Positions 1-64,000 of a DNA stretch of 64,000 nucleotides are shown piece by piece. Both the position numbers and the translations under genes were made by a program. The stretch comes from Caulobacter sp. (GTDB lineage: Bacteria > Pseudomonadota > Alphaproteobacteria > Caulobacterales > Caulobacteraceae). The stretch's first letter is position 1, and the number at the start of each line of letters is the position of its first letter. Below the pieces are notes generated by a model that saw only the letters and a list, made by a program, of their open reading frames with translations, searched no databases and had not been told where the DNA came from. The stretch covers positions 1 to 64,000 of the forward strand of contig JAIOXZ010000008.1 of the NCBI GenBank assembly GCA_021741355.1. The letters run 5' to 3'.

Positions 1-624
1 GGCGCCGCCGGAAACGCCGCTCCGGCCATCGCCGCCGCCGGCCGCCCGGCGCGTCCGGCCCCCGCGCCGGCGGGGGCGCCGTCCACTGCTGACGCCGCCG
101 GCCTGCGCCCGCGCCTGAAGCTGACCCCGACGGCTACCGACGAAGAGTTCCGCAGCGTGTTCGACGCCGCCGGCGGCCGCGCGCCGTCCGCCGCGCCCGA
201 GCCCGGAGAGGCCGGCTGGAGCTGGAAGGATCTGCTCACCTCGATCGACAGCGACGAGAGCGACCCCGAGAGCCTGGCCGATCGCATGGCCGCAGAGATC
301 GCCGCCATGGGTATCGACCCGGCCGCGCTGCTGCCGCGCAACCGCATCGACGAGATCGCCGCCGCGGTGCAGACCCGTGACACGGAGGGCGCCCGCGAGG
401 TCATCCGCCGCCTGGCGCCCGCCGCGATCCGCCGGCTCGTGCGCCGCCTGTTCTCCGACGCGGCGATGCGCGGCCAGACCGAACGGTTCCTTCAACGCTT
501 CGGCGGCATGCTGGAGGAGGCGGCCGAACGCGACCGCAGCGGCCTGCTGGCCGGCACTCTGCTGGCCTCCGAGGGCGGCCGCGCCTACCTGCTGCTCGAC
601 GCCGCGGTGGGCGACCTGGGCTAA
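1..624 (+). CDS. Ala/Pro-rich hypothetical protein, 5' truncated
   Basis: The reading frame is open from the first base, so this is the C-terminal part (about 207 residues) of a longer protein that begins outside the window. The first 50 residues are low-complexity Ala/Pro/Gly. From about residue 70 the sequence becomes an acidic, helix-rich domain with Trp-Lys-Asp-Leu-Leu near its start, and it ends in a Leu/Ala-rich helix. There is no catalytic motif, signal peptide or membrane segment in the visible part. A GTG at 157 is in frame but is internal, because the frame continues upstream without a stop. It lies 69 bp upstream of ppc on the same strand. The family was not recognised. Confidence 0.6.
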   Translation, partial: GAAGNAAPAIAAAGRPARPAPAPAGAPSTADAAGLRPRLKLTPTATDEEFRSVFDAAGGRAPSAAPEPGEAGWSWKDLLTSIDSDESDPESLADRMAAEIAAMGIDPAALLPRNRIDEIAAAVQTRDTEGAREVIRRLAPAAIRRLVRRLFSDAAMRGQTERFLQRFGGMLEEAAERDRSGLLAGTLLASEGGRAYLLLDAAVGDLG

Positions 625-640
625 GGGCCATCAGCGGTAA

Positions 641-652
641 GACACCGGTGTC
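641..652. promoter_or_regulatory. Perfect 12-bp palindrome upstream of ppc
   Basis: GACACCGGTGTC is a perfect palindrome 42 bp before the ppc start codon. Its ACCGGT centre resembles operators of LacI-family sugar regulators, which often have a central CG step. The position fits an operator overlapping a ppc promoter. The palindrome is directly visible; the regulator family is inference. Confidence 0.4.
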
Positions 653-693
653 ATTGCTTGTGGTGAACGGCCGGCTTTGACATAAGTACGGCC

Positions 694-3396
694 ATGTCCC
701 GTCCTCCGAGCCTGCAGATTCCGCGGTCGGCCTCCGGCCCGACCAGCCGTCACGTGCGTCAGAACGTGAAGCTGATGGACGACCTCCTGCTGGAGGCGAT
801 CCGCTATCTCGACGGCGAGGACGCCGCGGCGCTGGTGGGCAGCGCGCGCAAGGCGGCGGCGGAGGGCGGCGACGCCCCCCACCTGGGTTTCCTGTTCAAC
901 GCCGTCACCGCCGACGAGGGCATGCTGCTGGCGCGGGCCTTCGCCTGCCACTCGATGCTGGCCAACATCGGCGAGGATGTCGCCGGTCGCCGCCGTCAGG
1001 CCGAGGACGAGGGGCGCAGCGGCGCGGCCCGCACGGTCGCGGGCGCGCTGGAGGCCCTGAAGCTGTCGCCCGACGCCCTGGCCGACCTGAACGTCGTGCC
1101 GGTGCTGACCGCGCACCCGACCGAGGTCCGTCGCCGGGCGCTGGTGGAGCGCGAGGCCGAGATCTCGCGGCTGATGTCGCTGCGCCGGCACCACCTGCCG
1201 CCCGACCTGGACGCCCGCATTCGTGAAGGCCTGTTCCGCGAAGTCGCGCTGCTCTGGCGCACCCGCCTGCACCGGCCCGAGAAGATCACGGTGCGGGACG
1301 AGATCCGCAACGCCCTGTCGATCGTGCGCACCTCGATGCTGCCGGCGCTGATCGACCTCTATGAAAGCTGGAGCGAGACCGTCGCCGCGGGCGGCGATGT
1401 GCCGCCGATGCTGCGACTCGGCAGCTGGCTCGGCGGCGACCGCGACGGCCATCCCGGCGTGACCGGCGAGACCCTGAAGCTGGCGCTGAGCTCCCAGGCC
1501 CGGGTGATCCTCGACGTCTATGCCGCCGAGGTGCGCCGCCTGTGGTCTGATCTGGCCATTTCCGATGTGTATGAAGGGGCGTCCGAGGCCCTGCTGAACC
1601 TTGCGCGCATGTCCGACGACGCCTCGGTGCACCGGGCGGACGAGCCCTACCGCCTGGCGCTGGAGGTGATCTTCGACCGCCTCTGCGCGACCTCGCAGCT
1701 GCTCACGGGCGCGCCGGTCGCCTTCGCCACTGATCCCTCGACGTCGCAGCCCTATGCCGGGCCTGAGCGCTTCGTCGCCGATCTGGAGACGATCCGCGCG
1801 TCGCTGGCCAACCACGGCGGGGAGCGGCTGGTCGGGCCGCGCCTGGTCACCCTGCTGCAGGTGGCGCGGGTCTGCGGCTTCCATCTGCTGGCCATCGACA
1901 TGCGCCAGAACGCCGACGTGCACGAGCGGCTGATCGCCGAGCTGGTCACGCAGTCGGGCCAGGACGTCGACTATCTGGCGCTCGACGAGGCCGGCAAGGT
2001 CGCGCTGCTGCTGGCCGAGATGGCGCATCAACGGCCCCTTCGCTCGCCGTTCGCCGACTACAGCGAGGAGACCACGCGCGAACTGGCCACCCTGGAAGCG
2101 GCCGCCGAGGCGGTGACGCTCTATGGTGCGGCGGCCATCGGCGGCTATGTCGTCTCCAAGACCGCGACCCTGTCCGACATCCTCGAGCCGCTCGTGCTGC
2201 TGGCCCAGGTGGGACTGGTGCGCGGCGGCGCCAGGCCGCAGGCGCTGGTGCAGGTCTCGCCGCTGTTCGAGACCATCGAGGATCTGGAGAACGGCCCGGC
2301 CGTGCTGCGTCAATGGCTGGAGCTGCCGATCGCACGGTCCATGCTCGGCGACCGGCCGGTGCAGGAGGTCATGGTCGGCTATTCCGACTCCAACAAGGAC
2401 GGCGGCTATGTCGCCTCACGCCGCGGCGTGGCCCGGGCGGCGACCGCGCTGGCGGCCGAATGCGACGCGCTGGGCGTCGGCCTGCGCATCTTCCATGGCC
2501 GGGGCGGGTCGGTCGGCCGGGGCGGGGGACCTGCCGCCGAGGCCGTGCTGGCCCAGCCCCCGGGCACGGTCCAGGGCCGGCTGCGGATGACCGAACAGGG
2601 CGAGATGATCGCCCGCCGCTACGGCGACCAGCCCACTGCACGCCGCAATCTCGAAAGCCTCGTCGCCTCCGTCCTGATCGCGACGAACGACCGCCGGGAC
2701 ACGGCGCCGACCCCGGCCGCCACCACGGCGATGGACGCCCTGGCCGCCGGGTCGTTCGCCGCCTACCGCGCGCTGGTCTACGAGACGCCCGGCTTCACCG
2801 ACTTCTTCTGGGGCGCCACGCCGATCGGCGAGATCGTCCAGCTCAACATCGGCAGCCGCCCGGCCTCGCGCACCGCCAGCCGACGGATCGAGGATCTGCG
2901 GGCGATCCCCTGGGTGTTCAGCTGGTCGCAGGCGCGGTTCATGCTGCCGGGCTGGTACGGTTTCGCCGGCGGCGTTGAGCGGGCCGGTCTGACGGTTCCG
3001 CAGCTGGCGGACCTGTCGGGCGAGTTCGACGTCTTCGCGGCCCTGCTGTCCAACATGGAGCTGGCGCTGGCCCAGAGCGACATGAGCATCGCCGCGCGCT
3101 ACGCCGGCCTGGCGGCCGATGTGCCGAACGCCGGCGCGATCATGGACACGATCCGCGCCGAACATGAGCGGGCGGTCGAAATCGCCCTGTCGATCCGCGG
3201 CGGGACCCAGTTGCTCGACGACCGGCCGGACCTGCAGGAGTCGGTCGAGCTGGCGGCCCAGACGGTCGACCCGCTGAACTACCTCCAGCTTGAACTTCTC
3301 TCGCGCCGCCGGGCGGGGAATGAGGACGAGCAACTGAGGCTGGCGATCCAGCTGACGGTCGCCGGCGTCGCGGCGGGCCTGCGGAACACGGGGTAA
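694..3396 (+). CDS. ppc: Phosphoenolpyruvate carboxylase
   Basis: Anaplerotic cytosolic enzyme that carboxylates phosphoenolpyruvate with bicarbonate to give oxaloacetate and phosphate. At 900 residues it has the usual bacterial length. Family signatures are present in order: the TAHPTE box with the catalytic His near residue 141, GGDRDGHP near 250, SDSNKDGG with Lys near 568, FHGRGGSVGRGGG near 600, and the TEQGEM segment after it. The C-terminus ends GLRNTG; the usual bacterial end is NTG, so the gene is complete. ATG 694 is chosen because no better upstream start is visible and the N-terminus matches the family's expected offset to the TAHPTE box. It stands alone, followed by a double hairpin. 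Confidence 0.97.
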   Translation: MSRPPSLQIPRSASGPTSRHVRQNVKLMDDLLLEAIRYLDGEDAAALVGSARKAAAEGGDAPHLGFLFNAVTADEGMLLARAFACHSMLANIGEDVAGRRRQAEDEGRSGAARTVAGALEALKLSPDALADLNVVPVLTAHPTEVRRRALVEREAEISRLMSLRRHHLPPDLDARIREGLFREVALLWRTRLHRPEKITVRDEIRNALSIVRTSMLPALIDLYESWSETVAAGGDVPPMLRLGSWLGGDRDGHPGVTGETLKLALSSQARVILDVYAAEVRRLWSDLAISDVYEGASEALLNLARMSDDASVHRADEPYRLALEVIFDRLCATSQLLTGAPVAFATDPSTSQPYAGPERFVADLETIRASLANHGGERLVGPRLVTLLQVARVCGFHLLAIDMRQNADVHERLIAELVTQSGQDVDYLALDEAGKVALLLAEMAHQRPLRSPFADYSEETTRELATLEAAAEAVTLYGAAAIGGYVVSKTATLSDILEPLVLLAQVGLVRGGARPQALVQVSPLFETIEDLENGPAVLRQWLELPIARSMLGDRPVQEVMVGYSDSNKDGGYVASRRGVARAATALAAECDALGVGLRIFHGRGGSVGRGGGPAAEAVLAQPPGTVQGRLRMTEQGEMIARRYGDQPTARRNLESLVASVLIATNDRRDTAPTPAATTAMDALAAGSFAAYRALVYETPGFTDFFWGATPIGEIVQLNIGSRPASRTASRRIEDLRAIPWVFSWSQARFMLPGWYGFAGGVERAGLTVPQLADLSGEFDVFAALLSNMELALAQSDMSIAARYAGLAADVPNAGAIMDTIRAEHERAVEIALSIRGGTQLLDDRPDLQESVELAAQTVDPLNYLQLELLSRRRAGNEDEQLRLAIQLTVAGVAAGLRNTG

Positions 3397-3401
3397 TCGA
3401 A

Positions 3402-3481
3402 GGGGACATGTACCGCAGGTACGTGTCCCCGATATCCCCAGCGTATGACGGGGACACGTACCCTTGCGGGTACCTGTCCCC
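3402..3481. repeat. Two tandem REP/BIME-like hairpins
   Basis: Two imperfect hairpins of closely related sequence. The first has 13-nt arms (3402-3414 and 3418-3430) and a 3-nt loop. The second has 14-nt arms (3450-3463 and 3468-3481) and a TTGC loop. Both arms share a GGGGACA-GTACC core, with one mismatch per stem. Placement between ppc and the next gene, the repeated core and the pairing suggest an extragenic repetitive palindrome (possibly mobilised by a RAYT-type transposase) that may also act as a terminator for ppc. No transposase is present here. Confidence 0.7.
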
Positions 3482-3528
3482 TCCCTTACTGCATCTTCAA
3501 AACAAGCCGACAAAAGGGACGCGCCACC

Positions 3529-4677
3529 ATGGCCCTCGACGCCGAGACCCGGGACCAGTTCATCGACACGCTGCGCCGGTTCGTGACCGAACGGCTGCGG
3601 CCGCTCGAGGCCCAGGTGGCCAACGACGACAAGGTGCCCGAGAGCATCATCCAGGAGCTGCGCGACCTGGGTCTGTTCGGCATCTCGATCCCCGAGGAAT
3701 ACGGCGGCCTCGACCTCTCCATGGAAGACGAATGCCTGGTGGTGTTCGAGCTGGGCCGCACCAGTCCGGCGTTCCGGTCGGAGATCGGCACCAACGTCGG
3801 CATCGGCAGCCAGGGGCTGGTGATGTTCGGCACGGACGAGCAGAAGGCCAAATGGCTGCCCGGCATCGCCGCCGGCACGACCGTGACCAGCTTCGCCCTG
3901 ACCGAGCCGGAAGCCGGGTCGGACAGCGCCGCGGTGCAGACCCGCGCGACGCGCGACGGCGCCGACTACGTGCTGAACGGATCCAAGCGCTACATCACCA
4001 ACGCCGGCAAGGCGGGGCTGTTCACCGTCATGGCCCGCACCAATCCGGACGTGAAGGGCGGCGGCGGGGTCTCCGCCTTCGTGGTGCCCGCGGACCTGCC
4101 CGGCATCACCGTCGGCAAGCCTGAGAAGAAGATGGGCCAGCACGGCGCCCAGATCCACGACATCACCTTCGACAACGTCCGCGTTCCGGCCTGGAACCGC
4201 CTGGGCGCCGAGGGCGAGGGATTCAAGGTGGCCATGCAGGTGCTCGACAAGGGTCGCCTCCACATCGCCGCCCTGTGCGTCGGCGTGGCCGAGCGGCTCA
4301 TCGCCGACAGTGTCGCCTATGCCGGCGAGCGCAAGCAGTTCGGCCAGGCCCTGGCGCAGTTCCAGCTGATTCAGGGCATGATCGCCGACATGAAGACCGA
4401 GGCCATGGCCGCCCGCGCCCTGGTCATGGAAGGGGCCCGCAAGCGCGACCGGGGCGAGACCATCGTGCTTGAGGCGGCGGCGGCCAAATACTTCGCCTCG
4501 GAGATGGTTGGCCGCGTGGCCGACAAGGCGGTGCAGATCTTCGGCGGCGCCGGCTACGTCGCCGACTACGGCATCGAGCGTCTGTATCGCGACGTGCGCA
4601 TCTTCCGCATCTACGAAGGCACCAGCCAGGTGCAGCAGATCGTCATCGCGCGAGAGACGATGAAGCGGGGCGGGTAG
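3529..4677 (+). CDS. Acyl-CoA dehydrogenase family protein
   Basis: FAD-dependent enzyme that introduces the alpha-beta double bond into an acyl-CoA, in fatty-acid or branched-chain amino-acid breakdown. At 382 residues it has the family's standard length. The helical N-terminal domain is followed by the FAD/substrate-binding segment (SFALTEPEAGSD), a middle beta domain and the C-terminal helical domain ending in IYEGTSQVQQIVIARE, in which Glu about 363 is the expected catalytic base. ATG 3529 is preferred over an in-frame ATG at 3445, because the extra 28 residues would be encoded by the hairpin repeat and have no family counterpart. Chain-length specificity cannot be read from the sequence. 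It appears monocistronic. Confidence 0.93.
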   Translation: MALDAETRDQFIDTLRRFVTERLRPLEAQVANDDKVPESIIQELRDLGLFGISIPEEYGGLDLSMEDECLVVFELGRTSPAFRSEIGTNVGIGSQGLVMFGTDEQKAKWLPGIAAGTTVTSFALTEPEAGSDSAAVQTRATRDGADYVLNGSKRYITNAGKAGLFTVMARTNPDVKGGGGVSAFVVPADLPGITVGKPEKKMGQHGAQIHDITFDNVRVPAWNRLGAEGEGFKVAMQVLDKGRLHIAALCVGVAERLIADSVAYAGERKQFGQALAQFQLIQGMIADMKTEAMAARALVMEGARKRDRGETIVLEAAAAKYFASEMVGRVADKAVQIFGGAGYVADYGIERLYRDVRIFRIYEGTSQVQQIVIARETMKRGG

Positions 4678-5036
4678 TTCGACCTCTCCTCTCACGGAGG
4701 GAGAGGGGGACCAGCCGGGGGCTGGTGGAGAGGGACGCGCAGGTGGTGGCGAGACGTGCGCCTGACCCTGTCGGCCGCGGCTCCTCCCTCTCCGACCGGG
4801 CCCCGCCCGCCCACCTCTCCCCCTGGGAGAGGAAAGTCCCTTTGTCTCATGCAGGCCAGCGTGCCGAACGGGTCAGGTTGGTCAAGGGCAGGCCCTGCGG
4901 GCCTGTCGCTCAGCGACGCGCAGCGCCCTTGAGCAATCTGGTCCGTCCGGCGATCGTCTCTCCATGAGATGAAGGGCGGGGTGTGGGTGGACAAGAAGAG
5001 ACTGTCCACCGCTGGCCCACGAAAATCCAATCCCGG
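4678..5036. other. Intergenic DNA rich in degenerate inverted repeats
   Basis: About 360 bp with no convincing gene. It contains purine/pyrimidine-rich blocks such as CTCTCCCCCTGGGAGAGG near 4815-4835 and a related GGAGGGAGAGGGGGACC block near 4695, which pair imperfectly. Such blocks look like the dispersed intergenic palindromes common in high-GC alphaproteobacteria. A similar composition recurs downstream of recA (55.3-55.5 kb). Short open frames here lack a start context or a recognisable product. Confidence 0.5.
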
Positions 5037-5096
5037 GCTGCCAGCTGCCAGCTGCCAGCTGCCAGCTGCCAGCTGCCAGCTGCCAGCTGCCAGCTG
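5037..5096. repeat. 7-bp tandem array (GCTGCCA)n
   Basis: About 8.5 head-to-tail copies of the heptamer GCTGCCA. All are identical except the last, which reads GCTGTCA. The T in that last copy creates the stop codon of the minus-strand gene that begins its 3' end here. A 7-bp unit is frame-shifting per copy but gives a 21-bp (7-residue) period if translated. Confidence 0.95.
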
Positions 5097-5729
5097 TCAG
5101 GGCGCCGGGCAGGGGCGGGGCGGCGAGGGCAGGGCGATCGGTTCCCCCTCGACGACCTCGATCAACCCCTCGCCGGCGACGGGGACGGCGTCCGACGCCC
5201 TGTCGCCGGAGGGCGCGCGCGCGGCGACGAACAGCTGCCGGCGTTGCGCGGGGGCAAGGGTGTCGATCACCACCACGTTCCAGAGCTGACCTTCGTCGTC
5301 CTGCAGCGCGAGGGTGAACCGGCCGCCGGCTTCAATGGCTTTGATCAGGGCGGGATCGTCGAGATAGCCGGAGCTCCAGTCCTGCAGACGGTCAGGCCCC
5401 GGGGGGACGCTCACGCGGTGCGCGGGCCAGCGCTGGCCGGAGGGCGCGATCAGCACCGCCTCGACCCAGCTGTCCCGGTCGCGGCAATAGGTCCCGAAAT
5501 CGACCTGCAATCCAACGCCCTCGGGATTGCCGAGCGCGTCCCCGTCGCTCTCGAAGTCGAAGCTGATATGGAACGGGCCGTCCGGATTGGTATCGCCGGC
5601 CTCGAGAGCGACTATGCCCTCTGAGCGAAGACCCTCGAGTGACATCCGCACATCGACAACCTGCGGGGCGGCGGCGGCGGCGAAGAGGGAGAGCGCCAAA
5701 GCGGCGAAGGTTGGAAAAAGAGCGGCCAT
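5097..5729 (-). CDS. Secreted hypothetical protein
   Basis: 210 residues with a clear N-terminal signal peptide (short start, hydrophobic Ala/Leu/Phe core, Ala-rich cleavage region near residue 21), so it is probably periplasmic. The mature part is acidic, has one isolated Cys near residue 82 and shows a regular pattern of beta strands. It ends in a Pro-rich tail. No family was recognised and no catalytic motif is visible. The stop codon lies in the last, mutated unit of the 7-bp tandem array, so a single base change back to the consensus would extend the protein. It is 58 bp downstream of the TetR gene on the same strand and could be cotranscribed with it. Confidence 0.6.
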   Translation of the reverse strand: MAALFPTFAALALSLFAAAAAPQVVDVRMSLEGLRSEGIVALEAGDTNPDGPFHISFDFESDGDALGNPEGVGLQVDFGTYCRDRDSWVEAVLIAPSGQRWPAHRVSVPPGPDRLQDWSSGYLDDPALIKAIEAGGRFTLALQDDEGQLWNVVVIDTLAPAQRRQLFVAARAPSGDRASDAVPVAGEGLIEVVEGEPIALPSPPRPCPAP

Positions 5730-5787
5730 GGGGCCTCCCAGGATCAGGGAGACAACTTGATGCTGCGCGGTGGCGTCGGGTCAAGCG

Positions 5788-6450
5788 CTACCGCAGGAAC
5801 CCCGCCTCGGCGAAGTCCAGCATCCTCGCCAGCAGGGCGTCGATCTCGCCTTCGCGGGTCTGGCCGTCCGAGAGGACGTGCAGCCGGTCCAGCTCCATGA
5901 AGCGGTTCTGGTGGATCATCCCCAGAACGAAGTGCAGCCGCCAGTAGACCTCTTCCGGCGGCAGTTCCGGCCGGGCGGCCAGCAGGGCGTCGGCGAAGCG
6001 CTTGAGGTGGCTGACGTCGCTGCCGAGCACCTCGCGGATTTCCGCCGTGCCCTCGCTGCGCGCGCGGATCAGGAACTGCAGCGAGATCCGCCGGTCGTTT
6101 GACGGGTCCAGCCACTTGAGCGGCGGGGCGAACAGAGCGGTGAGGATCTCCCGCACCGGCGGCTTGCCGGCGTTGCGGTCGCTGGCCTCGTGCAGCATCC
6201 GCGCGCGGTCGCGGTTCAACTCCTGGGTCCTGCGCCGGAAGATCTCGAACAGCAGGGCGTCCTTGGAGCCGAAGTGATAGTTGACGCTGGCCAGATTGAC
6301 GCCGGCCTCGGCGGTGATGTCGCGCACCGAGACGTTCTGGAACCCGTGCAGGGCGAACAGCCGCTCGGCGGCGTTGAACACCAGCTGTTTGGTGGCGGCC
6401 TCGGCTTCCGGAGTCTGCGACTCCGCGCCGGGTTCGTCAGTATGACTCAA
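5788..6450 (-). CDS. TetR/AcrR-family transcriptional regulator
   Basis: 220-residue cytosolic repressor-type protein. The N-terminal 20 residues are acidic and variable. The helix-turn-helix domain spans about residues 22-70 with the typical pattern LFNAAERLFALHGF, then VSVRDITAEAGVNLASVNYHFGSKDAL. The rest is the helical ligand and dimerisation domain. The ligand cannot be inferred. It is divergent from the membrane protein starting at 6636; the 185 bp between them may hold its operator, but no clear palindrome stood out. Assignment to the superfamily is secure; the targets are unknown. Confidence 0.9.
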   Translation of the reverse strand: MSHTDEPGAESQTPEAEAATKQLVFNAAERLFALHGFQNVSVRDITAEAGVNLASVNYHFGSKDALLFEIFRRRTQELNRDRARMLHEASDRNAGKPPVREILTALFAPPLKWLDPSNDRRISLQFLIRARSEGTAEIREVLGSDVSHLKRFADALLAARPELPPEEVYWRLHFVLGMIHQNRFMELDRLHVLSDGQTREGEIDALLARMLDFAEAGFLR

Positions 6451-6635
6451 GACGCAGCCCTTCCATTCCGTCGGGGGAGCTTTACGGGCGTTCGCCCGCC
6501 GCGCAAGGGGCGATGAACAGCTGTTTGGAACAGGTGTGCGGAATGCCCCACACTCGCCTTTCGGCAGAAGCTTGCAGCCTTGCGTCCAGCGTTAACCTAC
6601 TCTCCAGTCTTCGCGATCAACCGGGGGCGGGAACT

Positions 6636-7799
6636 ATGGCGCGCGGCAAGGACCATTCACGGATACAGGCCAGGGCGCTGTTCGCCGAGGCGCCGGCCAG
6701 TCCCGCGCGCCCGGTCAACAACGGCAACGTGTTCAGCGGCGCCGGCGAGGCGCTGTCCGGCGGCGGCGGGGGGCGTTCGACCGGCGGCCAGTCGGTCCTG
6801 CTGGCGGTGGGTTCGGTCCTGCTGACCGCGTCGGGCAGCGCCATCAGCCTCGTCTACAGCCAGATGCAGGAACGCGCCGCCCAGGCCGAGAAGCTCTCGG
6901 TCGAACGCGCCGCCTCGCTGAACAGCGTCGCCAGCATCATCGACACCCGCATCATCCGCGCCGTGCAGGTGCAGAAGGCGCTCAAGCTGGGCGCCCCGAC
7001 CGCCGAGCTGGACGCCGCCTGGGCCGCCTACCAGGACGCCTTCATCGGCTACAACGACAACTCGGTGAAGACCTACATCGCCATCCGCAAGATCATCCAG
7101 CAGGAGCGGCCGACCTTCTTCGAGCGGGCGATCAACAACGACATCACCCCGGTGCTGTCCAAGTGGGACCAGTGCCTGTCCTACGCCTACCGCCTGCGGG
7201 TCGAGGCCGAGCGTGAGGCGTCTTTCCGCGGCTCGCCGTGGTGGGGACGCCAGCCGGAAATCAGCGCCGCGGCCGGCGACTGCGGCAATCCCGCGCCGAT
7301 CATCCGCGCCTGTTCAGGGCATGTGCTGAACGGCCTCTACGACATGTCCCTGCGCGACCGGTCCCAGACGCCGGCGGCCGAGGCGGCCTGGCTGACCGAC
7401 CCGTCGCGCTTCTCGCAGATCCGCGTGCGGTGCCCGGCGGGCTACGACGCCTACTGGCGTGAGAACGGCCGCGACATCACCCACCGTCCGGCGACCACGT
7501 TCAAGCTCTACACGCCGAAGTTCGGCGAGGCGCGCACGGCCGCGCGCGGCCTGCGTCCGGCGGACCCGGCCCCCGCTGCGCCGGAAGACACCCTCGCGGC
7601 GCCGTCGCCGCAATCGTCGCTCGATGGGAGCTTCGGCGGAAACGGGCTGGCCATGGCGCCGTCCCGCGCGCCGACGAAGATCAGCACGCCGAAACGCGCC
7701 GAGGGCTTCGCGGCGATGGTCGGGCGGACGGCCGGCAGCACCCTGTCGACGCTGCGCTCGCTGGGCGCCGGCAAGGCCCAGGCGGCCGAGGCGCACTAG
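6636..7799 (+). CDS. Hypothetical membrane-anchored protein
   Basis: 387 residues. ATG 6636 is preferred because a GGGGGCGGG purine run lies just upstream and the more upstream in-frame ATG at 6513 has none. A Ser/Gly-rich N-terminus precedes one membrane helix around residues 50-68. A helical region with several Glu/Arg-rich segments follows (about 70-180), then a segment with four Cys (about 176-270: DQCLSYA, GDCGNP, RACSGH, RVRCPAG) that could form disulfides, and a Pro/Ala-rich tail. The order suggests a single-pass protein whose globular part is in the periplasm. No family was recognised. Its stop overlaps the convergent methyltransferase stop by 4 bp. Confidence 0.65.
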   Translation: MARGKDHSRIQARALFAEAPASPARPVNNGNVFSGAGEALSGGGGGRSTGGQSVLLAVGSVLLTASGSAISLVYSQMQERAAQAEKLSVERAASLNSVASIIDTRIIRAVQVQKALKLGAPTAELDAAWAAYQDAFIGYNDNSVKTYIAIRKIIQQERPTFFERAINNDITPVLSKWDQCLSYAYRLRVEAEREASFRGSPWWGRQPEISAAAGDCGNPAPIIRACSGHVLNGLYDMSLRDRSQTPAAEAAWLTDPSRFSQIRVRCPAGYDAYWRENGRDITHRPATTFKLYTPKFGEARTAARGLRPADPAPAAPEDTLAAPSPQSSLDGSFGGNGLAMAPSRAPTKISTPKRAEGFAAMVGRTAGSTLSTLRSLGAGKAQAAEAH

Positions 7800-8656
7800 G
7801 CTCGCGCGGTCACGATCCAGACGGCGGCGGGCAGGAAGACGCCACTGGGGCCTGCGTGCGGCTCCAGGGCGTCGCGCAGGCTCGCGATGACCGCCTCGCG
7901 GCTGTCGGGGTTCTCGCGCAGCATCATGCCGAGCGGGCCGACGCGGAGGGACAGGGAAATGGTCTCCTCCAGGTCATTGCCGCCGATCAGGGCGTCGTGG
8001 GCGTCGATGGAAACGGCGCTGAAGCCCGCGTCGCCGAGAATGCCGCGCACCCGGTCGGGGTCGGCAAAGGCGAACGGGCCCGGCGCGAGCGGATCGAGCA
8101 TCGGCGGGGGCGGGGCGTCGGCCATGTGCGGCAGCGCCGCGCGCATCGGCAGCATCATCCACTCGTTCAGCGTCAGCGGCCGCCAGCAGACGAACGCCAG
8201 CCGGCCGTCCGGCCGCAGCGCCTTGCGCAAATTGACGAAGGCCGCCGTCGGGTCGGAGAAGAACATCACCCCGAAGCGCGAAAAGACGCCGTCGGCCCCG
8301 CCGGGCGCGAACGCCCGCGTCTGGGCGTCGGCCTCGAGGAAGCGGACGTTGCTGAGGCCGAGCTCGCTCGCCCGCCGCCGCGCCACCGCCAGCATCGGGG
8401 CGGAGATGTCGACGCCGAGCACCGAGCCGTCGTCGCCGACCTCGGCCGCCAGCTCCAGGCTGGTCGCGCCGCAGCCGCAGCCGACGTCGATCAGCCGTTC
8501 GTCCGCCGCGATGTCGAGGGCGTCCATCGCCGCCCGGCCCAGCGGCGCGAGCTGCCGGTCGAGCCGGTCCTGCATCGCCACCCAGGTCTCGCCGGCCGCG
8601 GCGTTCCAGTAGGCGACCTGGTCGGCGTTGGCGCCGGTGTCGGCTTCAGCGGCCAC
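7796..8656 (-). CDS. Class I SAM-dependent methyltransferase
   Basis: 286-residue cytosolic methyltransferase of the UbiE/Methyltransf_11-like fold. Motif I is DVGCGCGATSLEL (about residues 57-69), motif II is the acidic GVDIS, and the later motif ADGVFSRFGVMFF is typical of this class. The substrate is unknown. The C-terminal half resembles small-molecule methyltransferases rather than RNA or DNA enzymes. It starts 11 bp inside the 3' end of the VWA gene on the same strand, so the two are probably translationally coupled. Confidence 0.88.
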   Translation of the reverse strand: MAAEADTGANADQVAYWNAAAGETWVAMQDRLDRQLAPLGRAAMDALDIAADERLIDVGCGCGATSLELAAEVGDDGSVLGVDISAPMLAVARRRASELGLSNVRFLEADAQTRAFAPGGADGVFSRFGVMFFSDPTAAFVNLRKALRPDGRLAFVCWRPLTLNEWMMLPMRAALPHMADAPPPPMLDPLAPGPFAFADPDRVRGILGDAGFSAVSIDAHDALIGGNDLEETISLSLRVGPLGMMLRENPDSREAVIASLRDALEPHAGPSGVFLPAAVWIVTARA

Positions 8657-9827
8657 GGACCAGCTCGCGCATGGCCTTGTCCAGTCCGTCGATGGTCAGC
8701 GGATACATCCGGTCGTTGACCAGCTGCTTCATCACCCCGATCGACTGGGTGTAGTCCCAGTGGCGTTCGGCGGTCGGGTTGAGCCAGACGACGTTGTTGT
8801 AGATCTCGGTCACGCGGTCGACCCAGATGGCGCCGGGCTCCTCGTTCCAGTGCTCCACGCTGCCGCCCGGGTAGGTGATCTCGTAGGGGCTCATGGTCGC
8901 GTCGCCGACGAAGATGACCTTGTAGTCGCTGGGGAACTTGTGGAGCACGTCCCAGGTGCTCTGCTTCTCCGTCTGGCGGCGGCGGTTGTCCTTCCACACG
9001 CTCTCGTAAAGGCAGTTGTGGAAGTAGAAGAACTCGAGGTTCTTGAACTCGGTCCGGGCCGCGCTGAACAGCTCCTCACAGAGCTTGATGTGGCTGTCCA
9101 TCGAGCCGCCGATGTCGAAAAAGATCAGCACCTTGATCTTGTTGCGGCGCTCGGCGCGCATGGTGATGTCGAGGTAGCCCTTGCGGGAGGTGTTCTTGAT
9201 CGTGCCGTCGAGATCCAGCTCGTCCGGCGCCCCCTCGCGGGCGAACTTGCGCAGCCGGCGCAGGGCCACCTTGATGTTGCGGGTGCCCAGCTCGACCGAG
9301 TCATCGAGGTTCTTGTATTCGCGCTTGTCCCAGACCTTGACGGCCTTGCCGTGGCGGCCCTTGTCCTGGCCGATGCGCACGCCTTCGGGATTGTAGCCGT
9401 TGGCGCCGAACGGGCTGGTGCCGCCGGTGCCGATCATCTTGTTGCCGCCCTCGTGGCGCTTCTTCTGCTCTTCCAGCCGCTTCTGGAGCATCTCCATCAG
9501 CTTGTCGAAGCCGCCCATGGCCTCGATCTCGGCCTTCTCCTCGTCGGTCAGGAATTTCTCGGTCAGCAGCTTGAGCCACTCGGCCGGAATCTCCGGATTG
9601 CCGGCGTCGCCAACCATCTCCAGGCCCTTGAAGACATGGCCGAAGACCTGGTCGAACTTGTCGAGATTCTTCTCGTCCTTCACCAGGGCGGAGCGGGACA
9701 GGTAGTAGAAGTCCTCGACCTTGTGCTCGATGACCGCCTTGTCCATCGCCTCCATGAGCATCAGGTATTCCTTCAGCGTCACGGGGACCTTGGCCTCCCG
9801 CAGCGCGGTGAAGAAGTTCATGAACAT
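8646..9827 (-). CDS. VWA-domain protein, CoxE-like
   Basis: 393 residues from ATG 9827 (an ATG two codons later is an alternative). The ATG at 9827 is chosen because the longer open frame runs through a palindromic repeat. The N-terminal half is helical and acidic. The C-terminal half is a von Willebrand A domain with a metal-binding DIGGSMD motif (canonical DxSxS, here with Gly at the second position, as in some CoxE-type proteins). Such proteins usually act with a MoxR-type AAA ATPase as metal-dependent chaperones, but no ATPase gene is adjacent. The downstream methyltransferase overlaps by 11 bp. Confidence 0.85.
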   Translation of the reverse strand: MFMNFFTALREAKVPVTLKEYLMLMEAMDKAVIEHKVEDFYYLSRSALVKDEKNLDKFDQVFGHVFKGLEMVGDAGNPEIPAEWLKLLTEKFLTDEEKAEIEAMGGFDKLMEMLQKRLEEQKKRHEGGNKMIGTGGTSPFGANGYNPEGVRIGQDKGRHGKAVKVWDKREYKNLDDSVELGTRNIKVALRRLRKFAREGAPDELDLDGTIKNTSRKGYLDITMRAERRNKIKVLIFFDIGGSMDSHIKLCEELFSAARTEFKNLEFFYFHNCLYESVWKDNRRRQTEKQSTWDVLHKFPSDYKVIFVGDATMSPYEITYPGGSVEHWNEEPGAIWVDRVTEIYNNVVWLNPTAERHWDYTQSIGVMKQLVNDRMYPLTIDGLDKAMRELVRGR

Positions 9828-9908
9828 AGCGGACTCTCGAGTGTCGAACGGTTGTTTGACAGAGGATGGGGGCCAACCGCCGGCTTGTCCAGTTTCGCCG
9901 ATGCCGAT

Positions 9909-10006
9909 TGCGTCCTTCGACACGGCCCTTCGGGCCTGCTCAGGATGACGCGCACCGGGTTGCGTCATCCTGAGCAGCCCGCGGAGCGGGCGTGTCGAAG
10001 GACGCA
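9909..10006. repeat. 98-bp near-perfect palindrome (REP-like)
   Basis: Long inverted repeat. The outer arms read TGCGTCCTTCGACAC at 9909 and its complement ending at 10006. The inner arms, CTGCTCAGGATGACGC (9936-9951) and its complement (9962-9977), are perfect, with a 10-nt loop. Between them the arms carry their own GC-rich minihairpins. It sits between the tail of the GNAT gene and the start of the VWA gene. The sequence type resembles dispersed intergenic repeats of alphaproteobacteria. Confidence 0.85.
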
Positions 10007-10015
10007 TACTGACCC

Positions 10016-10531
10016 TCACCCCCGCCGCAAAATGAACTCCCGGTCGCGGGTCTGGCCGACGATGAACTCGTATTCGCCGACCTTTTCAAAGCCCATGCGG
10101 GCGTAGAGCCGTTGCGCGCCGTGGTTCTCCGACCAGACGCCGATCCACAGGCGGCGCGGGCCGTCCCGTTCCAGCCAGGCGAACGCCTCGGCCAGCAGGC
10201 GTGAGCCGGTCCCGTCGCCCTGGAGGCGCTTCAACAGATAGAGCCGCTTGAGCTCGCCACAGGTCGGGGTCACCTCGTCGTGCGGCAGGTCGCAGGCGCC
10301 GGCCATCGCATGCCCGACGACCTCGCCGTCGGCCTCGACCAGCCAGGCGGCCTTGGCCCGGTCAGCCAGATCGCGGCGCGTCTTCTCGAGCCCGTAGGCG
10401 CTCTCGAGGAAGTCCCGCAGGTCCTGCGGCGGATAGAGATGGCCGAACGTCTCGCTGAACGTCTCTGCGCCGATCCGGCTCAGGGCTTCAGCGTCTTCCG
10501 GCGTGGCGCGGCGGATGGTGGGGGCGGGCAT
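10016..10531 (-). CDS. GNAT-family N-acetyltransferase
   Basis: 171 residues, the length of a single GNAT domain. The acetyl-CoA binding segment is seen as the RLYLLKRLQGDGTGSRLL region (Q/R-x-x-G-x-G/A type, about residues 96-113). It is followed by the WIGVWSENHGAQRLYARMGF motif near residues 127-146, typical of RimI/PhnO-like small-molecule or peptide acetyltransferases. The substrate is not identifiable. It precedes the palindrome and VWA gene and is on the same strand as the secreted hydrolase that follows. Confidence 0.9.
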   Translation of the reverse strand: MPAPTIRRATPEDAEALSRIGAETFSETFGHLYPPQDLRDFLESAYGLEKTRRDLADRAKAAWLVEADGEVVGHAMAGACDLPHDEVTPTCGELKRLYLLKRLQGDGTGSRLLAEAFAWLERDGPRRLWIGVWSENHGAQRLYARMGFEKVGEYEFIVGQTRDREFILRRG

Positions 10532-10571
10532 GGGGCCTGAATAGCGTCCGCCCGCGACCTTTCAAGTGGCG

Positions 10572-11612
10572 TCAGCCGCCGGGCCCGCGCCACTTCACCG
10601 TCGCATCGAAGCCGGCGAGCCCGGCCATGCCGCCGTCGCGCAGCCATGCCTTCGCCTTCGGATCGTCCTTCAGCCAAGCGTCCCACCAGGCCAGGGACGC
10701 GGCCTTGATGATCCGGCGGTGGCGATCGTCGTTCGGCCGGGGCGCGCCGCCGACCTCCTGCCGGCCGGAGAAGACCATGTGGTCGCCCTCGGTGAGCAAC
10801 ACCAGCATCGATGGACCGCCGACAAAGGCGAAAGGTTTCAGGCGACCGACAACGACCTCGGCGGCGTTCTCGTCAGTCCGGATCGTGAAGCTGTCGTCAG
10901 TGCCGGTCAGTGACAGGAACGGCCGGGTGATGCCGCTGAACGCCCTTTCGTCGCCGCCATCCCGGGCGCCGGAGGGGCTCATCGCCAGGAAGGCCATGAA
11001 ACGGGGTTCGGGCATCGACCGTCCGTTCGGATAGACCTGACCGGCCATGGCCTGGGTGGTCACCGCGCCGAAGGAATGGCCGGACATGCCGATACGGCTC
11101 ATGTCGAGCAACCCCTGCAAGGGACCGGGCGCGGCGGTCATCGCCGCCAGCTGGTCCAGCGCGAACGGAATGTCGAGGAAGCGGTGGATCGTCACCATCG
11201 GATCCGCCGTCGCGCGGTTCAGCGCCGCGCGGTCGACGTTGCCGAGGTCCGGTCGGATGTTCCGCCAGATCGCGACGTCGGAGCCGGGATGCTGGACCAT
11301 CACCACGACGTAGCCGTGACTGGCCAGATGGTTGGCGTAATAGGCCGCGCCCCGCCGCGACCCGCCCAGCCCGTGCGAGAAGATCACGACCGGGACCGGG
11401 CCGGTGACGCCCTGCGGATAACGGATCAGCCACGGCACGGTCCGGTTCCGGCGGGCGTCCCGCCATTCGCCCTCGAGCACCGCGACGCTGTAGGCGCCCG
11501 GCGCACCGTAGTCGCTGATGGCGGCGGGGGCCGCGGCGACGTCGGCGGCCGGCGCCGGACCGGTCATCGCCAGGCTCGCGACCAGCGCGGCGATCAGGGG
11601 AACAAGGCGCAT
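10572..11612 (-). CDS. Secreted alpha/beta-hydrolase
   Basis: 346 residues from ATG 11612. The N-terminus is a signal peptide (Arg at 2, hydrophobic core, cleavage near AxA at about residue 22), so the product is probably periplasmic. The fold is alpha/beta-hydrolase of the dienelactone-hydrolase / platelet-activating-factor acetylhydrolase type. An oxyanion-loop HGLGG follows the first strand, and the nucleophile elbow is GHSFG (Ser). A late His follows EGDH, which fits the end of the triad. The substrate is unknown. It is divergent from the histone-deacetylase-like gene, with about 100 bp between starts. Confidence 0.85.
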   Translation of the reverse strand: MRLVPLIAALVASLAMTGPAPAADVAAAPAAISDYGAPGAYSVAVLEGEWRDARRNRTVPWLIRYPQGVTGPVPVVIFSHGLGGSRRGAAYYANHLASHGYVVVMVQHPGSDVAIWRNIRPDLGNVDRAALNRATADPMVTIHRFLDIPFALDQLAAMTAAPGPLQGLLDMSRIGMSGHSFGAVTTQAMAGQVYPNGRSMPEPRFMAFLAMSPSGARDGGDERAFSGITRPFLSLTGTDDSFTIRTDENAAEVVVGRLKPFAFVGGPSMLVLLTEGDHMVFSGRQEVGGAPRPNDDRHRRIIKAASLAWWDAWLKDDPKAKAWLRDGGMAGLAGFDATVKWRGPGG

Positions 11613-11716
11613 CCGGCGTCTCCGTGTCGATGGGCGTGAATCCTTCACGCGCCGGCGCCGCGGTTCCGTCGGGCGACGGGCTTCGCGGCGCGTGCGTCCC
11701 GCGCTAGCTTTGGTCC

Positions 11717-12634
11717 ATGACCCTCGCCCTCTATACCCACGCTGCGATGCTCGGCCACCGACAGGGCGCCGGCCACGCCGAACGGCCGGAGCGGCTTGAG
11801 GCCGTGATCGGAGCGCTGGACGACTCGACCTTGGCGCTCGAACGGCATGACGCGCCGATGGTCGGGATCGATGACCTGCTGCGCGTTCACCCGCAAGCCT
11901 ACCTCGATCTTGTCCACGCCGCGGGGCAGGGTGACGGCCTGACGCGGCTGGATCCCGATACGGCCATGGGCCCCGGCAGCCTGGAGGCGGCGTCCCGCGC
12001 CGCCGGCGCCCCGGTCGCGGCCGTTCGGGCGGTCGCGGGCGGAGAGCACGACCGCGCCTTCTGCGCCGTCCGGCCGCCGGGACACCATGCCGAGCCGCAA
12101 CGGGCGATGGGCTTCTGCGTCTATTCGAACCTGGCCGTCGCCGCCCGCGCCGCACAGGCTGCGGGGCTGGCGCGGGTGGCGGTGGTGGATTTCGACGTCC
12201 ACCACGGGAACGGAACCCAGGCCGCCTTCGAGAATGATCCGACCCTGTTCCTGGCCTCGATTCACCAACGGCCGCTGTACCCCGGCACCGGGGATCCGTC
12301 CGAGACCGGCGTCGGCAATATCGTCAACGGCGTGGTCGGTCCCCATTCGGCCCGCGAGAAGTGGCGCCGGGTGTTCGAGGGCCTGATGGCCCACGTCGAC
12401 GCCTTCGCGCCGGACCTGATCCTGATCTCGGCCGGCTTCGACGCCCACGTCCGCGACCCGCTGGCCAGCCAGTCGCTGGAGGCCGAGGATTTCGCCTGGG
12501 CGACCCGCGCGATCGTCTCGGTGGCGAACGGCCGCTCCAGGGGCCGGGTTGTTTCCTCGCTCGAGGGTGGTTACGACTTGGAGGCGCTGGGGCGTTCGGC
12601 CCTGGCGCATGTGCAGGCGTTGCGGGACGTCTGA
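11717..12634 (+). CDS. Histone-deacetylase-family protein
   Basis: 305-residue zinc-dependent amidohydrolase of the bacterial HDAC / acetoin-utilisation / acetylpolyamine amidohydrolase superfamily. Hallmarks: RPPGHH with tandem His at about 123-124, the metal-binding DFDVHHGNGTQ segment, and SAGFDAH with the second metal Asp. A late EGGYDL segment carries the conserved Gly-Tyr. Members deacetylate polyamines or lysine side chains; which applies cannot be told here. It is divergent from the secreted hydrolase and followed after 57 bp by a phosphatase-like gene. Confidence 0.93.
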   Translation: MTLALYTHAAMLGHRQGAGHAERPERLEAVIGALDDSTLALERHDAPMVGIDDLLRVHPQAYLDLVHAAGQGDGLTRLDPDTAMGPGSLEAASRAAGAPVAAVRAVAGGEHDRAFCAVRPPGHHAEPQRAMGFCVYSNLAVAARAAQAAGLARVAVVDFDVHHGNGTQAAFENDPTLFLASIHQRPLYPGTGDPSETGVGNIVNGVVGPHSAREKWRRVFEGLMAHVDAFAPDLILISAGFDAHVRDPLASQSLEAEDFAWATRAIVSVANGRSRGRVVSSLEGGYDLEALGRSALAHVQALRDV

Positions 12635-12691
12635 CCGGCGCCGGAAACGGTCCGTGTCAGGCACAGCGTCGCTCATCTACTCCGGGGGATC

Positions 12692-13315
12692 ATGGTCGAG
12701 GTGCGCGCCATCGACGATGTTGTAGCGACGCTGGAGGTCGCGCGCCCGGGCGCGGTGATTCTCGCGCGGCACGGCGAACCGGACCTGTCGCGCAAAATTC
12801 TGCTGAATGCCGAGGGCTACCGCCGCTGGTGGGCGACCTACGAGACCAGAGGGCTGCGCGATGGCCAGACGGCGCCCGATGATCTGAAAGCCGTCGCGGG
12901 CGCCGCGGGCGCGATCATCGCGTCGACCCGGCCGCGCTCCGTGGAAACCGCGCTCGCGGTCTGCAACGGCAGGGCGTTCGCCCGGGATCCGATGTTCATT
13001 GAAGCGCCGTTGCCGCCGCCGCCGTTTCCGCGGTGGTTTCTGCTGTCGCCGCGCCTGTGGGGGTTCATTTCCCGGTTCTGGTGGTGGTTCTTCAATCACC
13101 ACGGCGAGGAGGAAAGCCGCGCCCAGGCCGAGGCGCGCGCCGCCCAGGCCGCCGCCGTGGTCGCGGACCTGGCGTCCGGCGGCCAGGACGTGCTGATCGT
13201 GGCGCATGGGTTCTTCAACACCATGATCGGCGAGGCCCTGAAACGTCAGGGCTGGCGCTGCACCGACGACCAGGGTTTCCGCTACTGGCGGGCCCGGCGC
13301 TTCGAGCGGCATTAA
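12692..13315 (+). CDS. Histidine phosphatase family protein
   Basis: 207 residues. The phosphoglycerate-mutase-like signature is ARHGEP near residues 24-29, with the phospho-accepting His in RHG. The second catalytic His is in VAHGFFN near residues 170-176. The middle contains a Trp/Phe-rich stretch (about 115-135) that is unusual for the family and could be a membrane-associating helix. A GGGGG run just before ATG 12692 is a strong ribosome-binding site. The substrate is unknown. Confidence 0.85.
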   Translation: MVEVRAIDDVVATLEVARPGAVILARHGEPDLSRKILLNAEGYRRWWATYETRGLRDGQTAPDDLKAVAGAAGAIIASTRPRSVETALAVCNGRAFARDPMFIEAPLPPPPFPRWFLLSPRLWGFISRFWWWFFNHHGEEESRAQAEARAAQAAAVVADLASGGQDVLIVAHGFFNTMIGEALKRQGWRCTDDQGFRYWRARRFERH

Positions 13316-13389
13316 CGCTGGTCCGGAATCGGTCGATTGCTCCCTCCGCCACGCGCCATTAGGTTGGCCGGACTCTCCTGGAACACGAC

Positions 13390-13644
13390 ATGACCGACGC
13401 TCCCGCCATCGACACGGCCACCGCCGCCATGAGCTTCGAGGAAGCCCTCGCCGAGCTGGAGAAGATCGTCCAGCGGCTGGAGTCGGGCTCGGCGCCGCTT
13501 GAAGAGTCGATCTCGATCTATGAGCGCGGCGCGGCGCTGAAGGCCCATTGCGAGGCGCGGCTGGAGCAGGCGCGCCTGCGCGTCGAGAAGGTGGTGCTGA
13601 GCCAGGGCGGTGCGAGCGGCGTCGAGCCGGCCGAGTTCTCGTGA
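13390..13644 (+). CDS. xseB: Exodeoxyribonuclease VII small subunit
   Basis: 84-residue coiled-coil subunit of exonuclease VII, which degrades single-stranded DNA together with XseA. The core [19 protein letters not shown], followed by the LEESI-YERG region, matches the family closely; the protein is of standard length. It overlaps the next gene by 4 bp (GTGA). The arrangement xseB-ispA-dxs is the common alphaproteobacterial isoprenoid operon. The large subunit gene is not in this window. Confidence 0.95.
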
Positions 13645-14522
13645 GTCTGGCGCGCCGCATCGCCGAGACGGCTGACATCGTCACGGTCGCGCTCGACGAA
13701 CTGTTGCCGCGCGCGGATGGTCCCGAGACCCGGCTGATGGAGGCGATGCGCTACGCCGCGCTGGGGCCGGGCAAGCGCCTGCGGCCGTTCTTCGCCATCG
13801 AGACGGGCAAGATGTTCGACCTGCCGGAACGGCCGGTGCTGCGCGCGGCCTGCGCGCTGGAGTGCATCCACGCCTACAGCCTCGTCCATGACGACCTGCC
13901 GGCGATGGACGATGACGACGTCCGCAGGGGCCGTCCGACGGTTCACAAGCAGTACGATGAAGCGACCGCTATTCTCGCCGGGGATGCGTTGCAGACGGCG
14001 GCCTTCGAGATCCTGGCCCATCCCGACACCCATCCCGACGGCAATGTGCGGGCCGAACTGGTGCGCAAGCTGGCGTTCGCCTCGGGCGCCCAGGGCATGG
14101 CCGGCGGCCAGATGATCGATCTGCTGGGCATCCGCGAGGATCTGGGCGGCGTCGCCCGGATGCAGCGCCTGAAGACCGGCGCCCTGATCGCCTACGCCTT
14201 CGAGATCCCGTTGATCATCGCCCACGCCCAGGACGCCGAGCGCAGCGCCTTGATGGCTTTTGCACAGGATCTGGGTCTGGCCTACCAGATCGTCGACGAT
14301 CTGCTGGATGCCGAAGGCGATCCCGAGGAGCTGGGCAAGGCGGCCGGCGGCAAGGATGCGGCACGCGGCAAAACAAACTATGTAACCTTGCTGGGAACAG
14401 ACGCGGCGAAGGAACGGGTGGCTCATCTGGCCGATCAGACCCGCGCTCATCTCGACATGTTCGGCGAGCGCGCCGCAACCTTGCGGGCTTCGGTGGATTT
14501 CGTGCTGGACCGCAACTCGTAA
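13641..14522 (+). CDS. ispA: Farnesyl diphosphate synthase (polyprenyl synthetase)
   Basis: 293 residues; condenses isopentenyl diphosphate with dimethylallyl and geranyl diphosphate. The first Asp-rich motif is [10 protein letters not shown] (about residues 82-91) and the second is DDLLD (about 222-226), both complete. The GKRLRP segment binds diphosphate. A GTG start at 13641 overlapping the xseB stop is chosen, because it gives the family N-terminus; the longer frame upstream is shadowed by xseB. Chain length (C15) is inferred from the operon context and family. Confidence 0.93.
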
Positions 14523-14563
14523 CCGCGCTTTCGTCGCGGCCATTGGTAATCGACGGATTTTTC

Positions 14564-16480
14564 ATGCCTCTCGCAACGCCGCTGCTCGACAAGGTTTCGT
14601 CGCCCGCCGACATCCGCGGCTATTCGGTCGCCGAACTGAAGCAACTGGCGAGTGAGCTGCGCGCCGAAACCATCGATGCGGTGTCGGTGACGGGCGGACA
14701 TCTGGGCGCGGGTCTGGGTGTGGTCGAGCTGACCGTGGCGCTGCACCACGTCTTCGAGACGCCGAAGGACATCGTCATCTGGGACGTCGGCCACCAAGCC
14801 TACCCGCACAAGATCCTCACCGGCCGCCGCGGCCGCATCCGCACCCTGCGCACCGGTGGCGGCCTCTCGGGCTTCACCAAGCGGGCCGAGAGTGAATACG
14901 ACCCGTTCGGCGCGGCCCATGCGGCGACCTCGATCTCGGCGGCGCTGGGCTTCTGCGCGGCGCGCGACGCCAAGGGGGAAACCAACAAGGTCGTGGCGAT
15001 CATCGGCGACGGCTCGATGAGCGCCGGCATGGCCTACGAGGCGATGAACAACGCCGCTGAAACGACGAAGCAGCTCATCGTCATTCTCAACGACAACGAC
15101 ATGTCCATCGCCCCGCCGGTCGGCGGGATGAGCGCCTATCTGGCGCGGATGGTCTCCAGCGGCGGCTACCAGTCGCTGCGCAAGCTCGGCAAGCAGGTCG
15201 CCGGCGCCTTCCCCAAGCCCGTGCAAAAGGCGATCGGCAAGGCCGAGGAGTTCGCCCGCGGCATGGTCACGGGCGGCACCTTCTTCGAGGAACTCGGCTT
15301 CCACTATGTCGGGCCGATCGACGGCCACGACCTGGACGCCCTGACCCCGGTGCTGAAGAACGCTCGCGACTTCGAGGGCAAGCCGGTGCTGGTTCACGTC
15401 GTGACCCAGAAGGGCAAGGGTTACGCCCCGGCCGAGAACGCCGCCGACAAGTACCACGGCGTGGTCAAGTTCAACGTCGTCACCGGTGAACAGGCCAAGG
15501 CCGCCGCCGGCCCTCCCGGCTACACCAAGGTGTTCGCCCAGGCCCTGATCAAGGAAGCGGAGAAGGACGACCGGATCGTCGCCGTCACCGCGGCCATGCC
15601 TTCGGGCACGGGTCTGGACCTGTTCGGCAAGGCCTTCCCGGACCGCACCTTCGACGTCGGCATCGCCGAGCAGCACGCCGTTACCTTCGCCGCCGGCATG
15701 GCCGCGGACGGGATGAAGCCGTTCTGCGCGATCTACTCGACCTTCCTGCAGCGCGGTTACGACCAGGTGGTCCACGATGTGGCGATCCAGCGCCTGCCGG
15801 TGCGGTTCGCGATGGATCGGGCGGGCCTCGTCGGCGCTGACGGCCCGACCCATGCCGGCAGCTTCGACATCGGCTTCATGGGCGCGCTGCCGGGCATGAT
15901 CCTGATGGCCGCCGCCGACGAGGTCGAGTTGGCCCGGATGGTCGCCACCGCCGCCGCCATCGATGACCGCCCCAGCGCCTTCCGCTATCCGCGCGGCGAG
16001 GGGCTGGGCCTGGACATGCCGGCCGTCAACGAACCGCTGGAGATCGGCAAGGGCCGTGTCGTCCGCGAAGGTTCGGCCGTGGCGATCCTGTCGTTCGGCA
16101 CCCGGCTGGCTGAAAGCCTCAAGGCCGCGGACCTGCTGGCCGCGCGCGGCCTGACCGCGACCGTGGTCGACGCCCGCTTCGCCAAGCCGCTCGATATCGA
16201 GCTGATCCTGCGTCTGGCGCGTGAGCACGAAGCCCTGATCACCGTCGAGGAAGGCGCGATGGGCGGCTTCGGCGGCTTCGTGCTGCAGGCCCTGGCCGAG
16301 CACGGCGCGCTGGATCGCGGCCTGAAGGTCCGCACGCTGGTGCTGCCGGACGTCTTCCAGGACCAGGACAAGCCGGACCTGATGTACGCCCAGGCCGGTC
16401 TCGACGCGGAAGGCATCGCCGTCGGCGCGCTGACCGCGCTCGGCGTCAGCAATGTCACCACGGCGGGGCGGCGGGCGTAG
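14564..16480 (+). CDS. dxs: 1-deoxy-D-xylulose-5-phosphate synthase
   Basis: 638 residues; thiamine-diphosphate enzyme that joins pyruvate and glyceraldehyde 3-phosphate in the first step of the MEP isoprenoid route. Visible marks: [14 protein letters not shown] and [11 protein letters not shown] in the N-terminal domain, the thiamine-diphosphate motif [13 protein letters not shown]...NDNDMS, and VGIAEQHA in the second domain. ATG 14564 matches the family start [10 protein letters not shown]; an in-frame TTG at 14543 is an alternative. It forms an operon with xseB and ispA. Confidence 0.96.
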
Positions 16481-16687
16481 GGCGTCTACGCGCGAGGTCG
16501 GAAGGTCCGTATTGGCCACGAAACCCGTGGCGGCGTTCGACACCACGTGGCCGTTCGTGACGTCCGCCCTGGGGGCCTGCCGCCGCCGGCGCCAGCCGTT
16601 GACCCGGCAGGCACACAGCTACCCGCAATAGTTGCGCCACCTGGGGTTAGCGGACATAGTCCGAGCAGTATCGAGGGGCACACAAAC

Positions 16688-18067
16688 ATGTATTTCATTG
16701 CTGGCGGCTTGGCGCTCGGCGTCTTCGCCATTGGATTCCTGATCGCGCTTGTTCTGCGCCGGGTGGTCCCGACCAACGAAGTTCACATCGTCCAGCGCGG
16801 GCGGTCTCGGGTCAGCTACGGCGCCAGTCAGTCGGCCGGAAACGTCTACTACGAGTGGCCGGCCTTCCTGCCCAGGATCGGGGTTCTGGTGACCAAGTTC
16901 CCGGTCTCCATTTTTGACGTGAACCTGAAAGACTACGAGGCCTATGACACCGGGCGCCTCCCGTTCCGCGTGGACGTGCAGGCGTTCATGCGGATCGCAA
17001 AGTCGGACACGGCGGCGGAAAAGGTTGCCCATTTCGATGAGCTGCAACACCAGCTGTCCGGCATCCTTCAGGGTGCAGTCCGGAACGTGCTGGCCACCCA
17101 CAAGCTCGAAGACATCCTCGAAGCTCGATCGACTCTGGCCGAGGCTTTTACCGCCCAGGTAGACAATCAGCTTCAGGCGTGGGGCGTCGAGACGGTCAAG
17201 AACATTGAGTTCATGGATATCCGCGACAGCGCCAACTCGCAGGTCATCGCCAACATCATGGCGAAGGAAAAATCCCGCATCGACCGCGAGAGCCGGGAGG
17301 CGGTGGCAATGAACAGCCAGTTTGCCCAGACCAAGGAAATCGAGGCCGAACGCATCGTCGAGGTGAACAAGCAGGACGCTTTGCAGCAGGTCGGAATGCG
17401 GACGGCCGAGCAGGAAAAGCAGGTCGGCATCGCCAAGCAGGTCGCCGAGCAGGAGGTTCTGGTCGCCCAGAAGGACACCACCGAACGTGAGATGGATGTA
17501 AAGCTGGTCGCTGATACGCGCTCCGCCGAGATCGCCAAGGGGGTCGCGGAGGTTCAGGCCGCTCAGGAGCGCGAGGTCACGATCATCCGCGCCGAGGGGC
17601 AGCGCCAACAGCAGGTCATCGCCGCGGAGGCGGAACGTCAACGGCTGGAATTGGTCGCGCAAGGAACGCTGGCGCAGCAGAAGCTCGACGCCGAGGGACT
17701 ACTCGCGCAGGGCCAGAGCCGCGCCGAAGCCGAGCGGCTGCTGCTTCTGGCGCCGGTCTCCACGCAGATCGAACTCGCCAGGGAAATCGGCGGCAACGAC
17801 GGCTACCAGACCTACCTGGTGCGCGTGGAGCAAATCAAAGCCGGTCAGGCCGTGGGGGTCGCACAGGCTGAGGCTCTGAGCGCCGCCGACATCAAGGTGA
17901 TCGTGACGGGCGGCGACGTGCCCGCGGGTATGAACAGCATCACCGATGTGTTCAGCGCGAGGGGTGGCCAAGCTGTCGGAGCGATGCTGGAAGGGCTGGC
18001 TCAGACAGACGCAGGCAAGGCCGTGGTGGAGCGGGCGACAAAGGGCGCTGCAAAGCCCAAAGAGTAG
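16688..18067 (+). CDS. Flotillin-family (SPFH) membrane protein
   Basis: 459 residues. One N-terminal membrane helix (about residues 2-24), an SPFH/band-7 domain (about 30-190), then a long Ala/Glu/Arg-rich coiled coil (about 190-380) with the repeated E-A-E-R pattern of flotillins, and a small C-terminal domain. Such proteins form large membrane-associated oligomers that organise membrane microdomains. ATG 16688 was chosen because the membrane helix begins there. There is no NfeD-type partner gene next to it. It is probably monocistronic. Confidence 0.88.
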   Translation: MYFIAGGLALGVFAIGFLIALVLRRVVPTNEVHIVQRGRSRVSYGASQSAGNVYYEWPAFLPRIGVLVTKFPVSIFDVNLKDYEAYDTGRLPFRVDVQAFMRIAKSDTAAEKVAHFDELQHQLSGILQGAVRNVLATHKLEDILEARSTLAEAFTAQVDNQLQAWGVETVKNIEFMDIRDSANSQVIANIMAKEKSRIDRESREAVAMNSQFAQTKEIEAERIVEVNKQDALQQVGMRTAEQEKQVGIAKQVAEQEVLVAQKDTTEREMDVKLVADTRSAEIAKGVAEVQAAQEREVTIIRAEGQRQQQVIAAEAERQRLELVAQGTLAQQKLDAEGLLAQGQSRAEAERLLLLAPVSTQIELAREIGGNDGYQTYLVRVEQIKAGQAVGVAQAEALSAADIKVIVTGGDVPAGMNSITDVFSARGGQAVGAMLEGLAQTDAGKAVVERATKGAAKPKE

Positions 18068-18222
18068 CTTTGATCAGGTCCGTTCGGCCGCCCTTGAGGA
18101 TGTCAGCAAGCTGCACAGCGACCACCCATGGCTGCCGTTGAGAGCGTCATTTTGGCAGGCGCGGGTGAGCGGGGGCCCGCTCGGCGGATCGATGCCAACG
18201 CACCGGTTTGCGAGACCCTGAC

Positions 18223-18684
18223 CTAGACCCGGCAGGCCGAGAAGAACCGCGAGACGCCGGCGCGCTCCAGTGGCGAGGCGTCCAGATTGACCGTCCGGCC
18301 GCGATCCACGAGCGACAGGTCGCCGGTGCGGGCGAAGCGGGCCAGTGGGGCGGCGGCCGGATGGACCGAGGCCTGGATCATCTGACCCATGCCCGGGGCG
18401 GCCACGAGATCGCCGCGCAGTTGCTGGCGCTCGGCGCCGGAGGTGAGGGTGAGGCCCGCCCGCGGCGAACCGCCGAGCAGGGAAACGTCCACCGACCGGG
18501 CGCCGGGCTCGCAGGTCATCATCAGCACGACGTTGTCAGAGGACGGCGCGCCATAGGCCAGCTTGGGGCCCTCGCCTTCATTGTTCTGGTAGCTCCAGGC
18601 AAAGCCCGGCGCGACAGGGGATGACACGCAGCTGCCCATGAGCAGGGCCAGCATGGCGGTCGAGATGGCGAGTGTCCGGTGCAT
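18223..18684 (-). CDS. Hypothetical lipoprotein or secreted protein
   Basis: 153 residues with an N-terminal signal; a Cys at about residue 19 in LLMGSC could be a lipobox, although the -3 position is not ideal. The mature part is beta-rich with one further Cys pair (about 58 and near the C-terminus at 151) that could form a disulfide. No family was recognised. It lies 75 bp downstream of flgH on the same strand and may be a tail gene of the flgF-flgG-flgA-flgH operon, but a link to the flagellum is only positional. Confidence 0.6.
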   Translation of the reverse strand: MHRTLAISTAMLALLMGSCVSSPVAPGFAWSYQNNEGEGPKLAYGAPSSDNVVLMMTCEPGARSVDVSLLGGSPRAGLTLTSGAERQQLRGDLVAAPGMGQMIQASVHPAAAPLARFARTGDLSLVDRGRTVNLDASPLERAGVSRFFSACRV

Positions 18685-18759
18685 GAAACGCTCCTTCCCG
18701 AAGAGGGAACGCGCGGATCGACGTCTGGTTCAGATGTGTTAACGCGCCCGGGCCGTCCG

Positions 18760-19488
18760 TCAGAACGGTGTGAACCGCTCCACGATCGCCTGACCGGCCG
18801 GCGTGCGCTGCACGCGGCTGATGTCGCCCCGGCCGCCATAGGCGATGCGCGCTTCGGCGATCTGGGTGTGCCGGACGGTGTTGGCGGCCGAGATATCCTC
18901 CGGCCGCACGATGCCGGACACGGTCAGGCGGCGCAGTTCGCCGTTGGTCATCACTTCCTGGGTGCCCTGGATGACCAGGTTGCCATTGGGCAGCACGCCG
19001 GTGACGACGGCCGCGACGGTCAGGCTGATCTTCTCCGAACGGGTCACCGCGCCGGCGCCGGCCTTGGTCGAGGTCGAACCGGTCTCGAGCGCCGCTGAGG
19101 GGTCAAAGCCACCCGGCAGAATTTTCCCCAGCGAGCTTTCCAGCCCGAACAGGTGCGGGAAGCCCATCGTCTGGTTGGCCGTGCGCGACGTCGTGGAATT
19201 GTTCTGGGTGCGGGCGGAATCGTCGATGTCGATCTGCACGGTCATGATGTCGCCGACACGGGAGGCGCGCTGGTCGACGAAGAAGGCCCGCGCGCCGGCG
19301 CGCCAGAGCGAATTGGCGCTGGCCGGCTGGGGTTGCATGCCCGGGGGGGACAGGACGCTCTGGTCCTGCGGCACCAGCGCCGAGGGGTAGCCGATGGGCG
19401 TGAGTTCCGGACCGCGCACTGCTTCGGACACGGTCGAGCAGGCGGCGAGGGGGGCGAAGGCGAGGGCGGCGAGAGCGGCGAAACGCAT
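18760..19488 (-). CDS. flgH: Flagellar L-ring protein FlgH
   Basis: 242 residues; outer-membrane lipoprotein that forms the L ring of the flagellar basal body. The lipobox LAAC gives an acylated Cys at about residue 17. The mature protein has the family marks SLW near the start (NSLWRAGARAFF) and the D-x-D / SRTANQ segment, and it ends in the QRTPAGQAIVERFTPF strand. It is the last core gene of a minus-strand operon with flgF, flgG and flgA; 12 bp separate it from flgA. Confidence 0.95.
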   Translation of the reverse strand: MRFAALAALAFAPLAACSTVSEAVRGPELTPIGYPSALVPQDQSVLSPPGMQPQPASANSLWRAGARAFFVDQRASRVGDIMTVQIDIDDSARTQNNSTTSRTANQTMGFPHLFGLESSLGKILPGGFDPSAALETGSTSTKAGAGAVTRSEKISLTVAAVVTGVLPNGNLVIQGTQEVMTNGELRRLTVSGIVRPEDISAANTVRHTQIAEARIAYGGRGDISRVQRTPAGQAIVERFTPF

Positions 19489-19500
19489 GAAACTGATCCT

Positions 19501-20241
19501 CTAGCGGACGGCGTACTGGGAAGAGCCGGCGGCTTTCAGCCGTTGCGCCTCGGGGCCGGTGACGGCGGTTCCGGGCGCGGTCGCGACCGCCTCGATGACT
19601 TTCTTCGAGGCGGGATTTTGTACACTGAAGCTCTGGCCGATGGCCGCGGCGCCGAGCGCCTTGGCCTGCAGCGTCAGGCTGATGCCGTTGTCGGACCAGG
19701 TCACCTGGACCATGTCCCCGGGCTTGATCACCTGCTGGGCGACGACGTCGCGCTGGCTGACGACGGCGCCCTCGCGCAGCGGGCGCTTGGCGGCCATGCC
19801 GATGACCATGTCGGCGTCGCGCGGCGCGTCAGACGGCGCGCCGGCGACCTTGGTCCAGGCCATGTCCTGCGGCTGGATCACCTCGCCGGTGTTGAGGCTG
19901 CGGGTCCAGGTCAGGACCTCGACGTTGCCGCGCTGGGCCGGGCTTGCGGTTGTTTCAGCCGCCCCGCCTCGGACGACGATGCGGCGCAGGCCCTGCGGAT
20001 TGCTCCAGTCGAGGCCCGCCCGGCGCGCCAGACCCTGCACGGCGGCGGCGTCCAGCACGACCGAGGGCCCGGTCCGGGTCGCCACCAGCACGCCCGAGGC
20101 GCCGCCGGCGCCGTCGAAAAGATCGCCCAGCGTGACGCGGCCGTCGCCGTCGGCCACATCGGCCTTCAGGCTGACGGAGCCCGCCAGGGCGGGGGACGCC
20201 ATCAGGGCGGCGCAGAGCGCGGTCAGGAAGGCGCGGCCCAT
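19501..20241 (-). CDS. flgA: Flagellar P-ring assembly protein FlgA
   Basis: 246 residues; periplasmic chaperone that assists P-ring (FlgI) assembly. A Sec signal peptide (about residues 1-21) is followed by the SAF-like domain. Typical pieces are AKRPLREGAVVSQRDV and IKPGDMVQV, followed by the LQAKALGAAAIGQSFSVQNP segment near the C-terminus. Only 1 bp separates it from flgG upstream, consistent with one operon. flgI itself is not in this window. Confidence 0.92.
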   Translation of the reverse strand: MGRAFLTALCAALMASPALAGSVSLKADVADGDGRVTLGDLFDGAGGASGVLVATRTGPSVVLDAAAVQGLARRAGLDWSNPQGLRRIVVRGGAAETTASPAQRGNVEVLTWTRSLNTGEVIQPQDMAWTKVAGAPSDAPRDADMVIGMAAKRPLREGAVVSQRDVVAQQVIKPGDMVQVTWSDNGISLTLQAKALGAAAIGQSFSVQNPASKKVIEAVATAPGTAVTGPEAQRLKAAGSSQYAVR

Positions 20242-20242
20242 C

Positions 20243-21031
20243 CTACGACTTCACCTGGTTGGCCGCCTGCAGCATCTCGTCGGCGGTGGTGATGACCTTG
20301 GAGTTCATCTCATAGGCGCGCTGGGCGATGATCAGGGCGGTGATTTCGCTGACCGCGTCGACGTTCGAGGCTTCGGTGTAGCCCTGCAGCAGCTGGCCGA
20401 AGCCCGTCGTGCCGGGGGCGCCGGTGACAGCGGGGCCGGAAGCGCCGCTCTCCATATAGAGGTTGTCGCCCATCGCCTCGAGGCCGGCCTCGTTGACGAA
20501 GGTCGCCAGCTCCAGCTGACCGGCGACTTCCGGCGCGGCCGTGCCGGCCTTGGTCACCTGGACCTGTCCGGACTTGGAGATGGTCACATCGACGGCGTCC
20601 GCCGGGATCGTGATCGACGGCTGGATCTGGTAGCCGTCCTCGGTCACCAGCTGGCCCTGGTCGTTCAGCGACAGGTTGCCGGCGCGGGTGAAGGCCGTCT
20701 CGCCGGTGGGCATCAGCACCTGCAGATAGCCGCGGCCCTGGATGGCCAGGTCATAGGTGTTTTCGGTGCTGGTCAGCGCGCCCTGGCCGGTGATCCGGTA
20801 GGTGCTGCCGGCCTTCACGCCGCCGCCGATCTGCACGCCGGTCGGGACGACCGTGCCCTGGTCGGACGACTGGGCGCCGGCCCGTTCGAGGCTCTGGTAG
20901 AGCAGGTCCTGGAATTCCGCCCGCTGGCGCTTGAAGCCGACGGTGTTCATGTTGGCGATGTTGTTCGAGATAACCTCGACGTTCATCTGCTGGGCCGCCA
21001 TGCCGGTGGCGGCGGTGCGAAGAGCCTGCAT
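20243..21031 (-). CDS. flgG: Flagellar distal rod protein FlgG
   Basis: 262 residues, the standard length. The rod/hook N-terminal signature is ATGMAAQQMNVEVISNNIAN and the C-terminal coil is SEITALIIAQRAYEMNSKVI. The D1 domain, including PTGVQIGGGV, is as in other FlgG proteins. It builds the distal rod between the hook and the proximal rod. It is 14 bp downstream of flgF and followed at once by flgA. Confidence 0.97.
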   Translation of the reverse strand: MQALRTAATGMAAQQMNVEVISNNIANMNTVGFKRQRAEFQDLLYQSLERAGAQSSDQGTVVPTGVQIGGGVKAGSTYRITGQGALTSTENTYDLAIQGRGYLQVLMPTGETAFTRAGNLSLNDQGQLVTEDGYQIQPSITIPADAVDVTISKSGQVQVTKAGTAAPEVAGQLELATFVNEAGLEAMGDNLYMESGASGPAVTGAPGTTGFGQLLQGYTEASNVDAVSEITALIIAQRAYEMNSKVITTADEMLQAANQVKS

Positions 21032-21045
21032 CAGGCGTTACTCCC

Positions 21046-21780
21046 TCAAGCGACCCTGCCCAGCCGCTCGATCGAGCGGCGAGACAGTTCGGCGGATTTT
21101 TCAATCGTGCGCGCCATGCTCTCGTAGGCGCGGCTGATTTCGATCAGGCGGGTGACCTGCAGGATCGAATTGACGTTGCTGCCCTCCAGCATGCCCTGGT
21201 GGACCCGGGCGGCCGTGGAGACCTGCGGCTGCAGGTTGGAGGCGTTGCGGAACTGGTTGTCGCCGGTCTTGGAGAGACCCGCCAGGTCATCGAAGGTGAC
21301 CACGTCGATCTTGCCGACCTTGGTGACGCCCTGGCTGACCGTGCCGTCGGCGGCGATGGACACCGGTCCGAGCTCGGGGTTGATGACAATCTCGCCGGCC
21401 TGGCCCTGCACCGCGTCGCCGGCCTGGGTGGTCAGCTTGCCTTCGGGGCTCAGGGTGAAGCGGCCGTCGCGGGTGTAGCGCTCGCCGGCGTCCGTCTGGA
21501 TCTTGAAGAAGCCCTGGCCCTCGATGCCGAGGTCGAACGACCCGCCGGTCTGGCGCAGCGTTCCCTGGCCGAAATCGCGGGTCACGCCGTCGTCGATGAC
21601 GAACTTCAGGCTGGCGGGGCCGTCGACCATCTTCGCCCCGGTCGAGGGGTCGGTCCTGACCATCGTGCCCTCGACCTTGAACCCGGTCGTGTCCACGTTG
21701 GCGATATTGTTGGCGACGATATCCAGCTCGCGCCGAAGGGTCATCTGGCGTGACAGGGCGACGTACATCGCGTTGTCCAT
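21046..21780 (-). CDS. flgF: Flagellar proximal rod protein FlgF
   Basis: 244 residues. The start MDNAMYVALS at 21780 matches the family; an upstream in-frame extension to 21834 overlaps the promoter and has no family match. The N-terminal signature includes IVANNIANVDTTGFK, and the C-terminal helix is VTRLIEISRAYESMARTI. It is the first gene of the flgF-flgG-flgA-flgH operon, with a sigma-54-type promoter 50-65 bp upstream. Confidence 0.95.
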   Translation of the reverse strand: MDNAMYVALSRQMTLRRELDIVANNIANVDTTGFKVEGTMVRTDPSTGAKMVDGPASLKFVIDDGVTRDFGQGTLRQTGGSFDLGIEGQGFFKIQTDAGERYTRDGRFTLSPEGKLTTQAGDAVQGQAGEIVINPELGPVSIAADGTVSQGVTKVGKIDVVTFDDLAGLSKTGDNQFRNASNLQPQVSTAARVHQGMLEGSNVNSILQVTRLIEISRAYESMARTIEKSAELSRRSIERLGRVA

Positions 21781-21830
21781 GATGGGTCTCCCTGGGCGAT
21801 TTCGACGCGGTTTGCGACGCCTTCCGCCCT

Positions 21831-21845
21831 GCAACCTTCGGGCCA
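21831..21845 (-). promoter_or_regulatory. Sigma-54-type promoter for flgF operon
   Basis: Read on the minus strand, TGGCCCGAAGGTTGC keeps the obligatory GG (-24) and GC (-12) with 10 nt between them and differs from TGGCACG-N4-TTGC at one base. It lies about 50 bp upstream of the flgF start. In Caulobacter, late rod, hook and ring operons are transcribed by sigma-54 RNA polymerase with FlbD, so type and position agree. Confidence 0.7.
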
Positions 21846-21994
21846 GTCCAAAAGGGCAACGATTTCAACGAGGAGAATGGTTAACGCGCGCCGCCCGGCG
21901 GTTCTTGCCGGGCGTATTCCGCCGCCCTTCAAAACCGATCCTTAACCAACGTGAACCATTGAGGAGAGGTCGAGGATTCTAGGGAGCCGCGCGC

Positions 21995-22624
21995 GTGGCC
22001 AAGGACAAGGGCAAGGAAGCCGAAGCCGCCCCCGAGGGCGAGGCTGCGGCTGACGGCGCGGACGCCGCCGCCGGGGGCAAGAAGAAGCTCCCGATGAAGA
22101 TGGTGATCATCGGCGGCGTCGCGGCGGTGCTGGTGCTCGGCGGCGGCGGTGCGGGCGCATTCATCTTCATGAAACCCAAGCCCGCGGCCGAGGCCGGCGC
22201 GCACGGCGAGCACGGTGAAAAGCCGGCGAAACCCAAGAAGCCGAAGAAGAAGGATGGCGGCCACGGCGGCGGCGACAAGCCGGAAGCCGGCGCGGCCACC
22301 GTCAAGGAGGGCCCGGACGGGGTCGTATTCTACACCCTGCCCGACATCGTCGTGAACATGCAGACCGCCGACGGCCGCGCGACCTTCCTGAAGCTGAAGC
22401 TAACGTTCGAGCTGCCGGACCATGAAATCGTCGAGGTGCTCAATCCGAACATGCCCAGGCTCCAGGACATGTTCCAGACCTTCCTCCGCGAGCTGCGGCC
22501 GGAAGATCTGCAGGGCAGCCAGGGCAGCTACCAGCTGCGCATGGAAATCCTGCGCCGGGTGAATCTCGTCGTCGCCCCGTCAAAGGTCAACGCCGTCCTG
22601 ATCGAGGAGATGCTGATCAACTAG
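21995..22624 (+). CDS. fliL: Flagellar basal body protein FliL
   Basis: 209 residues from a GTG start at 21995; no upstream ATG fits. A charged cytoplasmic Lys/Glu-rich segment is followed by one membrane helix (about residues 35-58). A Lys/His/Gly-rich linker then leads to the periplasmic domain (about 105-209) with the stretch FYTLPDIVVNMQT and a C-terminal end VLIEEMLIN. FliL supports stator function around the motor. It opens a plus-strand operon with fliM; the intergenic region shared with flgF holds a TTAACC...TGAACC motif close to, but not exactly, a CtrA box. Confidence 0.93.
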   Translation: MAKDKGKEAEAAPEGEAAADGADAAAGGKKKLPMKMVIIGGVAAVLVLGGGGAGAFIFMKPKPAAEAGAHGEHGEKPAKPKKPKKKDGGHGGGDKPEAGAATVKEGPDGVVFYTLPDIVVNMQTADGRATFLKLKLTFELPDHEIVEVLNPNMPRLQDMFQTFLRELRPEDLQGSQGSYQLRMEILRRVNLVVAPSKVNAVLIEEMLIN

Positions 22625-22650
22625 GCCCCGGCCCGTTGGACGCAACACGC

Positions 22651-23769
22651 ATGGCTGACGAAAGCGAAGATCAGGCCGCGATGGCCCAGTGGGCCCAGGA
22701 AAACGCTCCGGGTAGCGACGCCGTCGGCGCGACCGGCGGCGACTGGGACGCGCCGGCCGGGTCCGAGGATGCGCTGATCGGTTCCGAGCGCATCCTGAAC
22801 CAGGACGAGATCGACAGCCTGCTCGGCTTCGACCTGACCGACGACGACGCGTCCGAGCGCACCGGCATTCGCGCGATCATCAACTCGGCGCTGGTGTCCT
22901 ACGAGCGTCTGCCGATGCTCGAGATCGTCTTTGACCGGCTGGTCCGGCTGATGACCACGAGCCTGCGCAACTTCACCAGCGACAACGTCGAGGTCAGTCT
23001 CGACAACATCAGTTCGATCCGGTTCGGCGACTATCTCAACTCGATCCCGCTGCCGGCGATCCTGTCGGTGTTCCGCGCCAAGGAGCTGGACAACTACGGC
23101 CTGCTGACGGTCGACTCCAACCTGATCTACTCGATCGTCGACGTGCTGCTGGGCGGCCGTCGCGGCACGGCGGCCATGCGCATCGAAGGCCGGCCCTACA
23201 CCACCATCGAGCGGGTGCTGGTCCAGCGGATGGTCGAGGTCGTCCTGGCCGACGCCAAGGCCGCTTTCGAGCCCCTGACCCCGGTCAACTTCGTGCTCGA
23301 CCGGCTGGAGACCAATCCGCGCTTCGCCGCCATCGCCCGTCCGGCCAACGCCGCCATCCTGGTCAAGCTGCGGATCGACATGGAAGACCGCGGCGGCCGG
23401 ATCGAGCTGCTGCTGCCCTACGCCACGCTCGAGCCGATCCGGAAGATGCTGCTGCAGCAGTTCATGGGCGAGAAGTTCGGCCGCGACAACATCTGGGAAG
23501 GGCACCTGGCGACCGAGCTCTGGACGACCCAGATGGAGGTCCGCGCCGTCCTCGACGAGCAGCAGGTCAGCCTCTCCAAGGTGCTGAACCTGAAGGTCGG
23601 CGACACGATTATGCTCAACGCCACGGCCGACAGCCTGGTCGAACTGCGCGCCGGCACGATCCCGCTGACCCGCGGCCGCATGGGCCGTCGCAACCACCAC
23701 ATCGCCGTTCGTTGCGAGGCGCCGTTGACCCCGGCGGCCAAGCAAGCCGTGCAGAAGAGGCTCACATGA
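22651..23769 (+). CDS. fliM: Flagellar motor switch protein FliM
   Basis: 372 residues from ATG 22651; an in-frame TTG at 22636 is an alternative. The N-terminus has an acidic region leading to NQDEIDSLLGF, the CheY-binding-type segment. The middle domain has the GGXXG-like loop (LLGGRRGTAAM) and the C-terminal SpoA domain includes LNLKVGDTIML. It forms the C ring with FliG and FliN. The final codons overlap the next gene as ATGA. Confidence 0.96.
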   Translation: MADESEDQAAMAQWAQENAPGSDAVGATGGDWDAPAGSEDALIGSERILNQDEIDSLLGFDLTDDDASERTGIRAIINSALVSYERLPMLEIVFDRLVRLMTTSLRNFTSDNVEVSLDNISSIRFGDYLNSIPLPAILSVFRAKELDNYGLLTVDSNLIYSIVDVLLGGRRGTAAMRIEGRPYTTIERVLVQRMVEVVLADAKAAFEPLTPVNFVLDRLETNPRFAAIARPANAAILVKLRIDMEDRGGRIELLLPYATLEPIRKMLLQQFMGEKFGRDNIWEGHLATELWTTQMEVRAVLDEQQVSLSKVLNLKVGDTIMLNATADSLVELRAGTIPLTRGRMGRRNHHIAVRCEAPLTPAAKQAVQKRLT

Positions 23770-24227
23770 GCGCCGTCGCCATCGTCATGAACCTGATCCT
23801 CTCCAGCCTGCTGCTGGCGGCGCTGGTGTTCGGCTGGCGGCTGGAGCGGCGTCTGAAGGCGCTCAAGGACAGCCACGACAGCTTCGCCCGCGCGGTCGCC
23901 GATCTCGACACCGCTGCGGCCCGCGCCGAACAGGGCCTGGCCGACCTGCGCGCGGCGACGGACGAGGCCGCCGAGACCCTGTCCGACCGGATCGAGGCCG
24001 CCAAGGCCCTTTCGGTCCGTCTCGAGCGCGGTGTTTCCGCTTCCTCAACCTCGACCCTTCAGACTGAAGCCCGTCCGGCCGACGTCGTTCGCGAGCGCGA
24101 GCGACCGGAGCCCGTGCGGGTCGAACCGGCCGCGACGCCCAGGTCCCGCGCCCGGGTGGACGATGACCTGTTTGAACCGGACGCCGACGGCGGCCGGTTC
24201 CGCGCCATACTTGGAGGCCGTCGATGA
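23766..24227 (+). CDS. Bitopic coiled-coil protein in the fliLM operon (DUF6468/PflI-like)
   Basis: 153 residues. One membrane helix lies at about residues 4-22, followed by a cytoplasmic coiled coil (about 25-95, with regular Ala/Leu/Glu heptads) and a Pro/Arg/Glu-rich linker. The C-terminal conserved box is DDDLFEPDADGGRFRAILGGRR. It overlaps fliM by 4 bp and the next gene by 4 bp, so it is translated with them. From memory, Caulobacter has a small bitopic flagellar-positioning protein (PflI) next to fliLM; this gene has the right place and architecture, but homology was not tested. Confidence 0.7.
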   Translation: MSAVAIVMNLILSSLLLAALVFGWRLERRLKALKDSHDSFARAVADLDTAAARAEQGLADLRAATDEAAETLSDRIEAAKALSVRLERGVSASSTSTLQTEARPADVVRERERPEPVRVEPAATPRSRARVDDDLFEPDADGGRFRAILGGRR

Positions 24228-25111
24228 AGAACATGCCCCGGATCCTGCCGCTGGCGGGCGTCGCCGTCGTCGGTGTGCTGGCTATCAACGCCCTGTCCGG
24301 CGCGCGGACCCTGCCGGAGCTGTTCACGGGCGCTCGGGCCTTCGCCGAAGAACTGGCCGGCGGCAAGGCGGACGCCGCCGCGCCGGCCGAGAAGTCCACC
24401 GCTGCCGCGGCCGCCAAGCCCGCCGCGGTCTGCGCGCCGACGGCCGCGGAGCTGGCCCGGGAGGCCAACCTGTCGCCCGCCGAACTGCGCATGCTGCAGA
24501 GCCTTGGCGCGCGCCGGGGTGAACTGGACCAGCGCGAGGGCGACATCGAGCTGCAACTGCAGCTTCTGGCCGCGGCTGAAGCCAAGCTGGATGCGCGGGT
24601 CAAGGCGTTGGACGGACTGAAGGGCGACATCCAGGGCCTGCTCGGCCAGGCTGACGCCCAGCAACAGGCCGAGACAACCCGCATGGTCGCGGTGTTCTCG
24701 GCGATGAAGCCCAAGGACGCGGCCGCCCGCATGACCGTGCTGGAAGACTCCGTGCGCCTGCCGATCGCCGCCAAGATGAAGGAACGGACCCTGGCGGCGA
24801 TCCTGGCGCAGATGTCGCCCGCCGAAGCCAAGAAGATGACCGAAAGTCTCGCCCGGCGGTTCGAGGCCAGCACCAGCCTGGCGGCCGCCCGTACGGCCGT
24901 CGCCCCGCCGGTCCAGACCGCCGCCCTGACGCCGCCGGCCGCGGCTGCGCCCGCCGCCGCTACGCCGGCGCGGACGCCCGCGAGAACCCCGGCCCGCACG
25001 CCGGTCAAACCGGCCGTGAAGCCCTCCGCCGGGCCCGCGCCGGCTGCGCCGACGTCGACTCCTCCGGCGGCGACGGGCCCGGCGTCCGCCGCCACGCCAG
25101 CGACAAAATAG
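24224..25111 (+). CDS. MotE-family protein (flagellar motor accessory)
   Basis: 295 residues. An N-terminal membrane or signal helix (about 7-24) is followed by an Ala-rich linker with one Cys. A coiled coil (about 90-150) leads to an MgtE-N-like domain marked by VFSAMKPKDAAARM and ILAQMSPAEAKKMTESL. The last 80 residues are a Pro/Ala/Thr-rich tail, longer than in rhizobial MotE. MotE of rhizobia is a periplasmic chaperone for MotC; a comparable role with periplasmic motor parts is likely but not shown. It overlaps the previous gene by 4 bp, and its stop is followed immediately by the GTG start of the next. Confidence 0.82.
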   Translation: MKNMPRILPLAGVAVVGVLAINALSGARTLPELFTGARAFAEELAGGKADAAAPAEKSTAAAAAKPAAVCAPTAAELAREANLSPAELRMLQSLGARRGELDQREGDIELQLQLLAAAEAKLDARVKALDGLKGDIQGLLGQADAQQQAETTRMVAVFSAMKPKDAAARMTVLEDSVRLPIAAKMKERTLAAILAQMSPAEAKKMTESLARRFEASTSLAAARTAVAPPVQTAALTPPAAAAPAAATPARTPARTPARTPVKPAVKPSAGPAPAAPTSTPPAATGPASAATPATK

Positions 25112-28039
25112 GTGTCGCTCCGCTCCCTCCTGCGCTCGGGCGTCGCTGCGGCCTGTATCGTCGCGGTATCGGCTCCGGCCGTGCTGCCGACGGTGGCGGT
25201 CGCCGCCCGTCCGCCGCTGGAGGTGCGCACCGCCCAGTCGGGCAAGCTGACCAAGATCGAGTTCCACTGGGCCGGCGGGGCCAAGGTGTCCACGCGCCGG
25301 GTCGGCCAGACGCTGACCCTGCGGTTCAGCCGCGACGCCCGGCCGGACATCTCGACCCTGCGGATCTTCCCGCCGAAATGGCTCAAGGGCGCTGAGTCAC
25401 GGCACACGCCGGGCGGCCTGGAGATCGATCTGCTTCTGGCCGACAACGCCGAGGCCAAGGTCGGATCGGCGGACGGCGCGATCTACGTCAATCTGTTCGA
25501 AAAGCCCGGGGCGCCGGCCGTTCCGGCTGTCGCGGCGGTGGCCGAAGCTGCACCGGCGCCGGAGCCCGCTCCAAGGGCGCCGCGACCCAACCCGCTGCCG
25601 GCCGGCGGCGTCGTGCGCATGGCGCCGGACATCGCGGGCGCCCAGGTGAAGCTGCGATTCGACTGGGCCAATCCCGCCGGCGCGGCCGTGTTCCGGCGTG
25701 GCGAAGCCGTCTGGGTCGTGTTCGACACAGCGGCGACCCTGGACGTCTCAAAGGCGCCGCGCGGCGTCTCGCAATACCGGTCGGTGCAGGCGGTGAAGGG
25801 GCGGGACTATTCCGCCGTGCGCATCGTTACGCCGCGGAGCACGCCGATCGCCATTGTCGGCGAAGGCTCCAGCTGGACGCTCGTGCTGGGTCCCGGTCCC
25901 AAGACCGAGCCCGGCAAGATCGCCGTCGAGCGTGACGACGAGTCCGCCGAGGCTGCGCTGACCGCCGTTCTGGCCGGCGCCACCGCGTCGGTCTGGCTCG
26001 ATGATCCGGCTGTCGGCGACCGGATCGCGGTGGTCACGGCGCTCGCGCCGTCCAAGGGCCTGGCCTCGCGTCGCGACTATGTCGAGATGGCTCTGCTGCC
26101 GACCTTCCAGGGTCTGGCCGTCGAGCCCTACGCCACGGACCTGAAGGTCGTCGCCGAGGGCGATCTCGTGCGGATCGGCCGCCCGGCCGGACTGGCGCTG
26201 TCATCGGCCTCGGCCGGCGCCCGCAAGGTTGACGTCGCCGCCGGCGCGCCCCAGGCCGCGAGCATGCCGGCCCTGATGAACGACGACTGGGCCCATACCG
26301 GTCCGGGCGGCTTCATGGCGCGCTACGCCGCCCTCACCGAGGCAGCGGCCGCCGAGGGCGTGCAAGGATCGGCGGCGCCGGTCGAGGCCCGTATGGCCCT
26401 GGCCCGTTTCCTCGTCGGCGCCGAGCTGAGCTACGAGGCGATCGGGGTGCTGAACGCCACCGCGCGGCAGCAGGAGTCGATCATGGGCACGCCCGAGTTT
26501 CGCGGGCTCCGGGGTATCGCCCGCACCATGGCCGGCCGCGATAAGGAAGCCGAGTCAGACTTCGGCGTCGCGATCCTCGGCTCCGATCCGTCCGCCGCCG
26601 TCTGGCGCGGATACCTGGCCGCCCGGGGCGGTCAGTGGGCCGACGCTCGCGCGCGGTTCGCCGAAGGCGCGATGGCGGTCAGTCAGTTCTCACCGATCTG
26701 GAAGGCCCGCTTCCTCAGCGCGGACGCCGAGGCGGCGCTCGAACTGGGCGATCTGACGGCCGCCGAGGACCGGATCAACGAAGCCCTGGCCGAAACCTTG
26801 CCGGCCGCCGAGCAGCTGGCGGCCCGCCTGATCCAGGCCCGCCTGTTCGAGGCCCAGGGCCGCAAGAAGGGCGCGCTGGGCGTCTATCTGGCCATTTCCC
26901 GGGCGCCGCTCGACCAGTTGGCCGCCCCGGCGCTGCTGCGCGCCACACGGGTGAAGCAGGAACTGGGAGAGATCACCGTCACCCAGGCCGCCAACGCCTA
27001 CGACGGCCTGCGCTATCGCTGGCGCGGCGACGCGACCGAGCTGGAGACCATCCGCACGCTGGGCCAGCTCTACATCGCCCAGGGCCGCTATCGTGAGGCG
27101 CTCGAGGCGCTGCGCTCGGCCGGCACGCGCCTGCCGGACCTGCCGCAGGCGGTCCAGCTGCAGGGGGACCTGGCCAACGCCTTCCGGGCCCTGTTCCTCG
27201 ACGGCATGGCCGACGGGCTGGAGCCGATCCAGTCGCTGGCGCTGTTCTACGACTTCCAGGAGCTGACCCCGCCGGGCGCCGACGGCGACCTGATGGTCCG
27301 CAAGCTGGTCCGCCGGCTGGTCGACGTCGATCTGCTGACAGACGCCGCCCGGCTGCTGCAGTACCAGGTCGAGAACCGCCTCGACGGCGTGCCCAAGGCC
27401 CAGGTCGCCACCGATCTGGCGCTGATCTACCTGATGGACCGCAAGCCCGAGCAGGCGATGGCGGCGATCAACGGCTCGCGCACCACCGTCCTGCCCGCCG
27501 CGCTCAACGCCGAGCGCCGGATCATCACCGCCCGGGCGCTGATGGCGTTGGGCCGGCTCGACGCCGCCGCCGAGATCATCGAACCGGACACGTCGCCCGA
27601 CGCGCAGGACGTGCGCGCGGAGATCGCCTGGAAGGCCCGCAACTGGGCGCTCGCCGGGTCGCTGTTCGAGCGGGCCATCGGCGAGCGCTGGAAGTCGCCG
27701 CTGCCGCTGCGCCCGGACGAGGAGGCCAAGCTGCTGCGCGCCGGCGTCGCCTTCAGCCTGGCCGGCGACGACATCTCGCTGACCCGCCTGCGCGATCATT
27801 TCGCCGGCTATGTCGAGCTGGCCCGCAATCCGGAAGCCCTGCGTGTGGCCTTCGCCGGCGTCGACGGCGGCGCCCTGACCGCCAACGACTTCAGCCGCAC
27901 GGTCGCCGACAACGAAGGCTTCGCCGGCTGGGTCTCGAAGATGAAGGTCCGCTTCCGCGACAAGCCGGCGCCCGTGGGGCCGGCGGTGACGCGGGCCGCG
28001 GCCGCGCCGGCGGCGGCGGCAGGGACGCCGAGAGGGTAG
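25112..28039 (+). CDS. 975-residue secreted repeat protein in flagellar operon
   Basis: It starts with GTG at 25112, directly after the MotE-like stop, so translation is coupled. The N-terminal signal peptide (about residues 1-32) suggests a periplasmic product. Residues 33-130 form a beta-rich domain of AMIN-like appearance, followed by a Pro/Ala linker and a second beta domain (about 168-350). From about 420 to 930 the sequence is helical with TPR-like repeats (for example the segment with LYIAQGRYREALEAL). It ends in an Ala-rich tail. The architecture suggests a scaffold for the motor or cell envelope. It is the last gene of the fliL operon; its function is unknown. Confidence 0.75.
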   Translation: MSLRSLLRSGVAAACIVAVSAPAVLPTVAVAARPPLEVRTAQSGKLTKIEFHWAGGAKVSTRRVGQTLTLRFSRDARPDISTLRIFPPKWLKGAESRHTPGGLEIDLLLADNAEAKVGSADGAIYVNLFEKPGAPAVPAVAAVAEAAPAPEPAPRAPRPNPLPAGGVVRMAPDIAGAQVKLRFDWANPAGAAVFRRGEAVWVVFDTAATLDVSKAPRGVSQYRSVQAVKGRDYSAVRIVTPRSTPIAIVGEGSSWTLVLGPGPKTEPGKIAVERDDESAEAALTAVLAGATASVWLDDPAVGDRIAVVTALAPSKGLASRRDYVEMALLPTFQGLAVEPYATDLKVVAEGDLVRIGRPAGLALSSASAGARKVDVAAGAPQAASMPALMNDDWAHTGPGGFMARYAALTEAAAAEGVQGSAAPVEARMALARFLVGAELSYEAIGVLNATARQQESIMGTPEFRGLRGIARTMAGRDKEAESDFGVAILGSDPSAAVWRGYLAARGGQWADARARFAEGAMAVSQFSPIWKARFLSADAEAALELGDLTAAEDRINEALAETLPAAEQLAARLIQARLFEAQGRKKGALGVYLAISRAPLDQLAAPALLRATRVKQELGEITVTQAANAYDGLRYRWRGDATELETIRTLGQLYIAQGRYREALEALRSAGTRLPDLPQAVQLQGDLANAFRALFLDGMADGLEPIQSLALFYDFQELTPPGADGDLMVRKLVRRLVDVDLLTDAARLLQYQVENRLDGVPKAQVATDLALIYLMDRKPEQAMAAINGSRTTVLPAALNAERRIITARALMALGRLDAAAEIIEPDTSPDAQDVRAEIAWKARNWALAGSLFERAIGERWKSPLPLRPDEEAKLLRAGVAFSLAGDDISLTRLRDHFAGYVELARNPEALRVAFAGVDGGALTANDFSRTVADNEGFAGWVSKMKVRFRDKPAPVGPAVTRAAAAPAAAAGTPRG

Positions 28040-28069
28040 CCGGAGGCGCGGACGTAGGCGTCCCGGGCC

Positions 28070-28969
28070 TCACAGTCTCCGCTGATTGCAGACGTCCCGA
28101 ACGCAAGACCGCAACCATCTGTGCGCCGGGTCGCTGTCCATGCGCGGATGCCAAAGCATGGAGACGGCGAACTCGGTCGTCGGCATGGGAAGCGAAAGGC
28201 TGACCATCCCATGGCGCAGTGTCTCGGTGTGGCGGCCGGGCACCGTCGCGACAAGATCCGAGGTGCGGGCCAGGGCGAGTGCGGCGGAAAACCCGCTGAC
28301 GATACTCCCGATCCGCCGTTGCAGACCCCCTGGAAGAAAGGGCAGATCGACGGCGGCGGCCTCAAGCCCGCTGCGTGAGACGACCACGTGCTCAGCGTTG
28401 GCGTACCAGGAGGGGGTGACGCCGTTGACGTCGATCGGATGGCCCTTGCGGATGACCGCGATGAGCCGGTCGCGGAACAGAATCTGTGTCCGCACTTCGG
28501 GACTGATCGACTCGTCCGCCACGCCGGTCTCCAGATCGACCATGCCCTCACGCAGCGGCGTACTGTCCTTGTCGGGCTTCTGCAGGAAGTTGATGCGGAC
28601 GCCCGGGGCCTCCCCGCGAACTTTTGCAAGGAGATCGGCCCCGAAATTCTCGACGAAACCATCACTGGCGCGAAGGGCGAACGTCCGCTCCAGCGAGGTC
28701 AGGTCAAGGCCTTCATCCGGACGCAGCACCGCCTCGGCGCCTTCGACGAGCTGGCGAACCGGCTCGCGCAGCGCCAGTGCGCGAGGTGTCGGCGCCAGGC
28801 TTCGCCCCGCTCGGACGAGCAGCGGATCTCCCGTTGTTTCCCGAAGGCGGGCCAGCGCCCGGCTCATTGCGGACGGACTCAGTCCGACGCGCCGGGCGGC
28901 GCCGACAACGCTCCCCTCGGAGAGCAGCGCATCCAGCGTGATCAGCAGATTCAAGTCAGGCGGGGACAT
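28070..28969 (-). CDS. LysR-family transcriptional regulator
   Basis: 299 residues from ATG 28969; a GTG five codons upstream (28984) is an alternative. The winged HTH occupies about residues 4-62 (LNLLITLDALLSEGSVVGAA through ARLRETTGDPLLVRAG). The remainder is the periplasmic-binding-like effector domain, of the NodD/NahR-type subgroup (the SLERTFALRASDGF region). It is divergent from the cupin-MFS pair, the usual layout for a LysR regulator and its target operon. The effector is unknown. Confidence 0.92.
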   Translation of the reverse strand: MSPPDLNLLITLDALLSEGSVVGAARRVGLSPSAMSRALARLRETTGDPLLVRAGRSLAPTPRALALREPVRQLVEGAEAVLRPDEGLDLTSLERTFALRASDGFVENFGADLLAKVRGEAPGVRINFLQKPDKDSTPLREGMVDLETGVADESISPEVRTQILFRDRLIAVIRKGHPIDVNGVTPSWYANAEHVVVSRSGLEAAAVDLPFLPGGLQRRIGSIVSGFSAALALARTSDLVATVPGRHTETLRHGMVSLSLPMPTTEFAVSMLWHPRMDSDPAHRWLRSCVRDVCNQRRL

Positions 28970-29006
28970 GGGTTGGACTGTCACATCCTGGTCAGGAGAT
29001 GGCGTT

Positions 29007-29022
29007 TGATGCAGCTATATCA
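29007..29022. promoter_or_regulatory. Candidate LysR-type operator
   Basis: TGAT-N8-ATCA dyad in the 128 bp between the LysR start and the cupin gene. The half sites fit the T-N11-A dyad symmetry of LysR binding sites. The intergenic region is short and this is the clearest dyad in it. The assignment to this regulator is inference. Confidence 0.35.
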
Positions 29023-29097
29023 TGCAAATGCTGTGTGTTCCGCCATGTATCGGCTGGTCCTAGCTTCGGGAGGCGTCATCCGAAGAAGGGACAGGTC

Positions 29098-29643
29098 ATG
29101 CCAGCCAACTCACTTGAAGCGTTCATTGCGGCAACTCGGGAAGTGTGGGGACCGCTGACCAGCGACCTCGTCGAAGCGTGCCAGGGCCAGCTTGAACGCC
29201 TTGCCCGCTCTTCGGTCTGCGAGCCTTGGCTGGCGACGCTTCACCGTCTTCAGCCAGCCAATGAAGAGCTCTACCGCGACCCCGACCACGGGTTCGTTCT
29301 GCTCGCCCACACCGAACACCGGGGGCTCTACCGTCCGCCGCATGACCACGGTCGCGGATGGGTGATCTATGCCATCCAGTCGGGCGAAATCGAGATGGGC
29401 GGCTATGCCCGGATCGAAGACGCGGACGGCGTCGTCAATCTGGTGAAGCGCGACAGCGTCCTGGTGGGCGCGGGTCAGGCCCGGGTCTATTTGCCGGGCG
29501 ACATTCACGATACCCGCTGCATCAGCGACACCGCACTGCTGTTCCGCTTCACGGAGCGCGATCTACGGGTAGAGGACCGCCAGGCGAGGCGGGTCACCCG
29601 CTACCACCAGCGCGACGGCCTCTGGGCCGTGGGCGAGGCATGA
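29098..29643 (+). CDS. Cupin-fold protein, cysteine-dioxygenase-like
   Basis: 181 residues from ATG 29098, with AGGGACAGG a few bases upstream. The core resembles small cupin dioxygenases: HRGLYRPPHDHGRGWVIYAIQ supplies the metal-binding H-x-H pair near residues 80-90, and the second cupin motif is near GDIHDTRC with a further His at about 141. A Cys follows four residues after that His. Thiol dioxygenases have this length and motif spacing, but the substrate is not known. The stop overlaps the MFS start (ATGA), so it is coexpressed with an exporter. Confidence 0.6.
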   Translation: MPANSLEAFIAATREVWGPLTSDLVEACQGQLERLARSSVCEPWLATLHRLQPANEELYRDPDHGFVLLAHTEHRGLYRPPHDHGRGWVIYAIQSGEIEMGGYARIEDADGVVNLVKRDSVLVGAGQARVYLPGDIHDTRCISDTALLFRFTERDLRVEDRQARRVTRYHQRDGLWAVGEA

Positions 29644-31061
29644 GTGTCGCCGACGCGCCCGAACGGGGCGTCACCGGGGCTGCCGACCGCGAGACGGCGT
29701 CGGGACCTGGATTGCCACAGCCTCGAAGAACCCTGGCCGTAGCAGCCGTACTGGCCGCCATGAGCCTTGTGGTTCTCGACGCGGGCATGGCCAATATCGC
29801 CCTGCCGACGCTGGCCCATGCGCTGGGCGCCTCGCCGGCCAATGCCGTGCTGGTTGTTACGGCCTACCAGACCGCCCTGGTGATGGCGCTGCTACCTTGC
29901 GCCGCGCTCGGGGAGCGGTTCGGAAATCGGCGCGTGTTCCGGGTCGGAATCGGCATTTTCCTTGGCGCCTCGATCCTCTGCGCCGTTTCGCCGTCGCTGC
30001 CCTGGCTCATCGGGATGCGCTTCATTCAGGGCCTTGGCGGCGCCGCCGTCATGGCGCTTGGGTTCGCCCTTGTCCGCGCTTCAATCCCGTCCGGCGCACT
30101 GGGCGCCGCGATTGGCTGGAATGCGCTGACGGTCGCGCTGTCCTCTGCAGCGGCCCCGCCGCTGGGGGCGCTCGTCATTTCGCATCTCGACTGGACCTGG
30201 CTTTTCCTGGTGAACCTGCCGATCGGGGCCATGGCGTTGCTCGCCGCCCTGGCGCTTCCGCGCGTCGCAAGGGCGACCGATCGTCTGGACCTTGGCAGCA
30301 TGGCGCTCAACGGGGCGGGGTTCATGCTACTGGTGGCGGGCGCCGAGCTCATGCCCGGATCAACGATCGTCGCCGCGGCCCTGCTCGGGACCGCCGCTCT
30401 GGTCTTCACCATCCTGGTGCGTCGCGAGATGCCGAAGTCCGCACCATTGATCCCGCTGGACCTTCTGCGCAGCCGCCAATTCCGGATATCGATCATCGCG
30501 TCGGTCTGCTGTTTCACGGCCACTGCGGCGGCCCTGGTGGCCCTGCCGTTCTATCTCCAGCATGGTCTGCGCCAGCCGCCGCTCATGGTGGGGCTTTATA
30601 TGTCGCCATGGCCGCTGAGCGTCGCCGGCACGGCGGCGGTTTCAGGTCTTCTCGCCAATCGGGCTCCCACCGCGGTGCTGTGCGCCTTCGGGGGAGGGAT
30701 TCTCGCGATCGGCCTCGGAGCGATGGCCCTCTGGCCCTTGCAGGGTGATCCTCGCCCCCTCCTGGGACTGACTGCTGTCTGCGGCGTCGGCTTCGGCCTG
30801 TTTCAGGTTCCCAACAACCGCAATATCTTCCTGTCGGCGTCGGCCGGGCGCAGCGGCGCAGCCGGCGGGATGCAGGGCACTGCACGCCTGACGGGACAGA
30901 CGGCCGGGGCCATTCTCGTGACCCTGCTGTTCAGCGCGGCGCCGCTCGTGACGGCGCCACAGATCGGACTTGGAGCCGCCGCAGGTCTGGCCCTTCTGGC
31001 CGCCGTGGTGAGCCTTTCGGGAAGGCGGCGCGCGCCGCTCGGTGGGGCTACCCGGGCGTGA
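29640..31061 (+). CDS. MFS transporter, DHA2-like
   Basis: 473 residues with about 14 predicted membrane helices, as in the DHA2 (QacA/EmrB-like) drug:H+ antiporter group. Motif A-like GERFGNRRVFRVG (loop 2-3) is visible near residue 97, and the antiporter motif C region follows in helix 5. The ATG at 29640 overlaps the cupin stop. Its 3' end overlaps the convergent fliP stop by 14 bp, an unusually tight junction that suggests the cassette inserted up against the flagellar gene. The substrate is unknown. Confidence 0.88.
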   Translation: MSVADAPERGVTGAADRETASGPGLPQPRRTLAVAAVLAAMSLVVLDAGMANIALPTLAHALGASPANAVLVVTAYQTALVMALLPCAALGERFGNRRVFRVGIGIFLGASILCAVSPSLPWLIGMRFIQGLGGAAVMALGFALVRASIPSGALGAAIGWNALTVALSSAAAPPLGALVISHLDWTWLFLVNLPIGAMALLAALALPRVARATDRLDLGSMALNGAGFMLLVAGAELMPGSTIVAAALLGTAALVFTILVRREMPKSAPLIPLDLLRSRQFRISIIASVCCFTATAAALVALPFYLQHGLRQPPLMVGLYMSPWPLSVAGTAAVSGLLANRAPTAVLCAFGGGILAIGLGAMALWPLQGDPRPLLGLTAVCGVGFGLFQVPNNRNIFLSASAGRSGAAGGMQGTARLTGQTAGAILVTLLFSAAPLVTAPQIGLGAAAGLALLAAVVSLSGRRRAPLGGATRA

Positions 31062-31860
31062 CCGGCACCTGGTGGAAGCTCTCCACCAGCGATCCCGCCA
31101 CCAGCCGCCAGCCGTCGACCAGCACGAAGAAGATCAGTTTGAACGGCAGGCTGACCACCACCGGCGGCAGCATCATCATACCCATGCTCATCAGCACGCT
31201 GGCCACGACCAGGTCGATGACCAGGAAGGGCACGAACAGCAGGAAGCCGATCTCGAAGGCGCGCTTCAGCTCGCTGATCATGAAGGCCGGCGTGACCACG
31301 CGCAGCGGGGTGTCGGCGACCGTGGGGGGCTTTTCGATGCGCGACAGCCGGACGAACAGGTTGAGGTCTTCCCGGTCGACCTGGGCCAGCATGAACTCCT
31401 TCACCGGGTCGCCGGCGGCCTCAAAGGCCTGGGGCAGCTCCATCTGCTGGTCGAGCAGCGGGCGGACGCCCTCGTCGTAGCTGCGCTGCAGGGTCGGACC
31501 CATGACGATGGCGGTCAGGAACAGCGCCAGGCTGATCAGCACGGCGTTGGGCGGGCTCTGCTGCAGGCCGAGCGCCGTGCGCAGCAGGCTGAGCACCACC
31601 GTGATCCGCACGAAGCTGGTGGTCATGATCACGATCGACGGGGCCAGCGACAGCACCGTCAGCAGGCCGATCAGCTGGACGACCCGCTCGGTCAGTCCGG
31701 CGCCGGTGCCGAGATTGATGTTCACGGCCTGGGCCAGGGCGACCGCCGGCAGGATCATGCTGGCGACCGTCACGCCGAACGACAGCAGGGCCGCGCGACG
31801 CAGGTCCTCGCGGTTCACACCGGTGACGGCTTTCCACAGGCGGGTGAGGGCGGCGCGCAT
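31048..31860 (-). CDS. fliP: Flagellar biosynthesis protein FliP
   Basis: 270 residues; core membrane subunit of the flagellar type III export gate. A cleavable signal-like segment (about 25-43) precedes four membrane helices. Signatures: SFVRITVVLSLLRTALG and the C-terminal MGMMMLPPVVVSLPFKLIFF. It overlaps fliO by one base (TGATG), so the pair is cotranslated. The 3' end overlaps the MFS gene on the other strand. Confidence 0.96.
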   Translation of the reverse strand: MRAALTRLWKAVTGVNREDLRRAALLSFGVTVASMILPAVALAQAVNINLGTGAGLTERVVQLIGLLTVLSLAPSIVIMTTSFVRITVVLSLLRTALGLQQSPPNAVLISLALFLTAIVMGPTLQRSYDEGVRPLLDQQMELPQAFEAAGDPVKEFMLAQVDREDLNLFVRLSRIEKPPTVADTPLRVVTPAFMISELKRAFEIGFLLFVPFLVIDLVVASVLMSMGMMMLPPVVVSLPFKLIFFVLVDGWRLVAGSLVESFHQVPVTPG

Positions 31861-32156
31861 CAGGCGGCGGTCTCCGGCGGCTTGCGACGGCGCGGCGGCG
31901 CCTTGAGGGTTTCCAGCGTGCGGCCCTCGCCCAGCAGGATCAGCCGCTCTTCATCGTCGAGCCGGACGAGGACGAGCCGGCGCGCGGGATCCAGCACCAG
32001 GGTCTCGACCAGGGTCAGGCGGCGTTCCTTGCGCGAGACCTGCAGGCGCGACATCGCCTCGGGCCCGAACCGGCGCATGCCCCAGGACGCGAGCATGATC
32101 AGCCCCACCGTCACCAGCAGCGCGGCGAGCATGCGGATGGTCTCGAGGAAATCCAT
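31860..32156 (-). CDS. fliO: Flagellar biosynthetic protein FliO
   Basis: 98 residues from ATG 32156; the longer frame upstream adds residues with no family match. One N-terminal membrane helix (about 7-26) is followed by the conserved ERRLTLVETLVLDPARRLVLV segment in the cytosol. FliO stabilises FliP during assembly of the export gate. It is divergent from flgB, and the CtrA-type box lies about 60 bp upstream. Confidence 0.88.
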   Translation of the reverse strand: MDFLETIRMLAALLVTVGLIMLASWGMRRFGPEAMSRLQVSRKERRLTLVETLVLDPARRLVLVRLDDEERLILLGEGRTLETLKAPPRRRKPPETAA

Positions 32157-32216
32157 GAGGCGGGCGGCCCGAACGCGAGGGGTGGAACAGTTGCTCCATG
32201 CTCTGCGCCGCAACCC

Positions 32217-32232
32217 TTAAGGCGCGATTAAC
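32217..32232. promoter_or_regulatory. CtrA box between fliO and flgB
   Basis: TTAA-N7-TTAAC is an exact match to the CtrA recognition element, 25 bp before flgB and 61 bp before fliO. In Caulobacter, CtrA drives class II flagellar operons, including both of these gene types. The box can serve either or both directions. Confidence 0.8.
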
Positions 32233-32256
32233 CCTGTTTGTTCACCATGATCATTG

Positions 32257-32679
32257 ATGGACATTTCCGGCATCCCGCTGTTCGCCATGCTCCGCCAGCG
32301 CCTGGGTTACCTGGGCGAGCGGCAGCGTGTGATCGCCCAGAACGTGGCCAACGCCGATACGCCCGGCTACACGCCGCGCGATCTGAAGGCCTTCAACTTT
32401 ACCGCCCAGGTTCAGTCCCAGGCGGGAATGGCGATGACCCAGCCGGTGCAGACCGCGGCCGGGCACATGCCGGGCTCCATGCGCAGGATGGGGGGCGCGA
32501 CCAGCTTCCGCTCAACGACCGGCGCCGACTCCGAGACCACGCTCGATGGCAACGGCGTGGTGCTTGAAGACCAGATGATCAAGATGAACCAGTCGCGGAT
32601 GGACTACGAGGCCGCGATCGGATTCTACCAGAAATCCATGACTCTGCTGCGGATGGCCGCCCGTCCGCCGGGCCGCTGA
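32257..32679 (+). CDS. flgB: Flagellar rod protein FlgB
   Basis: 140 residues from ATG 32257; an in-frame TTG one codon before is an alternative. Family signature near the N-terminus: QRVIAQNVANADTPGYTPRD. The C-terminal helix MDYEAAIGFYQKSMTLLRMA is typical of rod proteins. It opens the plus-strand operon flgB-flgC-fliE, 25 bp after the CtrA box. Confidence 0.95.
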   Translation: MDISGIPLFAMLRQRLGYLGERQRVIAQNVANADTPGYTPRDLKAFNFTAQVQSQAGMAMTQPVQTAAGHMPGSMRRMGGATSFRSTTGADSETTLDGNGVVLEDQMIKMNQSRMDYEAAIGFYQKSMTLLRMAARPPGR

Positions 32680-32690
32680 GCGAGGACTAG

Positions 32691-33110
32691 ATGGCCGAGA
32701 TCAAATCCCAGTCCGATGCCGCCATGTCGGTCGCCGCGTCCGCCATGCGCGCCCAGCAGGCGCGGATGCGGATCATCGCGGAGAACCTGGCCAACGCCAA
32801 TTCGACCTCGCGCGCGGCCGGCGGCGACCCCTATCGCCGGCAGGTGCCGGTGTTCGAGCCCCGCGCCGTCGACGGCGGCGAGGGCGTGCGGATGAGCCGT
32901 GTCGAACCCGACCGCCGTGATTTCCGCACCACCTACGACCCCGGCCACCCGGCGGCGGATCCGCTCGGCTATGTAAAGCTGCCCAACGTCGACCCACTGA
33001 TCGAGGCGCTCGACATGAAGGACGCCCAGCGGGCCTACGAAGCCAACCTCAACGTGATCGAGACGGCGCGCGCCATGGAGATGCGCACCCTCGATCTGCT
33101 CAAGAAATAG
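32691..33110 (+). CDS. flgC: Flagellar rod protein FlgC
   Basis: 139 residues. The N-terminal rod signature is MRIIAENLANANSTSRAAGG; the middle DPGHPAADPLGYVKLPNVDP and the C-terminal AYEANLNVIETARAME are diagnostic of FlgC. It builds the proximal rod with FlgB and FlgF. It lies 11 bp after flgB. Confidence 0.96.
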   Translation: MAEIKSQSDAAMSVAASAMRAQQARMRIIAENLANANSTSRAAGGDPYRRQVPVFEPRAVDGGEGVRMSRVEPDRRDFRTTYDPGHPAADPLGYVKLPNVDPLIEALDMKDAQRAYEANLNVIETARAMEMRTLDLLKK

Positions 33111-33121
33111 GGGCGTAAGCC

Positions 33122-33427
33122 ATGATGACCGCGATGGCCGCCGCCAAGGCCTACGCCGCCGCCGGCAGCGGCATGTCCCTGGGCGCCGCCGCGCCCGCCG
33201 CCTCGGGCGGCCAGGACTTCGGCGATCTGCTCAAGTCGGTGATGGGCGACGCCATGAAGGCGTCGAAGAACGCCGAGACCCAGATGGCCGCACAGGTCGC
33301 CGGCAAGGCCGAGCTGATCGACGTCGTCACCGCGATCTCGTCGGCCGAGGCCAGTCTCGAGACTGTCATGGCCGTGCGCGACCAGGTGATCTCGGCCTAT
33401 CAGGAAATCATGCGGATGCCGATCTGA
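33122..33427 (+). CDS. fliE: Flagellar hook-basal body protein FliE
   Basis: 101 residues, the usual small size. A flexible Ala/Gly N-terminus precedes the helical C-terminus with [20 protein letters not shown] and the [20 protein letters not shown] end. FliE connects the rod to the MS ring and is the first export substrate. It is the last gene of the flgB operon, 11 bp after flgC; the following gene is convergent. Confidence 0.93.
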
Positions 33428-33476
33428 CGGGTCCCGCGAACCTGAACGGCGTGGCGAAAGTCGCCCTCTTTTCGCG

Positions 33477-34274
33477 TCAGGATTGGATCCGAAGCACGCC
33501 ACGATCCCGATCCAGCCGCACAATCCTGTCCGCCGTTACGCCTCCGGCCAGCATATGCCGGGTGATCCGTTCGAAATGCTGGATGAACCGGGCGAGCTCC
33601 ACGCGCCTCGCCGCCGGCAGTGCGTCCGGCACCAGGCCCAGCAGCCCGGCTTCCTGCTCGCACCGCCACTCGAGCACGACGTCGAACGACGGCGCGGCCA
33701 GCATGAGGATGGCGTCGAAGCCGCCGAAGAAGGCCTGGTAGCGCCCGGCCAGGGATTCATTGGCCGCGCTGCGCCAGACGGCGTTCGGGTCCTCTTCGCG
33801 TTCCAGCGCATTGACCGGCTGGACGAGGTCATCCGGCGTTTGCGGCGTCGCGCCCAGGCACCAGCCCTCGATCAGGATTGCGCGCGGCCGTCCCCGGAAG
33901 ATCGGCCAGTCGGTCATCGGCCGTCTGTCGTCAGCCAGCTTGTCGAAGGCGGGCAGCGGCGTTTCCGTCTCCGGTCCCGCCCCGCGCAGCACCGCCAGAG
34001 TGCTGTCGGCCAGGTCGAGATCATGGGTTCCGGGCGGCCCCCGCACGGCGAACAGCGGATGAACGGCCCGCGCCATCGCCGCTCGGTCGGCCCGGGTCAG
34101 GTAGATGTCGTCCAGCGAGAAGGCCACGCCGCCGAGCCGATCGGCCGCGGCGCGGGCGAGCGTCGTCTTGCCCGACCCCTGGGGCCCGGTGACGCCGATC
34201 AGCGGCGGCCGGCCGGACGTGTCGCGGACAGCCGCCAGATCGCAGACAATATCGAGCAGGGCGGGCGCAATCAT
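33477..34274 (-). CDS. P-loop kinase, D-glycerate 3-kinase-like
   Basis: 265 residues from ATG 34274; an upstream ATG at 34316 would give 279 residues but overlaps the CtrA box. The Walker A motif is GVTGPQGSGKTT (about residues 27-38 in the shorter form), followed by the lid-type FSLDDIYLTRADR segment and the GWCLGATPQ motif, which is characteristic of GLYK and uridine-kinase-like enzymes. The expected reaction is ATP-dependent phosphorylation of glycerate or a related metabolite. It is a metabolic gene between flagellar operons, converging with fliE and divergent from fliQ. Confidence 0.8.
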   Translation of the reverse strand: MIAPALLDIVCDLAAVRDTSGRPPLIGVTGPQGSGKTTLARAAADRLGGVAFSLDDIYLTRADRAAMARAVHPLFAVRGPPGTHDLDLADSTLAVLRGAGPETETPLPAFDKLADDRRPMTDWPIFRGRPRAILIEGWCLGATPQTPDDLVQPVNALEREEDPNAVWRSAANESLAGRYQAFFGGFDAILMLAAPSFDVVLEWRCEQEAGLLGLVPDALPAARRVELARFIQHFERITRHMLAGGVTADRIVRLDRDRGVLRIQS

Positions 34275-34304
34275 CCGCCGAGGCTGGCCTGCGGCGACCC
34301 GTCC

Positions 34305-34320
34305 GTAAACCCGCATTAAC
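34305..34320. promoter_or_regulatory. CtrA-like box upstream of fliQ
   Basis: GTAA-N7-TTAAC, one mismatch from TTAA-N7-TTAAC, 55 bp before fliQ. Caulobacter fliQ has a CtrA-controlled promoter, which agrees with this position. The box overlaps the most upstream possible start of the divergent kinase gene. Confidence 0.6.
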
Positions 34321-34374
34321 CATAACCGGCCAGTGTGATGGCCGGTTCTGCAGATTCCCGAGTGAGGCCTTTAG

Positions 34375-34638
34375 ATGAACGGCGCAGAGGTTCTTGACGT
34401 TGGACGCGACGCCATCTGGCTGACGCTTCAGCTCTCCGCGCCCGTGCTGATCGTCGGCCTGATCGTCGGTGTCGGCATCGGCCTGTTCCAGGCCCTGACC
34501 CAGATCCAGGAAGCGACCCTGGTCTATGCGCCCAAGATCGTCGCGATCTTCATCTCCCTGCTGATCTTCCTACCGCTCATGGGGGCACTGATGGGCGGCT
34601 TCATGAACAATATCGCCGCCCGCATCGCGGCGATGTAG
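34375..34638 (+). CDS. fliQ: Flagellar biosynthetic protein FliQ
   Basis: 87 residues with two membrane helices (about 18-38 and 55-75), the standard size for this export-gate subunit. Diagnostic segments are VGIGLFQALTQIQEATL and the PKIVAIFISLLIFLP helix. It opens the operon fliQ-fliR-flhB that runs into cckA. Confidence 0.95.
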   Translation: MNGAEVLDVGRDAIWLTLQLSAPVLIVGLIVGVGIGLFQALTQIQEATLVYAPKIVAIFISLLIFLPLMGALMGGFMNNIAARIAAM

Positions 34639-34642
34639 GCGG

Positions 34643-35395
34643 GTGGAGAGCTACGCTACAGCCGCCCAGGTCTACGCCGCCGGACTGGTGTTCGCGCGGG
34701 TCGGGGCGATGGTGATGCTGGTGCCGGGCCTCGGCGATGCCAGCGTGCCGCCGCGCATCCGGCTGGCGTTCGCCCTGCTGATGTCGCTGCTGCTGACGCC
34801 GCTGGTGGCGACCAGTGTGGTCGTGCCCGCGACGATGGGCGCCGGCGCCGGTGAACTGATCCGGGAGACTCTGGTCGGGCTGATGATGGGGTCGATCCTG
34901 CGACTGTTCCTGTCCTCGCTGACCACGGCCGGCGAGGTCATCTCGATCCAGACCACGCTCGGCTTCGCCCAGACCGCCAACCCGTCGCAGGCGGCGCCCA
35001 GCACGACCATCTCCACCTTCCTGGCGCTCATCGGGACGGTCATGGTGATGACCACCGACCTGCATCACATGTTCTTCGGCGCGATGTTCAGCTCCTACAG
35101 GCTGTTTCCGTTCGGTGCGCCGCTGATGGTCGGCGACGCCGCGACCCTGGCGGTCCAGACCGTCGCCGGCTCGTTCGCGCTGGGCATTCAGCTGGCGGCG
35201 CCGGTCATCGTCTTTTCGATCGTGTTCAATCTCGCCGCGGGCCTGGTCGGACGGATCATGCCGCAGTTCCAGATCTTCTTTGTCGCCACGCCCCTGTCGG
35301 TGATGCTCGGCCTCTCGGTCTTCGCCCTGAGCCTCGGCGTCATCGGCATGGTCTGGTCCAACCGCTACCGCGAACTGCTTCAGGTCTTCAACTAG
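34643..35395 (+). CDS. fliR: Flagellar biosynthetic protein FliR
   Basis: 250 residues with about six membrane helices, from a GTG start 4 bp after the fliQ stop. Typical segments include RVGAMVMLVPGLGDASVPPR and the IFFVATPLSVMLGLSVFALS stretch near the C-terminus. Together with FliP and FliQ it forms the export gate. Its stop is directly adjacent to the flhB start. Confidence 0.95.
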   Translation: MESYATAAQVYAAGLVFARVGAMVMLVPGLGDASVPPRIRLAFALLMSLLLTPLVATSVVVPATMGAGAGELIRETLVGLMMGSILRLFLSSLTTAGEVISIQTTLGFAQTANPSQAAPSTTISTFLALIGTVMVMTTDLHHMFFGAMFSSYRLFPFGAPLMVGDAATLAVQTVAGSFALGIQLAAPVIVFSIVFNLAAGLVGRIMPQFQIFFVATPLSVMLGLSVFALSLGVIGMVWSNRYRELLQVFN

Positions 35396-36499
35396 ATGGC
35401 CGAAGACAACGAAGCCGCATCAAAATCCGAAGAGCCGACACCGCGGAAACTCGAGGAGGCCCGCAAGAAGGGCGATGTCGCCCGGTCGCAGGACGTCACG
35501 CAACTCGCCTCCCTGCTCGGGGCGTTCGGCGTGCTGGCGATCGGCGGCGGCTGGCTGGTGCAGGATCTTGCGATACGGCTGTTGCCGTTCATCTCCCACC
35601 CCTCGTCGATCGATGTGTCCGGCGGCGGGATCATGCTGATCGCCCAGCAGGCCGGCTGGTCCGCGGCGCCGATCCTGATCACGGTGATGGCCGGCGCCGC
35701 CCTGGCCGGCTTCGCCGGCAACGTCTTCCAGACCGGCCTGCTCTGGACGGGCGAGAAGATGAAGCCGGAAATCAAGAAGATCTCCCCCGGCGAGGGCTTC
35801 AAGCGCATCTTCGGCGTCGACGGTCTGGTCAACTTCCTCAAGTCCGCGATCAAGATCCTCGTCACCGGCGCGGTGGCGTGGTTCGCGCTGCGGCCGCGGG
35901 CCGACGAGCTGGGCCAGCTGGCGGCGATGGATCCGGCCGCGATGCTGCCCGCGAGCGCCGACCTGCTCAAGGCGCTGTTCTATGCGGTCATCACCTTCCT
36001 GGCGGTCACCGCCGGCGTCGACTGGCTCTGGCAGCGCCAGCGGTTCATGAAAAAGATGCGCATGAGCCGCGAGGAGCTGAAGGACGAATACAAGCAGACC
36101 GACGGCGATCCGCACATCAAGGCCAAGCAGAAGCAGATCCGCGCCGAGCGCGCGCGGCGCCGCATGATGCAGAATGTGCCCAAGGCCACGGTGGTGGTGA
36201 TGAACCCGACCCACTACGCCGTCGCCCTGCGCTACGAGCAGGGCGTCACGCCCGCGCCGGAGTGCGTCGCCAAGGGCATGGACGAACTGGCCCTGCGCAT
36301 TCGCGCGGTCGCCGAGGAGCACGGCGTGCCCGTCATCGAGGACGCGCCGCTGGCCCGCGCCCTCTACGCCGCCGTCGAAGTCGACCAGCAAATTCCTGAC
36401 GCGCACTTCGAGGCCGTGGCCAAGGTCATCGGCTTCATCATGGGCGCGGCGCAGCGCCGGCAGGCGAAAATCGCCGGTACACGCGCCCGGGCGCTTTAG
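35396..36499 (+). CDS. flhB: Flagellar export switch protein FlhB
   Basis: 367 residues. An acidic/basic start (KSEEPTPRKLEEARKKGDVA) is followed by four membrane helices and the cytoplasmic C-terminal domain. The autocleavage motif NPTH is at about residues 270-273, so substrate-specificity switching is expected to work. It begins directly after the fliR stop and ends 12 bp before cckA. Confidence 0.97.
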   Translation: MAEDNEAASKSEEPTPRKLEEARKKGDVARSQDVTQLASLLGAFGVLAIGGGWLVQDLAIRLLPFISHPSSIDVSGGGIMLIAQQAGWSAAPILITVMAGAALAGFAGNVFQTGLLWTGEKMKPEIKKISPGEGFKRIFGVDGLVNFLKSAIKILVTGAVAWFALRPRADELGQLAAMDPAAMLPASADLLKALFYAVITFLAVTAGVDWLWQRQRFMKKMRMSREELKDEYKQTDGDPHIKAKQKQIRAERARRRMMQNVPKATVVVMNPTHYAVALRYEQGVTPAPECVAKGMDELALRIRAVAEEHGVPVIEDAPLARALYAAVEVDQQIPDAHFEAVAKVIGFIMGAAQRRQAKIAGTRARAL

Positions 36500-36511
36500 C
36501 GAGTAACATCC

Positions 36512-38650
36512 ATGAGTGATTCGACCGCCACCCCGGCTGGACTGATGACCGAGCCTGCGCCGACAGTGCCGCACGAGCGGCGATTTGATCCCCTGTCGCT
36601 CGCGGCGGGCGGCTTCTTTCTGCTTGCCGTAGGGTTCGCTGCGGTGCCGGTTCTGGCCCGCGCGGGCTCCGAGGTGATCGCCAGCACGCTGCTGCTGTCC
36701 GGCCTGGCCGGCGTCGCCTTTCTGGGTCTGCTCGCCTTCCGCAATTCCACGCGCCCGGTCGAGATCGCCGACGAAGGCGCCGAGACCTTCATCGACGCGC
36801 TGGGGGAGGCCGCGGCCGTCGCCGGGCCGGATGGACGCGTGCACGCCGCCAATGCGCCCTGGCGCGCGGCGCTCGGCGCGCTGAAGCGGTTGCCGCGCAA
36901 CGGTCATGCCGCGCCGGGGCTGTTCGCCGCCCTCGCCAGGGCCCGCAAGGGCGAGATCGGTCGGGCGTCGGTCAGGGTCGGACGCGAGGAATGGCCGGTC
37001 TCCGTCGCCCCGCTCGGCGCCGGCCGGTTCCTGCTCAGGCTCGATGCCGGCAACGGCGAGACGCTGCGGATCACCGCGCCGGCCGCGGCTGCCCCCGCCG
37101 TGGTCGCTCCACCCCCGGTGATCACGCCCACGGGGCCGGCGGCGCTGGACGCCCTGGCGTCGGCCTCGCCCTTCGGCGCGGCCATGCTCGAGGGACCGGA
37201 GGTGTTCGGCGCGGTTATCGTCGAGGCCAACGCCGCCCTGACCGCAATGACCGGCGGCAAGGCCGCGGCTGGCATGGTGTTCGGCGACCTGATCGAACCG
37301 GCTTCCCGCATCGACGCCGGCTTCGGCGCCGGCGAGGGCCGCGCCGGGCCGATCGAGGTGCGGCTCGCGCATGATCCGATGCAGATCTCGCACCTCTATC
37401 TGGCGCGGACCGACGGCCGGCTGGTCGCCTATCTGGTCGATGTCACCGAACAGAAGCAGATCGAACTGCAGCTGGCCCAGAGCATGAAGATGCAGGCCAT
37501 CGGCCAGATGGCCGCGGGCATCGCGCACGACTTCAACAACCTGCTTACCGCCATCCAGCTGCGTCTCGACGAATTGCTCGAGCGCCATTCGCTGGGCGAC
37601 CCCAGCTACGAGGGCCTGACCTCGATCAAGGGCGCCTCGGCGCGCGCCGCCGATCTGGTCCGCAAGCTGAAGACCTACTCCCGCCAGGAAACCGTCCAGC
37701 GCGAAGTGCTCGACCTGGGCGAGATGATCAGCGACTTCGAGGTGCTGCTGCGCCGGCTGCTGCGCGAGAACGTGCGGCTCGACACCGACTACGGCCGCGA
37801 TCTGCCGCTGGTGAAGGCCGACAAGGGGCAGCTCGAGATCGCGGTGATGAACCTGACCCTGAACGCCCAGGACGCGCTGATCAGCGCCAAGGGTGGCGGC
37901 AAGGTCTGGCTCAAGACGGCCAAGGTCACCTACGCCGAGGCCGCCGCGCTGGGCTATGGCGGCCCGCCGATGGGCGAGATGGCGATGATCGAGGTGGCCG
38001 ACGACGGCCCCGGCATTCCCGATGCCGTCATCGGCAAGATCTTCGACCCCTTCTTCACCACCAAGGCGGTGGGCGAGGGGACGGGCCTGGGCCTCGCCCA
38101 GGTGTTCGGCATCGTCAAACAGTCTGACGGCTGGATTGAGGTGCTGTCGAAGCCCGGCGAAGGGGCGACCTTCCGCATCTTCCTGCCGGTGCACATTCCC
38201 AGCGCCATCGCTCCGAGGCCGGTATCGGCGCCCGTCGCCACCATGGCCCGGCCGCGTCCCGCCCGTGATCTGTCCGGCAATGGCAGGATCCTGTTCGTCG
38301 AGGACGAGGAGGCCGTGCGCGGCATCGCCGCCACCCTGCTGCGCAAGCGCGGCTACGAGGTGATCGAGGCCTCGGACGGCGAACAGGCGCTGATCCTGGC
38401 CGAGGAGAACGCCGGCGAGATCGACCTGCTGATCAGCGATGTGATGATGCCCGGCATGGACGGGCCGACGCTGCTGAAGAAGGCCCGGATCCACCTCGGC
38501 GACGCGCCGGTGATGTTCATCAGCGGCTACGCGGAGGCGGAGTTCTCGGACCTGCTGGAAGGCGAGACGGGGGTGACGTTCCTGCCCAAGCCGCTCGACA
38601 TCAAGACGCTGGCTGAACGCGTAAAGCAGCAGCTGCGGCCGGCGGCCTGA
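36512..38650 (+). CDS. cckA: Hybrid histidine kinase CckA (cell-cycle phosphorelay)
   Basis: 712 residues. Two membrane helices lie at about 28-48 and 55-72, followed by PAS-like regions, a HisKA domain with the phospho-accepting His at about 339 ([10 protein letters not shown]), an HATPase domain ([26 protein letters not shown]) and a C-terminal receiver domain with Asp at about 643 ([11 protein letters not shown]). Through ChpT, CckA phosphorylates CtrA and CpdR and so controls the Caulobacter cell cycle and class II flagellar genes, including operons in this window. The gene follows fliQ-fliR-flhB, as in Caulobacter. Confidence 0.93.
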
Positions 38651-38871
38651 GCCTCTTCCGGCCGGTGTGAAGCGGTTGATGGGCTCAGCTCGACGTCACG
38701 TCCCTTCCGGTCATTGGCGCCGCTTCCGGGTGATCTTCCCCGTCCGGTGCAACAGCCAGACGCGACTTCGCGTGCGTCGCATTACGTCGAATTAACGCGG
38801 CCCGCGTTGCCGAGCCGACGCCGGCGGCCTACCCCTTTGCGCAACCTGATCAGCGCCTGGGAGATATCTCC

Positions 38872-40716
38872 GTGCAAAGCCGTCGTGAACTTCTCTTCTC
38901 AGCCGCCGCCGCCGCGGCCGTCGCCGCCGCGATTTCGCCCCGGGACGCGTTCGCCGCGATCGCGGCCGGCAGCGACCCAGCCGAAGCCGCCAAGGCGACG
39001 GCCCTCTACGATGCCATCGTCGACCGCCAGCTGCGCCGCTCGCCCGAAGCCGCCACGAGTCTGGGGATCGACAAGGGCGACATGGCCTGGACCAAGTCCC
39101 AGCTGTCGGACTTCTCCCTCGCCGCGATCGAGGAAAACGAGCAGGCCAACGGCGAGGCGCTCAAGGGCCTCAAGACGGTCGACCGCAGCAAGCTCGCCGG
39201 CATGGATGCCGTCAGCTACGACACGGTCGAGTTCGTCCTGACCAATGGCGAACGCTACAACGCGTCCTTCGAGTACAACGGCGCCTACGGCGGCGCCCCC
39301 TATGTCATTTCGCAGCTGACCGGCTCCTACCAGCAGGTCCCGGACTTCCTCGACAGCCAGCACGTCATCGAGACCAAGGCCGACGCGGACGCCTATCTGT
39401 CGCGGGTCGAGGACTTCGGCCGCATGCTCGACCAGGAGGTCGAGGTCGCCCGGCGCGACGCGGCGTTGGGCGTCATCCCCGCCGACTTCACCATCGACAA
39501 GGCGCTGATCCAGTTCAAGGCGATGCTGGGCGTCGCCCCGGACGCTTCGCCCCTGGTCACCTCGGTCGCGCGACGGGCCAAGGAAAAGGGCATCGCCGGC
39601 GACTACGTGGGGGTGGCCGAAAAGCTCTACGCCGAGAAGGTCCGTCCGGCGCTCGCGCGCCAGGCCGCCCTGCTCGAAAGCTGGCGGCCCAAGGCTTCGC
39701 ACGACGCCGGCGTGTGGCGCCTGCCCAAGGGCGAGGAGTATTACCTGACCTCGCTCGAGAACTACACGACCTCGCAGATCACGCCCGACCAGGTCCACCA
39801 GACCGGCCTGGACATGGTCGCCAGCCTCGGCGCCCAGTGCGACAAGCTGATGCGCAAGGCCGGCTACACCAACGGCACGGTCGGCGAACGCTTCCGCCAG
39901 ATGTACGCTGATCCGAAGCAGCACTATCCCAACACCGACGAAGGCAAGGTCCAGCTGATCGCCGACCTGAACAAGAAGGTCGAGGCGATCACGCCCAAGC
40001 TGCCGAAGTACTTCGGCCAGCTGCCCAAGGCTCCGCTGGAAATCCGCCGGGTGCCCAAGGCCATCGAGGCCGGCGCGCCGGGCGGCTACTACAACTCGCC
40101 GACCCTCGATGGCTCGCGGCCGGGCATCTACTGGATCAACCTGCGGGACAGCGCCGAACAGCCGCGCTTCACCCTGTCGACCCTGACCTATCACGAGGCC
40201 ATTCCGGGCCACCATCTGCAGCTGGCCCTGAACAACGAAGCCGGCGACCTGCCGCTGATCCGCAAGATGATCGGGTTCTCCGGCTACAGCGAAGGCTGGG
40301 CGCTCTACGCCGAGCAGCTGGCGGTCGAGATGGGCATGTACGAGGGCGATCCCGTGGGCCATATCGGCATGCTGCACGACGCGATGTTCCGCGCCGTCCG
40401 GCTGGTGGTCGACAGCGGCATGCACCACAAGCGCTGGAGCCGTGAGCAGGCGGTCAAATATTACGTCGACAACATCGGCGACCAGGAGGCCAGCGCGATC
40501 ACCGAGATCGAACGCTACGTCGTCTGGCCGGGCCAAGCCTGCAGCTACATGGTCGGCAAGATCGAGTTCCTGCGTCTGCGCGACAAGGCCCGCAAGGCGC
40601 TGGGCCGCAGGTTCGACATCCGCAAGTTCCACGACGCCTGTCTGCTGTCGGGCGGCGTGCCGCTGACCGTGCTGGAGCGGGTGGTAGACGGCTACATCGC
40701 GAGCGCGAAGGCCTGA
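38872..40716 (+). CDS. DUF885 family protein (M32-like metallopeptidase)
   Basis: 614 residues from a GTG at 38872 preceded by GGGAGA. The N-terminus has a twin-arginine-type motif (SRRELLF) and a hydrophobic Ala stretch, so the protein is probably exported by Tat. The catalytic region contains the zinc-binding HEAIPGHH at about residue 441, then YSEGWALYAEQLA, the signature of DUF885 proteins related to carboxypeptidase Taq-type peptidases. It is probably periplasmic; the substrate is unknown. The 220 bp upstream of it contain no gene; ATTA-N7-TTAAC near 38785 is only a weak CtrA-like match. Confidence 0.88.
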   Translation: MQSRRELLFSAAAAAAVAAAISPRDAFAAIAAGSDPAEAAKATALYDAIVDRQLRRSPEAATSLGIDKGDMAWTKSQLSDFSLAAIEENEQANGEALKGLKTVDRSKLAGMDAVSYDTVEFVLTNGERYNASFEYNGAYGGAPYVISQLTGSYQQVPDFLDSQHVIETKADADAYLSRVEDFGRMLDQEVEVARRDAALGVIPADFTIDKALIQFKAMLGVAPDASPLVTSVARRAKEKGIAGDYVGVAEKLYAEKVRPALARQAALLESWRPKASHDAGVWRLPKGEEYYLTSLENYTTSQITPDQVHQTGLDMVASLGAQCDKLMRKAGYTNGTVGERFRQMYADPKQHYPNTDEGKVQLIADLNKKVEAITPKLPKYFGQLPKAPLEIRRVPKAIEAGAPGGYYNSPTLDGSRPGIYWINLRDSAEQPRFTLSTLTYHEAIPGHHLQLALNNEAGDLPLIRKMIGFSGYSEGWALYAEQLAVEMGMYEGDPVGHIGMLHDAMFRAVRLVVDSGMHHKRWSREQAVKYYVDNIGDQEASAITEIERYVVWPGQACSYMVGKIEFLRLRDKARKALGRRFDIRKFHDACLLSGGVPLTVLERVVDGYIASAKA

Positions 40717-40730
40717 GGCGAAGGGCGGCG

Positions 40731-41480
40731 TCAGCCGCCGCCCGACTCCCAGAAGTGGAAGTTGACGTAACCCTGACCGATCTGCCGGGTGTCTATGCCC
40801 AGCAGATCGGTCAGGAACAGTGCTGAGCCGAACAACGCCTCGGACGCGCCGGGAACGAAGAACACGACCGCGATCAGGATGAAGATCGCCACCTTCTCCA
40901 CCGGCGCGAGTTTCGCCTGCAGGTCCGGCGGCAGGAACGGGCGGATCACGCCGTAGCCGTCCAGTCCGGGGACCGGCAGCAGATTGAAGAAGAAAGCCAT
41001 CGCCTGGAACAGCGCCAGCAGCGCAACGGCCGGCCACAACGGGCCGCCCCAGCCGCTGGCCGGTCCGAACGACAGCAGGATCGCCAGCAAGATCAGCACC
41101 AGCAGCGTGCCGATGGGCCCGGCAAGCGAGGCGGCGGAGCGCCAGGCCGCGCTGCGCATCAGGTCCGGCCGCAGATAGACCGCGCCGCCGGGCAGGGCGA
41201 TCCCGCCGATCGCCAGCACGATGACAGGGAAGATGATGCTGGTGGCGACGTCGGCGTATTTGAGCGGGTCAAAGCCCAGGTAGCCGGCCGCCACGACCGT
41301 ATGGTCGCCGGCCTTCCAGGCGATGAAGGCGTGGCCGAACTCGTGAACGGCTAGCGCGACGATCCAGCCGACCATGACGAACAGGAACGTCAGCACCCCG
41401 ATCAGGGCCGGCGGTGCATGGACCAGCGTCATCCCGATCAGCACCCAGCTGCTCAGCAGCAGTATTCCGTTCCGACTCAT
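40731..41480 (-). CDS. Site-2 protease family (M50) membrane protein
   Basis: 249 residues from ATG 41480, where GGAGGGG gives a strong ribosome-binding site; a longer frame exists upstream. There are six membrane helices. The active-site HEFGH is at residues 46-50 in the second helix, and the second metal ligand motif NLLPVPGLDG is near residue 165. Its short form without a PDZ domain matches the Rv-type/SpoIVFB-like minimal S2P group. The substrate is unknown. Confidence 0.87.
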   Translation of the reverse strand: MSRNGILLLSSWVLIGMTLVHAPPALIGVLTFLFVMVGWIVALAVHEFGHAFIAWKAGDHTVVAAGYLGFDPLKYADVATSIIFPVIVLAIGGIALPGGAVYLRPDLMRSAAWRSAASLAGPIGTLLVLILLAILLSFGPASGWGGPLWPAVALLALFQAMAFFFNLLPVPGLDGYGVIRPFLPPDLQAKLAPVEKVAIFILIAVVFFVPGASEALFGSALFLTDLLGIDTRQIGQGYVNFHFWESGGG

Positions 41481-41573
41481 TGGCCCCTCCGCCCGACGCT
41501 CCACTATGCGTGAGCAGCGGGTGCGGGAGTAGCGAGGCGGCGCTGGTCGCCCCCTGATTTCGCAATCGTCCCG

Positions 41574-42353
41574 TCATCCGGGGGGAGATGCGGCGGCGAT
41601 CAGCCCGGCCAGGTCGGGGGGAATGAGCACCGGGCGGAACGGGCTGATATCCGAGCCGCCGGTGTTGCCCTGCGGGATCAGGCCGAAGGGGGTCAGGGCG
41701 GCGGCTCCGACGATGCGCAGGATCTGGCCGCCGATCTCCGCCGGGCGTCGATGGCGAAGACCCCAGAGCAGCATGCGGAAATGGACCCGGACGTGATCGA
41801 CTGTCGAGGCCTGACCGAGCACATGGGCCCGTTCGAGGTGTTGAAAGGCGACGGCGGCGTCGCCGGCCCGCTCGCATGCGGCGGCGGCATCCAGTTCGGC
41901 CTGGACGTGAGGCCGGATGCGTCGGCCGAAGCCGTCCGCCGGGCCGGCGTCAGTATGGGCGCGGGCGTGGACCAGTCGCCAGGCCAGGGCGCCGGCCGCG
42001 GCCACGTCAAAGGCGAGGCAGAACATCGGCCACCAGGCTGGAACGCCCGCATTGTCGATCAGGCGGCCATGAACCAGGTCCAGAACACCGTGCAGCGCCA
42101 GCGCCGCCACCACGACCCACAGGCTCGACCGGAAGCCGATGACGGCGGCGCCGATGAAGACGGCGAAGACAACCATTTCGGCGCCGAGCGCCGTCATGTC
42201 TCCCATGACCGCGAACAGGCCGTAGTAGGAGGGGACCACCACCAGCACCGTCGGGTAGAAGGCGCGGTCGCGGTCAAACCCGACCACGGCGGCGAACGCC
42301 GCCACCGCCAGCGCCAGTCCGGCGCCCACTGCGATTTCCATCTCGTTCTCCAT
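41574..42353 (-). CDS. Membrane protein with DUF3703-like C-terminus
   Basis: 259 residues. The N-terminal 125 residues carry about four membrane helices and resemble small DUF6010-type proteins. From about residue 145 a soluble, helical domain begins (PHVQAELDAAAACERAGDAA, then WGLRHRRPAEIGGQILRIVG, and GLIPQGNTGGSDISPF). This latter part looks like DUF3703, a small family found in metal-resistance clusters. The two parts in one frame suggest a fusion. It lies 63 bp downstream of the Cys-rich peptide gene on the same strand. Confidence 0.7.
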   Translation of the reverse strand: MENEMEIAVGAGLALAVAAFAAVVGFDRDRAFYPTVLVVVPSYYGLFAVMGDMTALGAEMVVFAVFIGAAVIGFRSSLWVVVAALALHGVLDLVHGRLIDNAGVPAWWPMFCLAFDVAAAGALAWRLVHARAHTDAGPADGFGRRIRPHVQAELDAAAACERAGDAAVAFQHLERAHVLGQASTVDHVRVHFRMLLWGLRHRRPAEIGGQILRIVGAAALTPFGLIPQGNTGGSDISPFRPVLIPPDLAGLIAAASPPG

Positions 42354-42416
42354 CGTGCGCGAAGCGGGCCGGTCCGGCGCTCGGCCGGACCGGGACCCGT
42401 AGCCGGGCGTACCCGC

Positions 42417-42563
42417 CTAGGCGGCCTGGCAGTTGTTCTGCGGGGTGCAGACGCAGGCCGCGCCGCAGGTGCAGTCGGGCCCGCAGGCGCAGGCCGGGGC
42501 GGCAGACGAACAGCCGCAGGTCGGTGTGCAGGTGCAGGGTTGGCAGGCGCATTGGTCAGTCAT
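42417..42563 (-). CDS. Metallothionein-like Cys-rich peptide (48 aa)
   Basis: 48 residues with 13 cysteines (positions 5, 7, 10, 12, 16, 18, 25, 27, 31, 33, 37, 39, 45), twelve of them in six C-x-C pairs, and no aromatic residues or His. This composition is that of a small metal-thiolate cluster protein. The start ATG at 42563 is preceded by GAGGAGG, a strong ribosome-binding site, and the stop is TAG. The C-x-C spacing differs from classical SmtA/BmtA proteins, which contain His. Metal specificity is unknown. It lies between an AraC-type regulator and a DUF3703-like gene on the same strand. Confidence 0.85.
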   Translation of the reverse strand: MTDQCACQPCTCTPTCGCSSAAPACACGPDCTCGAACVCTPQNNCQAA

Positions 42564-42639
42564 TGGAACCTCCTCGGGTTTCCGGTTGGCGATGACTGAT
42601 CTCTAGGCCGGCCCGGCAGGGCGGACTTGAACGGAACGG

Positions 42640-43413
42640 CTACGTCATGCGCAGGGCGGCCGGCGCGATGCCGAACATCCGGCGGAAGGTGCGGCTGAAG
42701 TGAGCCTGGTCGGCGAAACCGGCCTCATGGGCGGCCTGGGTGAGCGACGCGCCCGCGGCGAACGCCTGGAGAGCCCGGGTCAGCCGCAGCCACAGCAGAT
42801 AGGTCCGGAAGGGCAGGCCGGTCTGCTCGACGAACAGGTGCCTCAGCCGGCTGGCGGACAGGCCGCCGACCGCGACGGCGTCGGACAGGCTGACCGGGCC
42901 ATCGATCTGCCCGGCGGCCCAGGCGATCATCCTGCGCACGCGTGGATCCGGCGTATCGGCCCTGGCGTCGCCGGCCAGACCGGCTACGAGCGTCCGTCCC
43001 AGGTCGACCAGGGTGGCGTCATCGCGGTCCGGAGCGCGGAAGGCCGCGGCGATGCGTGGCCGGACATCGTTCAACGGCGCCTGCGGAACAGCCACGATCG
43101 GCGCGCCGTCGAACAGATTGCGCATCACGGCCCGGCCGAGGCGGCTCTCCGGCTCGATGAAGACCATCGCCGCCAGTCCTTCGGCCTCGAAGTCATGCGG
43201 GACATCGGCGGCCACCGCGACGGCGTCGCCGGCGACATGCGTGTAGGCGGTGGCCAGCCGGAACCGACCGCCCAGGCCGATGGTCACCTGGATCGCGTGG
43301 TGGGCATGGAAATCGGTTCGTCGCGGTTCAGCCCCCGTCGCGGGCGTGGCGTCGACGACCCACAGGCTCGCCCCTTCCCACATGACGATTCGTGTGTGCG
43401 CGAGCAGTTCCAT
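42640..43413 (-). CDS. AraC-family transcriptional regulator
   Basis: 257 residues. An N-terminal cupin-like sensor domain (FHAHHAIQVTIGLGGRFRLA near residue 35) precedes the C-terminal double helix-turn-helix (about 160-257), with SLTQAAHEAGFADQAHFSRT and FRRMFGIAPAALR at the end. It is upstream of the metallothionein-like gene (76 bp apart) and on the same strand, so it may lead that small operon or control it. The inducer is unknown. Confidence 0.9.
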   Translation of the reverse strand: MELLAHTRIVMWEGASLWVVDATPATGAEPRRTDFHAHHAIQVTIGLGGRFRLATAYTHVAGDAVAVAADVPHDFEAEGLAAMVFIEPESRLGRAVMRNLFDGAPIVAVPQAPLNDVRPRIAAAFRAPDRDDATLVDLGRTLVAGLAGDARADTPDPRVRRMIAWAAGQIDGPVSLSDAVAVGGLSASRLRHLFVEQTGLPFRTYLLWLRLTRALQAFAAGASLTQAAHEAGFADQAHFSRTFRRMFGIAPAALRMT

Positions 43414-43492
43414 GCCCGGACGCTACGCCGTTTTTTTGCGCAGGACTCGGCTTTTCAGGCACCTGAACTGTGCGTGGGCATGCGCGCTCGCG

Positions 43493-45154
43493 CTACCCCC
43501 AGTGCTCCTTCGTTCCCGCCCGACGGGCGACGATCGGGGCGAGGGTCTCCCGCACGATCGCCGCCTCGGGGCGGTCGGCGGGCCGGCCGTAGAGCCAGCC
43601 CTGGGCGAAGTCGACACCGGCCTTGCGTGCGGCGTCCTCGATCTCGGGCGTCTCGACCATCTCGGCGACGGTCTTGACCTTCAGCTCCTTGCACAGCTGC
43701 ACCAGGTGCCGCACCAGCGCGCCGTCCCGGCCGTCGCTGGCCAGGTCGCGGACATAGCGACCGTCGATCTTGACCACGTCGACGCTGAGCCGCTGTAGAT
43801 AGGCGAACGAGGCGGCGCCGGCGCCGAAGTCGTCGAGGCAGACCTTGCAGCCCAGGCCGCGCAGGCTCTGGATATGCCGGTTGGCGACATCGAGGTCGTC
43901 GATGGCGGCGCTTTCGGTCACCTCGAAGATCAGCCGGTCCTTGAGCCGGGCGTCGGCCTTGATCATCCGTTCCAGCCCCGCGACGAAGATTTCGCTGCCG
44001 ATGGATCGGCCCGAGATGTTGGCCGCCAGCCTCAGCTTGCCGGTGCGGTCGCCCTTGAGCTGGCGGATCACCTGCTCGACGACCGCCTGGTCGAGCTCCT
44101 CGATCAGGTCGAACTCCTCGGCCATGCGCACCATGGTGAACGGACTGCCGCCGTCCTCGAACCGGACCAGCGCCTCATGATGGTGAGCGATGCCGGTCTG
44201 GATATTGACGACGGGCTGGTAGGCGAGCGTGAACCGGCGCTGGCTGACCGCCGCGCCCAGTTCGCCCGCCTTGGTCAGGGTGCGTCGCACCGACCGGTCC
44301 ATGGCCTGGCTGAGGGTGATCGGCGGAACGTCCTTCAGGCCCTGCTCGATGAAGTCGTCCAGGGCGTAGCGCAGGGCTCGGGCGAGACGGGCGGGCGAGC
44401 CGGACTCCATCGGCACGGCATGGGCGGCGGCGCCCAGGCTCTGGCCGCCGGCGCAGGTGGCGACCACCCGCGTCAGCCGCTTGATCATCGTGGCGGGGTT
44501 CTCGCCCTGCTCCCGCAGCAGCACGAACCGGTCGTCGCCGACCTTGGCGGCGCCAGAGCCCTGCAGGGACTCGGCGCGCAGGGCCCCGGCGACCTGCCGT
44601 TCCAGCGCGGCGCCGGCCTCGGGACCCAGCAGGGCGCTGGCGTCGGTCAGGCCGTTCATCTCGACCATGGCCAGCTCGAGCTGCTGGCCGGTGGCCTTGG
44701 CGGCGTCCATCAGGGACTTGGTGACGGCCTCGAAGCCGTCGCGGCTCAGCAGTCCGTCGCTCGCGCTCGACCCGGCGGCCGGCGGCGCGGCGGCGGACAG
44801 CAGGGCGCAGGAAATCCGCCCCTCGTTCTCGGGCAGACGCCGGGCGGTGAAAGCGACCGCGCGCCCGGGCTGACCCGCCACGCGGACCACCAGCGGCGCA
44901 CGTCGGGCCCCGTCGTCCAGTCCGGCGATCAGCGCGCTCAGCATCGGCCGGTCAGCCTCGACGACGAGGTCATGAACCGATTGGCCGACCAGCCCGGCCG
45001 CGTCCACGCCCAGGATGGCCTGGGCGGCGCCGAGCGCGAGCAGGACGACCCCGCCGGACTCGATCTCGATCAGCATATCGGCGTTGGCGAAGGCGAGGCC
45101 GAGCAGGCGGCGGGCGGCGATGGACAAGACGTGGACTCCCGGAGCGTAGCGCAT
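43493..45154 (-). CDS. EAL-domain c-di-GMP phosphodiesterase
   Basis: 553 residues. A PAS-like N-terminal domain (about 15-120) is followed by a degenerate GGDEF-like region (about 150-280) without the GGDEF loop, then a complete EAL domain (about 300-540). Catalytic residues are present: EALVR, ANISGRS, FEVTESAA, LDDFGAG, VKIDGRYV, VAEMVET and the FAQGWLYGRP end. It probably hydrolyses c-di-GMP. An alternative TTG start lies at 45127. It sits upstream of the prophage; without the insertion it would be divergent from recA. Confidence 0.9.
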   Translation of the reverse strand: MRYAPGVHVLSIAARRLLGLAFANADMLIEIESGGVVLLALGAAQAILGVDAAGLVGQSVHDLVVEADRPMLSALIAGLDDGARRAPLVVRVAGQPGRAVAFTARRLPENEGRISCALLSAAAPPAAGSSASDGLLSRDGFEAVTKSLMDAAKATGQQLELAMVEMNGLTDASALLGPEAGAALERQVAGALRAESLQGSGAAKVGDDRFVLLREQGENPATMIKRLTRVVATCAGGQSLGAAAHAVPMESGSPARLARALRYALDDFIEQGLKDVPPITLSQAMDRSVRRTLTKAGELGAAVSQRRFTLAYQPVVNIQTGIAHHHEALVRFEDGGSPFTMVRMAEEFDLIEELDQAVVEQVIRQLKGDRTGKLRLAANISGRSIGSEIFVAGLERMIKADARLKDRLIFEVTESAAIDDLDVANRHIQSLRGLGCKVCLDDFGAGAASFAYLQRLSVDVVKIDGRYVRDLASDGRDGALVRHLVQLCKELKVKTVAEMVETPEIEDAARKAGVDFAQGWLYGRPADRPEAAIVRETLAPIVARRAGTKEHWG

Positions 45155-45338
45155 CGTGCACGGCCAGCCTTAAGGGGCGGTTGCCGCCGGCGCGTCGCTG
45201 GACGGGAATCGCACCCCAATTCGGGCCGTCCCGGGCGAGGTGGCGGGTGGAAAAGGCTACGGGCCGGGCGCGCTTGCCGCCCCGCGATGGCGCCGGTGCG
45301 GTCCGGCGCTGGGTGCGTTTTTTCGTTTTGTCCGGCCC

Positions 45339-45352
45339 GCCCATACGTTTTT
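45339..45352 (-). promoter_or_regulatory. AAAACGTATGGGC element upstream of EAL gene
   Basis: Read toward the EAL gene, this site is AAAACGTATGGGC followed by a GGCC tract. The same 13 bases, in the same orientation relative to the downstream gene, occur 154 bp before recA (53914-53928). The two copies lie on either side of the prophage. It may be a shared promoter or regulator site of the originally divergent genes, or part of a duplication linked to the insertion. Confidence 0.5.
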
Positions 45353-45401
45353 GCCATGACAAACCCTTAGTAGGTAAGGGCTAGAGGGGCATTGGTGACC
45401 C

Positions 45402-45515
45402 GATTGAGGACACATTGAGTGTCCTCAATCTAGACGCCCTGAAAAGGCTAAGTGAATCAACGCGCCGGCCAAGCAATGTCCTCAATCAGAACCGCTTGAG
45501 GACGTCATTGAGGAC
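45402..45515. repeat. Left-end repeat cluster (attL-like)
   Basis: Five copies of TTGAGGAC or its complement at 45404, 45421, 45478, 45496 and 45508. The outer pair forms a perfect inverted repeat with 12-nt arms (45402-45413 and 45419-45430) and a 5-nt spacer. The cluster lies beyond the 3' end of the leftward repressor gene, exactly where Mu has its attL transposase sites. It may bind transposase, repressor or both. Confidence 0.7.
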
Positions 45516-46099
45516 TCGGGTTCGTCGGCCGATAGCCACTTCGCGATAGCGGGGAACTTTCCCACGGACGGTGGGGTCATCATTTCGCGCGCCAGCGCCT
45601 CATGGGCCGGCATATCCTGAGCCCAGCTGACCAACTCATCCATAAAGCTGGCGTCCTCCATGAGGCGCACTGCTATCACCGACGCCTCGTCTTTGGATCG
45701 CTTCGCTTCTAACAACAGACGATAGTAGACCGCGTCACAGATAAGATTGAAGGCCCCGGCGACCGTCAAATATGTCAGCCACCGACCTTTTATTCCCCCT
45801 CGCCCATCAACCTTTTGAAACCAATACTCGGCCAATCGCATCGCGACCATTCTAGCGGCCCAGACTCGATCGGCCGCCGGCTCTCCGCCGACTTGGGTGA
45901 GCGCCTCAAATTTGAGTAGGGCCGACTCCGGCACTGCCCCTCGCTGACGCCAGTGCGACACGGTGCTTTGCGCCACCCCCAAAAACGCCGCCAGGTCACG
46001 GTCGGTGGATACGCCCGCGCGACGCTTCATCTCCGCGACAAGCGAGGGGATGTCGCCGGACCAACTGGTCAGGGCTTGCTGTTGTTGAATTTCTGGCAT
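45482..46099 (-). CDS. Phage repressor, CI/HTH type
   Basis: 205 residues from ATG 46099; a TTG start at 46114 would add five residues. The N-terminal HTH is of the bacteriophage CI type (about residues 20-62): SLVAEMKRRAGVSTDRDLAA, FLGVAQSTVSHWRQRGAVP. The rest is helical, with no clear LexA-like peptidase Ser/Lys pair, so SOS-induced self-cleavage is not evident. It is transcribed leftward from a promoter overlapping the rightward early promoter; only 30 bp separate it from the next gene. Role: keeps the transposition genes silent. Confidence 0.85.
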   Translation of the reverse strand: MPEIQQQQALTSWSGDIPSLVAEMKRRAGVSTDRDLAAFLGVAQSTVSHWRQRGAVPESALLKFEALTQVGGEPAADRVWAARMVAMRLAEYWFQKVDGRGGIKGRWLTYLTVAGAFNLICDAVYYRLLLEAKRSKDEASVIAVRLMEDASFMDELVSWAQDMPAHEALAREMMTPPSVGKFPAIAKWLSADEPESSMTSSSGSD

Positions 46100-46129
46100 A
46101 TTCCAAATTATCAACTCAGTGGGGAACCG

Positions 46130-46327
46130 ATGGCCAGCGAGCCAACACTCCTAGCGAAGGTCAAAGCAGGGTTCATCCTTCAAGGGACCACATTCAAGGC
46201 CTGGTGCCGCGAGGGTGGCGTTGATCCGAGCTACGCGCACGCCGTTGTTACAGGGCGAACGAACGGCCGGAAAGCCCAGGCGCTGAGGGCACGAATTCTC
46301 GACAACGCTGAACGCCAGGCAGCCTGA
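46130..46327 (+). CDS. Small HTH protein, Ner-like
   Basis: 65 residues from ATG 46130, after a GGGG run. The whole protein reads as a small DNA-binding domain (GTTFKAWCREGGVDPSYAHA, then VVTGRTNGRKAQALRARI). In Mu-like phages, the first rightward gene after the repressor encodes Ner, which limits early transcription, and this protein has the right size and place. It could also be an excisionase-like factor. The transposase gene starts 2 bp after its stop. Confidence 0.75.
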   Translation: MASEPTLLAKVKAGFILQGTTFKAWCREGGVDPSYAHAVVTGRTNGRKAQALRARILDNAERQAA

Positions 46328-46328
46328 C

Positions 46329-48311
46329 ATGACCGGCGGGGGCGAGTGGCTTGGGGCCGACGAGGTGGCAGAACTGGCGAGGATCACCCGCCGCCATGCG
46401 ACTAGAATCATGGCGACACGGAGCTGGCGGGATTGCCCTCTCGAAGTCCGCCAGGTCGTCGGCCGGGGCGGCAAGGCCGGTCTCAATTATGAGGTCTCTC
46501 TAAGCAGCCTCTCAGAGGCCCTTGGGGACGACCTGAGCGAGCTTATGGAGCTTCCTTGCGATGAAGGGGCGATCCCCCTCCCCGCCGCCAATCAGGGCGC
46601 CGTCGTCGGCGAGCGGTGGGCGATCATCAAGGACGCCCTGGACCATCCGGACGGTGCGAAGCGCGCCGCCGCCGTGAAGGCCGCCGCCGCCGCCTCCGGC
46701 AAAGGGGAGCGCACGCTCTACCGATGGATCGCGGACTATGAGCGCCACGGCCTCCACGGCCTCGCGCGCCGAAAGCCGAAGAACGCTGGCAAGCCGCGCA
46801 TCCATGTCTCGCGCGAGTTCGACCGGGCGTTTAGGGAGGCCGACGGAGCGGATGAGCTGCTCATCGAGATTGGCAATCTGGTCGATCAAGAAATCAAGAC
46901 GTGGTCGGCCACTCGTTTAGGTCAACACGCAGGTGAAGAGCTTCAATCGACTCTAAACTGGCGTCTCTTTGAGATTTGCACCGAGCGAGGACTGTCAATC
47001 CCTCGATCAGCCTTCAAGGTGAGCAAAAAACGCATACTGCGGCGCTCCGAATACCGGGCGGTCAACGACATGAAGAATGACCGGAAGCGGTTTGACGACG
47101 CAAAGCCGCGCGCCCGGCGCGACTGGACCGGATACGATCCGATGGAGATCGTGATCTGCGACGTGAAGCCTCTCGACGTCATCGTGACCCGGCCGGACGG
47201 AACCCCGACCTGGCCAAAACTCATCGGCTTCATGGACGGCGGCACCGGGCGGGTGCGTCATCATCTGGTTCTCTGTCCGAAGGGCGAAGGCGTCAGACAG
47301 GAGCATGTCTGGGCGGCGATCATCGCCATGAACGACGACCGCGAATGGGGTCTGCCGAAGGCACTCTACCTGGACAACGGGTCCGAGTTCAAAGGCCTCG
47401 ATAAACTGCAACCGGCGCTCGCTTTGATGAGCGAAGTCGGGGTGCGAACGATCATCCGGGCCAAGCCCTACAACGGCGCGGCGAAGCCGATTGAGGGCCT
47501 GTTCGCCCAAATGGACAAGCGCTGCTTCAGCTTGATGCCTGGCTATGCCGGCAGCGAGCGCATGAACAAGAAGACTCAGACGGTGGGCCGGCCGCCCAAG
47601 CCCTATCCCGGTTCGTGGGAGCAATTTCAAGAAGACGTGGAAGCGCTGATCAAAGTCTTCAACGCGCGGCCGGTAGGCGGACAGTGGCAGCGCCGGTCCC
47701 CTCGCGAGTGGACGCAGGCGAAGATTGATGCCGGATGGCGGCCATCGCGGGTTTCGCCCACGATTCTCGACGCGATGGGTTGCGAGCGGGAAGCGCGCAA
47801 GCTCACCCGAGGCTGCATCAAGCACGGCGGAGAGTTCTGGCACCATGACGCCCTGCTGGAAGCTGCCCCTGGCGCCAAGGTTCTGGTGGCACTTCCATGG
47901 CGACGGGATGCCGCTCCGCTGATTCAGCTCAAATCCGGAGATTGGGAATACCTACAGCCGGACGGGCGACAGCCTGCACTTTGGGAGCAAGGCGCGAAGG
48001 TCGCGGCCGTCCGGCAGGCTGCTCAAAGGAAGTACGTAGCAGGCCTCGCGAAGGATGCTGGGACTGGCGACCTGATGGCAATGAAGAGGCGCATGGCCGC
48101 CGTCATTGACCCGCTTGACCTTCCCGGAGACGCCGGCCGCCTCGGCGGTACTTCCGAGATGATCGCACTTGGCAACGGCCTCGCGTCCCCCGTGCCCCGA
48201 CAGGAAGCGCGCCTGGACGAAGCCGCGCGCCTGAAGCGCCGCGAGGACGCCGAGACGGCCAGGCTTGAGGCCCTTGCCGCGAAGTCGGAGGAGATGCGCC
48301 GTGCGGGTTGA
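46329..48311 (+). CDS. Mu-like DDE transposase (A protein)
   Basis: 660 residues. The N-terminal part contains a helix-turn-helix region (about 1-60) and a second DNA-binding region (about 100-150, ERTLYRWIADYERHG). The rve-type catalytic core carries the DDE triad D278 (VICDVKPLD), D349 (YLDNGSEFKG) and E389 (AKPIEGLFAQ), all intact. The C-terminus is a beta-barrel domain followed by a charged helix that would bind protein B. It catalyses DNA cutting and strand transfer. The 3' end overlaps the B gene by 11 bp. Confidence 0.93.
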   Translation: MTGGGEWLGADEVAELARITRRHATRIMATRSWRDCPLEVRQVVGRGGKAGLNYEVSLSSLSEALGDDLSELMELPCDEGAIPLPAANQGAVVGERWAIIKDALDHPDGAKRAAAVKAAAAASGKGERTLYRWIADYERHGLHGLARRKPKNAGKPRIHVSREFDRAFREADGADELLIEIGNLVDQEIKTWSATRLGQHAGEELQSTLNWRLFEICTERGLSIPRSAFKVSKKRILRRSEYRAVNDMKNDRKRFDDAKPRARRDWTGYDPMEIVICDVKPLDVIVTRPDGTPTWPKLIGFMDGGTGRVRHHLVLCPKGEGVRQEHVWAAIIAMNDDREWGLPKALYLDNGSEFKGLDKLQPALALMSEVGVRTIIRAKPYNGAAKPIEGLFAQMDKRCFSLMPGYAGSERMNKKTQTVGRPPKPYPGSWEQFQEDVEALIKVFNARPVGGQWQRRSPREWTQAKIDAGWRPSRVSPTILDAMGCEREARKLTRGCIKHGGEFWHHDALLEAAPGAKVLVALPWRRDAAPLIQLKSGDWEYLQPDGRQPALWEQGAKVAAVRQAAQRKYVAGLAKDAGTGDLMAMKRRMAAVIDPLDLPGDAGRLGGTSEMIALGNGLASPVPRQEARLDEAARLKRREDAETARLEALAAKSEEMRRAG

Positions 48312-49095
48312 CGCCAAGGCCCCTGAGATCGTTGTAACGAGCGTCTACCGGACCCTCATGCTCCGTCTTGAAAGGGTGCATGAGGAGTCGGGAATGGGCG
48401 CGTTCGCCGGGCCTCCCGGCCTCGGCAAGACCACCACCGCTCGACAGTTCATCGCTGGCCATCCCGGCGAGGTTGTCGGGGTCACGCTCCGCTTCCCGAA
48501 CTCCAAGAGCGTGATGGTCCTGCAAGAAGTCCTGGCCGCGATACGGCGCGGCCATGGCAGCAGCGACAACCACTGTCCGACCAATCGCCGCGAGCTTCAG
48601 GGCTCAATCCGGAACGCGCTCGAAAACTGGGCCTGGTGGCAGGAGGTCAACCTAGCCCTTCGCGGCGGGCCGCGGATGACCGTTGTCTTCGATGAGGCGC
48701 AAAACCTGTCGCCGGAAGCCATCGAGACCCTGCGGTTCTGGAACGATGCGGCGGACGACGACGCGCCGCCGCTGGCGTTCGCCTTTCTCGGCAACCATCA
48801 ATTCCGACTTGAGGGCGGGGCCTCCGGCCCGAGCTTCCTCTCGGCCGCCGTTACAAGCCGCATGAGCTACCGGAAGACGTTCACCTATCGCGACCTGACC
48901 GACGACGACCTGACCTTGCTCATTGAAGCACGAGGTGTCGTCGAGCCGCAAGCCGTCGAGCTGCTGCTCCGCCATTGCCGGAGCGCGGACGTCAACCGCG
49001 ACCTCCGGCTCCTGACGCGTGAGCTGGACACACTCTTGAACAGCGGCTTGCCCCTCACGGCCGCGACCATCCGCAACTTTCTTGGCATCAGCTGA
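48301..49095 (+). CDS. Mu B-like AAA ATPase (target selection)
   Basis: 264 residues from a GTG at 48301 overlapping the transposase stop; an ATG at 48265 would give a longer, poorer N-terminus. Walker A is GPPGLGKTTTA (about residues 36-46) and Walker B is VVFDEAQNL (about 126-134), both complete. Sensor-like residues follow in FAFLGNHQ. MuB-type proteins form ATP-dependent filaments on target DNA, activate transposase and give target immunity. It is followed by small early genes. Confidence 0.92.
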   Translation: MRVDAKAPEIVVTSVYRTLMLRLERVHEESGMGAFAGPPGLGKTTTARQFIAGHPGEVVGVTLRFPNSKSVMVLQEVLAAIRRGHGSSDNHCPTNRRELQGSIRNALENWAWWQEVNLALRGGPRMTVVFDEAQNLSPEAIETLRFWNDAADDDAPPLAFAFLGNHQFRLEGGASGPSFLSAAVTSRMSYRKTFTYRDLTDDDLTLLIEARGVVEPQAVELLLRHCRSADVNRDLRLLTRELDTLLNSGLPLTAATIRNFLGIS

Positions 49096-49106
49096 ACGGA
49101 GCCACC

Positions 49107-49367
49107 ATGCACGCCCAAGTCTCGATCCGCCCCATCTCTGAAGTGAAGGGCCAGCACCTTCGCCGCGTTGAAAATTGGGGTCTGAAGGTCCTCAAAATCG
49201 AACGCCTGCTGGACCTGGCCAGCGACCAGGTTGGAGAAGACATTCCCTACAGCGCCACCACCGCCCCCGGCCTCGACCGGCTGGACGCGACGATTGACGG
49301 CATCGCGGCTCTGGTCCGCGAGCTGCGGGCGGAGCTGGTTGAGGGGACGGCCGATGTCGAGGCCTAG
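49107..49367 (+). CDS. Small phage early protein, unknown
   Basis: 86 residues, soluble, with a helical C-terminal half. It starts 12 bp after the B gene with GGAGCC just before ATG. The family was not recognised. Its stop lies inside the gemA start region, so the two are coupled. Position matches early accessory genes in Mu-like phages, which often affect host functions, but no role can be given. Confidence 0.6.
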   Translation: MHAQVSIRPISEVKGQHLRRVENWGLKVLKIERLLDLASDQVGEDIPYSATTAPGLDRLDATIDGIAALVRELRAELVEGTADVEA

Positions 49368-49779
49368 ACCTAGGGTGCGACATGGCGTGTTGCGGGTCGC
49401 CAAGGAGCGGCTGGGTCTCAGCGAGGACGACTACCGCGCCCTTCTCGAGAACTACGGCGGGGTATCCAGTGCGACAGAGTTGGACAAGCGCGGCTTCGCG
49501 GCCGTCATGGATCGCTTTCGGGACCTCGGCTTTGTCACGCCTTGGTGGACTCGAAACTTCGGGGTTCGGGAGGGCATGGCCTCGCCGGCGCAGGTAGAGC
49601 TTATCCGCGCTCTTTGGCAGGAGGTGGAAGGCGGTGACGAACGTCACCTGAACAGCTGGCTAGCAAAGTACCACAAGATCGGCGCGCTTCGCTTCGCGAC
49701 GGTGGCCAAGGCCGGGCAGGTGATCGACGCACTGAAGAAGTGGAAGGCGCGCCTAGAGAGGCCTGGGCATGGCGATTGA
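49354..49779 (+). CDS. gemA: GemA-like regulatory protein (DUF1018)
   Basis: 141 residues from ATG 49354 (a longer frame exists upstream but overlaps the previous gene). The sequence follows the Mu gp16/GemA family: RVAKERLGLSEDDYRALLEN, then MASPAQVELIRALWQEVEG and HKIGALRFATVAKAGQVIDALKKW (shown in part). GemA of Mu alters host gene expression and DNA topology. It overlaps the genes before and after it. Confidence 0.85.
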   Translation: MSRPRPRVRHGVLRVAKERLGLSEDDYRALLENYGGVSSATELDKRGFAAVMDRFRDLGFVTPWWTRNFGVREGMASPAQVELIRALWQEVEGGDERHLNSWLAKYHKIGALRFATVAKAGQVIDALKKWKARLERPGHGD

Positions 49780-50122
49780 TCGCAACGATCCGGAGATCCG
49801 GGCCTTCGTCGCCGCGAGCGGCGCGCAGACCTATTCCGAGATGGCGGCGGATTGCATGGCCAAGTTTGGTCCCGACAGGGCTTGGCCTGCTGATCTGCTT
49901 GCGGAAGTCCGGCGCGAAGTTCGCCCGCCCGTCTCGGGCGGCGGGTCGCCTTATGGCGCCGATGTCGAGGTGATCGCCTTCATCCGAGACCGGGCCGACC
50001 TGGTGAAACTAGATGCTCTCTTGAAGGCTGGCCGCGCCGCCTTCGGTAATCGGTTCCCGCCACGGTCGGTGCTGCATCGCCTGGTGGTGAAAATCCGGGC
50101 CGTCAGCGGTCAGGGTCGATAA
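49769..50122 (+). CDS. Phage early protein, unknown
   Basis: 117 residues, starting 11 bp inside the gemA 3' end. Its N-terminus (MAIDRNDPEIRAFVAASGAQ) and central YSEMAADCMAKFGPDRAWP look like a small DNA-binding or terminase-small-subunit-like fold, but the evidence is weak. It ends shortly before a reverse-oriented gene. No family was recognised. Confidence 0.6.
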   Translation: MAIDRNDPEIRAFVAASGAQTYSEMAADCMAKFGPDRAWPADLLAEVRREVRPPVSGGGSPYGADVEVIAFIRDRADLVKLDALLKAGRAAFGNRFPPRSVLHRLVVKIRAVSGQGR

Positions 50123-50213
50123 TATGGCGTCTGGGTTCCCGGCGCACCTTCAGGCCCGCTCTCACGCTTCTCAAAGGCTCTCATGGCCTCGCCTGAGTGG
50201 CAGGGCGGTCTGG

Positions 50214-50525
50214 CTAGAGTTTGATCCCGCGCCGGAAGAGCCCTTCGAGTTTCGTCTTAGCGCGCGCGATGTCGTTGACGGCCTGGTCGGTGTTGTCGAG
50301 CGTTTGAGTAATCTTCCAGGTGAGCGCATCCATGTTGGGCGGTCGTCGGCGGTAGGAGAAGAACAGCTCGTTGCCGTCCACCGGGTCATAGACGTAGTCG
50401 CCGGGCAGCTTTTCCAGGAGCGCTCCGACACCGCGCTTCAGCAACGTCACGTCCCGTTGCAGCTGGTCGATTTTCCGCTCAATGGCGGCATAGTCCACCG
50501 GAGGCTTGTCGGGTTGATCGCCCAC
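50214..50525 (-). CDS. Reverse-oriented coiled-coil protein (moron-like)
   Basis: 103 residues from a GTG at 50525 with GGGAGAG seven bases upstream; longer in-frame starts lack this site. The N-terminal half is a coiled coil (AAIERKIDQLQRDVTLLKRG), and a Tyr/Asp-rich middle segment is followed by a helical, basic C-terminus. It is the only gene on this strand between the repressor and the tape measure, and it interrupts the rightward early operon. This is typical of cargo genes expressed from the lysogen. The overlapping plus-strand frame 50124-50591 is judged a shadow. Confidence 0.65.
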   Translation of the reverse strand: MGDQPDKPPVDYAAIERKIDQLQRDVTLLKRGVGALLEKLPGDYVYDPVDGNELFFSYRRRPPNMDALTWKITQTLDNTDQAVNDIARAKTKLEGLFRRGIKL

Positions 50526-50661
50526 GCATCTCTCCCTTGGCGTTCGCGCCGCCATGGAGCAGAGGGCGGCGTTCGAATCAGCGCCGCATAATAGGGTTCT
50601 GGCCTCACGCTGAAATACTTCAGCATAGTTAGGCCTGAGAATTTTCAGCACCTTTCGCCGC

Positions 50662-51063
50662 ATGAGTTCACCGGCGGCCCCATCCATTGAAAATCTGGAC
50701 GTTGCTGAGGATGACCTTCTTGGCGCGGTTTCAGCGTTGCTGGGGAGCGAAGTCGCCGACCAGGTGTGCGAGGCTTTCGGCGGCCGGCGCGTCTATCTCC
50801 CTCGCCGGCCAATCGTCGGGACGCCGATCACAGAGCTTTTGGGCGGCGCTGGCCACAGCCTGGTCACTGAACGCTTCGGCTCGGGCCATTTCGACATACC
50901 CATGCGGACGGCGACCCTACGCCATCGCAAAATTCTGGCGATGACTCTCGCCGGCGTCCCGGTGGCCGAAATGGCCACTCAGCTCCGGTGCACGGAACGC
51001 CATGTGTACCAGGTCCGTGCCGCCCTCCGGGCCAACGGCAAGATTCCGGAGCGGCGACGATGA
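50662..51063 (+). CDS. mor: Mor-type middle/late transcription activator
   Basis: 133 residues. The central part (DQVCEAFGGRRVYLPRR) and the C-terminal HTH (KILAMTLAGVPVAEMATQLR, CTERHVYQVRAALR) match the Mor/C activator family of Mu. Mor turns on middle transcription after induction. A perfect GCTGAA-N4-TTCAGC dyad at about 50608-50623 lies just upstream and could be a control site. The stop codon overlaps a 27-codon frame (ATGA). Confidence 0.85.
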   Translation: MSSPAAPSIENLDVAEDDLLGAVSALLGSEVADQVCEAFGGRRVYLPRRPIVGTPITELLGGAGHSLVTERFGSGHFDIPMRTATLRHRKILAMTLAGVPVAEMATQLRCTERHVYQVRAALRANGKIPERRR

Positions 51064-51143
51064 CCCGCTCTCCGCCCTCCTTCGCCCGGACCGCAACGGC
51101 CCTGATCACCTTCACCGCCGGCGCTTCCGCCGGAGAAATCTAG
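51060..51143 (+). CDS. 27-codon frame, probable gene remnant
   Basis: ATG at 51060 overlaps the mor stop and the frame ends at TAG 51141. The 27 residues (starting MTRSPPSFARTA, with a hydrophobic middle) look like the first part of a membrane or signal-bearing protein. In Mu-like phages, the genes after mor are usually lysis genes. It may be the stump of such a gene left by a deletion that brought the capsid gene next to mor. Only 9 bp separate it from the capsid gene. Confidence 0.45.
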   Translation: MTRSPPSFARTATALITFTAGASAGEI

Positions 51144-51152
51144 GTTCTCTCA

Positions 51153-52046
51153 ATGCTCATCAATGCAGCGGCCCTCTCCGGCATCTACACGGCGTTCAAA
51201 GCTGTCTTCAATACCGGCTTCGAAGGCGCAAACGCCCGATACAAAGAAATCTCGATGACCGTTCCCTCGGCGGCCGCCGAAAACGCCTACGGTTGGCTCG
51301 GCCAGCTGCCGCGCATCCGGGAATGGCTCGGAGAGCGGCACATCAAGTCGCTTGAGGCGCACGGCTATGTCATCAAGAACCGCAAATTCGAACTGACCCT
51401 TTCGGTTAGCCGGGAGAGCGTCGAAGACGACACCTACGGGCTGCTCTCCCCGCTGTTCTCGGAAATGGGTCGATCTGCTGCGACCCATCCCGATGAGCTT
51501 CTCTTCACCCTGTTGAAGTCGGGCTTTACCAATGCCTGCTACGACGGCCAGAACTTCTTCGATACCGACCATCCCGGCCACATCGTGGCAGGCGAGCCGG
51601 TGTCGATTTCGAACGTGCAAGCCGGCGCTGGGGAACCGTGGTTCTTGCTGGATACCTCGCGGGCCATCAAGCCCCTGATCTGGCAACCGCGCACCGACTA
51701 CAAGATGACGGCCCTCAACAACGACGGCGACGAAAACGTCTTCTTCCGCGATGAGTTCATCTACGGCGTCCGCGCGCGCGTGAACGCTGGCTTCGGCCTG
51801 TGGCAGCTCGCCTTCGGCTCCAAGGCCGCGCTCAACTCGGAAAACTACGCGGCCGCCCGCGCGGCCATGTCGGCGATGAAGGGTGAAGAAGGCTCGCCGC
51901 TCGGCATCGTGCCCGACACCCTGGTTGTCGGCCCCGCGCTCGAAGAGGCGGCGCTCCAGCTCCTCAATGCCGAACGCACGGCCGCCGACACTTCGAACGT
52001 CTGGAAGGGCACTGCCAAGCTGATCATCTCGCCCTGGCTGGCCTGA
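51153..52046 (+). CDS. Mu T-like major capsid protein
   Basis: 297 residues, full length for the Mu gpT family. The N-terminus is MLINAAALSGIYTAFKAVF, a middle conserved stretch is EPWFLLDTSRAIKPLIWQPR, then FIYGVRARVNAGFGLWQLAF, and the end is WKGTAKLIISPWLA. All parts of the family are present, so the gene is intact. Its normal upstream partners (scaffold and protease) are missing. No good ribosome-binding site lies within 12 bp of the ATG, which fits a deletion junction upstream. Confidence 0.92.
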   Translation: MLINAAALSGIYTAFKAVFNTGFEGANARYKEISMTVPSAAAENAYGWLGQLPRIREWLGERHIKSLEAHGYVIKNRKFELTLSVSRESVEDDTYGLLSPLFSEMGRSAATHPDELLFTLLKSGFTNACYDGQNFFDTDHPGHIVAGEPVSISNVQAGAGEPWFLLDTSRAIKPLIWQPRTDYKMTALNNDGDENVFFRDEFIYGVRARVNAGFGLWQLAFGSKAALNSENYAAARAAMSAMKGEEGSPLGIVPDTLVVGPALEEAALQLLNAERTAADTSNVWKGTAKLIISPWLA

Positions 52047-52049
52047 CCC

Positions 52050-53516
52050 ATGACCACCGTCCCCATGAACCTGAAACTGATCCTGCAAGCGGTTGACCGC
52101 TGGAGCGGGCCCACGTCGAAGGCGACCGGGGCGATCGGCGGCTTGATAGGTCGTATCGGGACCCTGACGGGTAAACTCGCGAAGGTCTCAGCAATTGGCG
52201 GGGCGGTCGCTGGCACTGTAGCGGTCGCGGCCGGCTTGGGGCTCGCCAAGGCATCTTGGTCAATGGTCAAGGAGGCCGCCGACGCCGGTGACGCCGCCTA
52301 CAACAGCGCACAGAAGGTCGGGCTGACGGTCCAGAGCTATCAGCGTCTCGCCGCAGCGGCCAAGATCGCCAACCTTGAATCTGGCGAGTTCAACGTCGGG
52401 CTCAGAACGCTGGCGAGCAACGCCGTTTCTGCCGCTGAGGGGAGCAAGGAGGACGCGAAGGCCTTCGCGGCGCTTGGCATCAAACTCAAGGGCGCGAACG
52501 GCAAAGTTCTTGAGACAGACCAACTCTTAGCGGCGATTGCCGACCGCTTTGCAACGATGCCTGACGGTCCGTTGAAGACGGCCACGGCGATGCGCCTCCT
52601 TGGCCGTTCCGGCACGGAGATGATCCCGCTCCTCAACATGGGCGGCGCGGCGATCCGCAAGGCGGGCGACGAGGCTGAACGCTTGGGCGTGGTGTTGTCT
52701 GACGACGCGGCAAAGGCGGGCGACGACTTCAACGACAACCTCGACCGCATGAAATACAGCGTCCTGGGGCTAAAGATTGGCATCGGCGCGGCGCTATTGC
52801 CGACACTCAATCGTGCGGTTGTCGCCATCACGGAGTGGATTGCAGCGCACCGGGTGGACGTCATCTCGAAGGTCTCCGCCGTCGTCTCCCAACTATCGGT
52901 CTCGCTAGCCAAGGTGGACTGGATCGCATTCGCCGACGGGATCGGAAATGCGCTGGTTTTGGGGACCAAGCTCTTTGTATGGATTGGGGGACTTGAAGGC
53001 ATCATCACCGGTGGCGGGATCGCAGCCATCGCAGGGCTGACGAATGGCATTTTCGGCCTCGCGGTGGCGCTCGGCGTCGCCACCGGGCCAGTAGGCTGGA
53101 TCATCCTCGCCGTCGGCGCGCTGGCGGCCGGCGCATTCTTCCTCTGGCGAAACTGGAGCAAGGTCTCCAAGTGGTTCGGCGACATGTGGACGGGCCTGGC
53201 CACCAAGTTCAAGGTCGGCGCGGCGGCTGTGTGGAACGCCCTGCCGCCCTGGCTACGATTCATCCTCAAGGGCATCGCCTTCGTGGTGAAGTTTGCCAGC
53301 CCTGTTGGCGCGGCCGCCTCCGTAGCGGGCGCGGCAGTCCGGGCAGGCGCGCAACCCCGGCCGGCGGTCGGTGCAGCTGCCAGAGACGGCGCTCGCGGTC
53401 GGGTGGACGTTGGCATCCGCGTGGACCAGGACGGCCGCGTAAGGGCGACCACGGCCCGCGCATCTGGCCAGGCGGGCATTGACTTCAGTCGTGGTGCTTT
53501 GATGGCCTCAGACTAG
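52050..53516 (+). CDS. Tail tape-measure protein (Mu-like)
   Basis: 488 residues starting 3 bp after the capsid stop. The N-terminus (LKLILQAVDRWSGPTSKATG) and the repeated Gly/Ala/Leu hydrophobic helices (about 35-65, 310-375) match phage tape-measure proteins, as does the C-terminal VDVGIRVDQDGRVRATTARA. It sets tail length and is ejected with DNA. At 488 residues it is shorter than typical long-tailed phages of this group. It normally follows tail tube and chaperone genes, which are absent. Confidence 0.85.
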   Translation: MTTVPMNLKLILQAVDRWSGPTSKATGAIGGLIGRIGTLTGKLAKVSAIGGAVAGTVAVAAGLGLAKASWSMVKEAADAGDAAYNSAQKVGLTVQSYQRLAAAAKIANLESGEFNVGLRTLASNAVSAAEGSKEDAKAFAALGIKLKGANGKVLETDQLLAAIADRFATMPDGPLKTATAMRLLGRSGTEMIPLLNMGGAAIRKAGDEAERLGVVLSDDAAKAGDDFNDNLDRMKYSVLGLKIGIGAALLPTLNRAVVAITEWIAAHRVDVISKVSAVVSQLSVSLAKVDWIAFADGIGNALVLGTKLFVWIGGLEGIITGGGIAAIAGLTNGIFGLAVALGVATGPVGWIILAVGALAAGAFFLWRNWSKVSKWFGDMWTGLATKFKVGAAAVWNALPPWLRFILKGIAFVVKFASPVGAAASVAGAAVRAGAQPRPAVGAAARDGARGRVDVGIRVDQDGRVRATTARASGQAGIDFSRGALMASD

Positions 53517-53567
53517 GCCTCGAAGGCGTTTCGGAATCCGGCCCGTGCTTCAGCATCGCGGGTCGGT

Positions 53568-53808
53568 CAGAGGGGTGATCCTGGCCCCTCGCTTGGGTGA
53601 CCGGCGGTGACGGACGCCGGTTTTGGGACGCTGGGGCTGGAGCCCCGGCGTCCCACCCTGAGCGCATACAGATCGGCCCGCAGATCGCCCTTGAGCGACC
53701 ATTCAGGCGGGACGCCAGAGGGGATGTCGTCGCCCCTCGCTTGGGTGACCGGGGATGACAGATAGCCGGTCTGGGGGCGCTGGAGGTTCAACTCTCTAGC
53801 GTCCCACC
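53568..53808. repeat. Two copies of a structured intergenic repeat
   Basis: A unit of about 90 bp occurs twice, 148 bp apart. The exact shared core is 21 bp (53584-53604 and 53732-53752), and flanking bases match partly. Copy 1 has a perfect-type hairpin with arms 53624-53638 and 53641-53655 (one mismatch). Copy 2 keeps an analogous but weaker stem. The composition resembles dispersed host intergenic repeats rather than phage DNA, so the right edge of the prophage is placed before it. Confidence 0.65.
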
Positions 53809-54081
53809 CGAGACCATCCCGGCCCATTTTTCGGGGCTCTGAGAGGCCCCTGATCGACCGTTGAGAGGCGGTTCACATCCCACGGTGTGTCGGCGTATCC
53901 CATCGTATCTCGGCCAAAACGTATGGGCACGGCCAATCTGTATGAGCGTCTCTAGCGCGTCGGGCGAAACACAATTTTTGCGTGCAGCAATGAGAACATA
54001 TTGCCAACCGGAACAAACCATGATCAAAGTTCGTCCGTGGGCCACGCGGCCCGGCAGAATCGTGAAATAAGGACGGCTCCC
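53809..54081 (+). promoter_or_regulatory. recA upstream region
   Basis: 273 bp without a gene. It contains the AAAACGTATGGGC element (53914-53928) shared with the EAL upstream region. Two GAAC tetramers occur near 53993 and 54010 and a GTTC near 54029, but no pair shows the GTTC-N7-GTTC spacing of the alphaproteobacterial LexA box. A ribosome-binding site, AAGGA, lies 10 bp before the start codon. Confidence 0.5.
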
Positions 54082-55149
54082 ATGAACCAGGCGGCTTTGA
54101 GACTCGTGACACGCGACGAAGGTGACAAGCAGCGCGCGCTCGAAGCGGCGCTGACGCAGATCGATCGGGCCTTCGGCAAGGGCTCGGTGATGCGACTGGG
54201 CTCCAAGAGCAAGATCGAGGTCGAGGCGGTGCCCACCGGCTCGCTCGGGCTCGACATCGCGCTGGGCATCGGCGGTCTGCCCAAGGGGCGGGTGGTCGAG
54301 ATCTACGGCCCGGAAAGTTCGGGCAAGACGACCCTGGCCCTGCACGTCGTGGCCGAGGTCCAGAAGGCCGGCGGCACCGCCGCCTTCGTCGACGCCGAGC
54401 ATGCGCTCGATCCGCAGTACGCCCGCAAGCTGGGCGTCAATCTCGACGACCTGCTGGTGTCCCAGCCGGACACCGGCGAACAGGCGCTCGAGATCACCGA
54501 CACCCTGGTGCGGTCCAATGCGGTGGACGTGATCGTCATCGACTCGGTCGCGGCCCTGACGCCGCGCGCTGAAATCGAAGGCGAGATGGGCGACAGCCTT
54601 CCGGGTCTCCAGGCCCGCCTGATGAGCCAGGCGCTGCGCAAGCTGACCGCCTCGATCTCCAAGGCCGGCACCCTGGTCATCTTCATCAACCAGATCCGCA
54701 TGAAGATTGGCGTGATGTACGGCAGCCCGGAAACGACGACGGGCGGCAATGCGCTGAAGTTCTACGCCTCGGTGCGCCTGGACATCCGCCGCACGGGCTC
54801 GGTCAAGATCCGCGACGAGATCGTCGGCAACAACGTCCGGGTCAAAGTGGTCAAGAACAAGGTCGCCCCGCCGTTCCGCGAGGTCGAGTTCGACATCATG
54901 TACGGCGAGGGCATCTCCAAGCTGGGCGAGATCATCGACCTGGGCGTCAAGGCCGGGGTGATCGACAAGTCGGGCTCCTGGTTCTCCTTCGGCGACCAGC
55001 GCATCGGCCAGGGCCGCGACAATGTCCGCGAGTTCCTCAAGAAGAACCCTGACATCGCCGGCCAGATCGAGGCAGCCGTGCGCGGCAAGTCCGAGGTCAT
55101 CGAAGAAGAACTGCTCGTCGGGCCTACCGAGGGCGAAGACGAGGACTAG
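54082..55149 (+). CDS. recA: Recombinase RecA
   Basis: 355 residues from ATG 54082. The Walker A motif is GPESSGKT (residues 76-83), Walker B is [12 protein letters not shown], and the MAW segment [20 protein letters not shown] and the C-terminal acidic tail (EGEDED) are all as expected. It drives strand exchange and SOS induction by LexA cleavage. It is directly upstream of alaS, as in Caulobacter, and ends before a clear terminator. The prophage lies 566 bp upstream. Confidence 0.98.
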
Positions 55150-55240
55150 GCCCGGGCGAGAGCTTTCGCGGCGCGCCTCTCCGCGCCGGGCGTTCGCCCA
55201 CCCGCAGCCCGCGTGGCCCCGCGGGGCGCACCGCGATTGA

Positions 55241-55275
55241 AGGACGTCCGGCGCCACCGCCGGGCGTCCTTTTTC
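55241..55275 (+). terminator. Rho-independent terminator after recA
   Basis: Stem with arms 55241-55253 and 55258-55270, one internal mismatch, loop of 4 nt, followed by a T-run (55271-55274). It lies about 90 bp after the recA stop. Confidence 0.8.
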
Positions 55276-55563
55276 GTCCAGTCGTTTCCTTCTCCCGGCG
55301 AGAGAAGGTGCCGGCGTAGCCGACGGATGAGGGTTCACGGACCCGTCGGCCCAATCCGTAACGCCGCATCCTCCCGTCGCTCCGCGTCGGGCCCCGCCCT
55401 CTTCCTCCGGGAGAGGGTTGCCTCACGCCCGCCCAACCACCCCTCCAATTCCCCTCCCGCGCGCCTTTTCCTTTGTGACCGCGCCGCCCCTTGGCTATGC
55501 AGCCGGTTCCAATCCCATCGGCGAGGGCTCCGACGCCCGGACCGACAGCAGACCGGCCGACCG
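55276..55563. other. Intergenic region upstream of alaS
   Basis: About 290 bp without a gene. The first half contains GAGAGAAGGTG...GGATGAGGG and, further on, a partly complementary block CCGCATCCTCCCGTCGC...CTCCGGGAGAGGG, an imperfect inverted repeat like that at 4.7-4.85 kb. The last 80 bp should hold the alaS promoter; no strong element is visible. A longer in-frame extension of alaS into this region has no family support. Confidence 0.5.
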
Positions 55564-58197
<2,634 letters not shown>

Positions 58198-58268
58198 ACG
58201 TGGTCGCGATCCGCTCCGCATCGCCCGGCGGCGCTTCGCCGCACTCCGGCCAACTGGCCGGCCGCGCG

Positions 58269-58284
58269 ATTGATGTTCATCAAT
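58269..58284. promoter_or_regulatory. Palindrome upstream of the copper-uptake genes
   Basis: ATTGATG-TT-CATCAAT, perfect 7-nt arms around TT, 35 bp before the DUF2946 gene. Flanking CGCG on both sides extends the symmetry with one offset. It lies where a metal-responsive operator would. The regulator is unknown. Confidence 0.45.
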
Positions 58285-58318
58285 GCGCGCCGGTCGGCCG
58301 GAGGCCAAGCACGTCTCG

Positions 58319-58720
58319 ATGATCCGAACCCGGCCCCCAGGACGACGGTTTGGCGCGGGCGCCTGGGCGCTTGTTGCGCTGGCGGTTGTCCTGCGCCTGT
58401 CGTTTGCGCCCGGTTATATGATCGAGGCCAGGACCGACCGCGTCGCGGTGGTCATGTGCACCAGCCAGGGCGCGGTCACCAGTCTCGTGGATAGCGAGGC
58501 GCCTGGTCAGCCGTCGCCCGGCGACCACGACCAGCAAGCACACAAGTCGCCCTGCGCCTTCTCCCTGACCGGGGCGAGCCTGGCGGCGCCCGATCATGGC
58601 GGATCCATCGCTCGCGACTACGTATCGGGATTGCAGCAGGGGCCGTTGCCTGCGCCCCGGTTCGCGCCGGCCTTCCCGGTTGGCCCGCCTCTGTCGACCG
58701 GCCCGCCGACCTGGATCTGA
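58319..58720 (+). CDS. DUF2946 family protein
   Basis: 133 residues. A membrane or signal helix (about 14-34) is followed by a Cys pair (about 49 and 82 in MCTSQG and SPCAFS), an acidic and His-containing linker (GDHDQQAHKS), and a Pro-rich C-terminus. DUF2946 proteins are often encoded beside copper-related TonB-dependent receptors, which is the case here. The function is unproven, perhaps periplasmic copper handling. ATG 58319 is the best supported start; it is 77 bp before the receptor gene. Confidence 0.75.
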   Translation: MIRTRPPGRRFGAGAWALVALAVVLRLSFAPGYMIEARTDRVAVVMCTSQGAVTSLVDSEAPGQPSPGDHDQQAHKSPCAFSLTGASLAAPDHGGSIARDYVSGLQQGPLPAPRFAPAFPVGPPLSTGPPTWI

Positions 58721-58797
58721 AGACTGCCCGTCGCGCCAGAGCCCTGGAAGGGGCCCGGTCGCCCGCACTTCATTCAGATCCATCAAGGACCGTTTTC

Positions 58798-60948
58798 ATG
58801 TCTCTCATGCCCTCACGGCGCGCGGCTCTGGCCGCCGGCGCCGCCTTCGTTGCCGTGGCCGCGCCCGTCGTCGCCGCGGCGCAGACGCCGACCCAGCTTC
58901 CCCCTGTCGTTGCGGATACCGTCCAGGTCGCCGCGCCTCCTGTCCTGGGAGCCCCTGACCAGATGGTCGAAGGAGAAACCCTCAAGCGCCGGCGTGTCGC
59001 CGGTGACGACGCGATCTCCCTCCTGCTTGGCGAACCCGGCGTCGCGGTCCAGGCCGGCGGCGGAACGACAAGCCTGCCGGTGTTGCGCGGCATGGCCGAT
59101 GACCGTGTGCTTGTGACGGTCGACGGCGCTGAGACGACCGCCTTCTGCCCCAATCACATGAACCCTCCCGGGTCCTATGTGCTGGGCGCGGACGTCGAGT
59201 CGATCTCGATGTCGCCCACACTCTCCGCGGTCAGCGCCGGCGGAGACAATATCGGCGGGGTGGTCGCGATCTCCACCCGGGCGCCGAGGTTCGCGGAAAC
59301 CGGCGCGGCCCGTATTTCCGGCGGCGAGGCCAACCTTACCTATCGTAGCGCGGTCAGCGGCGGCGGCGCCTCCGCCAACGCCTACACCGCGGACGAGCGC
59401 GTCAGTCTGGGGGTCGAGGCTTCCGCCTCACGGGGTGAAAACTACCGCTCCGGATACGGTCGCGACGTGCTGTCCACCGAGTACGCCAGCTACGGCGCAG
59501 CGGCCTCCGCCGCTGTCCGGACTGACCAGGGTGTCATGTCACTGCGGGTTGGTCGGCAGTTCACGCCCTACCAGGGCTTTCCCAACCAGCGCATGGACAT
59601 GACCGAGAACCGCAGCGGGTTCGCGGACCTTCGGTACGACGGCGGCTATGCCTGGGGCGAGGTTTCTGCCCGGGCGTCCTTCCGCGATGTGCGCCACGAG
59701 ATGAACTTCTTGTCGGACAAGGGCGGGAACATGCCGATGCTCACCCACGGCACGGACCTCGGCCTGGCCCTGGCCATCAAGATCCCGGCGGGCGCCGACA
59801 GCGCGATCGGTTTCGGGATCGACGTGCACCGGACCAGCCTGGACGACTGGTGGCCGCCCGTCGCCGGCAGCATGATGATGAGCCCCAATCGCTATGTGAA
59901 CATCAACGACGGGCGCCGTGCCCGGACCGGCGCCTGGGTGGAGTGGACGTCGCAGCCGGCCGACGGCTGGGACCTGCTGGCGGGGCTCCGCCTCGAACGG
60001 GTCGAGACCGACGCCGGGGATGTGCAGCCCTACAGCTGGACCGGCATGATGAATGCGGCGGACGCCGCGGCGGCGACGGTCTTCAATGCGAAGGACCACA
60101 AGCGCAGCAACGACACCGCGGACGTCACCCTGCGCGCCCGCTGGACCCCGTCGGATCAGCTGAGCCTGGAGTTCGGATATGCCCGCAAATCGCGGGTTCC
60201 AAATCTCTATGAGCGCTACAGCTGGGGCCTGGGCGCCATGTCCAGCGCCATGACCTCCCTGGCCGGCGACGCCAACTCCTATGTCGGGGACATCGATCTC
60301 GAGCCTGAGGTCGCGAACAACCTCGCGGCCACGGTGCGCCTGACCGACGGTCCGCAGGCCCGACGTTCGCTGAGCGTCAGCGTCTTCCGCTCGGACGTTC
60401 AGGACTACGTGGATGCGGATCTGGTCGCCAGTCTTGCGGCCGGCTTCGTGCGGCTCCGGTTCGCCAATCATGACGCCCTGCTGCAGGGCTTCGAGGTGAG
60501 CGGCCGCAGCGAGCTCTGGACGATCGGCGGCTTCGCCCCGGCGGTTCTTTCGGGGCAGGTCTCCTTCGTCCAGGGCGAGAACCGGGACACGGGCGATGAC
60601 CTATATCACATGTCGCCCCTGACAGCCCGGTTCAGCCTGGAGCAGCCCCTGGGCGACTGGACGGTTATCGGAGACCTCGAACTGGTCGACCGGAAGGACG
60701 CCGTGAACGGCCTGCGCCACGAGCCGGTGACGGACAGCTACCAGCTGTTCAACCTGCGCGCGGTCTGGCGCCCGACGACGGCCCTGCGCGTCGATCTGGC
60801 GATCGAAAACGCGTTCGACGAGGGGTACGATCTGCCGCTCGGGGGCGTGTCCTTTGGCGACTACAAGGCCGGTGGCTCGGTTCCGCCGATCGGGGCGCTG
60901 CCGGGGGTCGGCCGGTCGTTCAACATCGGCCTCAACGTCACCTTCTGA
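58798..60948 (+). CDS. TonB-dependent receptor, copper (OprC/NosA-like)
   Basis: 716 residues. A signal peptide (about 1-28) is followed by a plug domain (about 50-165) and a 22-strand-type barrel to the C-terminal Phe (LNVTF). The plug contains CPNHMNPP with Cys117 and Met121, and an extracellular loop has HEM with His300 and Met302. These pairs match the C-x3-M / H-x-M copper site known for OprC. The N-terminus lacks a long signalling extension. The tonB-like gene follows after 2 bp. Confidence 0.88.
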   Translation: MSLMPSRRAALAAGAAFVAVAAPVVAAAQTPTQLPPVVADTVQVAAPPVLGAPDQMVEGETLKRRRVAGDDAISLLLGEPGVAVQAGGGTTSLPVLRGMADDRVLVTVDGAETTAFCPNHMNPPGSYVLGADVESISMSPTLSAVSAGGDNIGGVVAISTRAPRFAETGAARISGGEANLTYRSAVSGGGASANAYTADERVSLGVEASASRGENYRSGYGRDVLSTEYASYGAAASAAVRTDQGVMSLRVGRQFTPYQGFPNQRMDMTENRSGFADLRYDGGYAWGEVSARASFRDVRHEMNFLSDKGGNMPMLTHGTDLGLALAIKIPAGADSAIGFGIDVHRTSLDDWWPPVAGSMMMSPNRYVNINDGRRARTGAWVEWTSQPADGWDLLAGLRLERVETDAGDVQPYSWTGMMNAADAAAATVFNAKDHKRSNDTADVTLRARWTPSDQLSLEFGYARKSRVPNLYERYSWGLGAMSSAMTSLAGDANSYVGDIDLEPEVANNLAATVRLTDGPQARRSLSVSVFRSDVQDYVDADLVASLAAGFVRLRFANHDALLQGFEVSGRSELWTIGGFAPAVLSGQVSFVQGENRDTGDDLYHMSPLTARFSLEQPLGDWTVIGDLELVDRKDAVNGLRHEPVTDSYQLFNLRAVWRPTTALRVDLAIENAFDEGYDLPLGGVSFGDYKAGGSVPPIGALPGVGRSFNIGLNVTF

Positions 60949-60950
60949 TC

Positions 60951-61601
60951 ATGAAAAGGATGCGCGGCGGCGGGTTGGGTGTGGCCATCTCATTGGTCCT
61001 GCATGGCCTCGTCGCCGCCATTCTGGTCGGCCGTGCGCCGGTCGGCCGTTTCGAGTCACCGGCGCTCGAGGTCAGCCTGGTTGCGGAGCCGCCAGGGCTG
61101 CCGAGAGACAGGCCGCCCCCCCTGCCAAAGGCCTCTCCGGCCGTCAGGGGGGCGGCGCGCCCTTCGCCGGACCGGTCGGCCGCCGCGATGGCGGGCGAAC
61201 CCGTCACCGCTGCGGCGGCCAGTCCTGACGCGCCCTTGCCTGAGTCCGCCGCGCCGGTCGCTGATCGGGCTCCGGTTCAGCCTGTCGGACCTCCGGCCTT
61301 CGCGTCTGCCGCAACGGCCTATGCTCGCGTCGTCTGGGAACGGGTCAACGCCCGCAGACCGGCTACGGCGCCGGGAGCCGGCGCGGCGCGCGTGACCTTC
61401 CGGCTGGCCCGCTCCGGCAAGCTGGTGTCCCTGACCCTGAGCAAATCAAGCGGTCGGCCCGCCTTTGACCGCTCGGCGCTGGCCTCGGTCCGGTCCGCCG
61501 CGCCCTTCCCCATGCCGCCAGCCGGGCTTGCGGACGACGACCTCCTGTTCGAGGTCGAGGTCCGGAGCCGAAGCGAAACGACCCAACCCACAGCCGGATA
61601 G
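60951..61601 (+). CDS. TonB-family energy transducer
   Basis: 216 residues. One N-terminal membrane helix (about 10-27), a Pro/Ala-rich periplasmic linker (about 40-115), and a C-terminal TonB domain (about 120-205) with ARVTFRLARSGKLVSLTLSK and FDRSALASVRSAAPFPMPP. It transfers proton-motive energy to an outer-membrane receptor, most likely the adjacent copper receptor. No ExbB or ExbD gene is adjacent. It starts 2 bp after the receptor stop. Confidence 0.87.
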   Translation: MKRMRGGGLGVAISLVLHGLVAAILVGRAPVGRFESPALEVSLVAEPPGLPRDRPPPLPKASPAVRGAARPSPDRSAAAMAGEPVTAAAASPDAPLPESAAPVADRAPVQPVGPPAFASAATAYARVVWERVNARRPATAPGAGAARVTFRLARSGKLVSLTLSKSSGRPAFDRSALASVRSAAPFPMPPAGLADDDLLFEVEVRSRSETTQPTAG

Positions 61602-61761
61602 AACCGCCCCGGAGCGAGACTCCCGAGACCAATACTCCCCGGACATGCCGCGACATTCCGCGACTCCGACGCCGGCTCCATTCCCCCCAGAGGCGAGCGC
61701 GGCTTGCCAAACGGCCCGCATTGGGTGCTCTGATACCCGCCACAGTTAACGGGAAGACCCC

Positions 61762-62328
61762 ATGCGGTTCGACCTCTTCAAGATTGTCGTCACGGCGGCG
61801 CTGATCTTCTGTCTGGCCTTTGCCAGCGCGCCCTATTTCGCGTTCCGGGCCCTGCGCGCCGCGACGGCGGCCGAGGATGTGCAGGCGACGGCCGACCTCG
61901 TGGACTTTCCGGCCGTGCGCAAAAGCCTGACCGGCCAGCTCTCGCCGGTCCAGGCGCCGGCCTCGGCCGAGGCGCCGTCGATCTGGCAGGACCCGATCGG
62001 CGCGCTCAAGCGCGCCATCGAGCCGCTGGCCCCGCCCGAGCCCAAGGTCGACCGCTATCTGACGCTGCCGGGCCTCTCGGCGCTGACGCGCGGCTACAAG
62101 CCCGGCGCCGCCCCGCCGGCGGCGCGCGGTGAACAGACGCTGGGCGTGCAGGTCAAGGCGGCGATGAAGGGGCCCTGGCCCTCGGTGCCCTACTGGGGCG
62201 TTGACCGCACGCGCATCGCGGTCAAGCGGCCTGGCGCCGAGGACAAGCTGACCGTCTTTACGTTCGAGCGGCGCGCGCTGTTCACGTGGAAGCTGGTGCA
62301 CGTCCAGTTGCCGGACGACGAACGCTGA
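61762..62328 (+). CDS. DUF2939 family protein
   Basis: 188 residues. A membrane or signal helix (about 8-28) is followed by the conserved YFAFRALRAATAAEDVQATA segment and VDFPAVRKSLTGQL, the usual beginning of DUF2939 proteins, and a beta-rich C-terminus (FTFERRALFTWKLVHVQLP). GGGAAG lies 8 bp before ATG. Function unknown. The 160 bp before it contain no gene. Confidence 0.75.
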   Translation: MRFDLFKIVVTAALIFCLAFASAPYFAFRALRAATAAEDVQATADLVDFPAVRKSLTGQLSPVQAPASAEAPSIWQDPIGALKRAIEPLAPPEPKVDRYLTLPGLSALTRGYKPGAAPPAARGEQTLGVQVKAAMKGPWPSVPYWGVDRTRIAVKRPGAEDKLTVFTFERRALFTWKLVHVQLPDDER

Positions 62329-62431
62329 CCATCGGCATGCTGCCACGGGCTGTCAGCATGCCGACACGCAGGTTCTTGTTCTGTTCCGGTCGCTGACCTA
62401 ACCTCGTTCGATCACAACGAGGGAGGTCGAG

Positions 62432-62815
62432 ATGCTCGGCTACGTTACCATCGGCGCATTGGACGTCGAACAGTCCTTGCCGTTCTGGGACGCGGTCTTC
62501 GCCGCCATCGGGGGCGAACGCGGCTTCTTCAGCGGCGGCTGGGCCGGCTATGGCCCCGTGGGCGGACCCCAGACCATCTACATCTGTCCCCCGCACGATG
62601 GTCAGGCCGCGCGGGGCGGCAATGGCATCATGGTCGCCCTGCAGGCGCCGTCGACCGACGCGGTGAAGGCCGCGCACGCCGCCGGCCTGGCCAGCGGCGG
62701 AACCGACGAGGGGGCGCCCGGACCGCGACCTGAGGACTCGAAGGACTTTTACGGCGCCTATCTGCGCGACCAGACCGGCAACAAGATCTGCGTCTACGCC
62801 AAGGGGCCGTTCTGA
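62432..62815 (+). CDS. VOC-family (glyoxalase-like) protein, copy 1
   Basis: 127 residues, a single glyoxalase/bleomycin-resistance/dioxygenase-type domain. Segments: LGYVTIGALDVEQSLPFWDA, GGWAGYGPVGGPQTIYICPP and LRDQTGNKICVY. The expected metal-ligand pattern is partly degenerate. GGGAGG precedes ATG. The next gene, a paralogue, overlaps by one base (TGATG), so they are coexpressed. Substrate unknown. Confidence 0.85.
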   Translation: MLGYVTIGALDVEQSLPFWDAVFAAIGGERGFFSGGWAGYGPVGGPQTIYICPPHDGQAARGGNGIMVALQAPSTDAVKAAHAAGLASGGTDEGAPGPRPEDSKDFYGAYLRDQTGNKICVYAKGPF

Positions 62816-63225
62816 TGAGCGCCGGGTCACGACCCGTGGTCAGCTACCTGACCATCGGCGCCGACGATATTGACCGGGCGACCGCCTTCTATGATGCGGC
62901 GCTGGCCGCGCTGGGCCTGCGCCGGGCGTGGCTGAATGGCGGCTGGGCCGGCTATGGGCCGGAAGGCGACGACCATGGAACGATCCTGATCTGTGCGCCG
63001 TTCAACGGAGAGCCGGCCCGCGCCGGAAACGGGATGATGATCGGTCTGCATGCCGCCAGCGCGGCGGAGGTCGACGCCTTCCACGCGGCGGCGGTCGCGA
63101 ACGGCGGAACCAGCGAAGGCCCGCCCGGGCCGCGAACGGACTACGGCGAGGGCTACTATCTCGCCTATGTCCGCGACCCTACCGGCAACAAGCTGTCGGC
63201 CTTCTACCGTCCCGAACCGGCCTGA
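62815..63225 (+). CDS. VOC-family (glyoxalase-like) protein, copy 2
   Basis: 136 residues, closely similar in layout to the preceding protein: VSYLTIGADDIDRATAFYDA, GGWAGYGPEGDDHGTILICA, VRDPTGNKLSAFYRPE. The tandem arrangement suggests a local duplication followed by divergence and possibly a heterodimer. A terminator follows 16 bp downstream. Substrate unknown. Confidence 0.86.
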   Translation: MSAGSRPVVSYLTIGADDIDRATAFYDAALAALGLRRAWLNGGWAGYGPEGDDHGTILICAPFNGEPARAGNGMMIGLHAASAAEVDAFHAAAVANGGTSEGPPGPRTDYGEGYYLAYVRDPTGNKLSAFYRPEPA

Positions 63226-63240
63226 CTCCCGACGACGAAA

Positions 63241-63282
63241 AGGGCCGCCCCTCCTGTCCAGCCGGACGGGAAGGGCGGCCCT
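63241..63282. terminator. Hairpin terminator between VOC pair and icd
   Basis: Arms AGGGCCGCCC (63241-63250) and GGGCGGCCCT (63273-63282) are perfectly complementary, and the interior carries a further CTGTCC/GGACGG pairing. The flanking A-run on the left (63238-63241) gives the minus-strand transcript its T-run, so it may end icd transcription and, less clearly, the VOC transcript. Confidence 0.75.
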
Positions 63283-63326
63283 GTCATTTGGGCTGGCGAG
63301 GATCGCGAGGCCGGTCCCGACCGAAC

Positions 63327-64000
63327 CTAGGCCATCGCGATCTTCAGGTTCTCGTCGACCTTGTCGAGGAAGCCCTCGGTGGTCAGCCAGGCCTGCGTGT
63401 CGCCGACCAGCAGCGCCAGGTCCTTGGTCATGAAGCCGGACTCGACGGTGTCGATGCAGACCTTTTCAAGGGTGTCGGCGAACCGGGCCAGTTCGGCGTT
63501 GTTGTCCCGCTTGGCGCGATGGGCGAGGCCGCGGGTCCAGGCGAAGATCGAGGCGATCGAGTTGGTCGAGGTCGACTCACCCTTCTGGTGCTGGCGGTAG
63601 TGGCGGGTGACGGTGCCGTGCGCGGCCTCGGCCTCGACGGTCTTGCCGTCCGGGGTCAGCAGCACCGAAGTCATCAGGCCCAGCGAGCCGAAGCCCTGGG
63701 CGACGATGTCGCTCTGCACGTCGCCGTCGTAGTTCTTGCAGGCCCAGACGTAGCCGCCCGACCACTTGAGCGCCGAGGCGACCATGTCGTCGATCAGGCG
63801 GTGCTCGTAGGTCAGGCCCAGTTCCTTGAACTTCGCGGCGTATTCGGCGTCGAACACTTCCTGGAAGATGTCCTTGAACCGGCCGTCATAGGCCTTGAGG
63901 ATCGTGTTCTTCGTGGAGAGGTAGACCGGGTACTTGCGGCTCAGGCCGTAGGCGAACGAGGCGTGCGCGAAGTCGCGGATCGAGTCGTCGAGGTTGTACA
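63327..64000 (-). CDS. icd: Isocitrate dehydrogenase (NADP), 3' part
   Basis: The C-terminal 223 residues of a eukaryote-like/alphaproteobacterial NADP-dependent isocitrate dehydrogenase; the frame is open to the window end, so the 5' part lies outside. Visible marks: [20 protein letters not shown], the metal-binding [20 protein letters not shown] and [14 protein letters not shown], and [14 protein letters not shown], which reads the NADP pocket. It belongs to the TCA cycle, oxidising isocitrate to 2-oxoglutarate. It converges with the VOC gene pair. Confidence 0.95.

What the first reader, a model, noticed from the sequence alone, without database searches (positions are those of the whole stretch)
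45402..53516. A compact Mu-like element with a full transposition module but only two virion genes
Repressor, Ner-like protein, A (D278, D349, E389 intact), B (Walker A/B intact), GemA and Mor are all uninterrupted, while only the capsid protein T and a tape-measure protein remain of the structural genes. Neither half shows frameshifts or internal stops. A prophage decaying at random would be expected to carry broken frames; here whole genes are missing and the remaining ones are intact. It could be a young deletion derivative, or a stable reduced element (satellite-like or domesticated) that relies on a helper for packaging.
Basis: partly seen in the sequence, partly recalled or inferred. Interest (0 to 1): 0.8.

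Follow-up and report, generated by a model that had tools for sequence, protein, structure and literature searches.

The report
Mu-like transposing phage satellite
An 8.6-kb jumping element carries phage-type transposition genes and a capsid protein but almost nothing else of a virus; similar small elements sit in some twenty other bacterial genomes, so it looks like one of a family of parasites of Mu-like phages.

Summary
It carries repressor, Ner, A (DDE), B, GemA, a small HTH gene, Mor, full-length gpT and a tape measure; no TerL, portal or other tail gene was recognised.

It is not a private relic. Searches started from it uncovered 7-9 kb Mu-like elements in the family of Rhodobacter capsulatus: 20 of 394 genomes carry their transposase type, 16 with gpT or pieces of it beside. 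Usual genes: c, ner, A, B, gemA, T, protease I, Mor-like, HTH; no portal or TerL hit. Twelve of 25 loci have TG...CA ends with an exact 5-bp target duplication. Twenty gpT proteins, the window's included, form one clade apart from full phages. T and I evolve under purifying selection in the sisters. The HTH of their hallmark gene resembles Mu small terminase; the window's version is a weaker match.

Best reading: a transposing phage satellite that moves by its own A/B, supplies its own shell protein, and borrows helper TerL, portal and tail. The window is a divergent member (other A/B, tape measure, no protease). No experiment yet.

The parts
45329..53957 (+). whole element, approximate ends (TG at 45329-45330; right end within about 53948-53960)
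   Evidence: inverted end repeats; host homology resumes at 53954-53970; no exact 5-bp duplication found
45339..45355 (+). left end repeat, putative A-binding site
   Evidence: binding inferred
45403..45516 (.). five TTGAGGAC copies between end and repressor, probable operators
   Evidence: function inferred
45482..46114 (-). CI-type repressor c
   Evidence: PF07022 5.8e-7
46130..46327 (+). Ner-like regulator
   Evidence: phrog_15281 2.2e-12, phrog_925 1e-7 (given as 46118-46327)
46329..48311 (+). transposase A, 660 aa, DDE intact
   Evidence: phrog_310 7.8e-44; D278 D349 E389
48265..49095 (+). transposition ATPase B (true start probably further in)
   Evidence: AAA_22 7.7e-13, phrog_296 1.7e-18
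49318..49779 (+). GemA
   Evidence: PF06252 5.3e-23
49769..50122 (+). small HTH gene, weak relative of the hallmark TerS-like gene of the sister elements; two stretches align to it
   Evidence: h129 HMM E 1e-4; hhalign prob 85 and 57
50214..50687 (-). 157-aa ORF of unknown function, coding-like GC3, overlaps the start of Mor
   Evidence: no family
50662..51063 (+). Mor-type late activator
   Evidence: PF08765 4.2e-7, phrog_836 1.8e-14
51153..52046 (+). major capsid protein gpT, full length, in the clade of the compact elements
   Evidence: PF10124 2.5e-124; trees
52050..53516 (+). tail tape measure protein, 488 aa
   Evidence: phrog_8462 2.6e-45
53912..53947 (-). right end: two inverted end repeats (53912-53928, 53931-53947)

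Best explanation
The element is a divergent member of a family of compact transposing phage satellites derived from Mu-like phages. Shown by sequence: it keeps a regulated transposition module (c, ner, A, B) and matching end repeats; sister elements are bounded by TG...CA and 5-bp duplications, so the family has moved by Mu-type transposition. It keeps a capsid protein of the family's own gpT clade plus one other virion gene (tape measure here, protease/scaffold I in most sisters), a Mor-type activator and a small DNA-binding gene that in the sisters has an HTH resembling Mu small terminase. Inferred: when a Mu-like phage is active, the satellite is derepressed, copies itself by transposition, builds shells with its own gpT, has its DNA picked for packaging by its TerS-like protein, and uses the helper's large terminase, portal, neck and tail to leave the cell. 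The tape measure, where present, would set or capture the tail.
For: Similar reduced elements in GTDB loci L109-L116, among them strains of R. capsulatus, Rhodovulum euryhalinum, Gemmobacter caeni and Pseudoruegeria, and in 20 of 394 genomes of R. capsulatus' family by A, 16 with gpT or pieces of it beside. No terL, portal, F, sheath or tube hit (E 1e-3) in the fetched stretches of these elements. The 15 other genomes over the same cut-off score 207-266 bits and all 15 have a Mu portal. Of 80 IMG/VR gpT loci (best of at least 597) 77 have canonical neighbours as far as the contig reaches. Exact 5-bp duplications with TG/CA in 12 of 25 loci. gpT of 20 rows is one clade, 99/90, in 98% of bootstrap trees. 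dN/dS of T 0.12-0.29 and I 0.12-0.46, 7 overlapping pairs each. The last gene: 22 compact elements, 0 other mapped loci at E<1e-10; its HTH matches Gp27-type TerS (hhalign 94.9%, E 4.8e-8) against at most 19.7% for 14 other profiles and 0.5% for 20 column shuffles. Two copies in one genome: 97.6% identity over 1.4 kb up to the right end. Mu portal in 6 of 20 carriers against 43 of 374 others, one-sided p 0.027.
Against: No induction, particle or transfer data. 14 of 20 carriers have no Mu portal, nor has the window's own genome, so no helper is demonstrated. The window's A, B and Mor score better against the full-phage profiles than against the satellite ones (101 v 26, 76 v 33, 59 v 47 bits). 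The window lacks protease I; its HTH gene lies elsewhere and is a weak match; no 5-bp duplication was found for it. Thirteen of 25 loci gave no exact duplication at the fixed place (L116 matches one base off). The first gpT tree, with only four atypical rows, did not make them one clade (2 changes; one clade in 10% of bootstraps) and put a very long full-phage row, L103, beside three of them; L100-L103 were left out later. No Pfam Gp27 match in 7 of these HTH proteins, and their domain order differs. Sisters L112, L114, L174, L183, L189, L190 are broken or partial.
Confidence: 0.65

Rival explanations
1. Decaying Mu-like prophage: the window copy is one of many independent deletion derivatives of full phages, its intact frames being chance or youth.
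For: Some sisters are broken or partial (L112, L114, L174, L183, L189, L190). Mu-like prophages with portal and canonical head genes exist in the same genus, 5 loci in 4 of 74 other genomes. No duplication was found for the window copy, and its A and B are closer to full-phage profiles.
Against: One gpT clade, a recurring set of missing genes, both ends kept with 12 exact duplications, purifying selection on T and I in sisters, and a hallmark gene not found in the other mapped loci.
Confidence: 0.15
2. Selfish Mu-type transposon whose capsid genes act against phages: gpT, protease or tape measure poison helper assembly, and the element itself is not packaged.
For: The structural genes vary (T+I, T+TMP, TMP alone in L116), and one 4.6-kb relative has none (L184), as expected if any assembly protein could interfere.
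Against: A TerS-like gene is conserved in the sisters and suggests DNA packaging. PADLOC gave only weak HTH matches of the repressor among 6 proteins tested.
Confidence: 0.13
3. Domesticated particle system: the host keeps gpT shells for its own use (GTA-like or encapsulin-like).
For: Purifying selection on T and I.
Against: Elements keep A, B and ends, are flanked by different genes in the seven named loci with flanks (genes recognised by eye), show target duplications and occur in 20 of 394 sampled genomes, unlike a vertically kept host locus.
Confidence: 0.04

Closest known systems
Phage Mu and Mu-like phages (Mu, RcapMu, RC1; records)
   Same: c, ner, A, B, GemA, Mor, gpT, protease I; in sister elements TG...CA ends and 5-bp duplications (Mu's own duplication is recalled)
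   Different: 7-9 kb instead of 37-40 kb; no TerL, portal, F, tail tube, sheath or fibres recognised; gpT close behind the early genes; an extra HTH gene; separate gpT clade
cfPICI, capsid-forming phage-inducible chromosomal islands (named in passages of PMC11389934 and PMC10803314; gene content recalled)
   Same: satellite with its own capsid protein that would borrow the helper's tail
   Different: cfPICIs integrate site-specifically and encode portal and terminase (recalled); here DDE transposition, and no portal or TerL
PICI/SaPI type satellites with terS (a passage of PMC10803314, lists terS among genes that redirect packaging in other satellites)
   Same: small DNA-binding gene resembling TerS that could redirect the helper's large terminase
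   Different: no integrase recognised in the window element; in the sisters the HTH follows a coiled coil, unlike Mu Gp27
Mulch and Flayer satellites of Streptomyces (abstract of PMC10690885 read)
   Same: satellites that encode encapsidation machinery themselves
   Different: those lack key replication genes; here the transposition genes are present and most virion genes are missing

Membership tests
Mu-like transposable phage (complete) | DDE transposase A with B | tested here: met
Mu-like transposable phage (complete) | TerL, portal, F, tail genes | tested here: not met
   only T and TMP in the window; no PF06074 in its genome
Compact Mu-like elements found here | gpT in the compact-element clade | tested here: met
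   99/90, 96/87
Compact Mu-like elements found here | c, ner, A, B, gemA, T within under 10 kb, no portal or TerL | tested here: met
   length
Compact Mu-like elements found here | A of the sisters' type with TTTCANNNGGTTTGATACC-like end sites | tested here: not met
   A closer to full set; no such site in the window; the window has another end repeat
Compact Mu-like elements found here | TerS-like HTH gene | tested here: inconclusive
   weak match: E 1e-4 and hhalign prob 85
Compact Mu-like elements found here | 5-bp target duplication | tested here: inconclusive
   12 of 25 other loci yes; window none found
Phage satellite | dependence on a helper for particle formation | not testable with these tools
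   inferred from missing genes; co-residence 6 of 20
Mu small terminase (Gp27, PF11985), for the hallmark HTH gene | Pfam match | tested here: not met
   none of 7 proteins up to E 1; RC1 and Mu TerS do match
Mu small terminase (Gp27, PF11985), for the hallmark HTH gene | HTH related to that of Gp27 | tested here: met
   profile comparison 94.9%, E 4.8e-8, with controls
cfPICI | own portal and terminase, integrase (features recalled) | tested here: not met
   no terL or portal hit; no integrase family among the ten window proteins

The most novel reading that the evidence does not exclude
An undescribed family of phage satellites that spread by Mu-type transposition: they carry their own shell protein (with a mostly shorter protease/scaffold) or a tape measure to remodel helper virions, and a small-terminase-like protein to steer the helper's packaging motor to their DNA. 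The window copy would be a second, early-branching lineage in a different, unnamed host.
Probability: 0.55. Interest if true: 0.85.

Novelty: new variant of a known kind. Interest (0 to 1): 0.76.

Why it matters
The satellite families listed in the review passages I saw (P4-like, PICI, cfPICI, PLE, PICMI, VEIMEs, tycheposons; PMC11389934) include none described as Mu-like, and that text has no 'Mu-like' or 'transposable phage' at all. A satellite with a full transposition module that keeps only the shell or tail ruler would show that Mu-like phages have their own parasites, give a small natural system for studying capsid assembly and packaging choice in Mu-type phages, and explain some short 'incomplete Mu-like prophages' as working elements. 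Carriers recorded as strains (R. capsulatus SP108, Rhodovulum euryhalinum DSM 4868) make it testable.

Tried and rejected
Single-protein searches with the window's A found no relative in IMG/VR, GTDB220 contigs or the other 384 of 385 class genomes. A DNA search of 61 genomes including its own gave, elsewhere, only matches of under 100 bases. TTGAGGAC repeats as A-binding sites: rejected, no partner at the right end. Decay of a local full prophage: same-genus gpT lies outside the clade. Tail shortening by the tape measure: not supported, some full phages have equally short ones. Protease length: medians 310 (23 rows, three of them fragments) against 350 (87 rows), but the ranges overlap. Fold search of the HTH protein of L115 (mean pLDDT 80, pTM 0.42): best rows are paired-domain and homeodomain HTHs, Z 7.6 and below, which decides nothing; no terminase among the listed rows. 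Pfam gives it at most a homeodomain-like HTH (HTH_32, 2e-4, in one of 7), so a role in transcription or transposition remains possible. The sisters' Mor-like gene is named by my own HMM; Pfam Mor is weak (0.036 in L114) or absent in 3 tested. In one search the 'full' sets were mixed: for A and B they held L112, L181-L183 and L185, and for GemA and Mor also compact rows such as L191, so that comparison is blurred. In the trees, 51 of the full-phage rows were kept (near-alike rows and the long L100-L103 dropped) and every second of these. The window's repeat pattern was drawn from its own sites. The site spacings (63-67 and 22-24) were set in the search after seeing them; no shuffled control was run for the duplications. 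Paper searches for Mu-like or transposable satellites gave nothing that describes them (listings with abstract starts only); passages were seen and one abstract. Most subscription journals and preprints are not in that library.
Full report
The thing itself. The window holds a Mu-type early block (c, ner, A, B, GemA), a small HTH gene, Mor, gpT and a tape measure, all open. It lies between an EAL-type gene and recA (recognised by eye from the translations). The best 20-base inverted pair between the flanks, near 45336 and 53912, has 17 identities, and 0 of 60 shuffles reached that; a second right-hand copy lies at 53931. Homology to relatives' recA upstream DNA resumes at 53954-53970. The element is therefore about 8.6 kb with both ends, not 45402-53516. 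In two of nine relatives compared, the EAL-type gene stands next to recA without it (L120, L124). I found no 5-bp duplication for this copy.

Similar layouts elsewhere. gpT of the window brought in the best 80 of at least 597 IMG/VR loci. Mapped with iterative HMMs, 77 showed canonical neighbours (I, D2190 or gp36 side) as far as the contig reached, as did the short stretches from 11 other genomes of the class; L012, L040 and L076 did not. L040 is c-ner-A-B-gemA-Mor-T-TMP-HTH in 9.0 kb, nearly the window's set, and its contig ends at the predicted right terminus. The A of L040 and L012 found eight loci in GTDB genomes. An alignment of seven A proteins then matched 35 of 394 genomes of R. capsulatus' family (Rhodobacteraceae in GTDB, name recalled) at E <= 1e-60 (three candidates scored per genome). 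I count 20 of these as the compact type: 19 above 330 bits, plus G697 by its gene map. The other 15 score 207-266 bits, and all 15 have a Mu portal. Of the 20, 16 have gpT or pieces of it beside A, all with protease I; one (L116) has a tape measure instead, one (L184) neither, and two (G775, G662) are cut by contig ends. Mor-like genes stand before T or after I. No terL, portal, F, sheath or tube hit lies in the fetched stretches of these elements. One more IMG/VR contig, L203, has the same order up to I.

Ends. A core TTTCAN(3-5)GGTTTG occurs at the ends of many of these elements and once in 1.29 Mb of other loci. Searching for pairs about 65 bases apart at the left and 23 at the right, and placing the terminus 7 bases outside, gives TG...CA and an exact 5-bp duplication in 12 of 25 loci (L109, L115, L173-L177, L179, L180, L186-L188). 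Thirteen did not match: contig ends, broken copies, or no duplication; L116 matches one base off. Sizes with a duplication are 6.9-8.9 kb, and 10.8 kb for L188, whose A is split. The flanking genes differ between the seven named loci that have flanks (read by eye).

Descent and selection. A first gpT tree with four atypical rows needed two changes. With the later loci, 20 rows, the window's at the base, form one clade (99/90; 98% of bootstrap trees; 0 of 500 shuffles as low). A second tree with five gpT rows from the window's own genus keeps it (96/87). In the sisters T and I are under purifying selection (dN/dS 0.12-0.29 and 0.12-0.46, 7 overlapping pairs each, some dS near saturation). The window's A, B and Mor score better with full-phage profiles and its GemA with satellite ones (129 against 100 bits, mixed sets), so the window is a mosaic or an early branch.

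A packaging gene? The hallmark gene (22 compact elements, no other mapped locus at E<1e-10) has a long helix followed by an HTH. The HTH matches the profile of Mu-type small terminases (Pfam Phage_Mu_Gp27) at 94.9% and E 4.8e-8, against at most 19.7% for 14 other profiles and 0.5% for 20 column shuffles. Pfam itself does not call it. The window's ORF 49769-50122 aligns to it weakly in two stretches (HMM E 1e-4; hhalign prob 85 and 57). That it acts as a small terminase is inference.

Helpers. A Mu portal was found in 5 of 8 genomes of the GTDB loci (one a fragment), and in 6 of 20 carriers against 43 of 374 other genomes (one-sided p 0.027). The window's own genome has none, though 4 of 74 other genomes of its genus carry canonical Mu-like head genes with a portal.

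Verdict. By gpT clade and layout it belongs, as a divergent member, to what appears to be an undescribed family of transposing, capsid-encoding phage satellites. Packaging by a helper is the best inference from the missing genes and the TerS-like gene of the sisters, and awaits experiment. On checking I lowered the main confidence from 0.66 to 0.65 and the interest from 0.77 to 0.76, because the first gpT tree and the weak window HTH match had not been given their weight.

Noticed in passing
window 50214-50687: 157-aa minus-strand ORF with coding-like GC3 between the HTH gene and Mor, overlapping Mor's start; no family in Pfam or PADLOC.
   Followed up: partly
window 53568-53627 and 53716-53775: Two 60-base direct repeats (77% identical) between the tape measure gene and the right end repeats.
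   Followed up: no
L184 1990-6604: About 4.6-kb relative with A, B, Mor-like and the HTH gene but no gpT or protease: a further reduced form.
   Followed up: partly
L116 12829-14712: Rhodovulum euryhalinum element carries a tape measure (PF06791) in place of gpT and protease.
   Followed up: partly
L180 and L190: Two copies in one genome, 97.6% identical over 1.4 kb up to the right end of L180; L190 is partial.
   Followed up: yes
L076 249-5828: Metagenome contig with tape measure, Mor-like, gpT of the compact clade, protease and a small ORF with a similar DPE motif, in that order: perhaps a larger relative.
   Followed up: partly
L040 1-116 and 9157: Contig holds 116 bases left of the element and stops at its predicted right terminus, as would happen if flanks vary between copies or packaged molecules.
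   Followed up: no
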